Below are positions 1-64,000 of a stretch of 64,000 bases of DNA, piece by piece. Origin of the DNA: Opitutia bacterium ISCC 52. GTDB taxonomy: Bacteria; Verrucomicrobiota; Verrucomicrobiia; Opitutales; UBA2995. Below the pieces are notes generated by a model. That model did no database searches. It saw nothing but the letters and a program-made list of their open reading frames with translations, and was not told the origin of the DNA. The position numbers and the translations under genes are program-made. The number at the start of each line of letters is the position of its first letter. The first letter of the stretch is position 1. The stretch is taken from positions 3,119,894 to 3,183,893 of the forward strand of contig CP076040.1 of assembly GCA_014529675.2 (NCBI GenBank), in the 5' to 3' direction.

Positions 1-647
1 ATTGCCTGCCCCGGAGTATACCAAGAGCAAAAAGGAAATCTGACGAGGTTGCCTTGATATTCTTTTTCAATCTCTTTCAACGCACCAAAAACGAGGAGAT
101 CCTCTTTTTGGCCAATGTCCTCGGTATTATCAAAATAGACCTTGCCGCCAACAACAAGAGTAGGTTCGACCAACCCAAATTCGTGTAACACATGAGGCAT
201 AGAGTGATTGCCATCTAAAAACACGAACGATGGCGTTTTGCCTTCCAGGACTTCTGCTAACAATCTTAAGCTATCTCCCTGATAGGTATTTATCAAATCA
301 GATACTCCAGCTTCCTCAAAATTCTTTCGAGCAATTTGTAGATTCTCCTCTTCCAGCTCAATCGTATGAACCTTTCCTTTTGCGCCGGAATCTCTTAATG
401 CCTGGGCCAGAATAATGGTAGAATAACCCCAGTTGGTACCCGTTTCAATTATAGTGTGCTCTTGGTCTGGATCCAAGGAACACAAACAGCAATAATACAA
501 TAAATTCCAACCGGGATATCCCACGGTTTTTCCAGTACGTTTCTGGGCGGAAGCCAAATCTACTACCTCCTCTTCTCTTTGCCGAAGAAGAGGGTTGGGA
601 AGCAGCATCTTGTCGTAATCAAATTTTCTGTAGAATCGTGGGGTCAT
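1..647 (-). CDS. class I SAM-dependent methyltransferase (partial, runs off the window)
   Basis: About 215 codons are visible from an ATG at 647 down to base 1, where the window cuts the C-terminus. The reading frame has a SAM-binding motif (IIETGTNWGYST), a following acidic strand end (VHTIELEEEN) and a downstream FLDGNHS/YFDN pattern typical of the Methyltransf_24 type. The start overlaps the stop of the upstream coiled-coil methyltransferase as ATGA (644-647), so the two are translationally coupled. Its place at the end of a glycan export operon suggests methylation of a sugar or a glycan end, but the substrate is not shown by the sequence. Confidence 0.8.
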   Translation of the reverse strand, partial: MTPRFYRKFDYDKMLLPNPLLRQREEEVVDLASAQKRTGKTVGYPGWNLLYYCCLCSLDPDQEHTIIETGTNWGYSTIILAQALRDSGAKGKVHTIELEEENLQIARKNFEEAGVSDLINTYQGDSLRLLAEVLEGKTPSFVFLDGNHSMPHVLHEFGLVEPTLVVGGKVYFDNTEDIGQKEDLLVFGALKEIEKEYQGNLVRFPFCSWYTPGQA

Positions 648-2857
648 TTTTTAGCGTAAATAGCTGTGCGAAAAGCATGCCCGATAAATGTAAATTGGCT
701 CTTGATAATGCGACTGGCATCTACCGCTTCTTTAACTTCTGGCCACTGTCGTGACCCATAATCGTCAAACATAAACAATCCACCTTTCTTCAAAGTGTCG
801 GCATAATTCCGAATATCTAAAGCAACTCCTTTCCGAGTATGATCTCCATCCACAAAAATTAAATCTACTGAACGTTTCTTTACCTGCCTAACGATACGCT
901 TGTGGTGGCTAAACCCCTTGATTAATTCAAATTTTTCGGCATCCAATCCGCACTTATTTATGTTGTACCAAAAGTTGCGACTGTTTACTTCCTGCTTAGT
1001 AACAATGTCGAGCTGGCCGTGTTTATAATAGCCATCCAGAGGATCAATAACTTGGTATTTCAGCTCTTTTCCATATGCAGCACTTAACTCTTCGACGATA
1101 CACAAATTGATCCCAAATAGTGTTCCAATTTCTAAAATTCTACACTGCTTTCTTTTAAGGCCAAATACACTGATCAATCGGATGAGTGCATCTTGAATAT
1201 TAGTAGCTAAACGCCCCACGCAATCCTCTTCAATTTTGCAAATCTTGTGCGCAAGATATCCCATGGTATTAAAGGACATACTAAGCCCAAATAGTTCCAA
1301 CATGGGCTTAAGCGTTTCCTCGTAGTCTTTACGAACGAATCGGCGATCAAAAACTTGAAATGTATTGTAGTTAAAAGTGTTACTACGGTTAACGAGGTTT
1401 TCTATGTTTTTGGTAATTTGATTCTGTCTTTGGACATGACGCATGAAGGAGTCCTCGTTTTCCTTGATACTCACAAGATCAGTTTGAATCGTATTAATCC
1501 TATCCCCGCTTTGCTCTTGGTCAGACTGAAGACCTTTATCGTTTTTCAAAAGATCCATCAACTCCTGGTCAATCCTTGCCGCTTCCTTATCTAGACGAGA
1601 GTTAATCTTTTCAGCGTCTTTACTAAATTTATCCGCCATTTTCTCCAAATGGGAATCGACCTTCTCAAGGTCTTGAGCCGTTTTCTTTTCTAAGCGAGTT
1701 CGATTATCTGAAATAGACTTTTGAAGACTCTGCTTAGTCTCGGCAATCAGCTTCTTACTCTTCTGATTACTGGATAATAATTTCTCATTCAATGATTCAG
1801 CGTCTTTACTAAATTTATCCGCCATTTTCTCCAAATGGGAATCGACCTTCTCAAGGTCTTGAGCCGTTTTCTTTTCTAAGCGAGTTCGATTATCTGAAAT
1901 AGACTTTTGAAGACTCTGCTTAGTCTCGGCAATCAGCTTCTTACTCTTCTGATTACTGGATAATAATTTCTCATTCAATGATTCAGCGTCTTTACTAAAT
2001 TTATCCGCCATTTTCTCCAAATGGGAATCGACCTTCTCAAGGTCTTGAGCCGTTTTCTTTTCTAAGCGAGTTCGATTATCTGAAATAGACTTTTGAAGAC
2101 TCTGCTTAGTCTCGGCAATCAGCTTCTTACTCTTCTGATTACTGGATAATAATTTCTCATTCAATGATCCAGATGAAGTAGCTAACTTGTTACCGACCTT
2201 TTCCACCTGAGAGTTTGTTTTCTGTAAATCCTTTTCGATCGTCTTTCGTGAGGACTCCATCAAAGAAGTCAGTTCCTTGAATCGGCCAGTAAATTCTTTA
2301 TTTGCTTTTTTGAACGCATCTACATTTGCATCGATGAGCGTTTGAAACTTTAAAGTTTGCTTCCCATACTTCGTTTCAAAGCGATCAAGTGAGCGCTTCA
2401 AGTCCTTCCTTGCCGAATCAGCCTCCTTAATACGTTTGTCCGTGGAAAGAAACGCAGACCAAGTTTCTTCAGACAACTTCTTTAGCGATGCCGCATGATT
2501 TTCATTAGCTTTCGAGAGCTCATTCACCAAGTGCTGCTCAAACAAATCGACTCGATTAACTAACGTAGAAGAATACTCCTCGAGTGATTTCATCAATTCT
2601 TCTTCCACATAAATCACCTGTTTCCCGATATCACCAGTCACACGGTTTTGAATATCCAATCGTGAATCCAAAGCTCCCATGCGAGCGTTTATGGTTTGAT
2701 CAATTGTGATCAGATGCTTTTCGAGATCTTTGATAGCTACGTTTGTGCTTAACCATAACTCGTCAGAGTGATCTTCCTCTTTTGGCTTCGTTAAAAGAAT
2801 GATGTGAGAAGCAGCTAACACCAACAAGGCAGCTACAATGATTATATCAACTATCAT
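644..2857 (-). CDS. membrane-anchored coiled-coil protein with C-terminal methyltransferase domain
   Basis: The 737-residue protein starts with one membrane helix (about residues 3-23), continues as a long charged coiled coil (about 30-500) and ends in a class I methyltransferase domain (about 570-737; RILEIGTLFGIN motif I, VIDPLDGY, then FVDGDHTRKG and FMFDDYG). Residues about 231-416 are three copies of a 62-residue coiled-coil unit encoded by identical 186-bp DNA repeats. It lies one base behind the SGNH/GT/DUF115 gene and overlaps the next methyltransferase by ATGA, downstream of an ABC exporter with a Wzt-type ATPase. This recalls WbdD, the methylating and chain-length-determining capping enzyme of O9 O-antigen, though with the domains in reverse order. 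That role is inference; membrane helix, coiled coil and methyltransferase are read directly. Confidence 0.85.
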   Translation of the reverse strand: MIVDIIIVAALLVLAASHIILLTKPKEEDHSDELWLSTNVAIKDLEKHLITIDQTINARMGALDSRLDIQNRVTGDIGKQVIYVEEELMKSLEEYSSTLVNRVDLFEQHLVNELSKANENHAASLKKLSEETWSAFLSTDKRIKEADSARKDLKRSLDRFETKYGKQTLKFQTLIDANVDAFKKANKEFTGRFKELTSLMESSRKTIEKDLQKTNSQVEKVGNKLATSSGSLNEKLLSSNQKSKKLIAETKQSLQKSISDNRTRLEKKTAQDLEKVDSHLEKMADKFSKDAESLNEKLLSSNQKSKKLIAETKQSLQKSISDNRTRLEKKTAQDLEKVDSHLEKMADKFSKDAESLNEKLLSSNQKSKKLIAETKQSLQKSISDNRTRLEKKTAQDLEKVDSHLEKMADKFSKDAEKINSRLDKEAARIDQELMDLLKNDKGLQSDQEQSGDRINTIQTDLVSIKENEDSFMRHVQRQNQITKNIENLVNRSNTFNYNTFQVFDRRFVRKDYEETLKPMLELFGLSMSFNTMGYLAHKICKIEEDCVGRLATNIQDALIRLISVFGLKRKQCRILEIGTLFGINLCIVEELSAAYGKELKYQVIDPLDGYYKHGQLDIVTKQEVNSRNFWYNINKCGLDAEKFELIKGFSHHKRIVRQVKKRSVDLIFVDGDHTRKGVALDIRNYADTLKKGGLFMFDDYGSRQWPEVKEAVDASRIIKSQFTFIGHAFRTAIYAKK
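1611..2168 (-). repeat. three identical tandem 186-bp repeats inside the coiled-coil methyltransferase gene
   Basis: The same 186 bases occur three times in a row, starting at 1611, 1797 and 1983. By eye I find no difference between copies, including at third codon positions. The unit is 62 codons, so gain or loss of a copy keeps the frame. Identity at silent positions points to recent duplication or continuing homogenisation. Confidence 0.95.
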
Positions 2858-2858
2858 T

Positions 2859-5800
2859 TTATCCGTTGTTATATCCGATCACATTCAATGATCCGACTTG
2901 AATAGGGGAAATCAATTTATGTCCATTATTCTGAACTTCAATTGATCTATTGTTTGTTAGGAGATTCAGCATGATCCGTTTGTTCCCATTTCTAAATACA
3001 GCGGCGACATGATTGGCATTGGGCTGACAAGATCGACAAGGGAATCCACCAGAGATCTGGTAAGCGGACTTACCAAAGATATGCTTACGGCTTTGGCCAA
3101 GCTTCCCGAGAGAGATCCAATTTTCACCTTCCGGCATTACATCGAGAAGAAATTGTTTTTCACTTCCGGAAAAGTCCATTAATTCATTCACATTAACCTG
3201 CTGTGTTTCAATATCCACATCGATGGACTTCATGGGTACATCCGTGTTTAACGATCTTAAGCGCACAGCTTTGATCCGATGATCCAAGCCGAATTGAAAT
3301 GAATTTTCTCCCAAATTCACCAAACCATGGTTGGGAAGATAGACCAAGGATTCGTGATTGTTGTTTTGGGCCGTGACGGCGGGATCAGTGTTCGGTTCAA
3401 CTTCACTGTATGCCGGAGGTAATTGATATCGGAAGACAGAGTCAAAATTCACTCTTGGAAATATTTCAAGTTTACCACCATGAGTAGCATTGTAGACCTT
3501 TCGGCCACATCCTTCATAGGCAAGTTTGGCCTGCTTGTAGTTCATCAGTACTCGGTCAAGCTTGGGATCTTTCCATGATTTCCCCTTACCAAAATAATCT
3601 TTATGGAAGTGGTTAGGATCATCGGTATCAGAGACCAACACGTCCCCTTTCCGACTGTGACTCTCGGGGATGATATAAGAAAAATCCATACCGACCAAAT
3701 AGACTTCCGAGAAACCCATGAAAAAAGCTAGCTGCAAATTAATGTGTGTTACAGACTGTCCACAGTAGGCAATTTTGGAGAAATCTGTAGAAAACCGAGG
3801 GACACAATAATTGGGACTCGATTTCTCATAAAAGCCACGGTTCATCTTGAAAAAGAAAGTATTGTGGGCATCTCCATGCAGATTGCGGTAAATGGTCGGA
3901 AAAAACTTATATTGAGGGCGGTACTTTTTAATCGCGGCCAAGTTTTCTTTCATAACCGAAGAATCTTCTACCACAAAGAATGTGGGCATGAAGCCACTTT
4001 CTCTCGTTTTGTAGTAAAGTGAATTAACTCCAAAGGTGTACTCACTTTGAATTTTACCCAGGTCAATATTGTTAAGGCTGGGACCGTTGCCGATTATGAC
4101 ACACCGTTCTCCTTTGTACTTGTTGTAAAAGTGTTTCAACTCCGCAGATGGCTCCCTCGTATCCGCATATTCTTCGCGAGCAGAGTATTCATCCAAATTA
4201 GTAAACTCATCCGGGTAGATTGTATCCTTCGAGTCCACTACTGCGGGGAAGCTTCCAACGCATTCTGGCTTCGGTTTCAGTCCGTTTATTTCCAGGCTTT
4301 CCTTGTTGTATAAACAGGCATCTCCCCATTCCTCACTCTGCCTCCTAAATTGAACTAACTCTCTAATTTTGGGAGCATTCTCGTGATGGCAATACTGGTG
4401 AATGTAACTTCGATAGGTCAGTTCGGAATGGTATTTACAGCCATAGTTGGCTACTAAATGTTGGTAGATTTCATCGAAATTCTTCTTTTCCACATTATCG
4501 AGAGGATGCCAGAGATGGATGTATGATTCATTCTGAATCAGAACGGTTTCAGGGTCAGCTAATTCACAAATAGTGGCATCAAATGCACGATCTTCACAGG
4601 CATATCCCATATACTGTTCATACCCAGCGAGACGCTCGTAAGCTTCACAGGTAGCAATGAATATACCCCCCGTAATTGATACCGGATTTTTCAGGCTGTT
4701 CTCATCAAAATTCAACTTTTTCAAAGAAAGCGAAGCCCTGATATCACTAGCCTCTTCCTCTGAAGTATAGACAACATTTCGATAGGGTGAAACGAACTCT
4801 TTTCCCTTGTAACATTGAAGCACGGAAGAAAGAAATGAATTCCCAAGCAGCACATCTGTATCACAAGTGGCCACCACTGGAGTCGTTACAAAATGCTTAA
4901 CAGCAACATTGTATGCCCATCCACGGTTGTAGCTATCGGGATTAAAAATGAATTCATAGCGCTCCCCATGCTTGAGAAGGCTCTGATCAAACCTCTTTTC
5001 CGAATCTTGCTCTAACAAAATGACCTCAAATAGATTCGGAAAATATTTGTTCACCCAATCCAGCAGACACACCATATTGTCCAATCGACTAGGATCTCCT
5101 TCCTTGAGCCGGAAACCGATCACAAGCGAAGCAACTGGTCCCTCTCCTAAGCCATAGGATTGAAGAATTTTATCTCGTTTTTCAGCTGTGATTACCTCCG
5201 GTGGAGTAAAGGGGCTGACCGGTGTGTCAATTTTCCAGAATCCAGGAAAATAGCGAGTAACACACTTCTCTTCAACTTGATCTTCCTTACGATCGATGTG
5301 GTCCAAGACTCGGTTGAAGATAAAATTATTTCCCTCTTCGGTAAGATGTATGTTGTCTGTGGTATAAAGTTTTATTTCTCGATCTGTCCACGAAGACAAA
5401 TCCACCTGTTGCTTAATCTCCTTACTGTAGAGCTCAGAAAAATCGTGGATAATAGGCATGTTCCGTGGGCGTTCACGCGGGTAATCGCCATTCCAATCCG
5501 CTGCCATTCGATTGGTATTAATATAGAGCAAATTTGGGAGATCATTCAAAAGTGGGATCAACCGGAGCCTGGCCATATCCAATCCATACATATTAATGGT
5601 TTTCTCTCCGTTGTAGAATGAATCAAACGGAGCATCAAAATGTTCACTCATGGTCTCCTCACCGAAGATTCGGTCGAAGATCGGCTTTTTCCAATTACGG
5701 ACTTTGCGAGAATAATCCCTGGTATTTAATGAAAGATTTTCAGAATTCTCTTCCGTCTTACAATCGTACAAATCATGAACGGCGTTACTGAAAGGTCGCG

Positions 5801-6026
5801 GAGAGAAATCCACAATACCAGTCTGCAACACAATCAAGTCGTAAGCTTTCAATTGATCCCGATCAAAAGAAGATAAGAAATCTAGAGTAGTGGTCCACTT
5901 ATAGGGACAGTAAAAGCCATCCACTTTGAGCCCATCTAATTTGGCAAGCATGTCTCCGAAAACAAGGTGCTCAGTCCCCTGAGCGGTGTGTTGCCCACGA
6001 CTATCGGTAAATACTAATACATTCAT
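2859..6026 (-). CDS. three-domain glycan protein: SGNH-like domain, GT-A glycosyltransferase, DUF115/Maf-like domain
   Basis: The 1055-residue protein has an SGNH/GDSL-like N-terminus (residues 1-245; TDSRGQ near residue 7 in place of GDS, and DNIH at 224-227 as the block V Asp/His). A GT-A glycosyltransferase-like domain follows (about 297-520; metal-binding DTD at 389-391, late ED at 478-479). Then comes a DUF115/MptE-like domain (about 632-905; IIGNGPSLN, DPNHFH) and a roughly 150-residue C-terminal part I do not recognise. The DUF115 part is clearly paralogous to the protein at 8650-9489. DUF115 includes the Maf flagellin glycosyltransferases. The start overlaps the ABC ATPase stop by ATGA. 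I infer a glycan assembly or O-acyl-modifying role; substrates are unknown. Confidence 0.8.
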   Translation of the reverse strand: MNVLVFTDSRGQHTAQGTEHLVFGDMLAKLDGLKVDGFYCPYKWTTTLDFLSSFDRDQLKAYDLIVLQTGIVDFSPRPFSNAVHDLYDCKTEENSENLSLNTRDYSRKVRNWKKPIFDRIFGEETMSEHFDAPFDSFYNGEKTINMYGLDMARLRLIPLLNDLPNLLYINTNRMAADWNGDYPRERPRNMPIIHDFSELYSKEIKQQVDLSSWTDREIKLYTTDNIHLTEEGNNFIFNRVLDHIDRKEDQVEEKCVTRYFPGFWKIDTPVSPFTPPEVITAEKRDKILQSYGLGEGPVASLVIGFRLKEGDPSRLDNMVCLLDWVNKYFPNLFEVILLEQDSEKRFDQSLLKHGERYEFIFNPDSYNRGWAYNVAVKHFVTTPVVATCDTDVLLGNSFLSSVLQCYKGKEFVSPYRNVVYTSEEEASDIRASLSLKKLNFDENSLKNPVSITGGIFIATCEAYERLAGYEQYMGYACEDRAFDATICELADPETVLIQNESYIHLWHPLDNVEKKNFDEIYQHLVANYGCKYHSELTYRSYIHQYCHHENAPKIRELVQFRRQSEEWGDACLYNKESLEINGLKPKPECVGSFPAVVDSKDTIYPDEFTNLDEYSAREEYADTREPSAELKHFYNKYKGERCVIIGNGPSLNNIDLGKIQSEYTFGVNSLYYKTRESGFMPTFFVVEDSSVMKENLAAIKKYRPQYKFFPTIYRNLHGDAHNTFFFKMNRGFYEKSSPNYCVPRFSTDFSKIAYCGQSVTHINLQLAFFMGFSEVYLVGMDFSYIIPESHSRKGDVLVSDTDDPNHFHKDYFGKGKSWKDPKLDRVLMNYKQAKLAYEGCGRKVYNATHGGKLEIFPRVNFDSVFRYQLPPAYSEVEPNTDPAVTAQNNNHESLVYLPNHGLVNLGENSFQFGLDHRIKAVRLRSLNTDVPMKSIDVDIETQQVNVNELMDFSGSEKQFLLDVMPEGENWISLGKLGQSRKHIFGKSAYQISGGFPCRSCQPNANHVAAVFRNGNKRIMLNLLTNNRSIEVQNNGHKLISPIQVGSLNVIGYNNG

Positions 6027-7420
6027 TTAGAAAACACTTGATAAAATTTCTTTTCCATTTTGTTCAAACTTTTGATTTTGGACCATGTGGACCCAACAAA
6101 CACTTCACCGTAGTATCCTAGGTGATTCTTAACGGAGACAAATCCGCAATGTCTTCGGTATACAAAGGCAGGATCATTCTTTATTGCAACTGTAAGCCAG
6201 TATCTTCCCGAGTTTACAGGAAGAGCCTTCAATTCAATCTTCATCACGTGATGCCCAACACCTTTAATTGACCATGCGGGTTCAAAATCTCGACTATCAG
6301 GGCCCATGACCATTTTACCCGTATCATCAAAAAAAGGGAGACCAATTCGCAGATTCTTGCACTCCTTTAGCAGCCTAAAACTTAGAAAACCAACGAGAGG
6401 CTCACCCGCAAAATGCATATAGAATCCATTTTCATCGCGTTCCATATTCAAAAAGAACTCAACGTCTGTTATAGTTTCCTCTGCTTGGTATTCGGGGCCA
6501 AAAAGGCTTTCAATGGTTTTCGCATCGAGACCATACTTTGAAAAATCAGTCTCAACCACTTTGGCTTTTTCATCGGATTCCTTTTCCTTTGAAACAACCA
6601 CCGTTTCCGGTGACTCCTCTTCAGAGCCCCTTATCTTCTCCCTCACCTCGAACGTATTCAGCTTTGCATTACAAAAAGAATAGTGCTTCAGGACCTGTTT
6701 AGGATCACCGATACTTATCATTTCCCCCTTATGCAGAAGAATAGCCACATCGCAAAACTGCAGAATGTTTGCGTTGCTATGGGATACCAGAATGAAGCTG
6801 CTTTGATTTTTTAATTCGATGATCTTTTCAAAGCACTTTTGTCTAAAATCAAAATCACCTACTGCAAGTATCTCGTCGCAGATAATTATCTCAGGTAAGA
6901 AATGTACCACAATCGAAAAACCGAGTCTCACCTGCATGCCACTACTGTAAGTTTTAACCGGTGAATTTATAAAATCACCCAAGTCCGCAAACTTCACAAT
7001 TTCCTCCAGTTTGGAATCAATCTCGGCTTTGCTTTTACCCAACAAGACACCCTTATTATATATATTCCGAACACCATCCAATTCAGGATGAAAACCTGCG
7101 TTAAGCTCTATGAGTCCTCCCGCTTGACCATTAATTTCTACCTCACCGTGATTTTGTGCAATCCGCCCCAATATCACTTTGAGCAAGGTACTTTTCCCAG
7201 CACCATTCAAACCAACAATCCCAAGAGACTTTCCAGGCTTTATTTCAAAGCTGATATCACGAAGCGCCCAAAATTCTCCAGAGCGGGCTTCTCGCTCGGG
7301 AGCGGGCATACCGATAATCTCTCTCAATAAACGTACAAGCCGACGCTTTCTTCCCTCCTCTGCGTCGATGGTATACTTTTTGGAGACGCTACTGACCCGA
7401 ATGGCAAAGTCCAAAGACAT
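6023..7420 (-). CDS. polysaccharide ABC exporter ATP-binding protein, Wzt-like
   Basis: This 465-residue ATPase energises export of an undecaprenyl-linked polysaccharide across the inner membrane. The nucleotide-binding domain carries Walker A (GLNGAGKST), the Q-loop region, the signature YSSGMQVRL, Walker B (IIICDEILAVGD) and the switch His (LVSHS). After a charged linker (about 255-300) there is a C-terminal beta-rich domain of about 140 residues, as in O-antigen Wzt proteins, where that domain recognises the modified non-reducing end of the chain. The start follows the permease stop by one base, and the stop overlaps the next gene. A chain-terminus-recognising exporter beside a coiled-coil methyltransferase supports a capping system. 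Confidence 0.93.
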   Translation of the reverse strand: MSLDFAIRVSSVSKKYTIDAEEGRKRRLVRLLREIIGMPAPEREARSGEFWALRDISFEIKPGKSLGIVGLNGAGKSTLLKVILGRIAQNHGEVEINGQAGGLIELNAGFHPELDGVRNIYNKGVLLGKSKAEIDSKLEEIVKFADLGDFINSPVKTYSSGMQVRLGFSIVVHFLPEIIICDEILAVGDFDFRQKCFEKIIELKNQSSFILVSHSNANILQFCDVAILLHKGEMISIGDPKQVLKHYSFCNAKLNTFEVREKIRGSEEESPETVVVSKEKESDEKAKVVETDFSKYGLDAKTIESLFGPEYQAEETITDVEFFLNMERDENGFYMHFAGEPLVGFLSFRLLKECKNLRIGLPFFDDTGKMVMGPDSRDFEPAWSIKGVGHHVMKIELKALPVNSGRYWLTVAIKNDPAFVYRRHCGFVSVKNHLGYYGEVFVGSTWSKIKSLNKMEKKFYQVFSK

Positions 7421-7421
7421 C

Positions 7422-8267
7422 CTACAAAATCTTATCTACGTAACGCTCCCCTCGATAAAAGATGGTTATGGAAAAAACAAACAACAGGAAAATAACAATA
7501 CAGGATGTGGCAGTAAAGGGAGCGATGGCATCCACGCCACCAAATACGTAATCTCTTGTTCTTCCAATTATCTGGTATAATGGGCTCGCTCTCAATAAGT
7601 CCCATACTTTCCCCTCTGCCTCGATCTGCCTGAATACACCAGATGCAAATAACAAATAAAAAGAAATGATCTGTACCAGGTTAGTAATGTCCTTATAAAT
7701 AACAGCAAAGAGGCTAAGCATAAGCCCTACAACCCAGCCAAGGCTCATCATCATCGCAGACCAAAAAAGAATACTAACTCCTCTTATTCCGATTTCCACA
7801 CCCATGCTTTGAACAATAATCCAGAATAGAATACTTCGAACTACAAAATTAGTAAGCGTCCCAAGAATCTCAGATAAACTCAGTAATATCTTGGACGTAC
7901 CACTAGAAATGATGACACTCCGGTTGTTCGTAATAATACCAGTTGTAGTAACGAGTGCTTCCGAGAAACTGTAGTAGAGAGTCAGTCCATAGGTTAGAAA
8001 AACAGACCGCGGAATCCCTCCTTGTGGATCGCCGAATAAGCCAGCTAACTGCAAAAAGTTATAGAGAACAACCGGAACTATAGGTGTTACAATGACCCAG
8101 ACCTTACCCAATGCAGTATCTTCATATTTATGAAGGTAATTCTTTGAATAAAGACTCAGAATCACGATCCTCCCATTTTTCCACTCAAAGAAAAATCGGC
8201 CGAACGAAGCCAGCGGCCCTACCCTTTTCTGCTTTTGCTTTCCGGCCGCCATTTCGTTTACTTTCAT
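7422..8267 (-). CDS. polysaccharide ABC exporter permease, ABC-2 type, Wzm-like
   Basis: The 281-residue integral membrane protein has about six predicted helices and the ABC-2 layout seen in Wzm/TagG exporters. A cytoplasmic N-terminal stretch holds ..RNYLHKYEDTALGKVW-like sequence, related to the 'RY..S.LG..W' motif of this family. It pairs with the Wzt-like ATPase one base downstream. Two starts are possible: the ATG at 8267 and an in-frame ATG four codons later (MAAGKQ). Neither has a clear Shine-Dalgarno sequence. The 382-base gap upstream suggests its own promoter. Confidence 0.92.
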   Translation of the reverse strand: MKVNEMAAGKQKQKRVGPLASFGRFFFEWKNGRIVILSLYSKNYLHKYEDTALGKVWVIVTPIVPVVLYNFLQLAGLFGDPQGGIPRSVFLTYGLTLYYSFSEALVTTTGIITNNRSVIISSGTSKILLSLSEILGTLTNFVVRSILFWIIVQSMGVEIGIRGVSILFWSAMMMSLGWVVGLMLSLFAVIYKDITNLVQIISFYLLFASGVFRQIEAEGKVWDLLRASPLYQIIGRTRDYVFGGVDAIAPFTATSCIVIFLLFVFSITIFYRGERYVDKIL

Positions 8268-8649
8268 TAAAGAAAGACAGGTGGAGAGCTGGGGGCCAAT
8301 CGAAAGCGGCCTGAGATAGGTTGGTCGCCAAACCGGATCCGCATATGCTTCAACTCAAGTTGAATAAGACGGAAATGGATTGAATTCTCTGCACAGACGA
8401 AGAAACGAAGAAATCCTGATAGGAACAAAGCGAGACACCCTAAATTGAAGAACGGGTGGCAAACAGCAGAGCTAATTGTCATCTTAGAAGGTAGCCGGTG
8501 AACAATCAGTCTCAGCGGCAGTGTTTTGACAGGTTTGGTTGATAGGTTAAAGGATGACGAAAGATGCGACGAGAATGGTAATCAACGCAAACTTTTTCCT
8601 ACCGAGATTGGGCAATCAGATCCTTTGGTTCTTCAACCTGGATCCAAGG
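8268..8649. other. gap between the two halves of the glycan operon, probable promoter region
   Basis: This 382-base stretch separates the ABC permease from the upstream DUF115 gene, both on the minus strand. A 71-codon minus frame at 8267-8482 has no recognisable features and is probably not a gene. I find no convincing -35/-10 pair by eye, no strong hairpin and no RNA gene. The gap most likely holds the promoter for the exporter genes. Confidence 0.4.
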
Positions 8650-9489
8650 CTAAAACAACCCGGTAAAGGTAACTCGCGGAAAGACCTCTAACTCACCACC
8701 TACAGTCGCATTTAACAGCTGGACCCCGAGCTCATCACATTTTTCCTTAACCCTGCCGTAACCATAAAGCTGCCCTCCGACGTTTGGCGCTGTCCAGGGA
8801 TCCCCCTTCTTAAAGTAATCCGGATGAAAATGATTGGGATCAGACTCCCCTTCCATTGTGAGAGCAAAGTTTTTTATAAGCTCCCCAGTGCCTGGATCAC
8901 GTACCTCGCCAGCACCTTTGGCCAGCCCTTCGGGCATCATCCACTTGGCATCGGTACCAATCAAATAGATAGGATTAAAGCCCATAAATACAGCTAACTG
9001 AATACAGGTGATAGTAACCGTATTGGGGGTTCTCAGGAAATCAGGTGGGTTGGTGGCAAAGTAGCCATCTGGTCCCAGGGATGGGTCCTGCAATTGTTCC
9101 CTGGTCCATACAATATTCTCACGGTCTTCCCAGTCTCGCAATCCGGCATACTGTTCCGGCATAAAAAAGGTTGTATCAGTTAGCTCCAAGGTCTGAGCGT
9201 CAATTTCGGGAGAGATACTCGGAGTCACCCGATGGTCGACGGCGCAATAAAACTTAGGACGCCAATCGATACGGTCATAAAATAAATGACACCGGTTAAC
9301 CCCCCAGACTACTTCATCCTTCAGTTTCTCCAACGGCGTCTGATTCAGACTGGGACCATTTCCCATTACAAAACAGCGCTGCCCTTTGTATCTATTTCTA
9401 AATCGTTTAAACTTCTTGAGATTCGGCCGTGACTGAGACAGTGAGCCTTCGCTCCCCCATAAGGACTTAATCGACTCAAAGAAACTCAT
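8650..9489 (-). CDS. DUF115 / MptE-like (Maf-related) protein
   Basis: The 279-residue protein matches the C-terminal domain of the 1055-residue fusion: FRNRYKGQRCFVMGNGPS, the DPNHFHPDYF segment and NATVGGELEVFPRV are shared almost motif for motif. DUF115 (PF01973-like) includes archaeal 6-hydroxymethylpterin kinase MptE and the bacterial Maf transferases that use CMP-nonulosonic acids. Its gene lies 8 bases after a CMP-sugar synthetase gene, so a CMP-sugar-using role is plausible. That assignment is inference from context; only the family resemblance is seen. Confidence 0.8.
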   Translation of the reverse strand: MSFFESIKSLWGSEGSLSQSRPNLKKFKRFRNRYKGQRCFVMGNGPSLNQTPLEKLKDEVVWGVNRCHLFYDRIDWRPKFYCAVDHRVTPSISPEIDAQTLELTDTTFFMPEQYAGLRDWEDRENIVWTREQLQDPSLGPDGYFATNPPDFLRTPNTVTITCIQLAVFMGFNPIYLIGTDAKWMMPEGLAKGAGEVRDPGTGELIKNFALTMEGESDPNHFHPDYFKKGDPWTAPNVGGQLYGYGRVKEKCDELGVQLLNATVGGELEVFPRVTFTGLF

Positions 9490-9497
9490 CCCAAGGA

Positions 9498-10208
9498 CTA
9501 AGCAGGTGGGTGTGCTGTCTGCACCAACATCTCAGCCAATGCAATTATTTCAGCTATACGCCATTGGGTTGCATTATCGATATCCGCTGACTCTAAAGTG
9601 GGGGTAGGAAAAAGAATGGGTGCTTCCCCTATCCGTGCATTCGTCGCTTTGAACGAATTCTTAGTGAATATGTATAGGTTCGAGTTTTCCTCATACCAAG
9701 GCTCCAACTCCTGAGTGGGGAGCAACACATTTGGATCATGATTCACTGCCGAACCATCATCGCGATAGAACCGAGTTTGGTACTCGTTGACGGTAAAAAG
9801 GCTATCTTTTCCATCCTCCGCCACACCTTTGTTATAGGCCTGGAGAGCTTCCTGAAGAGTAGGTCCACTTAGGAGAGGATTCGTGGTATGAGTCATGACG
9901 AACGTCTCAGCATCGATGGCTTCAAGATCGTCTTCAATGACAAGGTTCATACTCACATGATCACCACAAATCTCAGGCTTACGGTCTCGGATAAGAACTC
10001 GATCGGTGTCCACAAGACCATTCTCTTTTAGAATCTCGCGAGCATCCGTGTTGATTACAATTTTCTCAATTTCCTCAACAAAGAGAAGCGTATCCAGGAT
10101 CCAGCGAAATAGCGGCTTACCAGCAAAGATCCGAAAGTTCTTTCCTTTGACGCGAGCACTATGGGCTTTCATGGGTAGCAAGGCCACCGTTTTGTAGGAT
10201 TCAGACAT
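9498..10208 (-). CDS. CMP-sugar (acylneuraminate-type) cytidylyltransferase
   Basis: The 236-residue protein is of the NeuA/KdsB-like family, which activates 2-keto-3-deoxy sugar acids with CTP. The N-terminal nucleotide-binding motif LLPMKAHSARVKGKN fits the family LPAR.gS.r...KN signature, followed by GKPLFRWILDT, an IVINTDA strand and the THTTNPLL segment. Length is normal for the short single-domain form. It sits between the aldolase gene and the DUF115 gene on the same strand with short gaps. The precise sugar (neuraminate, KDO, another ulosonate) cannot be read from the sequence. Confidence 0.85.
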   Translation of the reverse strand: MSESYKTVALLPMKAHSARVKGKNFRIFAGKPLFRWILDTLLFVEEIEKIVINTDAREILKENGLVDTDRVLIRDRKPEICGDHVSMNLVIEDDLEAIDAETFVMTHTTNPLLSGPTLQEALQAYNKGVAEDGKDSLFTVNEYQTRFYRDDGSAVNHDPNVLLPTQELEPWYEENSNLYIFTKNSFKATNARIGEAPILFPTPTLESADIDNATQWRIAEIIALAEMLVQTAHPPA

Positions 10209-10231
10209 AATATCAGATTTAGAACGTTGCG

Positions 10232-11002
10232 CTAAAGTGAAGATCGAATCTTAGACAAGGCATTCCGACAAGATTCCAGCACCATGGTAATATCCAAACT
10301 GTAGGCCATGAGTTGGTAGCCCTCTTGATTCTGTTCAATGAATAAATCCGCATCGGGTGGCACCACATGAATCCCAGGGGCAATGCCCTTTGCTTTGCAT
10401 GCATTCAGCACCCGAGTCCTGGCCTCGATGTAGTCAGGATGGTCAAACTGAGCCGTCAATCCCATGGACGCAGAAAGGTCATAAGGCCCAACAAACACCG
10501 CATCAATTCCTTCCACTTCCAGAATGTCATCAATGCATTCGACCGCATCTATATGTTCAATTTGAACAGCCACAAAGATGTCATCATTGGCCGATGCCAC
10601 GTTGGTCTCGAGATTCGCACCATATTGATTTGCTCGGCAAAACCCGACTCCTCGATTGCCCATGGGAGGATACTTGGTAGCCTGTATTAGCAATTCCGCA
10701 TCGGCGCGGTTCATCACCAAGGGTGCGATAATCCCCTGAGCTCCAGCATCTAGGTATCGTTTAACCAGTGAGTAGTCTACTCCATGTAATCGGATGACAT
10801 TAGCGCAGTTGGGATTTCCAGAGTGCATGGCCTGGAACATTTGCTGAACTTGCGGCAAATCCACAGCCGAATGTTCTGCATCAATGCACAGGAAATCAAA
10901 TCCTGTCGTGGCCATGAGCTCGGCTATCGCCGGGCTACCCGAATTAATCCAACTGCCAATAAGCGTTTCTCCGGCTTTCAGCCGTTTTCTGATAGCTTCC
11001 AT
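10232..11002 (-). CDS. HpcH/HpaI family aldolase (class II pyruvate aldolase)
   Basis: A protein of about 256 residues that in this family makes or splits 2-keto-3-deoxy acids from pyruvate and an aldehyde with a divalent metal. Seen are GSWINSGSPAIAEL, the catalytic His strand (DFLCIDAEHSAVD), QIEHIDAVECID with the metal-binding Glu, and FVGPYDLSASMG with the metal-binding Asp. I chose the ATG at 11002 (MEAIRKRL), which matches family N-termini; a GTG at 11023 would add seven residues. Most relatives are catabolic (HpaI, RhmA, GarL). Here it lies directly before a CMP-sugar synthetase gene in a glycan operon, so a biosynthetic role is possible. Confidence 0.88.
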   Translation of the reverse strand: MEAIRKRLKAGETLIGSWINSGSPAIAELMATTGFDFLCIDAEHSAVDLPQVQQMFQAMHSGNPNCANVIRLHGVDYSLVKRYLDAGAQGIIAPLVMNRADAELLIQATKYPPMGNRGVGFCRANQYGANLETNVASANDDIFVAVQIEHIDAVECIDDILEVEGIDAVFVGPYDLSASMGLTAQFDHPDYIEARTRVLNACKAKGIAPGIHVVPPDADLFIEQNQEGYQLMAYSLDITMVLESCRNALSKIRSSL

Positions 11003-11092
11003 AAGGATAAGTAAGTCGAGCACTTACCCATGACCAAGCAGAAGAAGAAATCAAGCGATTAAGTTGACGAAGCAATAATACCGTCTAACAGC

Positions 11093-12364
11093 CTAAATAA
11101 TCATCCCTGCTCCAACGGTTACATTGGTATTTGGATCGACTAAAATGAAGCTACCGGTGCTACGATTATTTTTGTAGCTATCGTGAAAAAGTGGAGCTGA
11201 AACACGGAGGCAGATGCGGCCAATCTCGTTGAGACTAATTTCGGGTTCACCTTCGATTTTGTGGAGGGTGTTGACGTTTACCTTGTAACGAGTTTCCCGA
11301 ACGATGGCTTTAACTTCCTTGGTGGTGTGCTTGAGGAGGTAGCGGCCTCCAACTCTGAGCGATGAGCTTTCAGAGAACCAACAGATCATAGCTTCAATAT
11401 CCTGCCCCACTTTCGGTTTGTTGTTGGGCTTCACGATCATGTCTCCACGACTGATATCAATCTCGTCGTAGAGAGTCATGGATACCGACTGTGGAGCAAA
11501 GGCTTCGTCAAGCTCACCATCCATGGTGTGGATAGCTTTGATGCGACTGGTAAATCCGGAAGGCAATACCGTGACTTCATCACCTGGCTTAAAAACGCCA
11601 CTGGCAACTCGTCCCGCATAACCACGGAAATCATGGTGCTCTGACGATTGAGGCCGGATAACCCATTGCACGGGGAATCGAGCATCTACATGATTTTGGG
11701 CATCTCCTATATAAACTGTTTCCAGGGTTTCCAGAAGAGGTGCTCCTCCGTACCAAGGCATATTTTCGGAGCAATCGACTACATTGTCCCCCAATAATGC
11801 ACTGATAGGAATGAACCGAACGTCCGCGACATCCAAGCGTGAGGCAAAGCTTCGGAAATCGGCTTCTACTTTGCGGAAGGCCGCTTCATCGTAGTCCACC
11901 AAGTCCATCTTGTTTACACAGACGACCAAGTGCTGAATCTTCAGTAAGGTGGCGATAAATGCGTGGCGGCAGGTTTGCTCCACTACCCCGTTACGAGCGT
12001 CTACCAATAGAATAGCCAAGTTGGCGGTAGACGCTCCAGTCACCATATTCCGGGTGTATTGAATATGCCCCGGAGTATCCGCGATGATAAATTTCCGTCG
12101 AGGAGTAGCATGGTAGCGGTAGGCTACATCAATGGTAATTCCCTGCTCTCGTTCGGCTTTCAGTCCGTCAGTCAGCAAAGCGAGGTTTACGTTTTCATCG
12201 CCTCGTTTTTTGGAGGAGGTTTCAACAGCATCCCATTGATCCTCAAAGATGGATTTACTATCATAAAGAAGGCGCCCAATCAGGGTGCTTTTTCCATCAT
12301 CGACACTCCCCGCCGTAGTGAAGCGAAGCAGGTCCATTTCGTTTTCTTTTATTTCTGATTCCAT
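11093..12364 (-). CDS. cysN: sulfate adenylyltransferase subunit 1 (GTPase subunit)
   Basis: CysN couples GTP hydrolysis to formation of adenosine 5'-phosphosulfate by CysD. The 423-residue protein has the EF-Tu-like G motifs: G1 (AGSVDDGKST), G3 (ADTPGHIQ) and G4 (NKMDLVD), then the beta-barrel domains. It is slightly shorter than E. coli CysN (about 475) and carries no fused CysC kinase, which is encoded separately. An internal ATG (MDLLRFTTAGS, nine codons in) is an alternative start. It follows cysD after 110 bases with no gene. Confidence 0.96.
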   Translation of the reverse strand: MESEIKENEMDLLRFTTAGSVDDGKSTLIGRLLYDSKSIFEDQWDAVETSSKKRGDENVNLALLTDGLKAEREQGITIDVAYRYHATPRRKFIIADTPGHIQYTRNMVTGASTANLAILLVDARNGVVEQTCRHAFIATLLKIQHLVVCVNKMDLVDYDEAAFRKVEADFRSFASRLDVADVRFIPISALLGDNVVDCSENMPWYGGAPLLETLETVYIGDAQNHVDARFPVQWVIRPQSSEHHDFRGYAGRVASGVFKPGDEVTVLPSGFTSRIKAIHTMDGELDEAFAPQSVSMTLYDEIDISRGDMIVKPNNKPKVGQDIEAMICWFSESSSLRVGGRYLLKHTTKEVKAIVRETRYKVNVNTLHKIEGEPEISLNEIGRICLRVSAPLFHDSYKNNRSTGSFILVDPNTNVTVGAGMII

Positions 12365-12474
12365 CCTAAATGCAAATTTCGTTTTTCGGTTACTCGTTTA
12401 AGAGGTCAAACCTTGAATCCGTTGACTAGGCAAAGCTTCGTCAAGATTGCAAGGAATGACCCCGACCTTATAAC

Positions 12475-13377
12475 TTAAAAGTACCCTTCCTTCTTCCGAT
12501 CTTCCATCGCTGTTTCGGAACGTTTGTCATCCGCACGGGCTCCGCGTTCGGTCACACGAGCAGCGGCCACTTCTCGGACGATGTCCTCAACGGAGTTGGC
12601 CGGAGACTCAACAGCACCAGTATTGGTCATATCCCCTACGGTGCGGAAGCGAACCACGCGTTCTTCCGATGCTTCATCATCTGACAAGGTAACGAATTCT
12701 GACTCGGCCAGTAAAACTCCCTGCCTGCTAAAGACATTTCTTTTGTGAGAAAAGTAAATGGGCGGCAGCTCAATATTCTCCCAGAGGATGTATTGCCAGA
12801 TATCCAATTCCGTCCAGTTGCTCAAAGGGAACACGCGGAAATTTTCGCCAAAATGCTTATTGCCATTAAATATATTCCAAAGCTCAGGGCGTTGGTTCTT
12901 TGGATCCCATTGTCCAAATTCATCCCGATGAGAAAAGAAACGTTCTTTAGCTCGCGCCTTTTCCTCATCTCGTCGAGCTCCACCCAAGCAGGCGTCGAAG
13001 TTGTGCTCCTCAATCGCATCCAGTAAGGTCGTGATCTGCAGACGATTTCTGCTGGCATTGATCCCCTTCTCTTCCGCAACCTTGCCCTGGTCGATCGAAT
13101 CCTGGACGAGTCGTACGATCAATCGTTCACCCAAACGCTCCACCAGCTCATCGCGGAACTGAATCGTCTCCGGGAAATTGTGCCCCGTATCCACGTGCAT
13201 AAGCGGGAAAGGCAATTTGGCAGGGTGAAAGGCCTTGAGCGCGAGGTGAAGCATCACGATCGAGTCTTTACCGCCCGAAAATAGTAAAACTGGATTCTCA
13301 AATTGAGCGGCTACTTCGCGCATGACGAAGATCGCTTCGGATTCCAGTTGTTTGATATGGCTTAATCGATAGTCCAT
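12475..13377 (-). CDS. cysD: sulfate adenylyltransferase subunit 2
   Basis: CysD is the ATP sulfurylase catalytic subunit making adenosine 5'-phosphosulfate. The 300-residue length is normal. The PP-loop (LLFSGGKDSIVML), GGARRDEEKARAKER and a final basic tail DRKKEGYF are visible. It lies 22 bases after cysC and upstream of cysN in one transcription unit. In a glycan locus such sets usually feed sulfotransferases through PAPS, but no sulfotransferase gene is visible inside this window. Confidence 0.97.
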   Translation of the reverse strand: MDYRLSHIKQLESEAIFVMREVAAQFENPVLLFSGGKDSIVMLHLALKAFHPAKLPFPLMHVDTGHNFPETIQFRDELVERLGERLIVRLVQDSIDQGKVAEEKGINASRNRLQITTLLDAIEEHNFDACLGGARRDEEKARAKERFFSHRDEFGQWDPKNQRPELWNIFNGNKHFGENFRVFPLSNWTELDIWQYILWENIELPPIYFSHKRNVFSRQGVLLAESEFVTLSDDEASEERVVRFRTVGDMTNTGAVESPANSVEDIVREVAAARVTERGARADDKRSETAMEDRKKEGYF

Positions 13378-13399
13378 TCGTTTTTTTGAAATTAAAATT

Positions 13400-14011
13400 T
13401 CAGGTGCTCTTTATGGAGCCTGAGAGCTGATCGTAAAGGCTGTTTGAGCATTCCAGGACAGTTTTTGCTTCGGTATTTACAATTATCGCAGAATCACCTT
13501 CCGGTGGTTCGAATGCAGAATCCTTACCGGTGAATTGTTTTAGCTCTCCCGCTTTTGCTTTGGCATACAAGCCCTTAACGTCGCGCTCCGCACAAGTCTC
13601 GAAGGAGGCTTCCACATAAATCTCCGTGAAATCGTCAGTACCAATAATAGAGCGGGCCTGCTCTCGCAGTTCTATTTTGGGAGTAATAAAGGAAACCAGG
13701 GTCACAATACCCGATTGAGCGAACAGCTTGGCCACCTCAGAAATCCTCCGAATGTTTTCGGATCGATCTTCGTCGGAGAACCCCAAATTGCTATTCAGTC
13801 CGGTGCGAACGTTATCTCCGTCCAAAATTTGCACAAAATACCCTTCAGCAAAGAGCCTTTTCTCCAATGCATAGGCCAAAGTGCTCTTCCCCGAACCCGA
13901 TAATCCGTAGAACCAAAACACGTGCCCGCGCTGGTTTAAGCGGCCTTCCTTCACTTCTCGTGGAAGTAGTCCGGAGAAATCCGGATGTATTTCTTTAGTT
14001 TCTTGGGTCAT
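13400..14011 (-). CDS. cysC: adenylyl-sulfate kinase
   Basis: This 203-residue P-loop kinase phosphorylates adenosine 5'-phosphosulfate to PAPS. Walker A GLSGSGKSTLA, the LDGDNVRTGL substrate loop, NIRRISEVAKLF and the KGLYAKAKAGEL segment are all present. It is the first intact gene of the minus-strand glycan operon. An AGG about seven bases before the ATG at 14011 may be its ribosome-binding site. Immediately upstream is the end of a decayed membrane-protein frame. Confidence 0.96.
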   Translation of the reverse strand: MTQETKEIHPDFSGLLPREVKEGRLNQRGHVFWFYGLSGSGKSTLAYALEKRLFAEGYFVQILDGDNVRTGLNSNLGFSDEDRSENIRRISEVAKLFAQSGIVTLVSFITPKIELREQARSIIGTDDFTEIYVEASFETCAERDVKGLYAKAKAGELKQFTGKDSAFEPPEGDSAIIVNTEAKTVLECSNSLYDQLSGSIKST

Positions 14012-14015
14012 AAAC

Positions 14016-14215
14016 CTAAATTAAGGACGTTGAGTGCCTTTTCAAATTAATCCAGCCATAAATGAGACCGCCCAGCATAAAAATGGTGATCAAGAGATTG
14101 ATAAACCAAAAACTGTAGGTCCGGCACAGAAAGGATTTACCAGAAACACATCTTTAATTTGATGACCAGACTCGATTTTTCCATTGTGCCAGCGGATTTC
14201 CTTCCCACCGTTTAG
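14016..14215 (-). pseudogene. remnant of a membrane-protein C-terminus, frameshifted
   Basis: Two overlapping minus frames together read like one protein tail. The first (14215-14093) gives ..GGKEIRWHNGKIESG.. and KDVFLVNPFCAGPT. The second (14153-14016) gives FWFINLLITIFMLGG, then a basic end and a TAG at 14016-14018. Joining them near 14110 makes a soluble stretch followed by one membrane helix and a charged tail. There is no start codon or upstream part; the plus-strand gene begins at 14224. I do not recognise the family. It could be chance, but the helix plus positive tail just before cysC argues for a truncated former gene. Confidence 0.4.
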
Positions 14216-14223
14216 CTACCTGC

Positions 14224-16086
14224 ATGAATATCCTGTTTGTCCACCACGGCGCCATAACTGCCAATAGCATGAACCACATCGGTCCCTTTGCCGACGAATT
14301 AGACAAACAGGGGCACCAAACGATTGTGGCCGTTCCAGAACTGGACCCTACCCTGAAGTTTTTTCCCTATCCTCGGATCAAACTTCAATCCTTCGAAGAA
14401 CTGCTAAAAAGCCCCTGTTGTTTCGAAGGGTCACCGCCGGATATCGTTCATGCCTGGACGCCCAGAGAAATTGTCAGGCAATTCTGTGAACAATTGTGGC
14501 AACGTATCGAATCGCGTTGGATTATCCATCTCGAGGACGACGAGTCCGCGGTCCGAGAAGCAACTGAGATGAGCCGCGAGGACGTACTTCACCGCACCGA
14601 CCCACTCCACGGTCCCTGGTTCATGGAGTTTGCAGATGGCTACACCCTTATTCTAGATCGCCTGGCACGCGATCTACCTCCTGAAAAACTGTTTCAGACG
14701 CTATACCCAGGCTTCGACCTTCAGGCCTTCCGCCGTAATCCTGAACCAGCACTTTCGCGCGAAACTTTTTCAATCCCGGACAACTTTAAAATCATTTCCT
14801 ACCCTGGTGCAGCCTCAGGTGCCAATAGCGAGGACCTGCTAGATCTTTTCACGGCAATTCATCTGCTCAACGAACATGGTACGCCCTGTGTTTTATTAAA
14901 GACAGGGTTTCCAGACATTCGCGTCCGCAAACAACTACCTGAGGGAGCTGAGAACTGGATTCGGGATGTAGGCTATCTCCCGCGTGAACAAATGTGGCGT
15001 CTGATTGAACTCGCAGATGTCGTGGTTCAGCCCGGCAGGCAAAATGATTACAACGAATACCGGCTCCCTTCAAAATTGCCTGATTTCCTTTGTATCGGAA
15101 AACCCCTCGTCACGAGTACCACAAACCTTGGCCGCAAATTGAAGGACGGCGAGGAAGCCCTCCTCCTGGAAGAATCCACCGCCGAAGAGATTGCAGCTCG
15201 TTGCCAGGAATTGTTTTCCAATCCAGACCTAGCTCAGAACCTCGCCAAAGGAGGTAAGGAGAAAGGGCGCGATTGGTTCAACCTCAGTAAGAACACGGAA
15301 TCTTTGGTGGAGTATTATCAACGGATTTTGGAAACCCCTCAAAATCCACTCTCGGAACCTCCAGGGAATCAGATTGATAAGGCACTCGAACTCTTGGAAA
15401 GCGAATTATCGACCATCCAAAAGCCGAGTGAAGAGGTACTACAGATACGAGGCTACCTCCAAGAGGTATGCCTGAACCGCGATACCAAGCAACTGAAGCT
15501 CTCAAAGCCTCCGCCCATTACCATAGAGCTGCAGGTATATTACCCTCACGACCCCGACAAATTGGAGTTTTCATCTATTCGGCGATCGCATGGTCTGAAA
15601 ACGGAGCAACATTGCATGATCCCTTTCAGCCCCAAAGAAAGCATGGATTGGCTGAGAATCGACCCGGGCCAATATCCTGGAACTTATCTGATTAAATCCT
15701 GGGCTTTGTTGGACGAACATCAGAAGCCCCTCTTGGTTTGGACACCCCAATCGGCTTATAAGATTCTCTGCCAAGCCAATGGTGCCACCCTTGGACCCAT
15801 TTCCGATGAAGGACAAGAAATCTGGAGTCTCACCCACGACCCTCAGCTTTTGTTTGCTCCGTTACCTAAGATTGAAACGGCAAAAATCCGCTGGCTTCGT
15901 CTGGAGTTTTCAGCCAAGGAAGTGGAATCCCCCCTCACCACCCAGCTCAAATTGCGGCGCAAATCAATCGACCAACAAGGCGAAGAAGAAGCCAAGAGAA
16001 ACGCTCGCATGGACATACTTCTAAACAAGCTAGAAAGAAGGCACTCACTAGTGCTTAGGTTTATAGATAGAATTCGAAACAGATAA
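14224..16086 (+). CDS. GT-B fold glycosyltransferase, family 4-like
   Basis: The 620-residue protein starts with a typical GT-B N-terminus (MNILFVHHGAITANSMNHIG, sugar-acceptor side), then a nucleotide-sugar domain with YPGFDLQAF, a GAASGANSEDLLDL strand and PGRQNDYNEYRLPSKLPDFL, which resembles the E-x7-E region of GT4 enzymes. The last 230 residues are a beta-rich extension with no recognised fold and a basic end. It is divergent from cysC and opens the plus-strand glycan region. Donor and acceptor are unknown. Confidence 0.8.
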   Translation: MNILFVHHGAITANSMNHIGPFADELDKQGHQTIVAVPELDPTLKFFPYPRIKLQSFEELLKSPCCFEGSPPDIVHAWTPREIVRQFCEQLWQRIESRWIIHLEDDESAVREATEMSREDVLHRTDPLHGPWFMEFADGYTLILDRLARDLPPEKLFQTLYPGFDLQAFRRNPEPALSRETFSIPDNFKIISYPGAASGANSEDLLDLFTAIHLLNEHGTPCVLLKTGFPDIRVRKQLPEGAENWIRDVGYLPREQMWRLIELADVVVQPGRQNDYNEYRLPSKLPDFLCIGKPLVTSTTNLGRKLKDGEEALLLEESTAEEIAARCQELFSNPDLAQNLAKGGKEKGRDWFNLSKNTESLVEYYQRILETPQNPLSEPPGNQIDKALELLESELSTIQKPSEEVLQIRGYLQEVCLNRDTKQLKLSKPPPITIELQVYYPHDPDKLEFSSIRRSHGLKTEQHCMIPFSPKESMDWLRIDPGQYPGTYLIKSWALLDEHQKPLLVWTPQSAYKILCQANGATLGPISDEGQEIWSLTHDPQLLFAPLPKIETAKIRWLRLEFSAKEVESPLTTQLKLRRKSIDQQGEEEAKRNARMDILLNKLERRHSLVLRFIDRIRNR

Positions 16087-16399
16087 AGGGTTGATCATTC
16101 CCAACGAAGAACTCTCAATACGATCTTTTCTTCCCAAACTTTTCAACCGCCTTCATAAGCACAGGATTTAAAATAGGTGGAAATAGCAAGGAATGAAAAT
16201 GAGTTTAGACTTTAATATTCTCACTAACAGTTAAGTTCAACGATGCACTTCCGAAGGCTAAAACCGACATGCACGCATAGCTGCGTTGCAGCCAGCAAAG
16301 AACTTGGTCACGTAGCTATCTACGCTCCCTCGCTTATTTCAAAACTGCGCCTTGCTCTTCATCACAGGTCGATTTTTTGAAACACTTGGGTATACTTAG
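16087..16399. other. intergenic stretch before the tandem GT2 genes
   Basis: These 313 bases between two glycosyltransferase genes have no credible coding frame. The right half (about 16258-16380) has the look of an interspersed repeat, listed separately. The left half contains nothing I can name. A promoter for the following four-gene run probably lies here, but no clear consensus is visible. Confidence 0.4.
16258..16380. repeat. possible interspersed intergenic repeat with a small palindrome
   Basis: The stretch includes CTGCGTTGCAGCC, TTGGTCACGTAGCTAT and CTACGCTCCCTCG, ending in CAAAACTGCGCCTTGC. CGTAG-ctat-CTACG (16311-16324) is a perfect 5-bp inverted repeat. The 'CTGCGTTGC...GGTCACGTA...CTCCCTCG' pattern resembles short repeats scattered in other bacterial genomes. 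Only one copy is in this window, so the repeat status is unproven. Confidence 0.35.
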
Positions 16400-18592
16400 A
16401 TGCCGCTGCTGAAATCGTTTCTTCGAGTGTTTAGTGAGTACGTGCCGATCATCACGTACCGACACGACATCTCCGAAACAAAAGATGGAGTTCGATTCTC
16501 AATCGATGGTCCACGGTGGCTAAGCCCTAAACAACGCGAATTCCTACTCCGTGGCTGGTGTTTCAACGAAAGAAAGCCCATTGAATCCATAAGGATCACC
16601 ACCCGAAAAGGAACTCAGCTTGCACGCTTTGGCATCGAGCGACATGATCTATTGGAGGCGTTTAACACGCGCAATGAAAACGTGCTCTATTCTGGATTTG
16701 AAGTTCCTTTGAAGGTTCCACGAGGTTCTACAAAGTTTCAGTTAGAGTACAAGTATGCCAATGGCGAATGGCTACCGTTGGTGACCGAGCATTTGGTCCG
16801 CCCGAGGCTAAAGACTTTCGACCCGGAAAACTCGATCAAAGCCAAACACCCCTACTCTCAATGGGTAAAAGAGTACGATACACTCAGTAAAGAGGATCAC
16901 CAAAAAATCAGATCCCATATTCAATCCTGGGAATCCCAGCCGCTCATCTCAGTCGTAGTTCCAACTTACAATACATCTGTCAAACTGTTGGATGAGATGA
17001 TTCAGAGTATCCGCGGACAGCTCTACGAAAATTGGGAACTCTGTATCGCCGACGACAATTCCACCAACAAGAAGACCCGCAAGCGCCTGGAGTATTGGCA
17101 GGAGAAAGACGAACGGATCCACGTTTCCTTCAGAACGGAAAATGGTCATATTTCAGAGTGCACAAACACAGCCATTGAGACAACACAGGGCGACTACATC
17201 GCACTGGTAGACCACGATGACGAGCTACCGGCTCACGCACTATATTATGTGGTGAATGAAATAAGGGAGCATCCTTCAGCTCAGATTATTTTTTCCGACG
17301 AAGACAAAATCACTCCCGATGGCTATCGAACCGATCCTTACTTCAAACCCGATTTTGGATATGACCTTCTTTGCTCACACAATTTTGTATCTCATCTAGG
17401 CGTCTACCGGAAATCATTGCTCGAAAAGATCAATGGCTTTCGCAAAGATTTTGTAGGATCCCAAGACTGGGATCTGGTCCTCCGCTGCCTGGATCATATT
17501 TCGGCCGACGAGATCAGGCACATCCCTCGAATTCTTTACCATTGGCGACTCTCGAATGAGTCCACTAGCGCTAGTGTGGGCAATAAGGACTACGCAGTCA
17601 CAGCAGGACGAAAAGCCTTGCAGGAATATTTGGATAAACATGAGCCAAGCGGACAAGTCGAAGATGGTCCAACCGTGGGATCCTTTCGTATTCGTTATAG
17701 TACTCCAGAGGATCCACTCGCATCGATTATCATTCTTACGAAAAACAACGCGGAGCTACTTCGACGCTGTGTAGATTCGATACTGAAAAAAACGGGGTAC
17801 TCCAATTTTGAACTCATTATTGTAGACAACGGGAGCGACGAAACGGAAGCCATCGAATATCTAAAAGACCTAAGTAACCAAAAAGGCATCCAAGTATTGA
17901 ATCATCCAATACCCTTTAACTTTTCGGAGTTAAACAATCGTGCCGCCGAATCGGCCAAGGGAGAAGTGTTAATCTTCCTAAACAATGACATGGAGATCAT
18001 TGAAGAAGACTGGCTGAGAGAACTGGTTAGCCATGCACTTCGCGAAAAAGTCGGGCCGGTTGGCACAAAGCTTCTGTATCCCGATGATTACATACAACAT
18101 GCAGGCATGATCATGGGAATTGCCGGATTGGCGGGGCATGCATTCAAATTTCTTCATAGACAAAATCCGGGGCACATTGGTCGGGCAGGCATTATTCAAA
18201 ACTACTCCGCTGTAACGGCAGCATGCCTGGCCATAAAACGATCTGTGTTTAACGAGCTTGGAGGTTTCGATGCAGTAAGCTTTGCAACTGCCTATAATGA
18301 TGCTGATCTTTGCCTCAGAGCATGGGAGCTTGGATATCGTACCGTATACACTCCCCACGCCCTACTCTATCATCACGAATCTGCATCCAGAGGGTTGGAA
18401 AACAATTCCGAGAAGAAGGCCCGTTGGAATAAAGAAGCGGACACCATGAAAGACAAATGGAGCTCCGTTATTGAACGGGATCCTTACTACAACCCTGCTC
18501 TTTCGTTAGTCAGTGAAGATTTCAGTTTGGCAAAACCTCCACGGTACGAAAAGCCATGGGAGAAACAGGATGAAGGGGGTAGAGACTTATGA
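16400..18592 (+). CDS. two-domain GT2 glycosyltransferase with N-terminal GWCF module
   Basis: The 730-residue protein has one 'GWCF' module (about residues 30-130), a first GT2 domain (about 180-400; SVVVPTYNT, LVDHDDELP as the DxD region, GSQDWDL) and a second GT2 domain (about 439-690; SIIILTKNN, FLNNDMEI, YNDADLCLR). Tandem GT2 domains are known in bifunctional sugar polymerases and capsule transferases, where each domain adds a different sugar. Its stop overlaps the next start (ATGA, 18589-18592). It is probably cytoplasmic, with no membrane helix. The sugars are unknown. Confidence 0.88.
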   Translation: MPLLKSFLRVFSEYVPIITYRHDISETKDGVRFSIDGPRWLSPKQREFLLRGWCFNERKPIESIRITTRKGTQLARFGIERHDLLEAFNTRNENVLYSGFEVPLKVPRGSTKFQLEYKYANGEWLPLVTEHLVRPRLKTFDPENSIKAKHPYSQWVKEYDTLSKEDHQKIRSHIQSWESQPLISVVVPTYNTSVKLLDEMIQSIRGQLYENWELCIADDNSTNKKTRKRLEYWQEKDERIHVSFRTENGHISECTNTAIETTQGDYIALVDHDDELPAHALYYVVNEIREHPSAQIIFSDEDKITPDGYRTDPYFKPDFGYDLLCSHNFVSHLGVYRKSLLEKINGFRKDFVGSQDWDLVLRCLDHISADEIRHIPRILYHWRLSNESTSASVGNKDYAVTAGRKALQEYLDKHEPSGQVEDGPTVGSFRIRYSTPEDPLASIIILTKNNAELLRRCVDSILKKTGYSNFELIIVDNGSDETEAIEYLKDLSNQKGIQVLNHPIPFNFSELNNRAAESAKGEVLIFLNNDMEIIEEDWLRELVSHALREKVGPVGTKLLYPDDYIQHAGMIMGIAGLAGHAFKFLHRQNPGHIGRAGIIQNYSAVTAACLAIKRSVFNELGGFDAVSFATAYNDADLCLRAWELGYRTVYTPHALLYHHESASRGLENNSEKKARWNKEADTMKDKWSSVIERDPYYNPALSLVSEDFSLAKPPRYEKPWEKQDEGGRDL

Positions 18593-21500
18593 TGGCCAAA
18601 CTAGCAGAGCTCTATTATAAGCTCCCTTGGACAGCCAAGATAGCCGGGGAAATTGTAGAAGCCAGCAAGTGGCTTCAAGTGGAACGACTCACCATAACAG
18701 TCGCCATCCGAATCCCACAAAACGGTAGACCGATCATCCGGATTAACAAAACCGAGCTGGCTCATAATCCGCTGCCTGATGAAGAAGAGATCTATGAATG
18801 CAGCCCGAAAGAGGAAACTCACTTTCTGGAAACCACTTTCGAATCCATAGATAAGGCAGCCACATTTACGGTGCTGTTTTCTCCCCCCGACAAAAATTAT
18901 GAAATCCCGGTATTCCAAATCCCGGTAGGAGAGATTCAGGCGACCAACCTGAAACTTCCCATCATTCATTCCATTGATGGTATCTTAGAAGCCGAGAACA
19001 CGGACACACACATTCTCTACGGCTGGTGCTTTGCACTCGATCCAATGGTGGTCAAGAAAGTGCAAGCGCGCCTCGATCACATCCCACTCAATGTCGAATT
19101 TCCTCTGCCGAGGAAAGATGTCGCCGCATCTTTTGAATATGAGAAGGACGCCGCCAAATGTGGCTTCGAATTTGAGGTACCTAATGATAAGCCCGATGGA
19201 ATCCTCACACTCGAATGCCAACTCAACAACGATGCCTTGATTGAGTTGAGCCAGACCACATTATCCACCTATGAAGTAAAAACCGCTCGCGTGGAGGCTG
19301 TGGAGAAAAACGAAACTCCCATACGAACCGCCCGGCCTGTTTACAATGTAGACACGATTTTCATAGAGCAGCAAAAGAAGATAAAGACGAAGGTCCTTGG
19401 CTGGATATTCCTTGAAGACGGCCCTCCCATTTCGGACGTCCAAATCCTATATAGAGATAAGGAGCTCCTGTGCCGCTACGGTCTGATGAGAGGAGACGTG
19501 CAAGGTGAGTTCCCAGGACATAAGAATGCAAGTAATTGCGGCTTCGAAGTTAAAACAGAAGATATCCCAGGGAATCCCAATCTGGTATTTCAATTCAAAC
19601 CCGAAGGCGGTTCCTGGATTGAATTTGACCAACGGAAACCCTCACAAATCTCGAAGACCTACTATACGGACAGGAAAATCTCTTCTAGCAAAAGTGGCGT
19701 TCAAGGAAATGTAGAAAACGCACAGATTGGCAGACGATACGGCCACCAATTCATGTTTGTAGGTTGGTGCTTCAGTATCAGTGGTGAACCGGTTGAAGAA
19801 GTCCGAATACGTACAGGTAAACAGACCTTTATTGGAAAGGCTGGTTTAAAACGAAAGGACGTTTATGAGGAGAACCGAGAAAGCTACCCCAACAGCCTGA
19901 ATTCTGGTTTCGAGATCCCGCTCGACGATATCCCAAAAATAGCGAAGTTAAAATTCGAATACAAAAGCCCAAAAGGAAAGTGGAAGCTTTTCGCTCTCGA
20001 AGAATTCTCACGATTTCCTGTCTCACATTTCGCTTCGCAATCAGAAGAAAAGCGCGACTACAAGAAGTGGCTTAAAAAATACGATGGTCAATTATCCATA
20101 CCCAAAGACAAAGCCACTGCACTTTTAGATTCTCTAGAAAACAAGCCACTCATATCGGTCATAATGCCGGTCTATAATACTCCGGGGAATTACTTAAAAC
20201 GAGCCATCGATTCAGTCATCGACCAATACTACCCGCATTGGGAACTTTGCATTGCTGACGATGCATCTCCTGACGATTCCGTTTGGGAACTCCTGGAATC
20301 ATTTGCCCAGAAAGATGAGCGGATAAAAATCGTTCGGAGAGAACAAAACGGACACATTTGCGCAGCTTCGAATTCAGCGCTTGAATTGTCTACCGGCGAG
20401 TGGTGTGCCTTTCTCGACCACGACGATGCCTACCCAAAAGACGCACTGCAGCGTGCGGTGCAGTTTATAAATAAATATCCGGATGCAGGTTTATTTTACT
20501 CCGACGAAGACAAACTGGATGAGGATGATAACCGACATGATCCATACTTTAAACCGGAGTGGAATCCGGAATTATTGGAAGGGCAGAACTACCTCTGCCA
20601 CCTGACAGTTACGAAACGCAATCTGGTGGAGAAAGTCGGGAAGTTCCAACCGGGACTGGAGGGCAGCCAAGATTGGGATCTGTTTCTTAAAATCACAGAG
20701 CTTCTTGAAACTCACCAAGTCGTCCACATCCCATATCTCCTCTACCATTGGCGAGCGATTGCGGGTTCCACTGCACTGGCATTGGAAGAAAAGGGCTACA
20801 TTCGTGAATCATCTCACAAGACTCTGGAGGGACATTGCGAACGAGCCCGACCGGGAGTCGAGATCATGCCGATCGCTCATGGACATTGGCGCCTGAAATA
20901 CAACGTCCCCCAACCTGCACCGTTAGTTTCTATTATCATCCCGACCAAAGACCAAGCCCCTATCCTCAGGGCCTGTATAGACAGTATTTCCAATAGTACC
21001 ATTTACCCCAATTACGAAATTATCGTCGTTGATAACCAGTCTGAAGAAGCCGAGACTCAGGAACTCTTCGAAGAGCTAAAGGAACGAAACATCCAAGTTC
21101 TCGACTACCCGAAACCATTTAACTTTTCTGCGATAAACAATTTTGCAGCGGAGCATGCCAATGGCGAATTCCTGGCCTTCGTGAATAACGACGTAACCAT
21201 CATTAACGGAGAGTGGCTTGAAGAAATGATCAGCCACGCCTGTAAGGACCACGTCGGGGCCGTGGGTGCAAAACTTTACTTCCCTGAAGATTGCATCCAA
21301 CATGCGGGCGTCATCCTGGGTATTAACGGTGTGGCCGGACATTGCTTTAAATATGCCGTGAGAGGTGAGCCGGGCCAACGCAATCGGCTTAACTTGGTGC
21401 AACAGTTTTCGGCTGTCACGGCTGCATGTCTGGTAGTAAGGAAAACCATATTTGAAGAAGTCGAAGGCTTCGAAGAGGACAACCTGGGAGTTGCATTTAA

Positions 21501-21762
21501 CGACATTGATCTCTGCCTTCGTATTAAGGAAGCGGGTTATGCAAACATTTGGACACCCCATGCACAACTCTACCACCATGAGTCAGTCTCACGCGGAGAT
21601 GACAATGATCAGTCTCGCAAAGTGAGGGTCGATTCTGAAATCGAATATATGCGCAAGCGCTGGGGAGACCTGCTTCAATCCGACCCCACCTACAACCCGA
21701 ACTTGACTCTAGAGTTTGAAGATTTCTCTTTGGCTTGGCCTCCTCGATTACCTAAAGAATGA
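18589..21762 (+). CDS. large two-domain GT2 glycosyltransferase with three GWCF modules
   Basis: The 1057-residue protein is a longer paralogue of the preceding one. Residues 1-125 are an unrecognised beta-rich start. Three modules follow at about 125-220, 255-350 and 375-475 (YGWCFALDP; LGWIFLEDG; VGWCFSISG), each with a later [YG]..R.DV and a GFE strand. GT2 domain one is at about 519-740 (SVIMPVYNT, FLDHDDAYP, GSQDWDLF) and domain two at about 778-1030 (SIIIPTKDQ, FVNNDVTI, FNDIDLCLR). The start and stop both overlap neighbours by ATGA, so this is one coupled operon. It probably assembles a repeat of two sugars; that is inference. Confidence 0.87.
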   Translation: MMAKLAELYYKLPWTAKIAGEIVEASKWLQVERLTITVAIRIPQNGRPIIRINKTELAHNPLPDEEEIYECSPKEETHFLETTFESIDKAATFTVLFSPPDKNYEIPVFQIPVGEIQATNLKLPIIHSIDGILEAENTDTHILYGWCFALDPMVVKKVQARLDHIPLNVEFPLPRKDVAASFEYEKDAAKCGFEFEVPNDKPDGILTLECQLNNDALIELSQTTLSTYEVKTARVEAVEKNETPIRTARPVYNVDTIFIEQQKKIKTKVLGWIFLEDGPPISDVQILYRDKELLCRYGLMRGDVQGEFPGHKNASNCGFEVKTEDIPGNPNLVFQFKPEGGSWIEFDQRKPSQISKTYYTDRKISSSKSGVQGNVENAQIGRRYGHQFMFVGWCFSISGEPVEEVRIRTGKQTFIGKAGLKRKDVYEENRESYPNSLNSGFEIPLDDIPKIAKLKFEYKSPKGKWKLFALEEFSRFPVSHFASQSEEKRDYKKWLKKYDGQLSIPKDKATALLDSLENKPLISVIMPVYNTPGNYLKRAIDSVIDQYYPHWELCIADDASPDDSVWELLESFAQKDERIKIVRREQNGHICAASNSALELSTGEWCAFLDHDDAYPKDALQRAVQFINKYPDAGLFYSDEDKLDEDDNRHDPYFKPEWNPELLEGQNYLCHLTVTKRNLVEKVGKFQPGLEGSQDWDLFLKITELLETHQVVHIPYLLYHWRAIAGSTALALEEKGYIRESSHKTLEGHCERARPGVEIMPIAHGHWRLKYNVPQPAPLVSIIIPTKDQAPILRACIDSISNSTIYPNYEIIVVDNQSEEAETQELFEELKERNIQVLDYPKPFNFSAINNFAAEHANGEFLAFVNNDVTIINGEWLEEMISHACKDHVGAVGAKLYFPEDCIQHAGVILGINGVAGHCFKYAVRGEPGQRNRLNLVQQFSAVTAACLVVRKTIFEEVEGFEEDNLGVAFNDIDLCLRIKEAGYANIWTPHAQLYHHESVSRGDDNDQSRKVRVDSEIEYMRKRWGDLLQSDPTYNPNLTLEFEDFSLAWPPRLPKE

Positions 21763-23627
21763 AGACTATCCTGAATGCCATTAAGAAGTTTAATTGGATA
21801 GACATCAGTCTTTCCTTCCTGGCGCTTCTAGCGATGTTTCCGAATCCCTACCATACCGTGGCTGAATTGGATGCAACTTGGCAGGCGGTTTTGGAGTTTG
21901 GACTCTTTAACAACTGGCAATTCGGGAAAGACATTATCTTCACAGGAGGCCCTCTTAGTTTTTTGTATGGTCCTACATCCATAGGATATATACCAAAACT
22001 TCAGGTGCTTCTGGAAGCGAGTCTTCTCTTTGCAACTATCTTTGTTGTTCAACTAGCCGTCAGGAAAGAGCACATCGTCATCCGCATACTCACCTTTGCA
22101 GTCCTCGCATGTGGTGCTGCTACTTCAAGGGATGGTGTCTACCTGATATCTGCAACGGCCATTGCTTTTCTCGCCCTCCAAAACTCGATATCAAAACCAA
22201 AGTTATTAGCCTGTGTTTCGTTGGCAGCTTGTTTGGGTCTGATGAAATTTACCATCGGAATGCTCGGGTTCACCTCACTCCTCGTAGTCGTCGGCCTCAA
22301 ACTCTGGGACAGAAAAACAAGTGAGGCTCTCCAAATTCTTGGCACATATCTGGGCACGGTAATCATCCTATGGATGGTTATCGGACAATCGATTTTGAAT
22401 TTACCGGCTTACATCTACCATTCATGGAATCTATCCCAGGGGTATGCCTGGGGCATGCATCTCCACGAACCAGGAGGAATCTTCAAATTCCTGATGCTAA
22501 TCCTCCTGAGTTCAAGCATCCCCATTTTTATTTGGACGTTGATTCGCAAAGACCGCAAAGCCTGGGCTATTCTACTAGTGGCCGCGCTTGGTATGTTTGT
22601 ATCCTGGAAGACAGGCATTACAAGATACGGCACCCATGTCTTCTACTTCATTCAGGTGGCGATATTAATACCTGTCCTTGTTTTGACCTTTGTTGAGAAC
22701 AAACGAAATGGCTATTTATGGATCGCTTGTTGCTCGGCCTTGTTCTTTTGGTCAAATTTCTGGCTCCTTCCAACCAATTCGAACACATTGATACAACGGG
22801 CAAAAGCACAGGGAACGTTCGGACTGAAGTTCATTATCTCAGCAGGGAACGAGGTAAAGAAGTTTTCAGAGTTGGTCCCTTACGTGAAGATGAGTCATAC
22901 GTTGCACCAGATCAAAGAACGCATTGGCGAGGAGACAGTGGACGTCTTATATTATCACCATGGAATCTTACTATTGAATGAGTTAAACTATGTTCCCCGA
23001 CCGACCATTCAAAACTATGCCGCCTACAACGAACATTTGACCCAATGGAATTTGCAGCATTTGAGAGACACCCCTCCTCAGTTCATATTATGTAAGGATG
23101 GCGAAATTGATGCTCGATACCCAACGACCGCAGACAACCTTTTCCTAAGGGAGGTTTTCGAAAACTACTCACCTGTACTAAAAGAGGAGGATTGGTTGCT
23201 ACTAGAAAGAAACAACGAGCCAACCCCTTTCACCGATATAACTATTATCGATGATAAGAAGATTATTATGGGAGAGGAAGTCGATCTCTCTGATCACACA
23301 AACAAAGCACTGTGGTTAAAGATTGGGTACAATCCCAGCCTCCTACACAAAGCCGCCTCATTTCTCTACAAACCAGAAATCCTGATCATCAAAATAACCA
23401 CTCCCTCGAACGAGACAAAGCACTATCGCTTAATCGGACAAAACCTGAAACATGGATTCTTACTTAATCCTACCTTGAATTCAATAGAGTCCATGGAATC
23501 ATTCCTTAAGACTGGTCAATTGGATGAGAAGGTCAGCCAGTTCAGCATTCATTCAGACGCCGGCATGAACCCATTCCCGACAAAAGAGATTAGTATCGAG
23601 CTATTGGAATTATCCACTCATCAATAG
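21759..23627 (+). CDS. polytopic membrane protein, possible GT-C type transferase
   Basis: The 622-residue protein has about nine to ten membrane helices in residues 15-350, then a soluble domain of about 270 residues. The first extracytoplasmic loop has ELDATWQAVLEFGLF and FTGGPLSFLYGP. An early acidic residue in that loop and a large C-terminal domain are features of GT-C enzymes that use lipid-linked sugars, but no family is certain. It overlaps the tandem GT2 gene by ATGA. A role in transferring or ligating the glycan outside the membrane would fit the operon. Confidence 0.7.
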   Translation: MKTILNAIKKFNWIDISLSFLALLAMFPNPYHTVAELDATWQAVLEFGLFNNWQFGKDIIFTGGPLSFLYGPTSIGYIPKLQVLLEASLLFATIFVVQLAVRKEHIVIRILTFAVLACGAATSRDGVYLISATAIAFLALQNSISKPKLLACVSLAACLGLMKFTIGMLGFTSLLVVVGLKLWDRKTSEALQILGTYLGTVIILWMVIGQSILNLPAYIYHSWNLSQGYAWGMHLHEPGGIFKFLMLILLSSSIPIFIWTLIRKDRKAWAILLVAALGMFVSWKTGITRYGTHVFYFIQVAILIPVLVLTFVENKRNGYLWIACCSALFFWSNFWLLPTNSNTLIQRAKAQGTFGLKFIISAGNEVKKFSELVPYVKMSHTLHQIKERIGEETVDVLYYHHGILLLNELNYVPRPTIQNYAAYNEHLTQWNLQHLRDTPPQFILCKDGEIDARYPTTADNLFLREVFENYSPVLKEEDWLLLERNNEPTPFTDITIIDDKKIIMGEEVDLSDHTNKALWLKIGYNPSLLHKAASFLYKPEILIIKITTPSNETKHYRLIGQNLKHGFLLNPTLNSIESMESFLKTGQLDEKVSQFSIHSDAGMNPFPTKEISIELLELSTHQ

Positions 23628-23721
23628 GCTAAAAAGAAACAAGAACTAAAATCGGCATCCACTCCCCTCTTCATTTTCTTCCATCGGATTCCTCAGCCTC
23701 CTCAAGCGACCCATCGACACC

Positions 23722-24441
23722 ATGGACTACTCAGCCAGCTACAACAAGTTCTTCAAGAAACTGAAAAAGAATAAGGGCTCCAAAAACAAGGTCTATTCTG
23801 ATGCTGTCGGCGGTGACTACGAAGAGATGGGGTATATTCAGATGCAACTCTTGAAGATGATCGGTATTCAACCCGACCAGCGCATCGTGGACGTGGGGTG
23901 CGGATCAGGACGCTTAGCACACCAATTAGCCAAGAATGGATTCTCTGACTACACCGGCTTCGATGTTGTCCCAGACCTGCTTTCCTTTGCTAAAAGCCAA
24001 TGTTCTAAATCCAGCTTTAAGTTCAAAAAAATCGAGGACACTCACATTCCTCTTCCTGAAAACTCTGTGGACTTAGTCTGCTTTTTCTCAGTATTTACTC
24101 ACCTGTTTCACGAGGACTCTTACAAGTACCTAATCAGCGCTAAATCAATCCTCAAGGAAACGGGGAAGATCGCATTTTCATTTCTAACCTTTGATGAAGA
24201 TGAACATTGGGCGCTGTTTGATCGCATGGTCGAATACGAGAAACCCACACATCACAACCAGTTCATGACCAATAGCCAGATTGAAATCTGGGCTGATAAA
24301 TTAGGGTTCAAAATTGACCGGCTTGAAACGGGATCCACGCCCTTTATACCACTTGAAAAAGAAATTATCCTGGAAAGCGGAGCCCATTTCCGAGATCTGG
24401 GTTCACTCGGCCAAGGAGTCTGCGTACTCTCAAAAGCATAG
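23722..24441 (+). CDS. class I SAM-dependent methyltransferase
   Basis: The 239-residue protein carries motif I (IVDVGCGSGRLA, about residue 56), an acidic post-I strand (YTGFDVVPDL) and FFSVFTHL as motif IV, typical of Methyltransf_11/25 enzymes. It starts 94 bases after the membrane protein, on the same strand. The substrate is probably a sugar or glycan intermediate, judged only from neighbours. A strong hairpin lies just after it. Confidence 0.87.
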   Translation: MDYSASYNKFFKKLKKNKGSKNKVYSDAVGGDYEEMGYIQMQLLKMIGIQPDQRIVDVGCGSGRLAHQLAKNGFSDYTGFDVVPDLLSFAKSQCSKSSFKFKKIEDTHIPLPENSVDLVCFFSVFTHLFHEDSYKYLISAKSILKETGKIAFSFLTFDEDEHWALFDRMVEYEKPTHHNQFMTNSQIEIWADKLGFKIDRLETGSTPFIPLEKEIILESGAHFRDLGSLGQGVCVLSKA

Positions 24442-24469
24442 CCTGAAACAACCGGAATCACTTTTACAA

Positions 24470-24504
24470 AAAGCGGGGTACCCTTCAAAGGATTACCCCG
24501 CTTT
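24470..24504. terminator. hairpin after the methyltransferase gene, possibly bidirectional
   Basis: An 11-bp perfect inverted repeat (AAAGCGGGGTA / TACCCCGCTTT) with a 13-base loop starts 29 bases after the methyltransferase stop. The run of T after the stem is short on the plus strand and better (GCTTTTTG) on the minus strand, so termination may work mainly for transcripts from the right or in both directions. Confidence 0.65.
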
Positions 24505-24510
24505 GCTAAA

Positions 24511-25042
24511 TTAAGTGAAGAAGTTCTATTAGTTGACTTCGTAGATTTCAATCAAAGCAATGCCGGGAAGGTCCAGCGGGTGATGGCCCGCCTGTTCGAA
24601 GAGTATGGCGCTCCTGAACACATCCGCAGCGATAATGGATCGGAGTTTATCGAAAAGAATCTTTCGTGAATGGCTCACTCGTGAGAAGATCAAGACGCTC
24701 TACATCGAGCTGGGCAGCCCCTGGCAGAATGGATACATCGAGAGCTTCCATGCCCGCTTGCGTGAAGAGTGCCTAAACCGCGAACAACTATGGACCTTGA
24801 CCGAAGCACGAGTGGTAATCGGTGACTGGCGTTGGAAGTATAATCACATCCGACCGCACAGGTCCCTTGGCTACATCAGTCCAATCAAGTTCGCTCAACA
24901 ATTAACTCAAGAGAACTCTGAACAAGGCTCTGGCTCCACTCGGCCTACGGCCTCCTTCCTCCAGAACCTTAACTTCCTCTACAACCTGAACCACATGATT
25001 ATAACCTCCAGACTAACAAAGCAGGTGGCCCAGTTTGGGTAA
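24511..25042 (+). pseudogene. IS3-family transposase (OrfB) fragment, frameshifted
   Basis: Only the C-terminal part of an IS3-type DDE transposase remains. The first piece (to about 24666) reads VMARLFEEYGAPEHIRSDNGSEF, with the second catalytic Asp in DNGSEF. One extra base near 24655 shifts the frame. The second piece (from about 24656 to 25042) reads EWLTREKIKTLYIELGSPWQNGYIESF with the catalytic Glu, then IRPHRSLGYISP. OrfA, the first Asp and the left end are missing. A likely right end (ending near TGGCCCAGTTTGGGTAAC) is at about 25000-25041. It separates the methyltransferase from the next GT2 gene and marks an old insertion in the glycan region. Confidence 0.88.
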
Positions 25043-25047
25043 CTCGA

Positions 25048-25300
25048 TCAAAGGGAAAGGCCGGAGGCCAAAAGGGTAAGGCCAACCGGAACAATGAGTC
25101 TTAATGCATGGAGGAAATCTTTCAACGGATCCGCAGAGAAAGAGAGTACCTTGGAATGTGCTGGTAACTCTCTCAAATCAATAAAATATTTTGACACTTT
25201 CGTTACCCCTAAAACCAGGAAGCACACAGATAAAAGGATTGCGCCTGTATCCCAGTCAAAGAGCATACGAAAAATGCCCAATTCTGACTCGCCCGATATA
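25048..25300 (-). other. possible antisense remnant of a membrane protein
   Basis: A minus frame here reads as two hydrophobic stretches, AILLSVCFLVLGVTK and LIVPVGLTLLASGLSL, separated by a charged loop, and stops at 25048. It lies between the IS fragment and the GT2 catalytic core, over the unusual first 60 codons of that GT2 gene. It has no credible start and may be a shadow. If real, it is the tail of a gene cut during the IS event. Confidence 0.25.
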
Positions 25301-26188
25301 TCCTTCATAGTCCCATTACACAACCGGCTCGACTGCACGGAAACCATCGTACCGAGCCTCCTTCAAACTGCCAGCTCTCAGAACTTTGAACTCATCCTAG
25401 TAAATGACAAAAGCGAGGATGGCACACGTGAGTTCCTGGATGGACTCACGGATCCCAGGATCAAAGTCATACACAATGATACCTGGTCGGGGTACGCGAT
25501 ATCAGTCAATCGAGGAATTCAACAATCTCGAGGTAACATCTTGGGCTTACTCAACAATGATCTGGGTCTAACAGATGGATGGTTGGAGCCTATGCTAGAA
25601 TGCTATAATGAACGTTTAAAGGTCGGAGCAATTGGCAATATACAACGCAATATTGAAACCAAACGCATCGATCATGCTGGCATTATTTTTGACCTCCTGG
25701 GATTGCCCGATCACTACGGGAAGAACTACCCCTTCATCTTTCCATTTGATTACAAAGAATTCCCCGCGGTTACAGCAGCCTGCATGCTTATAAAACGAGA
25801 TTTGTTCAATGATATGAATGGATTCGATGAGGGCTATTTAAACGGATGTGAAGATGTCGATCTTTGCCTACGATTGGGCGAGAAAGGCTACCGAAATTTC
25901 GTCGCTGGACGAAGTCAGATTTTTCATCATGTAAGTGCATCTCCAGGTCGGCGGGATAATGATACTCGAAACAATCAAAAGTTGTTAAAGACTTGGGGGG
26001 AATCGATGCAACGACATGGACAACGAAACTGGCCATTCCAATACCTCATGCGGTATTGGAAAACACCCTGGCTTTATAATGGGACCAAGTTTCTGGATGC
26101 GATTTTCAGAATCATGAGACTCAAGGGCGGCGACTCGCAATGGGCTAAAGATAAGCGTAATAAGATCCTGAATACGCCTTCAATGTGA
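25094..26188 (+). CDS. GT2 family glycosyltransferase
   Basis: The conserved GT-A core runs from about residue 65 (DISFIVPLHNR), through LILVNDKSEDGT, LGLLNNDLGL as the DxD region and NGCEDVDLCLR, as in rhamnosyl- and related transferases. The C-terminal 70 residues are basic. The first 60 residues look unlike a protein core and resemble an antisense shadow, so translation may start at the ATG at 25274 (MPNSDSP). Neither start has a good ribosome site. It is related to the second GT2 domains of the upstream large proteins. Confidence 0.85.
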   Translation: MSLNAWRKSFNGSAEKESTLECAGNSLKSIKYFDTFVTPKTRKHTDKRIAPVSQSKSIRKMPNSDSPDISFIVPLHNRLDCTETIVPSLLQTASSQNFELILVNDKSEDGTREFLDGLTDPRIKVIHNDTWSGYAISVNRGIQQSRGNILGLLNNDLGLTDGWLEPMLECYNERLKVGAIGNIQRNIETKRIDHAGIIFDLLGLPDHYGKNYPFIFPFDYKEFPAVTAACMLIKRDLFNDMNGFDEGYLNGCEDVDLCLRLGEKGYRNFVAGRSQIFHHVSASPGRRDNDTRNNQKLLKTWGESMQRHGQRNWPFQYLMRYWKTPWLYNGTKFLDAIFRIMRLKGGDSQWAKDKRNKILNTPSM

Positions 26189-26238
26189 TCTAAATTCCTC
26201 AGGCAACTCAATGATGGATTACAGGTTCAGTGAAACCC

Positions 26239-26739
26239 TTAAGTCCAATACTTCTTTAATCCATCATCATCTCCTAAAAGAGGATCCACTGGCGGTATTG
26301 GCAGTGCCGCAATATTCTCCAACACTTTTGGCCTTTCACCCGGGCGGCCATATTGCATATCCCAATCGAATCCGCGCGGATAAGCTCCAATCACTCCAAA
26401 GTCCGAACTTGAACCTTTATTGAAATGACCGACTCCAGCTGGAATTAGAACCACATCACCGGCCTTTAAAGTGAGAAGCTTACCTTGCTGCCCACCAAAC
26501 AAGACTTTGGCGGATCCTCGAAAACATCCAAGGACCTCATGCGCAGTACTGTGATAATGATGAAAGGTGTAGATACCATTACGCCACATATTTGCCCAAC
26601 CATTTGAAGCAAACCGATCCTCAATGGTTCCTCCTGGATCAGATCCATTTAAATCAAATACCTGAGAGTAGATTAACAGGGGCAGCGAATTATTCGGAAT
26701 GGATCCGTCATCCTCAAAGCCAATTGGGGTAATTTTCAC
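26239..26739 (-). CDS. cupin-domain protein, YjlB-like
   Basis: The 166-residue protein has a single cupin barrel: FHHYHSTAHEVLGCFRG with the His/His/Glu metal set, then GDVVLIPAGVGHFN with the last His. Its length and the N-terminal FEDDGSIPNNSLPLLIY fit the B. subtilis YjlB family of unknown function. It is convergent with the GT2 gene and follows the HU gene past a terminator, so it is probably transcribed alone. The function is not known. Confidence 0.8.
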   Translation of the reverse strand: MKITPIGFEDDGSIPNNSLPLLIYSQVFDLNGSDPGGTIEDRFASNGWANMWRNGIYTFHHYHSTAHEVLGCFRGSAKVLFGGQQGKLLTLKAGDVVLIPAGVGHFNKGSSSDFGVIGAYPRGFDWDMQYGRPGERPKVLENIAALPIPPVDPLLGDDDGLKKYWT

Positions 26740-26754
26740 AAGCGCAGGAAATAA

Positions 26755-26784
26755 AAAAGGCCGGACAAGCCGGCCTTTTCAAAG
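26755..26784 (-). terminator. rho-independent terminator after the HU gene
   Basis: AAAAGGCCGG (26755-26764), a five-base loop and CCGGCCTTTT (26770-26779) form a perfect 10-bp stem. Read on the minus strand it is followed by a run of six T, directly downstream of the HU stop at 26802. Confidence 0.9.
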
Positions 26785-26801
26785 TTTATCTTAAGTGGGG
26801 T

Positions 26802-27074
26802 CTATTGGACCGCATCTTTAAGGGCTTTGCCAGCGGAGAATTTAACCGCGTTGCGAGCAGGAATCTGAATTTCAGCGCCTGTTTGTGGATTACGGCCTGT
26901 GCGCGCATTGCGGCGAGACACAGAAAAGTTACCGAATCCAACTAAGGAGACAGCATTTCCCCCTGAGAGCGATTTGGTCACTGCTTCAAGAGTAGTGTCC
27001 AGGGCTTTGCCGGCGTCGGCTTTTGATATTCCAGCGCCTTCGGAGATAGCGTCTACAAGTTCAGCTTTATTCAT
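26802..27074 (-). CDS. HU-family nucleoid DNA-binding protein
   Basis: This 90-residue histone-like protein binds and bends DNA as a dimer. It shows the full HU fold: [47 protein letters not shown] with the beta-arm Arg/Pro tip, and [20 protein letters not shown] sits about nine bases before the ATG. It is transcribed alone, between its terminator and the divergent ABC gene. Confidence 0.97.
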
Positions 27075-27221
27075 TTTTGGTACCTTTCGATTATTTGAGG
27101 TTTGGATTGTTTAATGGTAAGCTAAGGGGTTGAGCAAAGACCCATTTTTCCCTGATTACAAGCGGTATTTAAGGGGTTTCGGCTTGTTGGAGGCAAAAAA
27201 TGCTGAAAAATACCTATTTTT

Positions 27222-27983
27222 ATGCCGAATCCAGCCCTAAACATCAAAAACCTCACTAAAACCTTCGGAGAGACCACGGCTGTCGATCGCGTATCATTGT
27301 CGATAAACACAGGGGAAATCTTGGGATTGTTGGGTGCAAATGGGGCAGGAAAATCAACCACGATGCAAATGCTCTTGGGCCTAATCAAACCGACCTCCGG
27401 CGTCATCGAGGTCTTCGGCAAGGATCTCGAGAAAGATCGCATCGAGATTCTCAAACGCATGAACTTTTGTTCCACCTATGCCAATCTACCTTCCAACTTA
27501 ACGGTGGAACAAAACCTGAAAGTTTTTGCGGGACTTTATCAGTTTAAAAATCCGAAGCAAAAGATCACCGATCTACTGGAGCTATTCGAGATCGCTGACT
27601 TGAAGAAACGCGTGACGGGTCAACTTTCTTCCGGCGAATCCACGCGTCTCAATCTTTGCAAAGCCTTTTTAAATGATCCTTCGCTCCTCCTGCTCGACGA
27701 ACCGACTGCGAGTCTTGATCCAGATATAGCCGACAAAGTTCGTAATCAAATCAATCGACTTCGGCATGAGCGCAATTTGTCGATTCTCTATACCTCACAC
27801 AACATGCGCGATATTGAGACCATCTGCGACCAAATCATATTTCTGCACAAAGGAAAGATTATCGTGGAGGGAACCCGAGATGAAATAAAAGAACATTTCA
27901 AAGAGAAGTCACTTGAAGATGTATTCATACATATTGCTCGGGATGGTGAAGTGATTGATGCCGACCAGGAGGCCAGCTCATGA
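27222..27983 (+). CDS. ABC transporter ATP-binding protein (ABC-2 export type)
   Basis: The 253-residue ATPase has Walker A (GANGAGKST), the signature LSSGESTRL, Walker B (LLLLDEPTASLD) and the switch His (YTSHN). The signature is LSSGES, not LSGGQ, as seen in some ABC-2 drug and polysaccharide exporters. It overlaps the permease gene by ATGA (27980-27983). The transported compound is unknown. The gene is divergent from HU. Confidence 0.93.
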   Translation: MPNPALNIKNLTKTFGETTAVDRVSLSINTGEILGLLGANGAGKSTTMQMLLGLIKPTSGVIEVFGKDLEKDRIEILKRMNFCSTYANLPSNLTVEQNLKVFAGLYQFKNPKQKITDLLELFEIADLKKRVTGQLSSGESTRLNLCKAFLNDPSLLLLDEPTASLDPDIADKVRNQINRLRHERNLSILYTSHNMRDIETICDQIIFLHKGKIIVEGTRDEIKEHFKEKSLEDVFIHIARDGEVIDADQEASS

Positions 27984-28777
27984 ATTTCAGAGTCATCATT
28001 GCGCTGATAAAGCGTTATAGTTTTCTCTACACCCGCAACCCCATCCGCGGCCTGGAACTTGTGTTTTGGCCAGCGATGGAATTGTTACTTTGGGGATTTC
28101 TTTCTATGTATATCCAGAAGCAAACCTCTGGAGATTTTTCTACTTTCATTCGTTTCCTCATAGGAGCCACTATTTTTTGGGATGTATTATTCAGGTCACA
28201 AATGGGCGTATCTATTTCCTTCCTTGAAGATATGTGGACCCGCAACCTGTTAAACATCTTCGTAGCACCTATACGAATTCGGGAATACCTGGCAGCGATG
28301 TTTTGTATGGGCGTCTTGAGGGTAAGTATCGTAGTCCTCGTCATGTCTTTGATGGCTTGGGTACTATATGCCTTCAATCTCTATGCCTTCAGTTGGAATT
28401 TAATTCCCTTCTTTATAATGCTGATGGTTTTTGGGTTCAGCTTGGGAATCCTATCAGTAGCTCTCATACTCCGATGGGGTCAGGCAGCAGAATCACTCGC
28501 CTGGGCGATTCCATTTATGATTCAGCCCTTCTCGGCAGTTTTCTACTCCGTAGATACTCTACCATCGTTTATGCAGACAGTGGCCTGGTGTTTTCCCAGC
28601 ACTTATATTTTTGAAGGCATGCGAGAATTTATCCGTACCGGGGTCATGGATTGGAACGCCATCGTTATATCCGCTGCCTTAAATGTGGTATACTTGGCCA
28701 TGGCAGCTGCCATATTCATCTGGATGTTTGCCAAAGCTAGAAAGCTCGGTTTACTGACCAAAATAGCAACTCAGTAG
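27980..28777 (+). CDS. ABC-2 type transporter permease
   Basis: The 265-residue membrane protein has about six helices and the ABC-2 pattern, including an amphipathic N-terminus (IALIKRYSFLYTRNPIRGLE) and the PFSAVFYSVDTLP loop with FPSTYIFEGMRE near the end. It pairs with the upstream ATPase to form an exporter of unknown substrate. The next gene begins three bases after its stop. Confidence 0.9.
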   Translation: MNFRVIIALIKRYSFLYTRNPIRGLELVFWPAMELLLWGFLSMYIQKQTSGDFSTFIRFLIGATIFWDVLFRSQMGVSISFLEDMWTRNLLNIFVAPIRIREYLAAMFCMGVLRVSIVVLVMSLMAWVLYAFNLYAFSWNLIPFFIMLMVFGFSLGILSVALILRWGQAAESLAWAIPFMIQPFSAVFYSVDTLPSFMQTVAWCFPSTYIFEGMREFIRTGVMDWNAIVISAALNVVYLAMAAAIFIWMFAKARKLGLLTKIATQ

Positions 28778-28780
28778 AAA

Positions 28781-29116
28781 ATGATCATGAAACAATTAAG
28801 CCCTATAATCATACTGGCATTCTGTAGCCTGTTTTTTTCAGCATGCACAGAATCCACTGAAGACATTTGGATCGATGTAAGAACACAGGAGGAATGGGAT
28901 TCCGGACACTTGGAAGAAGCTATTCATATCCCACACGAGGAAATTGCCGCTAGAATCAGTGAGATAACATCTAATAAGGATGCCACGATCCACTTATACT
29001 GCAGAAGTGGTGGACGTGCAGGAAGAGCCAAATCCGCGCTGGAAGCCATCGGATTCAAGAATGTAATGAATGATGGGGGCTACGAAGATATCGTAAAGAG
29101 CAGGCAGGAAAATTAG
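28781..29116 (+). CDS. rhodanese-domain lipoprotein, PspE-like
   Basis: The 111-residue protein has a lipoprotein signal (hydrophobic stretch then lipobox FFSAC at about residue 22) and a single rhodanese domain: WIDVRTQEEWDSGHL, then the active-site loop YCRSGGRAGRA, whose Cys would carry the persulfide. It should sit in the cell envelope. It follows the ABC permease by three bases, so it is probably co-transcribed. Confidence 0.88.
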   Translation: MIMKQLSPIIILAFCSLFFSACTESTEDIWIDVRTQEEWDSGHLEEAIHIPHEEIAARISEITSNKDATIHLYCRSGGRAGRAKSALEAIGFKNVMNDGGYEDIVKSRQEN

Positions 29117-29126
29117 GCTGATACTT

Positions 29127-29489
29127 ATGAGCATCGTAAAAGAACAAAACTTCGAAATAGAAGATTTCAGTGAAATCGACGGAGTCCCCTGCCCCTGTGG
29201 CACCTCCAAGCGTGCATTTTTTTCTCCCGAAAACCAAACTGCGACGGTTCATCGGGTAGACATTTCAGTGAATGCGAAAACGCATTATCACAAGAAACTG
29301 ACTGAGTTTTACCTCATCTTGGAGTGTGAAGCTGACGCTTACATGGAGCTGGACGGCCATCAATATCCCATAAAACCAATGAGTACGGTCATGATTAAGC
29401 CCGGTTGCCGCCATCGGGCGGTTGGAAAAATGAAAATCGTCAATTTCGCGGTTCCGGCCTTCGATCCAGAGGACGAATGGTTCGATTAG
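29127..29489 (+). CDS. small cupin-domain protein
   Basis: A 120-residue single-domain cupin. The metal ligands are visible in THYHKKLTEFYLILE (His, His, Glu) and PGCRHRAVG (His). The acidic N-terminus contains a CPCG pair whose meaning is unclear. It starts 10 bases after the rhodanese gene, so both may form one transcript with the ABC exporter. No substrate can be assigned. Confidence 0.78.
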   Translation: MSIVKEQNFEIEDFSEIDGVPCPCGTSKRAFFSPENQTATVHRVDISVNAKTHYHKKLTEFYLILECEADAYMELDGHQYPIKPMSTVMIKPGCRHRAVGKMKIVNFAVPAFDPEDEWFD

Positions 29490-29590
29490 GAGAGGGGTCA
29501 TTTTTCTGCCATTTGTGGCCGAAATAACGCTTGCAATTGGGTCTTTCAGACCTACCTTCGTGCCCTTCACTTCAAAACTCGAGAAGAGCA

Positions 29591-29821
29591 ATGTCCAGAA
29601 TTTGTGCAATTACAGGTAAACGACCCGTCACCGGAGGATCTATTTCTCGCAAGGGTCAAAGTAAGAAAAGCGGCGGTATTGGTACTCACGTGACCAAGTC
29701 CAACAAACGCGTATTCCGCCCCAATCTGCAACGCAAACGCGTTCGTATGCCCGATGGCAGCGTAAAGCGTATCTGGATTTCAGTAAAAGCTATGAAATCC
29801 GGTAAGGTTGAGATCGTTTAG
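29591..29821 (+). CDS. rpmB: 50S ribosomal protein bL28
   Basis: This 76-residue protein matches bL28: MSRICAITGKRPVTGG, then the central TKSNKRVFRPNLQRKRV and the C-terminal KRIWISVKAMKSGKV. I chose the ATG at 29591 because it fits the family N-terminus and has GAGAAGAG just before it; a frame extending upstream is not protein-like. Only one Cys is present, so it is a zinc-free type. A strong terminator follows. Confidence 0.96.
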   Translation: MSRICAITGKRPVTGGSISRKGQSKKSGGIGTHVTKSNKRVFRPNLQRKRVRMPDGSVKRIWISVKAMKSGKVEIV

Positions 29822-29843
29822 AGACCTTACTCAGAAAATTTTC

Positions 29844-29872
29844 AAAACCCGGCTCATACGGCCGGGTTTTTT
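29844..29872 (+). terminator. rho-independent terminator after rpmB
   Basis: AAAACCCGGC (29844-29853), a seven-base loop and GCCGGGTTTT (29861-29870) followed by TT make a perfect 10-bp stem. It may also serve the convergent transporter gene, whose stop is at 29894. Confidence 0.9.
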
Positions 29873-29893
29873 GTTATCTAAACAAGTCGGAAT

Positions 29894-30883
29894 TTAGGAG
29901 GCTCCCTCAGACTGATATTTTCTGAGCGGTACAATAAGAAAGGCACCCAGAATTAGCTGTACTGGGTGGAACAGCATTACGGGCAATAAGATGACCCCAA
30001 AGGATGGATCTGAGCCGAACAATGAGATTCCTAATGGAATTCCAGCTGCCAGGGTTTTCTGAGTACTACAAAAGTAAACGGCTACCTGCTCATCTCGAGG
30101 AATTTTTGTTAAGAATAGCAATCCACCGCAGATAACAGTAAGAATTAAGAACAGGACTACACACAGTCCCAAGGTCATTAGAATAATACTTCGCCCCTGC
30201 CCTACCCAGGCTCCACCTACTACCGAGTTCGAGAATACCGCGAGTACAATAAAAATGATAACGGATTGATTGAAATAGCCAAAGAACCCTTTGAGATGCT
30301 TCACCAGGTCTTTCCATAAGATATGGCAAATCTGGCCGATGACGAGTGGAGCTAGAATCAGCTTAGAGAGTTTCAGGAGTACGGCGCTCAAATCCCCCAT
30401 TTCCCCACCTCCCGCTATAGTAAGCAACAGCATCCATATTGGGGTTATTAGAATACCGACCATATTTGATACAGTCGTGTTGATTAGCGAAACCGGAACA
30501 CTTCCATTCGATTGAGAAGTATAGATTATCGCCGAAGTCACGGTTGTGGGCAAAGCTCCCAGAAAAAAGAACCCATAACGTAAAGGTGTACTCATAAATT
30601 CCCCCCAAAATAAATCACCCAAAACGATGACCATCGGGAAGAGGAAAAAAATGAATAACTGAGTAAAAACATGGGCACGCATTCTTAACATACCCTTTGC
30701 CAGCACTTCCGTGGGCAACATCCATCCCTGGATTAAAAACACCAGAATGATGGCAAGGTTTGTTGTTATTTCTGGACGAAGAGGTCCTCCGTTGGCGCCG
30801 ACCTCAGGGAATTGGAACGCAAACAAAACCGCGACAAACAATCCAATGACAAACCACTGCTTTTTAATGAGTGATATCATCAA
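29894..30883 (-). CDS. bile acid:sodium symporter-like transporter (SBF-like family)
   Basis: The 329-residue protein has about nine to ten membrane helices and the SBF-like pattern (PF13593 type): PLRPEITTNLAIILVFLIQG at the end of helix 2, FFFLGALPTTVTSAIIYT with the Pro/Thr-rich crossing region, and STQKTLAAGIPLG near the second crossover. The substrate of bacterial members is mostly unknown; some transport organic anions. It overlaps murJ by four bases (ATGA, 30880-30883). Confidence 0.85.
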   Translation of the reverse strand: MMISLIKKQWFVIGLFVAVLFAFQFPEVGANGGPLRPEITTNLAIILVFLIQGWMLPTEVLAKGMLRMRAHVFTQLFIFFLFPMVIVLGDLFWGEFMSTPLRYGFFFLGALPTTVTSAIIYTSQSNGSVPVSLINTTVSNMVGILITPIWMLLLTIAGGGEMGDLSAVLLKLSKLILAPLVIGQICHILWKDLVKHLKGFFGYFNQSVIIFIVLAVFSNSVVGGAWVGQGRSIILMTLGLCVVLFLILTVICGGLLFLTKIPRDEQVAVYFCSTQKTLAAGIPLGISLFGSDPSFGVILLPVMLFHPVQLILGAFLIVPLRKYQSEGAS

Positions 30884-32445
30884 TCTACGGAGGAGTTCCT
30901 CCTGACAAAACGCTGAAGCAATTGCCGTAACTGTTCCATCTCGCTGAACCTAAAAAGCCAAAGAGTCCCGAAGTAAACCACGACGACAACCGGAATTACG
31001 ATTAGTACCAGAACAGCTACTTCCCCCTTGGCTGTCAGTGGCATCGCTTCTACTAAGGGGCGACAGCCTAGAATGGCCAATACCATTACAACAGAAGAAA
31101 TGGCAATCTTCAGCACATCGATCGTAAGGTCTTTAACCAAACTTAACTTCAACTTACTCGACAGCATGCCCGTTAATAGAATGGTCTGCCCAAGGATTGC
31201 CAAAACATTAGCCAAGGCCAACCCGACCACACCCAAAATTTGCATGAGCACTAAACTTAAGATAAGGTTTAGTACAAAAGCGAAAATCGAAATTTTCATC
31301 GGAGTCTGAGTATCCTTGAAGGCATAAAAACCACGGACCAATAAAACGACCATTGAGTAAAATGGTAGCCCTAGGGCAAACGTCCACAATAGTGGTATCG
31401 TCAGTGCAGTATCCGTCGCCCGAAAAGCTCCCCACTCAAACAGAAAGGCGATAATCGGCTCGCCCATCACCAGGAATCCAACCATTGCCGGAACCGTAAT
31501 CGCAAACATGAGCCGGATAGATTGTCGGAATGTATTACCAAATTCTTTTTTGTCACCGCGGGAAGCACATTCCGAAAAGGTGGGGAAATATACCGTAGCA
31601 ATCGCAATGGTAAAAATACCTAGAGGCAACTCGACCAATCGATTGGCTAAATAATAAATGGAGACCGCTGATTCGTCGATGAAGTGCGCTAATGAGCGGG
31701 AGACCAAAATATTAATTTGAATAACAGAAGCGCCTAGAATACCGGGAAGTAACAAGCGCCCAAACTCTTTCACTTCATTACTTGGCTTAAAATCAAGGTC
31801 GAAACGCCACCCTTCCCGGCGCAAGGCCATCCAAGGGATCATTAATTGAAAAATACCTCCAACCAGTACTCCACAACACAACCAATACATCCGATAGAGC
31901 GGAACTTCCGTTGCGAAATAGCCCAACCCTCCAAGAAAAAGAATGATCGATAGGTTGAGCCACACGGCCGTCAAAGCTGGAATTGCAAATCGTTGCAGAG
32001 CATTCAAGGCAGCAGCAAAAGTGGCCGCCAAACAAATCAGGGCCATATAGGGAAATAATAACACCCCAAGGAGCAGCGCTAGATCCCAACGTTGGGAAAT
32101 TCCAGGAAATTGCCCTACCACAATCATGACAAAACTCACGAGGGCAACGAGGGCAAACAACAGGGTCATGACCCGGCAGAGTATTTTGTTGTAGAGCCAA
32201 AACAATCGCTCCTTTCCGTGTTTTTCTTTTTCCTCGGTCAGAAGAGGTAACAGAGCCGCGGTCAACGCCCCTTCACCAAGAAGTCGTCGGAATAGATTTG
32301 GAAACGTATTTGCCAGGATAAAAGCCGAATTCAACACCGAGCTGCCAAAGATGGAGAACACCAGAATGTCCCGGAACAATCCAAGTATACGCGATCCTAC
32401 TGTGGACAAAGATACGGTGAGTACATTCAAGAAACGAGAAGGCAT
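30880..32445 (-). CDS. murJ: lipid II flippase MurJ
   Basis: MurJ moves lipid II across the inner membrane for peptidoglycan synthesis. The 521-residue length, about 14 helices, the N-terminal GSRILGLFRDILVFSIFG motif, FPNLFRRLLGEGALTAALLPL and the VPLYRMYW/ARVFYAxKDTQTP-type segment (here VRGFYAFKDTQTP) identify the MviN/MurJ family. It is transcribed ahead of the SBF-like transporter and divergently from pta. Confidence 0.95.
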   Translation of the reverse strand: MPSRFLNVLTVSLSTVGSRILGLFRDILVFSIFGSSVLNSAFILANTFPNLFRRLLGEGALTAALLPLLTEEKEKHGKERLFWLYNKILCRVMTLLFALVALVSFVMIVVGQFPGISQRWDLALLLGVLLFPYMALICLAATFAAALNALQRFAIPALTAVWLNLSIILFLGGLGYFATEVPLYRMYWLCCGVLVGGIFQLMIPWMALRREGWRFDLDFKPSNEVKEFGRLLLPGILGASVIQINILVSRSLAHFIDESAVSIYYLANRLVELPLGIFTIAIATVYFPTFSECASRGDKKEFGNTFRQSIRLMFAITVPAMVGFLVMGEPIIAFLFEWGAFRATDTALTIPLLWTFALGLPFYSMVVLLVRGFYAFKDTQTPMKISIFAFVLNLILSLVLMQILGVVGLALANVLAILGQTILLTGMLSSKLKLSLVKDLTIDVLKIAISSVVMVLAILGCRPLVEAMPLTAKGEVAVLVLIVIPVVVVVYFGTLWLFRFSEMEQLRQLLQRFVRRNSSVD

Positions 32446-32491
32446 ATAAATATAACACCACTATGGAACAAAGCTCGGTCGAGTTGAACCC

Positions 32492-32526
32492 AAAAATGGT
32501 TCGTGAACCCTTTCGATCCCATTTTT
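32492..32526. promoter_or_regulatory. palindrome in the murJ/pta divergent region
   Basis: AAAAATGG and CCATTTTT (32492-32499 and 32519-32526) flank a 12-base palindrome GGTTCGTGAACC (32498-32509). It lies between two divergent genes and could be an operator; no regulator is known for it. Confidence 0.3.
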
Positions 32527-32579
32527 ATTGAGCTTAGCGCTTTTAAACCTAGTTCTATCCATTCCATTTTAATTCACCC

Positions 32580-33614
32580 ATGATGAAACTCATCAACAAA
32601 TTGGCTGGCCAACTACAACGCCACCCCAAGCGCATCCTGTTTCCCGACGGTATGGACCACCGAGTAATGCAGGCGGCACGGCAGTTAGCGACCAAGCGAT
32701 TGGGAGCTCCTATTTTGATCGGTGAACGCCAGAAAATCAAAGAAACCGCCTTCCGACTCGATATCAGCCTGGATAAAATTCGTTTGATCAATCCTCTAAG
32801 AAGTGAGGAGCTGGAGTCCTTCGCCTCTCAATACTACGAAGCCAGAAAAAGCAAAGGGATTAGCGAAAAGGAGTCATTGGCCACCGTCAGCAAACCGAAC
32901 TACTTTGCTTCCATGATGTTAGCCAATTCACAGGCAGATGGCCTGGTATTTGGTGCGGGGACACCAGCTAGCGAAGCCTTACCATCCCTCTTTCGCTGCA
33001 TACCAATGCGTGAATCAGTCCAAACAGCTTCTAGTGTTTTAGTCGTAGATCTGGAAGAAAAACCAGAATTCGGTATAGATGGCAGCCTCTTTCTCTCGGA
33101 TTGCGCAGTGCTTCCGGATCCTAATGCAGAACAATTGGCAGACATTGCCATGACAACCGCATCTCTTGCCTATCATTTGACCGGGCAAACTCCCAAGGTC
33201 GCATTGTTGAGTTACACAACTCACAGTGAAATCTCATCTGATTCCTCCGTAAACAAAATGGCTGAAGCAGCTAAGATTGCTTCGGGAAAGGCAAAGCTTC
33301 TTGATTTCCCAATCCAAATAGATGGGGAAATTCAAGCCGACGTTGCTTTGGATAAATATGCCGCCAAACAAAAAGATGTAAGCGGCGATGTTGCGGGCGG
33401 CGCAAATGTCCTCATTTTCCCGAATCTTCACAGCAGTAATATAGCGGCCAAAATGATTACGATTCTCGCCGGCGGTGACGGTTATGGGCAGATCATGACG
33501 GGTCTAAGTAAACCAGCAGCACAGGTAAGCCGAGGAGCCAGTGCACATGATATTTATGCCACAGCGGTCATTGTGGGAGCACAAGCCACAGATCGTCATT
33601 TGTTGATGTCTTAA
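32580..33614 (+). CDS. pta: phosphate acetyltransferase, catalytic domain only
   Basis: Pta converts acetyl-CoA and phosphate to acetyl phosphate. The 344-residue protein is the short, single-domain form: RILFPDGMDHRV at the N-terminus, YFASMMLANSQADGLVFGA, DCAVLPDPNAEQLADIA, and LIFPNLHSSNIAAKMI near the end. No acetate kinase gene is in the window. The regulatory part of long Pta proteins is encoded by the next gene four bases downstream. Confidence 0.94.
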   Translation: MMKLINKLAGQLQRHPKRILFPDGMDHRVMQAARQLATKRLGAPILIGERQKIKETAFRLDISLDKIRLINPLRSEELESFASQYYEARKSKGISEKESLATVSKPNYFASMMLANSQADGLVFGAGTPASEALPSLFRCIPMRESVQTASSVLVVDLEEKPEFGIDGSLFLSDCAVLPDPNAEQLADIAMTTASLAYHLTGQTPKVALLSYTTHSEISSDSSVNKMAEAAKIASGKAKLLDFPIQIDGEIQADVALDKYAAKQKDVSGDVAGGANVLIFPNLHSSNIAAKMITILAGGDGYGQIMTGLSKPAAQVSRGASAHDIYATAVIVGAQATDRHLLMS

Positions 33615-33618
33615 GCGT

Positions 33619-34791
33619 ATGAGCAAATCATCTCCAACAAAACCATCGAAAAACAATACTTCTAAGGAAGCTTTGTTGACTCGCCCGACCAATAAGGAAA
33701 CCAAACGTATCTTCGTGGCAGCCACGAGAATGAACGATGGCAAAACGACGACTTGCCTCGGATTGTTTGCGTCCCTCCTCGCTCGATTCTCAAACGTAGG
33801 ATTTATTAAACCCATTGGGCAGCGATTTCTGAAAGTTGAGGGATTGGATATCGATGAAGACTCATTCCTCCTCGACTCCATATTTAATGTTTCAACACCC
33901 ATCTCAGCAATGTCCCCTATTGCGGTCGATGGAGAATTTACGCGACGTTATTTAGACAACCCAAAACCGGCACTTGATCAAATCGTTAATGATATTTGCG
34001 TAGCATTCGATAGAGCAGCTTGGGAAAAGGATTGTATCCTCATTGAGGGTACGGGTCATGCAGGAGTTGGTTCAGTATTCGATTTATCGAATGCCCAGGT
34101 AGCCAAACTATTAGATGCCAAGGTCGTCATAGTAGCTCAAGGGGGTATTGGTCGACCTATCGATGAAATCTCACTCAACAAAGCGCTCTTTGACAAAGCG
34201 GGACTAGAAGTTGTGGGCGCGATTCTTAATAAAGTCGAACCCTCCAAAGCAGAGATGGTCAAAGAGTACGCTGGTAAAGGTCTTAAAAAACTTGGCGTCC
34301 CCTTATTGGGAGTGCTTCCAAAAGAGAAAGTATTAAGCGCTCCAAATTTGTCTCAAATTGGCAAGGAGATTAAAGCTAAGTGGATCAATGGTCAGCTTCA
34401 TGGAATGAAGCAACGAATCACTCGCGTAGTAATTGGAGCCATGACAGCAAAGCATATAATCGACTATCTTTCGACTGGGACTCTGATCATTACCCCAGGA
34501 GACCGGGAGGATATACTTCTATGGGCTATCGCCAGTGCAGGTATGCCAGGTGCACGTTCCATAGCGGGAATCATACTAACACGCGATCTAAAGCCACACT
34601 CCAAAATCCTCAGTATGCTTTCTGAAACCGATATCCCCATTATGACGGTGGAAAAAGACAGCTACGAAGTCGCCTCTATGATCAACAACATGACGGTAAA
34701 AACTGAGCCTCAAGATTTGGATAAAATCCCTCTGATCAAGGAGATGGTCATGGACAGCGTAGATATCGAACAAATCATCAATGCCTTTTAG
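33619..34791 (+). CDS. BioD-like P-loop and DRTGG-domain protein (Pta N-terminal half)
   Basis: The 390-residue protein has a BioD/cobyrinate-synthase-like P-loop domain (AATRMNDGKTTTCLGL, GTGHAGVGSVFDLSNAQVA) and a C-terminal DRTGG domain (RVVIGAMTAKHIIDYL, TPGDREDIL). In E. coli and many other bacteria this same pair is the N-terminal half of one long Pta protein. Here it is a separate gene right after the catalytic half. It probably binds Pta and senses nucleotides or metabolites. Its end overlaps the convergent gene by four bases. Confidence 0.85.
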   Translation: MSKSSPTKPSKNNTSKEALLTRPTNKETKRIFVAATRMNDGKTTTCLGLFASLLARFSNVGFIKPIGQRFLKVEGLDIDEDSFLLDSIFNVSTPISAMSPIAVDGEFTRRYLDNPKPALDQIVNDICVAFDRAAWEKDCILIEGTGHAGVGSVFDLSNAQVAKLLDAKVVIVAQGGIGRPIDEISLNKALFDKAGLEVVGAILNKVEPSKAEMVKEYAGKGLKKLGVPLLGVLPKEKVLSAPNLSQIGKEIKAKWINGQLHGMKQRITRVVIGAMTAKHIIDYLSTGTLIITPGDREDILLWAIASAGMPGARSIAGIILTRDLKPHSKILSMLSETDIPIMTVEKDSYEVASMINNMTVKTEPQDLDKIPLIKEMVMDSVDIEQIINAF

Positions 34792-35951
34792 GAGCAAAGT
34801 CGCTCCATTAGCTTATCCGTCTCAAAACTCAGTTGTTGGGCATCGAGCATATCCTGGCTGAATTGACGGGCAGCCGTACGGAACCCTTCCAAGTCATTGC
34901 TCTCAATAGCCAAGAAAATCCGATCGAGTGAATGACAGGCATTGAAGTAATAAGGGTGTATAGATACGGCCAAAATCTCTAACTCGGACTGCTTTTTCGA
35001 GAACTCCCTCAGCGCTACCGGATCTGAACGGTGCAAGAACCAGACATCTGTATTTAAGGCTGCAAGTTCCCTATTTTTTAAAATCTCCAATCGAGCGATC
35101 CGTTCAAGTGAGTTCAACGACTCAGCTTCAGACAAACATACACTGGAGTCAGTATATAGACTTTCCGAACAGAACGTCTTCCAGAGTAACTCCAACTCTG
35201 CTCCATTCAGTCCTGGATATCGGTCATTAAAAAACAACGCCAACTGAGTCCAATCGTAGCCGTTGCTCTAGTACTGCTCGAGTCTTTGTTCGAATTGTTT
35301 TTTTTCTAATCCACCAGACTCAAGAAACTGATAGATGAGATAGTTCCATCCAACATGCAAGGACCTATCATTGCCTTGGATAATCTCTGATAACGGAGGC
35401 GGGGGCTTTTGTTGCAATTGGCGCAATAGCAATACCCTCACCTGAGGTTTATAACGTATGGCTCCCCTTAAGCGAATCGAACGAATCAACCAATCTGGAG
35501 GCGTTGTCCTAATTCCTTTCCAGGCTGCAAAATGTGCAAGTAATCCACGGACCATCCATTCGGCTTTAATTTCTTCACTAAATGCTGGATTGAGTTCTAC
35601 CCTAACAATTCCTGAGACACCTGTACTGACTAGCGGATCTGTAACACCCGAGAGGATTACAGTCAGAGGCTTCGGAAAAGAATCCGGCCAATCTAAACTG
35701 GATATGCAGCCATCAACTAACTCCTGACTGCTGAGCTCCAGGGATTGTAGTTGTGCAACATCAGTCCCGAAAAAGTCAATGAATGGACTTTTAATCCATT
35801 GGAGCTTCGTTTTCTCCTGAGCGAGTACCCGGGAAAAACTAGAGGCAATCAGGACCAAGCCTAAAAGCCCACTAAAACAAATGGCTCTTACCGTTTGGCG
35901 GTAAGTACTAATTGCGATTCGTGAATATTGGCTGTTCCTACTGTAGACCAC
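34788..35951 (-). pseudogene. exported protein of unknown function interrupted by one in-frame TAG
   Basis: Two minus frames, 35951-35268 (227 residues) and 35243-34788 (151 residues), are in the same frame, separated by one TAG (35268-35270) and eight sense codons (SNGYDWTQ). Together they read as a protein of about 387 residues with an N-terminal hydrophobic signal region (AICFSGLLGLVLIASSF). The join FEQRLEQY-stop-SNGYDWTQLALFF is smooth, with no start codon needed after the stop. I do not recognise the family; the middle is alpha-helical and charged. The GTG at 35951 lies inside the end of the upstream membrane-anchored gene. A sense-to-TAG change or a sequence error are the simplest explanations. 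Confidence 0.65.
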
Positions 35952-36529
35952 AAAGACTCAAATTCTTCATCTACCGTATAGGATGCTGAGATGTGTTTCC
36001 AAATGAAATCTTTAGCTGGTCCAGGAACTCGAAAGGAGCCAATATAAAGTTTTTCAGGCTCAATTCGAAGTGTGGATTGATCAGGAACAAACTCCCCTTC
36101 CAAGGATAAGGTAATCGTTTTCTTCCAAGCGCCAAAAGCTGTTTCAGCGGGAGCAGAAACCAACAACTTATCACCTTCCAAGCGGAAGACTGGACGTTGC
36201 GGTTCCATGTAAAGGGATGCCTTCTCGGCAGGATAATTAGTCTTAAACGAGGCAGCCCAACGATTAAGCTCCGTCTCCAGGAAAGTGACCTCTCCATTCC
36301 CATCCTGAAGTTCAGTTGCTTTAAATTTCCAAGCATCACCACCATTAATACGGCCCTTCAGAACGTAATGCATCTCCGGTTCGAATTTATCAGGCACATC
36401 CGTCACCAGTTTCACCGGATGAGTAATCAGGTATATAGCACCTAAGAAAGCTCCTATCAGGATACCGACAAAGGCACCTAGCAAAAGGTTGAGGGAAGTT
36501 TTGATATCGGGAGTTTCTTCAGAGGACAT
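35888..36529 (-). CDS. membrane-anchored protein of unknown function
   Basis: About 213 residues from the ATG at 36529 (MSSEETPD). One membrane helix (about residues 10-32: LLLGAFVGILIGAFLGAIYL) precedes an extracytoplasmic beta-rich domain. No family is recognised. The start lies 11 bases after the FmdB-type gene and the end overlaps the interrupted exported gene by about 60 bases. The three genes are probably one transcript. Confidence 0.75.
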   Translation of the reverse strand: MSSEETPDIKTSLNLLLGAFVGILIGAFLGAIYLITHPVKLVTDVPDKFEPEMHYVLKGRINGGDAWKFKATELQDGNGEVTFLETELNRWAASFKTNYPAEKASLYMEPQRPVFRLEGDKLLVSAPAETAFGAWKKTITLSLEGEFVPDQSTLRIEPEKLYIGSFRVPGPAKDFIWKHISASYTVDEEFESLWSTVGTANIHESQLVLTAKR

Positions 36530-36540
36530 AGATAATTGGG

Positions 36541-36825
36541 TTAAGATGCACAACCGCACCCACCCGAATGACTAGATCCTCCTTTCGAAGCACTTTCGCT
36601 TGATTCTTTCTTTGGCTCAGATTTAGCAGGCTCCTTCGCAGACTTTTTGTAGTCGGTCTCATAGAAACCGCTGCCTTTGAAGATAATTCCAGCACCCGTT
36701 CCAATTTTGCGTTTCAGCGTAAGCTCTTCACAAGAAGGACATTGCTCGAGTGGAGCGTCTTTCATTGACTGAAAGAACTCAAATTCCCCTTCGCAGGAGG
36801 CACACACATAATCGTAATTAGGCAT
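36541..36825 (-). CDS. FmdB-family zinc ribbon protein
   Basis: The 94-residue protein begins with the family signature (YDYVCASCEGEFE) and has a second CPSC pair (EQCPSCEEL), together a zinc ribbon. Then comes KIGTGAGIIFKGSGFYETDY, typical of FmdB regulators, and a long Lys/Ser-rich tail ending in GGCGC. The family is thought to be regulatory, but no target is known. It leads the next two genes of unknown function. Confidence 0.92.
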   Translation of the reverse strand: MPNYDYVCASCEGEFEFFQSMKDAPLEQCPSCEELTLKRKIGTGAGIIFKGSGFYETDYKKSAKEPAKSEPKKESSESASKGGSSHSGGCGCAS

Positions 36826-36873
36826 AATTCTTAAAATATTTTTTACTGGATATTCCCCAAGTGAGGTTCCTTT

Positions 36874-37461
36874 TTAAAGGTTTCCGTACTCGATAGCGCG
36901 GTATAGGGAGGTGAAATACACCAAGATGACAAGACTTATGATGAAAACCACGAGGATGGAAAACGGCCCCAAAATCCAAATTATTCCGCAGAATCCAAGC
37001 AACGGCAATAAACCATATCCAACAGTTCTTAGGTAAACTCGGAGAATCAAAGGTAAATCTAGAGCATCCTTAAATGATTCAAAGTTCTGGTAGCGGTACA
37101 AACTGGCAGAAAAGAGCTGCAAGCCAATTGGGAAGCTAATCATAAGAGGGATTCTTGCCAATTCGTCCCAGACAACCCCAACCAGCAAAGAGATAAACCA
37201 TCCAAAGAAAACAGGAATGGCTATCCAGATAAGGGATAAGACGAAAAACTTCAGGCCATCTAGAAACAGGTCTCGCCAGTCGTCCCACTCAGGATACAAA
37301 GCTGGCGCTCCTGACTTTACCAAGACGGTAGCTCTATAAAGATACCCCATAGCAAAAATATGCACAATAGGTATCAAACTGAGTGCCGTACCCACCAATA
37401 ATTTAGGCCAACACCCTGGAGTGTTGAAAACTTTACGCCAAACTTGCTCAATAGAGGCCAT
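36874..37461 (-). CDS. DUF4013 integral membrane protein
   Basis: About 195 residues from the ATG at 37461 (MASIEQVWRK); a longer frame upstream would run into the divergent ispA start and is not protein-like. Four to five helices (LLVGTALSLIPIVHIFAMGY, then FVLSLIWIAIPVFFG) and a PIVHIFAMGYLYR pattern match DUF4013. The function is unknown. Confidence 0.8.
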   Translation of the reverse strand: MASIEQVWRKVFNTPGCWPKLLVGTALSLIPIVHIFAMGYLYRATVLVKSGAPALYPEWDDWRDLFLDGLKFFVLSLIWIAIPVFFGWFISLLVGVVWDELARIPLMISFPIGLQLFSASLYRYQNFESFKDALDLPLILRVYLRTVGYGLLPLLGFCGIIWILGPFSILVVFIISLVILVYFTSLYRAIEYGNL

Positions 37462-37497
37462 AATGCATGTTATCTGATTTTCAGGAATTTGATCTGT

Positions 37498-38376
37498 ATG
37501 GATTTTAAAGCAACGCTCAAGTCTTATCAGGGCCGTATAGAAGACGGAATAAAACAATGGGTGCCGTCATCGGAAACGGCTCCCCCCCACCTGCATGAAG
37601 CCATGCTTTATAGTTTGGAAGCGGGAGGTAAAAGGCTTCGACCGGTACTTATTCTCGCGGTTGCAGAACTTTTTGAAGTTGAGTTGGATCCCCTACCCGC
37701 AGCAATAGCCATAGAGTGCATCCACACTTACTCGCTCATTCACGACGATCTCCCGAGCATCGACAACAGCGATTTGCGTCGCGGGAAACCCACTTGTCAT
37801 AAGCAATTCGACGAACCGACTGCACTCCTGGCAGGAGACGCACTGCTCACCATTGCGTTTGAGATCCTATCCCGTGCCTATCAGAAACATCCAGTTCTCG
37901 CAAATCAGTTGGTCCTGGAGCTGAGTACTGCCTCAGGCAGCCAAAAGTTAATCGGCGGTCAGATGGAAGACATTTTAGGCGAAAACTCCGATTACTCCAA
38001 AGAGCAATTGGATTATATTCATCTGAATAAGACGGCTGCTTTAATAGCTGTCGCCATGACCATGGGTGCCCATCTCGGGCAAGCGAGCGAAGAGGAGCTT
38101 AAGAATATCCGCACTATCGGGACGGAAGTCGGGTTAGCTTTCCAAATTACGGATGATATTTTGGATGCTACATCTGACTCCGACACCATGGGCAAACCAA
38201 CAGGGGCTGACGCCGAGAACGAAAAAACGACTTACATCAAACTATTTGGTTTGGAGGGTGCGCGGCAAGAAGCACGCAAACACACGGCACTAGCTTCGGA
38301 AATCTGCGCAAGTCTCAACCAAGACACAGCATTTCTAGAAGCCCTGATCGAATACCTTGAGCACAGAATCAACTAG
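37498..38376 (+). CDS. ispA: polyprenyl diphosphate synthase (FPP/GGPP type)
   Basis: The enzyme condenses isopentenyl diphosphate with allylic diphosphates to make FPP or GGPP. The 292-residue protein has the first Asp-rich motif (LIHDDLPSIDNSDLRRG) and the second (FQITDDILDATSD), plus GGKRLRP near the start. The ATG at 37498 gives the normal length; an AGGA lies about 12 bases upstream. The product chain length cannot be read with certainty. The family name ispA is used for the FPP type. Confidence 0.92.
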   Translation: MDFKATLKSYQGRIEDGIKQWVPSSETAPPHLHEAMLYSLEAGGKRLRPVLILAVAELFEVELDPLPAAIAIECIHTYSLIHDDLPSIDNSDLRRGKPTCHKQFDEPTALLAGDALLTIAFEILSRAYQKHPVLANQLVLELSTASGSQKLIGGQMEDILGENSDYSKEQLDYIHLNKTAALIAVAMTMGAHLGQASEEELKNIRTIGTEVGLAFQITDDILDATSDSDTMGKPTGADAENEKTTYIKLFGLEGARQEARKHTALASEICASLNQDTAFLEALIEYLEHRIN

Positions 38377-38383
38377 GCTACAC

Positions 38384-39790
38384 CTAGGAATTCAACCACT
38401 GGAAAGGCCCGGTGATGGCCAACATCAGTCCCGGTTTCTGCAAATTGACAAAGATAATTTTTCCGTCAGGAGAGTGACACACTCCAGCCAATTCCGTAGG
38501 GCCAGTGGCATTGCGTGCTAATTTGAAATATTTTCCTTCCGGAGTCACTCCGACCAAATACTGATCTTCGGCTCCATCCTCGCAGAGGAGTAAGCCACCA
38601 TCGGGAGTCACATCAAGATTGTCGCACATTTCAACCAATTCAGAGTTATTGGGCTCTAGATAGAGTTCCAGCTTTCCGGGAGCTTCCGACTCACGGTCCG
38701 TGCCTTCATAAGGACTCGGCTTGTAAGCAAATACTTGCCCCTTAAGAATCGTCCCTCCATTGGTGCAAGCCCAATAAATTCTGTCGTGACTGAAGAACAT
38801 GCCTTCACCTCTGGCAAAACGTGCGGCGCCCGATTCGAATCCACGGTAACGAAGGTCGTCCAAGGGAGACTCAACATCGTTCACATCGATCCACTCCACG
38901 TCATAAGATTGGCCTAGCTCAAATCGCTGAGAAGCGAGGTCCTTCCAATTGCGTGTATCACAGCCCTTCCACCCTTTGATAGCCAAGGCTTGTAGTTTTC
39001 CACCTTTCTCTAACTTGCCTGGAACATGAGGCAGGTAACGATAAATCAATCCATCTGGTCGGTCCTCGGTTTCATAAACAGCTCCAGAGGCAGGATCAAC
39101 TGCCACAGCTTCATGATTAAAGCGCCCCATCTCCTTCAATGGGACTGGATCGACCAGTCCTACGCGTTTTGAAGCAGGGACTTCGAAATTGTAACCGTGA
39201 TCCTGTTCAAGTTCCTCGCCAGCCCGAACCAAAGTTTCTTCACAAGTCACCCAGGAATTCCAAGGTGTGGGCCCGCCCGCACAATTTCGGATCGTTCCGG
39301 CCAAGCTCAAGAACTCGCGCTCCACCTTTTGGGTATTGGGATTGTAAACAAGTGTAGTCGTTCCACCAAGCCCTGGAAAAACGCCGCGACCGTAGTCATA
39401 TAATTTGCTCTTCGGGATTTTGTCTAAAAGTTGATTCTGAATACCAAAAGGACTCCAGATACCCTGATCTGGATTGATCTCGTGGTTACATACCAAGATC
39501 AATCTCCCCCAAGATCCGGGAAAGACCGCCATACCGTCGTGAGCGCCAGGAGTGTAAAAACCGTCACTCATCTTGCGTCCCGCACGAGAAAGCACCTGGT
39601 ATTTAAAACCTCGGGGCAGATCCAATACATTCGCTCGATCAGGAATGAGCGGGCCATAAGCAGTTTCAAGCGGCAGGGCCTCCTCACCAGACTCAGCCGC
39701 TGCGACCGCATTTCGCATCGTAAGAAATCCTGCAGAAACAAGACCGGCAGATTTGAGAAAGGAACGACGGGTTGAATGGACTGTACTCAT
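38384..39790 (-). CDS. PhoX-family secreted protein (DUF839, alkaline phosphatase-like)
   Basis: About 468 residues from the ATG at 39790. The twin-arginine signal (STRRSFLKSAGLVSAGF) sends the folded protein out. The body matches PhoX/DUF839: LPRGFKYQVLSRAG, NHEINPDQG, FNHEAVAVDPASG, GEGMFFSHDRIYW and LAGVCHSPDGKIIFVNLQ. Such proteins bind calcium and iron and may be phosphatases, but many family members lack proven activity. It is convergent with ispA, seven bases apart. Confidence 0.9.
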   Translation of the reverse strand: MSTVHSTRRSFLKSAGLVSAGFLTMRNAVAAAESGEEALPLETAYGPLIPDRANVLDLPRGFKYQVLSRAGRKMSDGFYTPGAHDGMAVFPGSWGRLILVCNHEINPDQGIWSPFGIQNQLLDKIPKSKLYDYGRGVFPGLGGTTTLVYNPNTQKVEREFLSLAGTIRNCAGGPTPWNSWVTCEETLVRAGEELEQDHGYNFEVPASKRVGLVDPVPLKEMGRFNHEAVAVDPASGAVYETEDRPDGLIYRYLPHVPGKLEKGGKLQALAIKGWKGCDTRNWKDLASQRFELGQSYDVEWIDVNDVESPLDDLRYRGFESGAARFARGEGMFFSHDRIYWACTNGGTILKGQVFAYKPSPYEGTDRESEAPGKLELYLEPNNSELVEMCDNLDVTPDGGLLLCEDGAEDQYLVGVTPEGKYFKLARNATGPTELAGVCHSPDGKIIFVNLQKPGLMLAITGPFQWLNS

Positions 39791-39880
39791 AAAAAGATAG
39801 TTGCGACTTAGGGTGAAGCCTGCGGGTTTACTTAAGATTGGTAAAGGTATTAGCCATTTCGTCACGCAAATAGTTTATCC

Positions 39881-40438
39881 ATGGATTGGTGGTCATCATT
39901 TATTTCCCAAGCCGGCGACTGGTGGGGCACTTCACAGCCCATCATCGCTTTCACTGTCCTATTCCTATTTTTCGGAGTAGGACTGGTCGGGTGTATACTC
40001 CCCATCGTGCCAGGGCCAGTAATTGTCTGGTCAGGCATGGTCATTCATAAGCTTTGGGTTCCTGATTCCTCTGCAAGCTGGTGGCTTATACTGGTTGCCG
40101 GGGTCTTTGTCGCGCTTACCTTCTTACTCGATTATATTCTGGCCATGTTGGGAGCAAAAAAGTTTGGTGCTTCGAGAGCCGGAGCCATTGGCGCCATTGC
40201 CGGAGGTTTCATCGGGTTTATCATCCCTCCATTCCTAATATGGCTCATTGTTGGACCGTTTGTGGGAGCATTGATTGGCGAGCTCATAAGCGGCGAAACC
40301 CTGCAGCGAGCGAGTCGAGTTGGCTGGGGCAGCTTTCTCGGAACCATCGCCGCGTATGTATCAAAACTCACCATTTGTTTTTTGGTGATTGGTTTCTTCA
40401 TGGCTAACGTTCTAATCTCATACTTTTCATACAATTAA
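39881..40438 (+). CDS. DUF456 membrane protein
   Basis: The 185-residue protein has four to five membrane helices with glycine-zipper stretches (GAIGAIAGGFIGFIIPP, GPFVGALIGELISG). These and the LPIVPGP-like opening (CILPIVPGPVIVW) match DUF456. The function is unknown. The next gene starts four bases after its stop, so the two are probably co-transcribed. Confidence 0.85.
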   Translation: MDWWSSFISQAGDWWGTSQPIIAFTVLFLFFGVGLVGCILPIVPGPVIVWSGMVIHKLWVPDSSASWWLILVAGVFVALTFLLDYILAMLGAKKFGASRAGAIGAIAGGFIGFIIPPFLIWLIVGPFVGALIGELISGETLQRASRVGWGSFLGTIAAYVSKLTICFLVIGFFMANVLISYFSYN

Positions 40439-40442
40439 GCAA

Positions 40443-40877
40443 ATGGCAAAAGTAGACACAGAGTTGGTAAAAATGATTCTTCAACGCAATGAACTCGATC
40501 TTCGAGTCGTATCCCGCATCATGGATGATATCCAGATCGAGATGAAAAACCTCGTTGAGGAGGAACGCCCCCCTCCGGTGAAAAAACAATGGTGTATTCT
40601 AATTTCAGATCCTCAAGGGAATCTACAGGGGAAAGACCACACCGGTTGGGTAGTCCAGATCCCGGAAGAAGATTCACCCGCTACCGTGCAAGAGCGGATC
40701 ATCAAGGCAGCCTACGATTACAATGTTACTCCAAAGGGTCGCCGCATTCCTGTTCAGACCATTGGCGAGGCGTGCGAAGTGGTTCAAGCGCGCATCTTCA
40801 AAGAGCACAACACTTGGATAAAAACCAAGGAGCCTGTGTTAATGATGACAACGGATAATAAAATACCGACGGACTAA
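40443..40877 (+). CDS. conserved hypothetical protein
   Basis: The 144-residue acidic, soluble protein begins with a helical segment (about residues 1-42) and has a central beta region (WCILISDPQG, GWVVQIPEED). No motif that I recognise is present. It follows the DUF456 gene after four bases and is convergent with the DUF445 gene, so the two plus-strand genes may act together. Confidence 0.7.
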   Translation: MAKVDTELVKMILQRNELDLRVVSRIMDDIQIEMKNLVEEERPPPVKKQWCILISDPQGNLQGKDHTGWVVQIPEEDSPATVQERIIKAAYDYNVTPKGRRIPVQTIGEACEVVQARIFKEHNTWIKTKEPVLMMTTDNKIPTD

Positions 40878-40884
40878 AACAGGT

Positions 40885-41502
40885 CTAGAGAACAATATGA
40901 CCGGTCCAGTAGAGCAAAAGTAACTGGATCAGCCCTATTATAAATCCCAGGACTCCACCAAGAAGCTCAATACGCCGAAACTCTTTGGAAGCGATTTTGT
41001 GGACCAGGCGTTCAAGATCATCGAGATCCAGGCTCTTGATACGTTTCTCTACGAGCTCTTTCACGTGAATCTTGTGCTCTACATCGGCCGCCACTTTTTC
41101 GACGAAGGGAACTGCGTGGGTATCTACCTCTGCTTTTGCCATATCAGTAAACTGCTGAACCATCCCGTCGTTTAAGAAATTACCGATAAACGGCATGGCT
41201 TTCAGCTTGGTGACGAGCGCTTTTCCGATGAGTTCGTCGATAAACTCATAAAAGTGAGGCTGCAAATCCATCTCCTTCAACGATTGGGAGAGCAGGTGCT
41301 TTTGTAGGATCTCCTGTTCAATGACTTCACCCGTTTGCTCGGCTATTTCATTCTGCCTTCGTGGAATAAGCCCCTGCCAGCGAAACCCTAAAATCGACAC
41401 AGGCTGTTTGGGGTGAAATAGCATCCAAACGGCCACCTTGTTTGTAAACCAACCGATAAGAGCGGTTACCAAGGGAAGAGAATATACAACGAGCTTATCC
41501 AT
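40885..41502 (-). CDS. DUF445 family membrane protein
   Basis: The 205-residue protein starts with a helix and the family signature (TALIGWFTNKVAVWMLFHP, GLIPRRQNEIAEQTG). A helical middle and a C-terminal membrane helix (LLGGVLGFIIGLIQLLLLYW) follow. DUF445 members are membrane proteins of unknown function. It is shorter than many family members, which are near 400 residues. Confidence 0.9.
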   Translation of the reverse strand: MDKLVVYSLPLVTALIGWFTNKVAVWMLFHPKQPVSILGFRWQGLIPRRQNEIAEQTGEVIEQEILQKHLLSQSLKEMDLQPHFYEFIDELIGKALVTKLKAMPFIGNFLNDGMVQQFTDMAKAEVDTHAVPFVEKVAADVEHKIHVKELVEKRIKSLDLDDLERLVHKIASKEFRRIELLGGVLGFIIGLIQLLLLYWTGHIVL

Positions 41503-41612
41503 GAAAGAGAGAGCTTTAAAGAAAGATTACTGAGTTGGGGCGAGATCAAAAGTACGGAACCTGCTACCCAGGCTTTGACAGCCCATGAAAAGCCTGAAGT
41601 GTGACGAGGTCT

Positions 41613-42272
41613 ATGGATATTGAACTCACTCCTATCGAATGTCGTGTTCTCGGATGCTTGATTGAGAAGTCGATTACCACTCCTGAAAATTATCCTCTCT
41701 CCCTCAACAGCCTGACCAATGCCTGTAATCAGAAGTCCAATCGATTACCAGTCATGGACATTGACGAATCAGAGGTATTGGAGGCCTTGGATGAACTTCG
41801 TAATCAGCACCTCTGCTTCCGCGTAGATGTCACCGGCTCACGCGTACCCAAATTCAGTTAAAATTTGCCAGAGAAATGGGAATTCACAGGCAAGCATCTC
41901 GCGATTGTATGCGAGCTACTGATTCGAGGCCCTCAAACGCCTGGTGAATTGCGAACTCGAGGCGAACGCATGTATTCCTTCCTGGATTTGAATGAAGTCG
42001 ATGTTGCACTGGAATTTCTAAAGGAACAGGAGGAAGGACTGTTTGTGCAGAAGCTGCCTATACTTCCTGGAAAAAAGGAGGCGCGTTTTGCGCAACTACT
42101 CGGAGGGGAATTAGAAATTGTTGAGCCCACCGAATCTCAACCGGTGGTTATTTCTTCTGGCCCTTCACGAAATGATCGGGTTTCAGAACTTGAAGAAGAA
42201 GTGGCTTTCCTAAGAGCAGAAGTCGAATCCTTGAAGTCTGCCTTGGCTCAATTTAAAGAGCAATTTGAGTAA
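41613..42272 (+). pseudogene. YceH/DUF480-family protein interrupted by one in-frame TAA
   Basis: The two parts (41613-41861 and 41865-42272) are in one frame, split by TAA at 41859-41861. Part one has LTPIECRVLGCLIEKS and YPLSLNSLTNACNQKSNR, the family's winged-helix domain. Part two continues with LLIRGPQTPGELRTRGERM and ends in a coiled coil. Together they make about 219 residues, the usual YceH length (about 215). The stop falls in the linker ...RVPKFS-stop-NLPEKW. The ATG at 41613 follows GAGG three bases upstream. Either a nonsense mutation, read-through or a sequence error. Confidence 0.85.
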
Positions 42273-42280
42273 ACTCAAAA

Positions 42281-43525
42281 TCAGCCTTTAAGACCCTCTA
42301 AATCCTTACCGCTCGGTTTTTGAAAAACCTTGAGATTAAACTGAGGAATGACAGCCAATAGGTGATCGAAGATATCTGCCTGGATATCCTCATAATAAGC
42401 CCAACGTGTATCTTTTGTAAATACGTATATCTGAATGGGTAGCCCCTCTGGGCTAGGCTGAAGCTGCCTGACCAATAGTGTCATATCCTGATGCAAAAGT
42501 TCGTGGCTACGAAGATAGGCGAGACAATAGGCACGGAAGGTTCCCACGTTGGTCAAGTGACGACCATTTATGAGCTCCGACATATCGGCTTCCCGGCTGG
42601 AATTATGCTCATGCACATCCTTTAGCTTCGCTTCGATATAAGGCTTCAGGATTTCAAAGCGCTTAAATTTTTCCAGCAAAGCCTCATCCGCAAACTGCAC
42701 ACTACTCATATCGATATTGATAGAGCGTTTGATTCTGCGTCCTCCTGCATCAGACATGCCTCGCCAATTCTTAAACGAATCAGATATCAAAGCATAGGTT
42801 GGAATCGTAGTGATGGTCTTATCCCAATTCTGAACTTTTACCGTCGTTAGGGTGACATCAAGCACATCTCCATCGGCACTGTATTTGGGCATCTCAATCC
42901 AATCACCGACCTGCACCATGTTGTTTACGGATATCTGAATACCGGCGACAAAACCGAGGATGGCATCTTTAAACACCAACAACAGAACTGCCGTCACAGC
43001 TCCCAGGCCTGAGAAAAAGTAGATGGGCGATTTGCCGAATGCGATTGAAAGAATGATAATCAATCCGATCAGATTAACGACCAGCTTAACCGCTTGAAGA
43101 AATCCTTTGAGCGGAATCCGGCGCGTCTTTTCCGTTCGATTGTAAAGGCTGAGAACGGCATTGAGAAATGAATCAATGACCCAGAGAAAAATCAGAATGA
43201 GGTAGATATTCACACCCATCTTCATCACGAGAAGAACTTCTTCCATCTCAGCGAAAAAGACCGGGGCCAACCAATTGACCACAATCGCCGGAGCAAAGTG
43301 TGCGAAACGGGCCAATACTTTTTGCTCGATCAATACGTCATCCCAATGAGTCTTACTTCTACGAATGACAGCTATGACCGTCCGCAGAATAATCTGCTTG
43401 GCTATAAAATGGAACAAGATGGCGACAAGTATGATCGATATCACACCAATACTGATCACAAGCGCATCGACCCAGGTTGATTCAACTCCGGCATTCAACA
43501 ACCAAGTTTTGAGATTTCCTATCAT
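42281..43525 (-). CDS. MscS-family mechanosensitive channel
   Basis: The 414-residue protein resembles the YbdG branch of MscS channels. Four to five N-terminal helices are followed by the pore helix region (GLGAVTAVLLLVFKDAILG, with Gly/Ala packing) and the beta domain (VQVGDWIEMPKYSADGDV, WDKTITTIPTYALI). These channels release osmolytes under membrane tension. It is convergent with the DUF480 gene. Confidence 0.92.
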   Translation of the reverse strand: MIGNLKTWLLNAGVESTWVDALVISIGVISIILVAILFHFIAKQIILRTVIAVIRRSKTHWDDVLIEQKVLARFAHFAPAIVVNWLAPVFFAEMEEVLLVMKMGVNIYLILIFLWVIDSFLNAVLSLYNRTEKTRRIPLKGFLQAVKLVVNLIGLIIILSIAFGKSPIYFFSGLGAVTAVLLLVFKDAILGFVAGIQISVNNMVQVGDWIEMPKYSADGDVLDVTLTTVKVQNWDKTITTIPTYALISDSFKNWRGMSDAGGRRIKRSINIDMSSVQFADEALLEKFKRFEILKPYIEAKLKDVHEHNSSREADMSELINGRHLTNVGTFRAYCLAYLRSHELLHQDMTLLVRQLQPSPEGLPIQIYVFTKDTRWAYYEDIQADIFDHLLAVIPQFNLKVFQKPSGKDLEGLKG

Positions 43526-43591
43526 AGCTATATTTGAAAGTTATGCACTTTGTGTCAGAACTCGATAGTTGCAATGCACAATTTAGGCGGC

Positions 43592-44737
43592 TTAAAAGGC
43601 GGCTTTCAGCAGCTCAATCGCGATGCGATCAGCCAACAGTTTCCCCTTCATCGTCAGGCAAACCTTATCGCCATGGGAAATAGTCACAAGCCCCTCCTCA
43701 TTCAAGGAATCGAAAAACGAAGTGAGACTACCCAAGGACTCGCTACTGAACCGACGCGACAGGGATTCAATGGAAATCCCCTGCCCCATTCGCAGTCCGA
43801 AAATCACCGCATCTTCTAATAAATCCTCATCAGAGAGCTTAACGACGTCACAGCGACTTTCTACTTTGGAATCAACCTGCTCTAACCAGGTATCCATGTC
43901 GGCCGCATTGCTGTAGCGAATATTTTGAAACTGAGAGGCGGCGGACGGGCCTACTCCGATCCATTCTTTCATCTTCCAGGTATTAATATTGTGAAGGCAT
44001 TCTCTACCGGCCTTAGAGAAATTACTGATCTCGTAGTGTTCGTAACCGGCAGCAGTAAGTTGGTCCCAGGTTGATTCATACAACTCGGCATCCAGTTCCA
44101 GGTCCTGCTTGATCTTCCCCTCAGACAACTTCACCCAGAGTGCGGTATCTTCTTCAAAGGTGAGGCAGTAAGTAGATAGATGTTCGGGATCTAAACGGCA
44201 GGCTTCTCTCAAGTCTTTCTCCAGCTCTTTTTTCTCTTGGCCAGGAAGGGCAATCATCAGATCCAGGTTTACGTTGTCAAATCCTGCATCACGAATCCGG
44301 TCGTACGCCTGGTAAATCTGGTTGGGCCTGTGCAATCGTCCCAACCCCTCCAGAGACTTCTCATCAAAACTTTGCAGACCCATCGAAATTCGGTTCACCC
44401 CCAAGTCTTTTAAAACCTGAAGCTTATCATCCTTCACCGAGCTGGGCGCCATTTCGACCGTCCACTCGATCGGTGGCTGACCAGCTGCAGTTAAAACGGC
44501 TTCCCCCAGGCGCTGTAAATCACCTGCCAGCAAAAGACCCGGTGTGCCTCCCCCCCAGAAAACGGTATCAACGGGACGATCCATCCGTATCCACTCAAGC
44601 TCCTTTTCGATACCATCGAAGTAGCGATCCAAATCTTTCCTATGGGGCTTTGCCTGATAGAAGGCACAGAAATCACAGGTGCTCGCACAAAATGGGACAT
44701 GCAGGTATAAACCTAGACCTGTTTCCAGAGCATTCAT
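43592..44737 (-). CDS. hemW: radical SAM heme chaperone HemW
   Basis: The 381-residue protein has the radical SAM cluster in YLHVPFCASTCDFCAFYQ (CxxxCxxC) and no fourth Cys right after, which fits HemW, not HemN. Later NRISMGLQSFDEKSL, NVNLDLMIALPGQ and a C-terminal winged domain follow. HemW passes heme to proteins. Its start overlaps the stop of the upstream nuclease/phosphatase-like gene (44734-44737). Confidence 0.9.
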   Translation of the reverse strand: MNALETGLGLYLHVPFCASTCDFCAFYQAKPHRKDLDRYFDGIEKELEWIRMDRPVDTVFWGGGTPGLLLAGDLQRLGEAVLTAAGQPPIEWTVEMAPSSVKDDKLQVLKDLGVNRISMGLQSFDEKSLEGLGRLHRPNQIYQAYDRIRDAGFDNVNLDLMIALPGQEKKELEKDLREACRLDPEHLSTYCLTFEEDTALWVKLSEGKIKQDLELDAELYESTWDQLTAAGYEHYEISNFSKAGRECLHNINTWKMKEWIGVGPSAASQFQNIRYSNAADMDTWLEQVDSKVESRCDVVKLSDEDLLEDAVIFGLRMGQGISIESLSRRFSSESLGSLTSFFDSLNEEGLVTISHGDKVCLTMKGKLLADRIAIELLKAAF

Positions 44738-45633
44738 TCGTTAATCACCCAGTTAAAATCAACCCACAGAAGTCGATGGTCGCTTGCTTTTAAGGTATCA
44801 GAGCCTTCGTAAATGTGAGCCTGTTCACCTACGACTTCAGCCGGGAAATCAGGGCTCTTAAGAATGTAATCAATCCTGGAATAGCTATCTTCTTTTTTAT
44901 AAAAATGAGTCCATCGATCGCCTCTTGAGTCAAAAGCCTCTATGGCGGCTGCAACTCCCTGCTTACCTCGAAACTGCAATAACCGTACAGGTGCGGTCGA
45001 TTTGGTATCGTTCAGATCACCCAAAACTAAAGAGGGCAACTCATCCTTTTTTTGACGCTCAAGAATACGTTTCCGACATGCCAAGGCCTCGGACCTCCGA
45101 CGATCATTCGAGGAAGGGTCTTCTTTGAAATCGCTCCACTTACTTTTCAGATGTAGACCATACACCTTCCACTGGCGACCACCGGTTTCAAAAACAGCTT
45201 CAAGCATGCCACGCTTCACTGGTATCGTTTGTTCAAAATATTCAAACTCCAAATCGCTATGGGTTAGTACTTCCATGGGCTGAATACGACTCAGCAATGC
45301 TACGTGCCTTTCCTCATCAGAACCTTCGGCCACATACCTGTAAGAAAAATCCAATCCTTCTTCCTTCAGATCCGCTTGCAGTTCTCCCAAATAAGGACCC
45401 GATCCCATTTCCTGCAGAATCAAAACATCCGGTTGAACTTCGATAAGGATATTTCGCAAAGCCGTTTTCTCTTTTTCTGGCTTTGGAAATTGGGGACGAT
45501 AACGCCCATCCACCCATCGATCGACTTCCAGGTAATTCTGAACATTGTAAGTCGCAACCCGAAGAACCTCCGCTTGGAGAACTTCAGAGATCCCCATGAA
45601 TAGGAGAAGCAAGCCAAGCGACTTAAGCGGCAT
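44734..45633 (-). CDS. secreted endonuclease/exonuclease/phosphatase family protein
   Basis: The 299-residue protein has an N-terminal signal (LGLLLLFMGISEVLQA) and the EEP fold: VATYNVQNYL, VLILQEMGSG with the metal-binding Glu, YGLHLKSKWSDF, VLGDLNDTKST and ASDHRLLWVDF with the last Asp-His. It could be an exported nuclease or phosphatase; the substrate is unknown. It lies six bases after the protease gene. Confidence 0.88.
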   Translation of the reverse strand: MPLKSLGLLLLFMGISEVLQAEVLRVATYNVQNYLEVDRWVDGRYRPQFPKPEKEKTALRNILIEVQPDVLILQEMGSGPYLGELQADLKEEGLDFSYRYVAEGSDEERHVALLSRIQPMEVLTHSDLEFEYFEQTIPVKRGMLEAVFETGGRQWKVYGLHLKSKWSDFKEDPSSNDRRRSEALACRKRILERQKKDELPSLVLGDLNDTKSTAPVRLLQFRGKQGVAAAIEAFDSRGDRWTHFYKKEDSYSRIDYILKSPDFPAEVVGEQAHIYEGSDTLKASDHRLLWVDFNWVINE

Positions 45634-45639
45634 TTGAAA

Positions 45640-46887
<1,248 letters not shown>

Positions 46888-47000
46888 GATGGAAAACCGC
46901 CGTTGTAGGTGACGCCTGCCCACTAGGCAAGGTTTCAAATTCCCTTCCTGACACCCTGTTCCTACATTCGTTCTACATGCAAAAGAGTTGAAGGAATTCA

Positions 47001-47273
47001 TTGAAATACGCGGCAGAACCACCAAGTTTGGTTTTTGTGAGTAAATCTAAGAAGGAACAGTCATTTGAAGGAGCTCTCAAAGATCTCGAGGGAATCATTG
47101 AAAACCTGGAGACCGGTGAGGTTCCGTTGTCAGATCTGGTTGAACAATATGAGCAAGGAACAAAGCTCTTAAAAATTTGCCACGAACGGCTAAATGAAGC
47201 AGAACTGAAGATTGAAAAACTACGGGAAAAGTCCGACCAACCACTGTTCGAAAACTTTGACCCAGACGAGTAA
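47001..47273 (+). CDS. xseB: exodeoxyribonuclease VII small subunit
   Basis: XseB is the small subunit of the single-strand exonuclease. The core (SFEGALKDLEGIIENLETGE, LVEQYEQGTKLLKICHERL) is diagnostic. A TTG at 47001 has AAGGA just before it. A GTG at 47037 (VSKSKKEQ) fits family N-termini better but has no ribosome site, so the start is uncertain. The usual partner xseA is not in the window. It precedes dxs, a common order. Confidence 0.9.
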   Translation: MKYAAEPPSLVFVSKSKKEQSFEGALKDLEGIIENLETGEVPLSDLVEQYEQGTKLLKICHERLNEAELKIEKLREKSDQPLFENFDPDE

Positions 47274-47317
47274 GCACCCTTAGATCGACACTCATTCCCT
47301 CCTGTATCGTCCACCGA

Positions 47318-49255
47318 ATGTCCAATTCTCAAGAAAATCCATTATTGCCGACCATTAAGAGTCCGGCCGATGTAAAGGCACTTACGCCCGATCAATTGAG
47401 TCAACTGGCTCAGGAAATCAGGGACCAGATCATCGAAGTTACAGCAGTCAACGGTGGTCATATCGGCCCCAATCTGGGCGTAGTTGAGCTGACAATCATG
47501 CTCCACAGAGTCTTTAATAGTCCAAAAGATCCCTTTGTATTTGATGTAGCTCACCAAGGATACGTCCACAAATTACTCACTGGGCGCCAAGGTCCAGCAT
47601 TTGAAAAGCTTCGCAAAACGGGAGGCTTGAGCGGTTTCCTCAATCGAGCAGAAAGTGAATACGACAGCTACGGAGCCGGCCACGCAGGCACCGCCCTTTC
47701 CGCTGCACTGGGCATGGCAGCCGCACGAGACCAGGATGACGGCGACGAAAATGTGGTCGCCGTGATTGGAGATGCCACACTCACCTGTGGTATATCGCTC
47801 GAAGCACTTAACAATATTGTGCAATCCACCAAGAAAATGGTGGTCATTCTAAATGACAACGAATGGTCCATTGCCAAGAACGTGGGGGCTATCTCGAAAT
47901 ACCTCGGAGAATTAATCACCAATCCGACTTACAACCGTCTCCATAACGACCTAGAAGGTTTTCTGAAAAAAATTCCCGGGGGAGATTCGATTATCCAGCT
48001 CGGAGGGAAGATGAAAAAGGAGGCCAAAGATTTCTTTGTCCCCTCCTCTCTCTTTGAAAAACTAGGACTCCGTTATTTGGGTCCTATCGATGGTCACGAC
48101 TTTGAGCTCCTGGAAAAATATCTAAAGTTTGCCCAAACATCTCCGGAATCTGTAATTCTTCACGTAATTACTCAAAAGGGACGCGGTTATGATATCGCCA
48201 TCAAACAACCAGAACGCTTTCACGGAGCCAGCCCGTTTGATCCCGATACAGGAAAGCCACTTCCGTCAAAACCCGATACTCCTCCCAACTATCAGGATGT
48301 TTTCGGCAAACACCTGACCAAGCTGGCGAAAAGAGATAAAGATATTATCGCGATTACCGCAGCTATGCCGTCTGGGACTGGATTGAGTGTATTCCATGAC
48401 GAGTTGCCGGATCAGTTTTTCGATGTTGGAATTGCGGAAGAGCATGCAGTGCTGTTTGCCGCAGGTCTGGCTACAAAAGGCAAAAAGCCTGTCGTCGCCA
48501 TCTACTCAACGTTCCTACAACGCGCCTACGATCCAATCATTCACGACGTTTGCCTCCAAAAGTTGCCAGTCGTATTTACGATGGACCGTGCCGGTCTTTC
48601 ACCGAATGACGGACCCACCCACCACGGCTTATTTGATCTATCGTATCTGCGATGTGTGCCTGAAGCCGTAGTGATGCAACCAGCAAACGAGGATGAGCAA
48701 GTTGATATGCTTTATTCTGCAGTCGAATATAATCGTCCCGTATTCATCCGCTGGCCACGAGGTGCTGCTCAAGGAACACCGATTAAGAAAAATCCTGCAC
48801 TATTGGAGCTTGGAAAAGCGGAAGTTGTGAAATCCGGTGACGATGTTCAGTTTTGGGCACTGGGCCCCTGGGTAGCTGACTGCCAAGTGCTGGCCGATGA
48901 AATTTCAAAGGAGACCGGAATCACCATCGGAATAGTTAATGCACGCTTTGCCAAACCTCTGGATGAAGCTCTACTCACCGAACAAGCCTCAAAAAGCCGA
49001 CTAATTGTCACTTTTGAAGACAACGTAGTCCAAGGTGGTTTTGGTAGCGGAGTTCTTGAATTTGTCAGCGACTACAGCCTGGAAACGTCCGTTTTAAGAA
49101 TCGGCTGGCCTGATCAGTTCGTTGAGCATGGCTCCTCGGTTGATCAACTCCGCTTGGAAAATGAGTTAAGCAATGAGGCGATTAAAGAGCGTATAATGGC
49201 CAAATTACGCCCCATTTTCGGTTTAGCGACTCATAAACAGCTGCCACAGGTCTAA
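47318..49255 (+). CDS. dxs: 1-deoxy-D-xylulose-5-phosphate synthase
   Basis: Dxs condenses pyruvate and glyceraldehyde 3-phosphate, the first step of the MEP isoprenoid pathway. The 645-residue protein has GGHIGPNLGVVELTI, the thiamin diphosphate motif GDATLTCGISLEALNN, FDVGIAEEHAV with the catalytic Glu and MDRAGLSPNDGPTHHG. The motif at the first position reads GDATLTCG where many Dxs have GDGAMTAG, a divergence that should be noted. It works with ispA in the same window. Confidence 0.92.
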   Translation: MSNSQENPLLPTIKSPADVKALTPDQLSQLAQEIRDQIIEVTAVNGGHIGPNLGVVELTIMLHRVFNSPKDPFVFDVAHQGYVHKLLTGRQGPAFEKLRKTGGLSGFLNRAESEYDSYGAGHAGTALSAALGMAAARDQDDGDENVVAVIGDATLTCGISLEALNNIVQSTKKMVVILNDNEWSIAKNVGAISKYLGELITNPTYNRLHNDLEGFLKKIPGGDSIIQLGGKMKKEAKDFFVPSSLFEKLGLRYLGPIDGHDFELLEKYLKFAQTSPESVILHVITQKGRGYDIAIKQPERFHGASPFDPDTGKPLPSKPDTPPNYQDVFGKHLTKLAKRDKDIIAITAAMPSGTGLSVFHDELPDQFFDVGIAEEHAVLFAAGLATKGKKPVVAIYSTFLQRAYDPIIHDVCLQKLPVVFTMDRAGLSPNDGPTHHGLFDLSYLRCVPEAVVMQPANEDEQVDMLYSAVEYNRPVFIRWPRGAAQGTPIKKNPALLELGKAEVVKSGDDVQFWALGPWVADCQVLADEISKETGITIGIVNARFAKPLDEALLTEQASKSRLIVTFEDNVVQGGFGSGVLEFVSDYSLETSVLRIGWPDQFVEHGSSVDQLRLENELSNEAIKERIMAKLRPIFGLATHKQLPQV

Positions 49256-49348
49256 AGGGAATACCCTAAGGGTAATTCAGATATACTGTATTTTTGACGA
49301 TGCAGATTTTAGTGTTCTTTTATCTGTAATTTGTAATTGTCAGAAAAC

Positions 49349-49375
49349 GTATTCAAATGTACAAATAAAGAATAC
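49349..49375. promoter_or_regulatory. palindromic operator candidate before the XRE gene
   Basis: GTATTC (49349-49354) and GAATAC (49370-49375) are inverted, with a TGTACA palindrome (49358-49363) between them, in an AT-rich upstream region. The XRE-type regulator that follows may bind here, which would suggest self-regulation. Confidence 0.35.
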
Positions 49376-49441
49376 ATTCCTATATCACTTAATGTGAGTG
49401 GGTTACCTAATATATACTGGGAAATATAAACTGCACCGTAA

Positions 49442-49903
49442 ATGAGTCTATTCTCTACTCGTCTGCGCATCATTCTCGAAAAGAATCGTATCAATCAGGT
49501 TGAGTTGGCCAAGCGCACCAACTTAACGCCCTCGCAAGTACACAATTATCTCCATCAGAACTTTCGAGCTATCACAAAAGATCATTTGGCTGCTATTATC
49601 CAAGAATGTTCGGAAGATATCGCAGAAAGAGCTGAATTGGCAAAGTGCTACTTATTAGATGTAATACCTGATTCTGTTCGTAATTATCTCGAAATTACGC
49701 CGCTTGAAAAACCGAACAAAAATGATGATTGGTTTTTTGAGATGGAGCGACTTCCTGCTGGTTTTAAGCAGGAATTTGAAAAGCTCTACAAAATGTGTGC
49801 CGAATCTGCTCAAGCGAGGGACTTCACGAAGGACTTCACTTCGAGCTTGGCCGTTCTACAAAATAAGCCCCAATATCTACCCAATAGAAAGGTAAAGGGC
49901 TAA
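49442..49903 (+). CDS. XRE-family helix-turn-helix regulator
   Basis: The 153-residue protein begins with a helix-turn-helix (about residues 5-60: NRINQVELAKRTNLTPSQVHNYL) typical of XRE regulators. The C-terminal half is helical and acidic with no recognised ligand domain. The gene is isolated, with a long AT-rich upstream region and its own terminator. What it controls is unknown. Confidence 0.85.
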   Translation: MSLFSTRLRIILEKNRINQVELAKRTNLTPSQVHNYLHQNFRAITKDHLAAIIQECSEDIAERAELAKCYLLDVIPDSVRNYLEITPLEKPNKNDDWFFEMERLPAGFKQEFEKLYKMCAESAQARDFTKDFTSSLAVLQNKPQYLPNRKVKG

Positions 49904-49921
49904 CCTAAGATCTATTTTGTC

Positions 49922-49958
49922 AAAAAGCGGTGTGGCTTAGTAGTCACTCCGTTTTTTT
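49922..49958 (+). terminator. probable terminator after the XRE gene
   Basis: An imperfect stem (GCGGTGTG and CACTCCG strands) is followed by seven T at 49952-49958. It lies 18 bases after the stop. Confidence 0.55.
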
Positions 49959-50036
49959 GCCCAAAAACAATCAGAGCGAAGGATTGCATTTGGCGATGGT
50001 ATGGATTTTGTGGGAAATCATTCGCTCAATCTATAA

Positions 50037-50969
<933 letters not shown>

Positions 50970-51021
50970 ATAACAATTTGTTTGGCATAAGGATTATAGC
51001 GTCCTTTCCTGACTCGCTACC

Positions 51022-52065
51022 ATGAAGCAAGCAAACAGCATGAACTACCGGCAACGATTTCTAGCAGCGGCCCATTGCCAAACCGTGGATCGCACTCCCG
51101 TGTGGCTTATGCGGCAAGCAGGTCGATCTCTACCTGAGTATAGAGCTTTGAAGGAGAAATACTCTTTCCTCGAGCTTGCCCAGACTCCCGAGCTCGCGGT
51201 TGAAGTGACCCTTCAGCCCATTCAAAGATTCGATTATGATGCGGCCATCCTGTTTAGCGACATTTTGGTCATTCCAGAAGCCATGGGACAACCCTACTCC
51301 TTTCGAGAAAAGGGTGGTATTCAAATGGAGTTCGCTATCCAAAACCGGGCCGACATTCAAAAGCTCTCCTCGGAGTCGGTCATAGATCGATTGGATTATG
51401 TCAGAAAAGCGCTTGAACTATTGCGCAAAGAGCTTTCCGACGAACGAGCGCTACTCGGATTTGCGGGATCACCATGGACCTTGGGAACCTATATGATCGA
51501 GGGAGGCTCCTCCAATGATTATCAATTGGTGCTGGATCTGTTTAACCATAACCGAGCGGATTTTGAACTGCTCATGGAAAAAGTAACGGACGCCTTAGTC
51601 GCCTATTTCAAAATGCAAATTGAGGCCGGAGTAGATGCGGTCCAGCTATTCGATTCATGGGGTGGCATCCTGAAAGGGAAGTATTATCATGAAGGATCTC
51701 TCAAATGGATGAGAAAAATCATCGATGCCATAAAAGATGATATCCCGGTAATTCTATTTGCAAAAGGCTGTGCAGACGAAATGACAGCCCTGTGCGATAC
51801 AGGCGCTCAAATCATTGGTCTAGACTGGACCGTAGACATTGGCGCTATGGGAAAAACCATCCCGGCAAACATCGCCATACAAGGAAACCTGGATCCCATG
51901 ATCCTAAATAGCTCACCCGATAAAACACGGATCGAGGCACAAAAAATCCTGGATGGAATGAGAGATCGCCCCGGCCACATTTTTAATTTGGGGCATGGGA
52001 TTGATAAAGACGCAAAGTTGGATTGTGTAGAAGCTCTCCTGGACACGATTCGAAATCCATCATGA
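51022..52065 (+). CDS. hemE: uroporphyrinogen decarboxylase
   Basis: HemE removes four carboxyls from uroporphyrinogen III. The 347-residue protein shows the family signature (TPVWLMRQAGRSLPEY), the catalytic Asp region (AAILFSDILVIPEAMG), GFAGSPWTLGTYMIEGG and FNLGHGI near the end. It overlaps hemN by ATGA (52062-52065). An internal ATG six codons in is an alternative start. Confidence 0.97.
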   Translation: MKQANSMNYRQRFLAAAHCQTVDRTPVWLMRQAGRSLPEYRALKEKYSFLELAQTPELAVEVTLQPIQRFDYDAAILFSDILVIPEAMGQPYSFREKGGIQMEFAIQNRADIQKLSSESVIDRLDYVRKALELLRKELSDERALLGFAGSPWTLGTYMIEGGSSNDYQLVLDLFNHNRADFELLMEKVTDALVAYFKMQIEAGVDAVQLFDSWGGILKGKYYHEGSLKWMRKIIDAIKDDIPVILFAKGCADEMTALCDTGAQIIGLDWTVDIGAMGKTIPANIAIQGNLDPMILNSSPDKTRIEAQKILDGMRDRPGHIFNLGHGIDKDAKLDCVEALLDTIRNPS

Positions 52066-53468
52066 ACACTCTGGAAGTAAATCTCGACCTCATCCAACAA
52101 TACAACGAAGCCGGGCCAAGATATACCTCCTACCCTCCTGCAAATATTTTTTCTGACTCATTCGACAGGAATGATCTGAAAAGCAGTATTGAAGCATCCA
52201 ATACCGAAGATCGTCCACTCTCGCTCTACTTTCACCTCCCCTTCTGCCATAGTCTTTGCTGGTTTTGTGGATGTAACAAAATCATAACCCATAATCCAGA
52301 AGCAGCAGACGAGTATCTCGATTACCTTGAGAAGGAAATCAAACTCCGCTCTGAGGAGATCTCTCAAGAAAGAAAAGTCGTTCAACTGCACTACGGCGGT
52401 GGCACCCCCACCTTTTTCAATGGTGATCAACTCGCAAGGCTTTGGTCACTCATTGAAAGCAATTTTAACTTCTCGGACGATGCAGAACTCAGCATCGAGA
52501 TTGACCCGAGAACGATGCAGGCCAGTCAACCAGAGCTCCTATTCAAACAGGGCTTTCGCCGTGCTTCACTTGGCATCCAGGATTTTAATCCACAAGTCCA
52601 AAAAGCCGTTCACAGAATTCAACCCGAGGAGATGACTCGCTCTACGGTGGATCAGCTAAGAGATGCGGGATTCACCTCTATCAACGTCGATCTCATTTAT
52701 GGGCTGCCCTACCAAACGGCCAAGAGCTTTGAAGAAACTTTGAGCCGGGCTCTTGCTCTCAATCCTGATCGTTTCGCAATTTTCAACTATGCCCATGTGC
52801 CCTGGATAGTACCGGCACAACGAATTATCAAAGAAGATACCCTTCCAGCACCTGCCACCAAACTGGCCATGCTGAAGCTCATCACTGAAACACTTACCAG
52901 GGAGTCTTATCATTACATTGGTTTGGATCACTTCGCCCGGGAGGAAGATGAACTTTCTGTTGCACAGAAAAGACGTACCCTTCAGCGAAACTTCCAAGGT
53001 TATAGCACCTATGCGGGCGTAGACATTCAGGCATATGGTGTAAGCTCTATCTCACAGAACAAAACGGCCTATTTTCAAAATGAGAAAGACATCAATGTCT
53101 GGAAGGAACGTTTAGACAAAGGAGACACTCCAACCGCAAAGGCCTATGTCCTTACCAAGGATGACGAGATCCGACGCTACGTTATCCTGGAGTTAATGTG
53201 TAACTTATTCCTGGATCTAGACCAAGTAAACGAATTGTTTTCCATCGAGTTCAACGATTACTTCGCAGACGAGCTGAACGCCCTATCCTCCATGGAGCAA
53301 GACGGTCTCGTTCAGGTGACAAATAACAGTATTGAGATCACTGATACGGGCCGCCTACTCATACGCAACATTGCCATGCGTTTCGATGCCTTCCACAAAG
53401 GTGCTCAGGGTCGTTTCTCGAAAACGATATATGAGCCTGCTTCAATACCCAGGGTTGACGACTACTGA
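52062..53468 (+). CDS. hemN: oxygen-independent coproporphyrinogen III oxidase
   Basis: This 468-residue radical SAM enzyme makes protoporphyrinogen without oxygen. YFHLPFCHSLCWFCGCNKI has the CxxxCxxC cluster motif plus the extra Cys typical of true HemN. RYTSYPPA at the N-terminus and RRASLGIQDFNPQVQ fit as well. I chose the ATG at 52062, which overlaps the hemE stop. With hemF it gives both oxygen-dependent and independent routes. The 3' end overlaps the convergent Ser/Arg-rich gene by 27 bases. Confidence 0.96.
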   Translation: MNTLEVNLDLIQQYNEAGPRYTSYPPANIFSDSFDRNDLKSSIEASNTEDRPLSLYFHLPFCHSLCWFCGCNKIITHNPEAADEYLDYLEKEIKLRSEEISQERKVVQLHYGGGTPTFFNGDQLARLWSLIESNFNFSDDAELSIEIDPRTMQASQPELLFKQGFRRASLGIQDFNPQVQKAVHRIQPEEMTRSTVDQLRDAGFTSINVDLIYGLPYQTAKSFEETLSRALALNPDRFAIFNYAHVPWIVPAQRIIKEDTLPAPATKLAMLKLITETLTRESYHYIGLDHFAREEDELSVAQKRRTLQRNFQGYSTYAGVDIQAYGVSSISQNKTAYFQNEKDINVWKERLDKGDTPTAKAYVLTKDDEIRRYVILELMCNLFLDLDQVNELFSIEFNDYFADELNALSSMEQDGLVQVTNNSIEITDTGRLLIRNIAMRFDAFHKGAQGRFSKTIYEPASIPRVDDY

Positions 53469-55442
53469 GCTCACGCGATTCACGAAAGGGACAAGACTGG
53501 TATCTACAGTCATGTTTGGAACACTATTGCGGATCGCAATTCCATCTCCTCTAAACTCCCGATCACAATAGACAAAGACCTCAGTGTTTCCCTCGATCAG
53601 AATGGAGGCGACACAATCATTCCAGGTTCCAGCCAATCCTTTGGACAAACTCAATAGATCCACATGAACATCTCCAGGTGTGAGAATGATTTGATTCCCT
53701 TTATAGTTGGGTTGATCGTATAGAATCACTCTTGCCTGCGGAGCATGCATCCCAGTATTCACAGGAGCATTTGCAGGGGCTAAAGGTGCGCTTTCGGTTC
53801 CTGGAGCTAAATAAGCGGATGTGGAAGGAGGCTCCTGATAAGGCGAAGACTCCAAAAGGTGACTGTTTAATAAGTAATCCCTAGAGCCAGGTCTGTGATC
53901 TACCTCATGGATGATTCCTGGCAGAACTTCAATGGATGAAATCTCATCGTTGAACTCCCTCAAGTACCCATCGCGATTAAAGTCTATATGACTTCCGTGC
54001 AGATAAATGTAATCTCCCCCAAAGTCTGAATCTATATAGAGAATCACCGTAACTTCTCCATAAATTTTGATCGAAGAGAAGCGGTCATTGAACGATTTAT
54101 AATTCCCAAACCGTATGTCCTTCAGATTGTAAATCGCTTCACCCGCATACACCTGCAGGGACTCACCTCGAAAACCAGAATGTTCATACAACTCTACATA
54201 GGGCTCGGAACTTTTGTAGGTCGTGTAGTTTCCGTAAGCGTAATTGTCGTAAACAGTGTTGGTGACTCCAGCGCTCAGAATGATGGTTGAGAATAATCCA
54301 GGTGAATAATACCGGCGCTTGTAGTAGCTGTCGTGGTAAAGCCGGTCGTAGAAGGGACAATATGCACCACGCAGAAAGCGATCGTGATTATAATGCCGAG
54401 AGCCTTTATAACGATGGAAATCAAATACGTAGCGACTGTGATACCCGCTATGAATGACCTTATTACGGTCATGGTTATTGTTGCGACTATGGGTATATCG
54501 ATCATTTGAATTATTTCCATAATTCCGATTATGAGTCGTGTGATTATTACCATCGCGACTGTAACTTCTTCCTGAAGTGCTCTGATCTCGGTTACGGTTT
54601 ACGGATGAAGAACTTCTATTTAGATCACCGCGAGTAGAGGTGGTCGCGTCCCTTCGATCATTGCGATCAAGAGCATTGGAACTAGTTCGACTCCGATCGT
54701 AGATGTTCGGAGTAACAACAGAGTTAGTACGTGTCCGACTACTGTAACTTGAGCTCGAACGCCTGTCATTGCTTCGGACATACGGGTTAGAGCTGTTTGA
54801 ACTGCGGCTACGGTCGAAACTATTAGATCCAGTACTCGAACTACTCCGATTGTATGTGGTGGAGGGAACCGTGCTACGCGTTCGACTACTCGTACTTGGC
54901 GTGCTGGAACTTCGACTTCGGTTCAATGCGCTTGAGCTAGTCGGATTTTGAGTCCGCCTATAAGAATTCGAAGAACTTGGACTACGATTGGAAGTACTCG
55001 GCCGAGTCACGGTCGAATTACGGCTGGAACTGGAAGAACTAGGGCTGGTGTTGCGACGATAGGAGCTTGATGAACTACTGGAACTCCGATCATAAGAACT
55101 GGGGCTACTGGATCGACTTCGACTCACAGCACTTGAATTACTACTGCTCCTGGTCGTCGGACGGACAGAACTACTGCTGCGAGACGAAGCAGTTGGACTT
55201 TGGCTTCGGGAAGGCGAAGTGCGAGTCACACTTGAACTTCTGGACGTGGAGGAAGACGTGTTGCTTCTCGATTTCATCTGCTGCAACCGGTCGCCATAGC
55301 GGCTCGATTGACTGGAGCGGTTGTTTTGAGAAATGGGCTTGGTTTTCGGCGGAGTTTTATCCTCTCCATTGATGGGGCCGACTGCTATTAAAACCAAGCA
55401 AGCGTAGGAGGAGGCGCGAATCAGCTGTGATCGAATGCTCAT
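53442..55442 (-). CDS. secreted Ser/Arg-rich protein with two beta/gamma-crystallin domains
   Basis: The 666-residue protein has a signal peptide (YACLVLIAVGPINGE), then about 300 residues made mostly of Ser, Arg, Thr and Asn, with many SRSS and RSSS runs, giving a strongly basic disordered region. A His/Tyr/Arg-rich stretch (about 330-400) follows. Two beta/gamma-crystallin domains end it (about 415-500, YEHSGFRGESLQVYAG; about 569-666, ILYDQPNYKGNQIILTPG), each with Greek-key tyrosine corners; bacterial members often bind calcium. Its role may be cell-surface or matrix binding of anionic polymers. That function is inference. Confidence 0.8.
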   Translation of the reverse strand: MSIRSQLIRASSYACLVLIAVGPINGEDKTPPKTKPISQNNRSSQSSRYGDRLQQMKSRSNTSSSTSRSSSVTRTSPSRSQSPTASSRSSSSVRPTTRSSSNSSAVSRSRSSSPSSYDRSSSSSSSSYRRNTSPSSSSSSRNSTVTRPSTSNRSPSSSNSYRRTQNPTSSSALNRSRSSSTPSTSSRTRSTVPSTTYNRSSSSTGSNSFDRSRSSNSSNPYVRSNDRRSSSSYSSRTRTNSVVTPNIYDRSRTSSNALDRNDRRDATTSTRGDLNRSSSSVNRNRDQSTSGRSYSRDGNNHTTHNRNYGNNSNDRYTHSRNNNHDRNKVIHSGYHSRYVFDFHRYKGSRHYNHDRFLRGAYCPFYDRLYHDSYYKRRYYSPGLFSTIILSAGVTNTVYDNYAYGNYTTYKSSEPYVELYEHSGFRGESLQVYAGEAIYNLKDIRFGNYKSFNDRFSSIKIYGEVTVILYIDSDFGGDYIYLHGSHIDFNRDGYLREFNDEISSIEVLPGIIHEVDHRPGSRDYLLNSHLLESSPYQEPPSTSAYLAPGTESAPLAPANAPVNTGMHAPQARVILYDQPNYKGNQIILTPGDVHVDLLSLSKGLAGTWNDCVASILIEGNTEVFVYCDREFRGDGIAIRNSVPNMTVDTSLVPFVNRVSSVVVNPGY

Positions 55443-55531
55443 GACATGTGGGGTGCGGGTTACTTGGAAGATATGAATTTAAACCCTTTCAGTGCTGAAA
55501 TGTTTCAAACTTGGATGAAAAACTACCGCTT

Positions 55532-56785
55532 CTATCTATAATAGTCAATCAAGCCTTCTAGGATTCCCTCAGCGTATTCGCTGGTAAGGCTCATTCTCAT
55601 CTCCCCGCCAATATCTCTTACTCCTTTATAATCATCGAGTTGAACACGATCATATGCGACCCTGGAATTGGTGCAATAAGCCTCCAAAAAAACGACCGGG
55701 CCATCATAAAGACGGTTTGCTAACAAATTCCTGGCCCAAACCGCAGGATTATGACCCTGCTTGGAGGCATTTTTACCACCATAACTGAATGCAGGAAGCC
55801 CTGTTTTCTTGAGCAATGAGGCTGCAATCGCATCGCTTAAAGGAATCTCCTGCTCGTGATTGCGGGTCAGGAGCTTCTTAAAGAGCTGGAATCTCACATC
55901 ATCCAGAGCAAGCTCAGCGGCCATATAGGTCCCATTTACAAGGACATGCACATGGTTATCTTCAGGATGGACCTGCCGAGTAGATTCCTTCCAAGGAGAG
56001 ACATTGAAATGCACCGCTAAGGTGAGATCGGGACGGATCTTATCGTTTATAAGGTCTGCACGAGCCTGGATTTCGCTTACTCGGTAAAACAACATCTCCA
56101 TACGCTCCTGAACCCGTTGTTTGAACCATTCAGTTTCCCAGGGGGTCACTTGAGATGAAAACCCATTTTTCTCCATCCAGAATTGTTGCTCAATCGCCAC
56201 CGCTTCATGGTAGAAATCCTCAGGGCGAGAATCCGTGACCGGCTAATTTTCCTGTCGAAGTAATAACGGATTGACTCCCATGGACTTAAGTCGAGATTCT
56301 AATTTTTTCGCAACGGCTAGTGTCAAATCACCTTCCTTCACCGGCGCATCCGAACCCATTTGAAAGTGACGACCCTCAATCTCCGAGAAGTCTCCACCAA
56401 TATGACCAGGATCTATAGCAATCACGAGCCCATCCAGCGGTGAGCTGTCAGGGCGTTGCTCAAGTGTCGATTCTTCAACCAGATCTCGCCAAGCCAGAAA
56501 ATCGACACGGTACATATCATCTGGACGATGACTGTCTTTACGGACCTGAGCGTAGCCAGGGAATACCTGGATCAACTCCTCATCAAAACCATAGGGCAGA
56601 TAAATCGTTTCCAGGGATTCAACGAATTCTTCACGAGTCATGGTTCGTTGGTAAGGATCAAGAGAGTCCCAATCCGGTTCTTTACCCAGCATACCAAGGT
56701 GATAGCCCCAAGCACCTGACGTTAAGGCGCAAGTAACCAGTGTAAGAGAAAGCGTAATTCTTCCAATGACGTATAGTATGGGCAC
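55532..56785 (-). pseudogene. N-acetylmuramoyl-L-alanine amidase-like protein interrupted by one in-frame TAG
   Basis: Two minus frames (56785-56243, 180 residues, and 56200-55532) are in the same frame, separated by TAG at 56243-56245. The first part has a signal helix and LVIAIDPGHIGGDF, the zinc His motif of amidase_3, then LRQEN before the stop. Reading on gives PVTDSRPEDFYHEAVAIEQQF, and PDLTLAVHFNVSPW with the second His about residue 256. Total about 417 residues. Without read-through the zinc site is incomplete. A nonsense mutation, read-through or a sequence error are possible. Confidence 0.78.
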
Positions 56786-56874
56786 TCAGGAAACGTGCCC
56801 GGGATCAAACGACCTCTGCAATTTATTAATTACGAAAATGGAAAGTTTATTTTGCTACCTGATCTTGGATTGCC

Positions 56875-57447
56875 ATGAAAGAGCAGGCTCCGTTTAAACA
56901 AGCTATGAGTAAACGAGTCTGCGTATATTGCGCCTCTTCACCCGATTTGGAGGATTGCTTCCTGGATAGCGCCTACGCCCTAGGTCAATTTCTTGCCCAA
57001 AGAGAGTTTACCACCGTCTATGGATGCGGTGGAACAGGTCTTATGGGCAAAGTCGCCGATGGAGCCCTGGACCATGGCGGCAAAGTCGTGGGTATCATTC
57101 CAGAGTTCATGATCGATAGAGAGTGGGCTCACCAAGGTGTAACGGAGCTCATCAATGTTGATTCTATGCATGAAAGAAAATCTCGCATGGAAAAAGAGTC
57201 GGACGCATTCATCATTCTTCCAGGTGGCTGTGGTACCTTTGAGGAAGCCTGGGAAATCATCACCTGGAAGCGCCTCGATCTCCACGAGAAACCCATCTGC
57301 ATCGCAAACCTTTGGGGATACTACGATCCCTTTGTCGCTCAATTTGAAAAAGCAATTTCGGATCAGTTCATGCGTAACGAACACCGAAAACTCTTCGAAG
57401 TTCGAGAGTCGATTGAAGAGGTAAATAACTGGGTAGCTAACTGCTAA
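56875..57447 (+). CDS. LOG-family protein (TIGR00730, cytokinin riboside phosphoribohydrolase type)
   Basis: The 190-residue protein has the LOG Rossmann fold: VCVYCASSPDLED, YGCGGTGLMGKVADGAL and the PGGCGTFEEAWEIITW motif with the catalytic region. Family members hydrolyse nucleoside 5'-monophosphates to the base and ribose phosphate, or are annotated as lysine decarboxylases by old error. An ATG ten codons in (MSKRVCVY) is a possible start. It is divergent from the amidase gene. Confidence 0.92.
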   Translation: MKEQAPFKQAMSKRVCVYCASSPDLEDCFLDSAYALGQFLAQREFTTVYGCGGTGLMGKVADGALDHGGKVVGIIPEFMIDREWAHQGVTELINVDSMHERKSRMEKESDAFIILPGGCGTFEEAWEIITWKRLDLHEKPICIANLWGYYDPFVAQFEKAISDQFMRNEHRKLFEVRESIEEVNNWVANC

Positions 57448-57517
57448 GCCAAACTTTGACACCGCAATAAATGTCCAAGATTTTCTAATACAGGTTCTAA
57501 ACAAGAAAAAGGTTGTT

Positions 57518-57874
57518 ATGACCTTAACCCCACCTACAGTATCCATCTATGTGGTTAATGACTCAACATGGCTTTTTTCGGTAATTGAAGACGAAGATCC
57601 CGCGTATCTATTGATTCGGGCTCGTCGAAAAGGGGACCTGGAAAACCTCTCCAACCTGGTCACATTTAAGGCCGCGGTTGAAGACACAAATGAGGCAGAT
57701 TATCGCTATGCGATTCGATTGAAAAAAGGGTCCGCTCGCCGTCTCCTGGCTGCCACGATTGACAACATCAACTACCCAAATTTCCGGGACGCTATTTCCA
57801 AAACACCTGATCAACGAGAAAAGATTTTCTCTTACCGACAAATTTGGTCGACCTTGGCACCGAAGAAGTTTTAG
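57518..57874 (+). CDS. small hypothetical protein
   Basis: The 118-residue protein is a soluble, slightly basic frame (VSIYVVNDSTWLFSVIEDED, YRYAIRLKKGSARRL) without a recognised family. It lies 70 bases after the LOG gene and ends before a strong terminator, which supports it being transcribed and real. Confidence 0.65.
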   Translation: MTLTPPTVSIYVVNDSTWLFSVIEDEDPAYLLIRARRKGDLENLSNLVTFKAAVEDTNEADYRYAIRLKKGSARRLLAATIDNINYPNFRDAISKTPDQREKIFSYRQIWSTLAPKKF

Positions 57875-57910
57875 GTTCTACCCTGAGTTTTACTCTATTT
57901 GCTTAAGCTT

Positions 57911-57941
57911 ATACCCGGCATTCGTGCCGGGTATTTTTTTG
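57911..57941 (+). terminator. rho-independent terminator with UUCG loop
   Basis: ATACCCGGCA and TGCCGGGTAT (57911-57920, 57925-57934) make a perfect 10-bp stem with a TTCG loop, followed by a run of T. A UUCG loop adds stability. It ends the LOG/hypothetical transcript. Confidence 0.95.
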
Positions 57942-58454
57942 GCACGAGAATTAGGCTAAATAATAATGAGATCACCGCTTAAGCGACGTTGATCATGGAA
58001 TCCAAGTGCGACTTCAGCTGGATTGTGGTCTAGGAGTAAATGCTATCTAAGATCTAAACTATAGCTTCCGCTCCACGTTGACCGCGTATTTTAGATAGGA
58101 CTCCAACTGCGTGCCCCTCGTTTCAGACGAGAAAGGCTTCGTATGACGCTGGAAGGTGTATTTTGGAATTCCTTTATTTTTGCTGATCAAGCGAGTCGTC
58201 AGGTATTCAAACCGCTTTTGTATACTGGTTTTCATAATTTGCGTCGGAATGAGCCCTCCTTATTGAGAAGGCACTCCTTAAAATACCATTTTATATGAAT
58301 GACCTGATAAGGGATCGGCACACTTGATTCAGATTTTACAATTTATTAGCGGCGCCTAACCATAGCAGGCAGCGACCCTTGCTACCTACCATGAGCTGTA
58401 CAAAGCCAAAGGAAATCATTGTCTTCCTGTCAGAATTCCAGATTGATCTAATAC
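57942..58454. other. 513-base intergenic region without a gene
   Basis: No plausible coding frame is seen on either strand. It holds an 8-bp inverted repeat CTATCTAA/TTAGATAG (58043-58050 and 58091-58098) and a small hairpin CTCGT/ACGAG at about 58117-58131. No tRNA-like pattern is visible. The right end presumably carries the promoter of the TPR-CbbX gene. It could hide a small RNA or the remains of a lost gene. Confidence 0.4.
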
Positions 58455-59945
58455 ATGTCAGGCAACTTCCGGAAACGAAACGATTTCTTCAAACGCGGCC
58501 GTCTAGCGTTTGAAGCAGGTCAGTTCGAGAAGGCCATTCACGCCTTCAACAAAGTAATCGAATGGGATCCTCATGATGCCAATGCGCACACCTTCCGTGG
58601 GCTGTCTCATCGTGAACTCAAGAATTTCGAAGCTGCGTTGAAAGACCTGAAGGAAGTGGTTCGTATCGATCCTAATCACCGAGTGGGATTCTTAAACCTT
58701 GGTTGCGTGCAACGCGACGCAGGGCAAGTCGATCTGGCCCTGGAATCATTCAATACAGCCGAAGAAGGTGATTCAGAAAATCCACTCGTCTATCAAAACC
58801 GCGCCACGGCTCACATACTGAAAGAGAATTGGAAGGCAGCCCAGTCTGACTGCGAGACAGCGTTAGCCATTGCACCGGAAGGCGCTGCAGCCTACGCAGT
58901 GCTCGCCCATGTTTACTTGGGCACAAAAGAACAGGATCTAGCAGAACAGACTATTGCTCGATCTCTGGAACTGGATCCGGAAGAAGCGGAAGCCTACCGA
59001 GTTCGAGGAATCATTCGCTGTGCCAATGATGATCTGGAAAATGGTATCGCTGACTTTATTCACGCCAAGGAGCTTAACCCCAACGTGCAACTTGATTACT
59101 TGGACAACCCTGAGGTGCTGTTGGACAAATTACTGGAAAAACTGAGTGCGCTTATCGGGCTCGAAACGGTAAAGGACGAGGTTCGCTCACTGATCAATTT
59201 GGTAAAAGTCCGCCAATTGCGCAAAGCGTCTAAGCTGCCACCCGTCCCCATGTCACTCCACCTGGTTTTCACAGGAAACCCAGGTACGGGTAAGACGACC
59301 ATCGCACGTCTCATTTCCCTTATCTACCACGTATTAGGTGTACTTAGTAAAGGTCACCTCGTTGAAGTTGATCGAGCAGGATTGGTAGCGGGTTATGTGG
59401 GACAGACCGCGCTTAAAGTGCACGAAGTCCTTAACCAGTCCATGGGTGGTGTCCTCTTTATTGATGAAGCCTACTCTCTGACTTCCCGGGGCGATGAAAA
59501 AGACTTTGGCCTGGAAGCCATTGATACCTTGATAAAGGGTATGGAAGATAAACGCAGTGACCTGGTCCTCATCGTAGCCGGCTATCCCGAAAAGATGCGT
59601 CAGTTTCTCAAAGCAAACCCCGGCATCAAATCCCGCTTCAGCAAAGTCATCCGATTCGACGATTATTCAGCCGCAGAACTCATGGCTATCTTTGAAAAGA
59701 TGTGCCGAGAGCATGCCTACGAACTGGTAGAAGAAACTAAACAAATTGCTCACAAAGCCTTTGAGGCCTTGAAACCAGAAGAAGTGGGCCTCTATGGCAA
59801 TGGACGTGGTGTTCGTAACTACTTCGAACTCACTATAACACGCCAGGCGAATCGATTGGGTGAACTCACCGACATTGATACCGCTCAATTGATTAAAATA
59901 AGGCCAGAAGATCTCCCCGAAGATGATTTTTGGGTGCATGATTAA
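58455..59945 (+). CDS. TPR-repeat protein fused to CbbX-like AAA+ ATPase
   Basis: The 496-residue protein has five to six TPR repeats in residues 1-220 (FNKVIEWDPHDANAHTFRG, LKEVVRIDPNH, then LELDPEEAEAYRVRG) followed by an AAA+ ATPase of the CbbX/EccA type (about 235-490). It has Walker A (FTGNPGTGKTT), Walker B (GVLFIDEAYSL), a Gly-rich pore loop (VAGYVGQT) and SRFSKVIRFDDY with the arginine finger. CbbX proteins remodel other proteins, for example Rubisco; no Rubisco gene is nearby. The TPR part probably picks a partner. Confidence 0.92.
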   Translation: MSGNFRKRNDFFKRGRLAFEAGQFEKAIHAFNKVIEWDPHDANAHTFRGLSHRELKNFEAALKDLKEVVRIDPNHRVGFLNLGCVQRDAGQVDLALESFNTAEEGDSENPLVYQNRATAHILKENWKAAQSDCETALAIAPEGAAAYAVLAHVYLGTKEQDLAEQTIARSLELDPEEAEAYRVRGIIRCANDDLENGIADFIHAKELNPNVQLDYLDNPEVLLDKLLEKLSALIGLETVKDEVRSLINLVKVRQLRKASKLPPVPMSLHLVFTGNPGTGKTTIARLISLIYHVLGVLSKGHLVEVDRAGLVAGYVGQTALKVHEVLNQSMGGVLFIDEAYSLTSRGDEKDFGLEAIDTLIKGMEDKRSDLVLIVAGYPEKMRQFLKANPGIKSRFSKVIRFDDYSAAELMAIFEKMCREHAYELVEETKQIAHKAFEALKPEEVGLYGNGRGVRNYFELTITRQANRLGELTDIDTAQLIKIRPEDLPEDDFWVHD

Positions 59946-60054
59946 GAAACCAGACCGGAATATCGTTTGGCTTCTAAAACCCATCTCTTGAGCAAAGAAT
60001 GGTTCTACCGAGTTTGACAGATCAAGCGACTCCCCTAATAAGAGGATTATAGAA

Positions 60055-60477
60055 ATGGCAAAGAACGATAAGAATCCACCCCTGTTGACTGGTTTTACAA
60101 AACGGGAAACAGGCGGAAAAGGCAGGGCCCTCTCCAATCCAACCACGTCATTGTGGATGGCCGTTATTTTTGTAGCCATTTTCTTCGCCCTCATGAGTGT
60201 TCGCATGAACATCAAAAACGCGGAAGAATCCTTAAAACCTCCTACGCCGGAAACCAAGCGATCTGGTTGGCTCGTCGAGGCACCTGAAAAAGAAGTCCCC
60301 CGGGAGCCACCTCCCAATTATGATCTCCTCTTTCCAGAAGAGCCGGAAGAAGAGGAGCTTGTTATCTCAGAAGAAATAATCCTCGAGAATTCGACCCAGG
60401 AACTAGAAATCAGACCTATCGATGTTCCCATCGAAGTTGGCGTTCCTGACCAGACTGTTGGTTCCGAGATCGAGTAA
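60055..60477 (+). CDS. membrane-anchored hypothetical protein
   Basis: The 140-residue protein has a basic N-terminus, one membrane helix (about 34-52: WMAVIFVAIFFALMSV) and a long Pro/Glu-rich tail (EEPEEEELVISEE). This is a charged spacer-like anchor, but no family is recognised. It lies 109 bases after the TPR-CbbX gene and is convergent with the YbgC gene. Confidence 0.7.
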   Translation: MAKNDKNPPLLTGFTKRETGGKGRALSNPTTSLWMAVIFVAIFFALMSVRMNIKNAEESLKPPTPETKRSGWLVEAPEKEVPREPPPNYDLLFPEEPEEEELVISEEIILENSTQELEIRPIDVPIEVGVPDQTVGSEIE

Positions 60478-60479
60478 GC

Positions 60480-60902
60480 TTACTCCCCCAACTTTTCGAC
60501 CATTCCGTCTGGGAAAGGAACCGATTCGATTTCACCCGTATTTGGGTTAATCCGAGTCCACACAGTTGTCATTTCGCCTCGGGCGACCAACGTAGCCTTC
60601 TCGTCTTCCAAGCGAACGGTTACCCCATAACGAACAGACCTGATCCTTATTTCCTTAACGACCAACTTGAGGCGAATAGTATCCCCAAATCGAACCGGGA
60701 CCTTAAAATCGAAGGATGCACTTCTGCGAGGCCACCCGTAGAAGATATCACCTTCCTGCTTTACTACCGGTAGCCCAATAGATCGCAGAAAATGATTCTC
60801 CACCGTTTCCATCCATTTGAAAAAATTGGAGAAGTGCACAATCCCTGCCATATCAGTTTCGGAGAATTCAATCTCCCGGGTCATTTCAAATTCATTAGCC
60901 AT
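60480..60902 (-). CDS. acyl-CoA thioesterase, YbgC-like hotdog fold
   Basis: About 140 residues from the ATG at 60902 (MANEFEMT). FSETDMAGIVHFSNFFKWME has the catalytic Asp of the 4HBT hotdog family, followed by RRSASFDFKVPVRFGDTI. YbgC in E. coli acts with the Tol-Pal system, but here the neighbours differ. A longer TTG start upstream is unlikely. Confidence 0.88.
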   Translation of the reverse strand: MANEFEMTREIEFSETDMAGIVHFSNFFKWMETVENHFLRSIGLPVVKQEGDIFYGWPRRSASFDFKVPVRFGDTIRLKLVVKEIRIRSVRYGVTVRLEDEKATLVARGEMTTVWTRINPNTGEIESVPFPDGMVEKLGE

Positions 60903-60969
60903 ACTTGAAAGACAAGGAGATCGCAAATAGAGGGGCTCGCGCAAGCTTTAGAATCCTGAGAATCCCAAT

Positions 60970-61452
60970 TCAGCGATCCAAGGATATACCCTTTTGTCCA
61001 GGAGTAAGCGCCAGGTTCGCTGCAGTCTTAAACACATCGCTCGCGTAGACCAGGCCCACCACTCGGTTCTCATCCAACACCGGGAGGCACTCATATTTTT
61101 GCGAAGAGATTAGTCGAACGATTGTCGAAAAGCTTGAGTCCTTATCCAATTTCGGAAGCTCTCGATCCATAACGGTATCAATCTTATCCGACAAATGATG
61201 CTCTACACTCTCAACAAATCCTTCAGCATGTAGATGTTTCTCCTCGGCAGCTGATTTGCTTAATCCCCGAATCACGTAACGGGGAGTGAGTATACCTGCG
61301 TAATTTCCTTCCTGATCAATTACGACAATCGCTCCTGTATCCATGTCACGTTCTTCACCATAGAGAATCAGGCCCATCGCTTCACGTAGCGTATGCGCAG
61401 TGCTGATACGCAGGAAACGATTAGTCATAATACTGTCCGCTGTGACACTCAT
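60970..61452 (-). CDS. CBS-pair protein
   Basis: The 160-residue protein consists of two CBS domains (IMTNRFLRISTAHTLREAM and VMDRELPKLDKDSSFSTIV), which bind adenosine ligands. It starts inside the stop of the SulP-STAS-CBS gene by ATGA (61449-61452), so its synthesis is coupled to it. It may be a separate regulatory subunit for that transporter. Confidence 0.85.
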   Translation of the reverse strand: MSVTADSIMTNRFLRISTAHTLREAMGLILYGEERDMDTGAIVVIDQEGNYAGILTPRYVIRGLSKSAAEEKHLHAEGFVESVEHHLSDKIDTVMDRELPKLDKDSSFSTIVRLISSQKYECLPVLDENRVVGLVYASDVFKTAANLALTPGQKGISLDR

Positions 61453-63718
61453 ACTTTCGGCAACTCCTCCTTCGGGTTAAAGCCAATTGATTTACCAATA
61501 CCTTTGAGCAAATCGACTGATCGGACGAGTCCGGTAAGCCGCCCCTCTTCATCGCATATAGGCAAAACCGCGAGGTCCGCATCCACGGCTGTTTGAGTGA
61601 GCAGATGCAAAGGAGTCTCGAGCTGCAAACGGGGCAGGTCCTTACGACAGACTTCGGAGATCGATTGGTCAAATGATTTTCGTAAATAGTCCCCCAACTC
61701 CTCCTGAGAAAGTGCTTTATCTTCCGGAAGATCTTTGCCCATAACCGACAACATCGTCCAGATGCTCAATCCTCCATCCAGTTTGCCATCCTTATTTTGG
61801 AGAAAGAGTGGAGTGGCTGTTTTGGCCTCTGAGCGCTTCATCATTTCAGACATCAGCCAGACAGCTTCACGCAATGCATGCTGATTTCCAAAGCGCAGCA
61901 ACTTCGGGTCGAGGATCGATTCTGCAGTCACCAGATCACCAGAGTGCTCGGAGCTCTCGGCTCCTTCACTGGCGAGCCGGACCTTTTCCATTTCCACAAT
62001 GCTCCACGCCCGGGCTAAGGCCAGTTCCGTGGACTGAAACAGTTTGCTGTCCGCATAAAATATATTTTGCTCACCAATCTGATTTCGCAGACCCGACTTG
62101 GTCATCACACGTTTCAGGTCATCTTCAATGCCACAGACGACCAAATGAATATCGCGTTTGGAAAGGATCTCCCAGAAATGATCGAGGATAGCCATGGCAG
62201 TACTACCCACAGCTCGAAGCCGCTTCATCCTCAGAATCACCACCCGCGTCTTCGACGTTATACAACCGAGCATTTTGTAATCCAGGTCCTCAGCAGCTGC
62301 AAAGTAGAGATCTCCTTCCATATTCACCGTCACCACCGCAGAGGGGGCAGCCCGCTCGAAAGGAACTTCATCAAAACCAGAATCCATTCGAGGAACCAGT
62401 TGAGTCAGATCGGTTTCACCGGTTACACGAAGTAGTAATACCAAAGATAAAGTTACACCGACAAAGATCGCGTATTCGAGAGGGAGAACCTAGGTGGAGC
62501 CCAGGGTACCGAAGAGAACCAACCTTGAGTGTCGGCTCGATTTCCAGGTTACCGCCAAGCGCCGTTTGTCAATCATGGTGTAAGCAATCACCACTAAGAT
62601 GCCTGCCAGGCTAGCCTTCGGAATGTAGTTGGCTACATCGGCTAGAATCAAAATCGTCAGCGCCGTCCAGATCGCTGAAAAAATCGCCGCCATTCGGGTG
62701 CGCCCTCCTGACTTAAAACATACGGCCGTTCTGGTAAAAGAACCGGATCCGGCAAAGCTGGAGAAAAAGGACCCAACCATATTACCAGCGCCCTGCCCGA
62801 CGAACTCACGATTAAAATCCAAGCGCTGTCCGGACTGCCCTGCCACGGCACGGGCGATGGATGCAGCCTCGATCAAACCCAAGACCGCCAAGGCAGCAGC
62901 CCCAAGCCCCAATTCTCGAGTCAGTTCGAAAGGTGGCGGCTTCAATAGCTCAGGAACATGGAAGATCCCGGAGAAGGACGCTTTGATCGGTTCGATATCC
63001 TTCACGATCTCTACTTTCCCGTCACCCAAACCAGGGAGATGCCAGCCCATAAGATACGAAATGGCTCCCGTCAGGACCACCGCAATAAAAGCCCCCGGCA
63101 GCCGTTCATTGATCTTAGGAATAAGAATCACCAGAGCAATGGTCAGAATGCCTACAATCAAAGGAAAAGGTTTCGTCTGCGGTAGGTGTGAAATGGTTTG
63201 AATCACCACTTCGTAAAATCGTTCCGGTCGCTCCTCAAAGGTGACACCAATCAGATTCTTAACCTGATTGAAGGCAATAAGGATACCCGCACCTGCGGTA
63301 AATCCAATGACGACCGAGTGAGAGACATAGCGAATGACTCCTCCCATCCTCAGTAAACCAAAGGTCAGCTGAATCGCCCCGACCAGAAAGGTGAGAGCAA
63401 TACGATTTCAATAGCTCCATACCCATACTTGGCCGGCAAATGTGCCGTAAGACTGAGTATGACCATACAAAGCGCATTCGTGGGTCCCGTAACGAGATGG
63501 TTGGAACTTCCGAAAACAGCAGCAATCACACAGGTGATCATCGCCGTATAGAGTCCATACACCGGCGGCAGCTCGGCGATCACCGCATAGGCCATCGCTT
63601 GCGGCACCCCCATTACAGCCACTGTCAATACAGCCAGCACATCCGCTTTCATATCGACCTTCAAATACGAGCCAACCAAAGTCGGCCATTGTTTGAAGTT
63701 CAAAGCGGGAAGTTTCAT
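61449..63718 (-). pseudogene. SulP-STAS-CBS anion transporter, broken by a frameshift and one in-frame TAG
   Basis: The gene should make about 756 residues. The N-terminal SulP part (63718-63365) has MGVPQAMAYAVIAELPPVYGLY and ends in a false tail near 63398. Adding one base (TTGCT to TTGGCT) restores VLALTFLVGAIQL and joins the core (62490-63347). That ends at TAG (62490-62492); the frame then reads VLPLEYAIFVGVTLSL into the STAS part (DLYFAAAEDLD, RMKRLRAVGSTAMA) and a CBS pair. SulP proteins carry sulfate, bicarbonate or other anions. Both lesions would block a full protein, so it is a pseudogene or the sequence has errors. Confidence 0.85.
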
Positions 63719-64000
63719 GCCGGATAATTAGAGAACGCCTTCAAAGTATTCACTTTCTCAAGACAGGCAAGCATTGCTTAAATCGGATCAACTATCTGTG
63801 AACTCGAATCTCAAAGTACCATTCAATAAAAACGAGATTCCCAAGAGCCATTGACTTAGGACCGCTCGTCGATCGGTCCCTACCCTTTTTCTTTTCAGAG
63901 GCAGGGCGCTATCGCCGTTTCGAGCAAAGCGACACCAACAAGCGCCGATTTCAGTCTCACAAGGCATCACAGCAAGCCATGCTTTTCCAATAGCGCTCTT
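63719..64000. other. window-end stretch without a gene
   Basis: No credible frame is visible on either strand to the window end. It holds a palindrome (GGACCG/CGGTCC, 63859-63879), listed separately. A SulP promoter on the minus strand probably lies in its left part. Confidence 0.35.
63859..63879. repeat. possible REP-like palindrome
   Basis: GGACCG and CGGTCC (63859-63864 and 63874-63879) flank a nine-base loop. Read on the minus strand the context is GTAGGGACCGATCGACGAGC, which looks like short intergenic REP elements in other bacteria. Only one copy is visible here. Confidence 0.35.

Follow-up and report, generated by a model that had tools for sequence, protein, structure and literature searches.

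A putative NeuB-free CMP-ulosonate module built on an HpcH/HpaI aldolase in a glycan locus of Opitutia bacterium ISCC 52

To our knowledge, ulosonic acids destined for CMP activation are made by PEP-dependent synthases, NeuB and KdsA. Pyruvate-type aldolases are mostly catabolic; SbnG is an HpcH/HpaI-fold enzyme that has been recruited to biosynthesis, that of staphyloferrin B. The locus described here has an HpcH/HpaI aldolase gene next to a gene for a CMP-sugar synthetase-like cytidylyltransferase. With the KdsA-KdsC-KdsB pathway to CMP-Kdo, it would share the logic of joining a C3 unit to a sugar (phosphate) aldehyde, together with a cytidylyltransferase of the same Pfam family and, in some of its relatives, a HAD phosphatase, but the aldolase replaces the PEP-dependent KdsA, and the cytidylyltransferase scores far under the cut-off of the KdsB model (24.5 against 193). 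With the NeuB-NeuA, PseI-PseF and LegI systems, it would have in common CMP activation, a best NCBIfam match to PseF and a DUF115 protein as in Maf systems, but the genome has no gene of the NeuB family and the PseF score is 63.8 for a cut-off of 205.7. The Shewanella sfm flagellin cluster was considered as a precedent and discarded, since it has NeuB and is not comparable. SbnG, whose structure 4tv5 is matched by the window aldolase, makes citrate, whereas the product proposed here is a sugar acid. In the E. coli nan pathway, YhcH/NanQ accompanies the aldolase NanA (PMC8141875), and relatives of our locus likewise pair a DUF386 gene with a 2-keto-acid aldolase. NanA, however, is catabolic and belongs to a different, Schiff-base family of aldolases, whereas the enzyme studied here is a metal-dependent HpcH/HpaI protein whose gene shares a glycan locus with that of a cytidylyltransferase.

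The window, i.e. the whole stretch of DNA that was analysed, spans 64,000 nucleotides. A preliminary description had proposed that an aldolase, a cytidylyltransferase and a DUF115/Maf-like protein, encoded in that order in one glycan locus with short gaps, make, activate and transfer a 2-keto acid in the absence of a NeuB or KdsA synthase. The order is confirmed by the open reading frames and by Pfam scores over cut-offs (Table 1), and the gaps are of 23 bp (aldolase/cytidylyltransferase) and 8 bp (cytidylyltransferase/DUF115), with 382 bp between the trio and the next downstream gene. The trio is flanked by a glycan locus, transcribed from the minus strand in the order cysC, cysD, cysN, aldolase, cytidylyltransferase, DUF115/MptE-like gene, ABC exporter pair, 1055-aa protein gene and methyltransferase gene. 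The end of cysN lies 90 bp from the aldolase ATG at 11002; a GTG at 11023 is an alternative start (10232-11023, 263 aa), the ATG being the one that fits the length of homologues. The claim that the window has no NeuB or KdsA synthase holds as well, no gene of either type being recognised among its open reading frames.

Table 1. Genes of the locus, with window coordinates and the evidence for each assignment
Feature	Coordinates	Strand	Evidence
Coiled-coil protein with C-terminal methyltransferase domain	644..2857	-	PF13578 45.8 bits
1055-aa protein with MptE-like domain (residues 628-785)	2859..6026	-	PF01973 70.3 bits
ABC exporter ATPase, Wzt/TagH type	6023..7420	-	PF00005 69 bits; TagH-type models
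Putative ABC exporter permease	7422..8267	-	assigned by position beside the ATPase
MptE-like/DUF115 protein, candidate ulosonyltransferase	8650..9489	-	279 aa; PF01973 46.8 bits (cut-off 34.6)
CMP-sugar synthetase-like cytidylyltransferase	9498..10208	-	236 aa; PF02348 59.1 bits (cut-off 22.6)
HpcH/HpaI class II (metal-dependent) pyruvate-type aldolase	10232..11002	-	256 aa from ATG; PF03328 124.7 bits (cut-off 25)
cysN, sulfate adenylyltransferase large subunit	11093..12364	-	TIGR02034 567.6 bits
cysD, sulfate adenylyltransferase small subunit	12475..13377	-	TIGR02039 438.9 bits
cysC, adenylylsulfate kinase (PAPS supply)	13400..14011	-	TIGR00455 217.3 bits

The genome consists of one contig of 4.82 Mb, with an estimated completeness of 97.8%. 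The preliminary description had called for a search for NeuB beyond the window. The profile of the NeuB/PseI/LegI synthases (PF03102), which found matches in 9 of 14 genomes as a control, had none in this genome, so that the core idea survives. Beyond the window the absence of a synthase is nevertheless true of NeuB only, since KdsA and KdsB are found elsewhere in the genome. Three proteins match PF00793, including a KdsA-type protein of 268 aa whose gene adjoins pyrG at 4.60 Mb, about 1.47 Mb from the trio and outside its locus, and two match PF02348, the window cytidylyltransferase and a 249-aa KdsB-type protein (4.18 Mb), these KdsA and KdsB assignments being made from sequence reading, size and context. 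Plain Kdo synthesis was rejected as the main reading: with ordinary KdsA and KdsB at two other genome sites, there would be no need for another Kdo activator.

Our main reading, to which we give a probability of about 0.6, is that the trio would be a NeuB-free CMP-ulosonate module with the aldolase in the synthase role. We infer its reaction direction, donor, acceptor, phosphatase step and transfer as follows. The metal-dependent aldolase would condense pyruvate (or hydroxypyruvate) with a sugar aldehyde, which might carry a phosphate to be removed later by a HAD phosphatase, and the resulting 2-keto acid would close into an ulosonic acid. The cytidylyltransferase would then use CTP to activate the anomeric hydroxyl, giving a CMP-ulosonate, and the reversible aldol step would be drawn in the synthetic direction as pyrophosphate is released and hydrolysed. 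Finally, the DUF115/MptE-like protein or another local glycosyltransferase would add the residue to a surface glycan, which the ABC system would export. In favour of the module are the contiguity of the trio and the one-contig genome without NeuB; the idea is strengthened by the conserved adjacency and intact catalytic residues, and by the YhcH/NanQ-type anomerases and HAD phosphatases found in the cassettes of relatives. Against it stand the KdsA and KdsB genes elsewhere in the genome, the usually catabolic nature of pyruvate-type aldolases, and a window with neither a local anomerase nor a local phosphatase gene. The preliminary route from aldol addition to CMP activation and transfer is thus supported in part, by conserved gene order, intact residues and the lack of NeuB in the genome; the pyruvate donor, the aldehyde and the synthetic direction are its conjectural parts. 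What would be new is the aldolase in place of a NeuB or KdsA synthase, the CMP-ulosonate logic being already known. No literature linking this gene combination was found among open-licence papers, and as only these were searchable, the novelty is provisional. The module offers a small, concrete set of enzymes for testing.

The conservation of the pair was examined on the best 80 cytidylyltransferase relatives among the matches listed (60-95% identity), whose loci were mapped by tblastn and then analysed by profile searches. The closest relative among these matches belongs to a syntenic locus (L019) of an uncultured Opitutales MAG, with 95% identity for the cytidylyltransferase. An aldolase was present in 10 of the 80 loci, a D-2-hydroxyacid dehydrogenase in 64, neither in 6 (four of which, L025, L040, L075 and L095, are incomplete on one side), and both in none. 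This exclusion gives a value of 5e-9 in Fisher's test, in which the loci are not independent, the aldolase loci forming nearly one clade. NeuB, KdsA and KdsB were absent within 6.5 kb in all 80. That most of these loci lack the aldolase counts against the module, and the pairing seen in the window clade may go back to a single event in its ancestry.

A search of 387 genomes of Verrucomicrobiota found the aldolase clade, at a score of at least 417 bits, in 7. In five of them (the window genome, G001, G210, G274 and G310) a cytidylyltransferase of at least 414 bits lies beside it; as loci L038 and L036 seem to belong to G310 and G001, respectively, the additional genomes with the pair are G210 and G274. 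In G270 the two genes are again adjacent, but divergent in sequence, at 268 and 256 bits. Four of these six paired genomes are free of NeuB (the window genome, G001, G310, G270), and the NeuB genes of G210 and G274 are outside the fetched neighbourhood. Farther away, an alphaproteobacterial plasmid carries aldolase, cytidylyltransferase, dehydrogenase and HAD genes in one run, and the aldolase and the dehydrogenase are both present in loci L014 and L107. In L117 (G320:C499) a run comprises a cytidylyltransferase, a dehydrogenase, an aldolase, a KdsC-like HAD and PseB-/PseC-like genes (the HAD and PseB-/PseC-like genes recognised by eye), one stop being flagged by the search in the cytidylyltransferase stretch. 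That the three window genes are chance neighbours with separate roles is very improbable: glycan loci are in general mosaics, but the same order and spacing are seen across several genera of Verrucomicrobiota, and recur in divergent pairs.

In the 64 loci with a dehydrogenase instead of an aldolase, the cytidylyltransferase is about 60-70% identical to that of the window. The usual order in relatives is a UlaG-like metallo-beta-lactamase-fold or SMP-30 protein, a GT2, the cytidylyltransferase, the D-2-hydroxyacid dehydrogenase and an SDR, though cassettes vary (65 of the best 80 relatives have the GT2, 46 the SDR and 42 a lactonase-like gene); L032, L083, L069 and some 60 other loci have such a cassette without NeuB or KdsA nearby. 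The metallo-beta-lactamase-fold protein reaches 63 bits with the L-ascorbate-6-phosphate lactonase model and 67 with that of a generic metal-dependent hydrolase, both under cut-off; the best matches of the SDR include glucose and aldose 1-dehydrogenases, and those of the dehydrogenase include PGDH and GhrB. UlaG-like and SMP-30 proteins never occur together: among 66 loci with room for them, 22 have one of the two, 13 the other and 31 neither (p 0.003, uncorrected for kinship). Judging by these family matches, the cassette enzymes would fit a conversion of aldose to lactone, aldonate and 2-ketoaldonate, in which the SDR would act as aldose dehydrogenase, the UlaG-like or SMP-30 protein as lactonase and the D-2-hydroxyacid dehydrogenase in the last step. 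This suggests a second, possibly oxidative route to CMP-ulosonates in the relatives. As the cytidylyltransferase relatives collected here span about eleven phyla, many as MAGs, we put forward only tentatively, as a possibility we rather doubt, that a widespread family serves CMP-ulosonic acids made independently of NeuB and KdsA by two unrelated routes, the aldol one in Verrucomicrobiota and the oxidative one elsewhere. If either the reversible aldolase or the oxidative route is real, searches keyed to NeuB and KdsA miss ulosonate-bearing glycans.

The aldolase keeps D41, E43, H44, R71, Q147, E149 and D175 in an alignment with YfaU and GarL; these include the metal-binding Glu/Asp (E149, D175), the catalytic Asp-His pair (D41, H44) and the Arg (R71). 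Roles of corresponding residues have been described for E145 and D171 of SwHKA (PMC10099721) and for Arg70 and His45 of HpaI (PMC8560999). The 14 window-type aldolases form a single clade (support 99/99) with invariant catalytic residues, separate in the tree from YfaU, GarL and the other HpcH/HpaI proteins of the genome. The enzyme thus resembles HpaI, GarL, YfaU and SwHKA in fold, metal and catalytic residues, but differs from them by its separate clade, its glycan context, and scores below every equivalog cut-off: 178.1 for HpaI (cut-off 368.8), 154.2 for GarL (406.75) and 153.1 for YfaU (441). With such scores, and a sequence outside those branches, transfer of function from HpaI, GarL or YfaU was rejected. 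Position 212 is a His in the window-type clade and in most looser relatives, and a Leu in YfaU; since its alignment with F210 of SwHKA is uncertain, it was left out of the argument on the donor.

Pyruvate might not be the donor. Hydroxypyruvate in its place, a refinement that overlaps with the main reading, is in our view unlikely, and so to the same degree is its product, a 2-keto acid with a 3-hydroxyl, of a class that the dehydrogenase cassettes could make by oxidation. The AlphaFold model of the aldolase (mean pLDDT 90.3) matches 4mf4, SwHKA, HpaI, GarL and YfaU at Z scores of 31-33, tied or nearly so, and the donor is thus not decided by structure. SwHKA, a structurally close HpcH/HpaI member (Z 32-33), does use hydroxypyruvate (PMC10099721), but HpaI and YfaU are equally close or closer in sequence and no residue-level evidence for donor choice was obtained. 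The 60-70% identical cytidylyltransferases in loci with a D-2-hydroxyacid dehydrogenase, an SDR and a lactonase-like gene, and the coexistence of aldolase and dehydrogenase in L014 and L107, agree with this donor.

Returning to the main reading, some gene partners in the cassettes of relatives are in keeping with ulosonate chemistry. In L026, L115 and L116 a DUF386 (YhcH/YjgK/YiaL) gene immediately adjoins that of the aldolase; in L027 it is close by, and in L087 farther away. The L027 protein exceeds the cut-off of TIGR00022, and scores 60.8 bits, under cut-off, with the N-acetylneuraminate anomerase equivalog. YhcH supplies NanA with the open form of the cyclic acids Neu5Ac and KDN, and is of no benefit with a short acid that is largely open-chain (PMC8141875); by analogy, the DUF386 gene is a hint that the product is mostly cyclic. 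HAD phosphatase genes are present in L014 and L027. In the window genome, the single DUF386 gene is unlinked to the aldolase.

The main rival of the module, which we hold to be quite improbable, is a NanA-like cleaving enzyme that salvages or limits an ulosonic acid coming from the unlinked KdsA or from uptake. KdsA is indeed present in the genome, and this kind of aldol reaction is described as reversible (PMC8560999). In addition, the aldolase clade occurs without a cytidylyltransferase (none at E below 1e-50) in G345 and G375, which argues against the proposed module. In G345 the window-type aldolase has housekeeping neighbours; in G375 a DUF386-aldolase run with a TonB-dependent receptor looks catabolic. 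(At L100, G375:C13, 5891-7161, the DUF386 gene overlaps the aldolase start by a few bases.) However, no importer adjoins the window genes, NeuB is wholly absent from four of the six paired genomes, and, given the KdsB of this genome, activating plain Kdo would not call for another enzyme.

The cytidylyltransferase belongs to a clade of its own in the NeuA/PseF/KdsB superfamily, of low similarity to characterised CMP-sugar synthetases. Its best solved relative is a CMP-Neu5Ac synthetase (6ifd), whose C-terminal ESADID stretch it shares exactly; the aspartates of this motif bind metal in NeuA enzymes. A quick tree (SH-aLRT support only, midpoint root) places the aldolase-paired sequences in one 15-row group (SH-aLRT 95) with L031, which has neither partner, and L023, of dehydrogenase type, a grouping that favours the module; this group sits among dehydrogenase-type sequences of many phyla. 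The simplest reading of these sequences would be one activating enzyme with a swapped acid source; as the root is a midpoint, the direction of the swap is tentative. E. coli and Enterobacter plasmid relatives (~29% identity), on a distant branch, were set aside as a different system because NeuB is local in the E. coli one (L016), and the cytidylyltransferase had no match in phage records. In L024, a divergent (26% identical) cytidylyltransferase-like gene, which misses the usual N-terminal motif, lies at 7321-7998, with the aldolase on one side and the main cytidylyltransferase on the other.

The 279-aa DUF115 protein has no match to any NCBIfam model, including the full-length Maf/PseD model; the label "Maf-like" is therefore justified at the level of the domain, and not for this short protein as a whole. 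MptE-like genes are found near the cytidylyltransferase in 48 of the best 80 relatives. This association of DUF115 proteins with the cytidylyltransferase family, the retained ESADID motif and the ulosonate-anomerase relatives accompanying the pair all weigh against a further alternative, in which the cytidylyltransferase would activate a non-ulosonate, e.g. a 2-hydroxy acid from neighbouring dehydrogenases, and the aldolase would supply an unrelated precursor. We regard it as improbable by a wide measure, even with the dehydrogenase in 64 of the best 80 relatives and the low similarity to characterised enzymes.

Regarding the rest of the locus, L019, L020 and L026 likewise have cysN upstream of the aldolase, and keep the cysC/cysD/cysN segment (11093-14011 in the window) wholly or in part; the sulfate-activation genes at this place suggest a sulfated glycan. 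The putative permease, which has no Pfam or NCBIfam family match, is 92% conserved at the same place in L019, and the ATPase has a Wzt_C score of 20.1 bits, under cut-off. The coiled-coil part of the 644-2857 product contains a unit of about 65-70 residues in three near-identical copies. Finally, an open reading frame at 24605-25042, which by eye looks like the C-terminal portion of an IS3-type transposase, is probably a remnant within the glycan locus.
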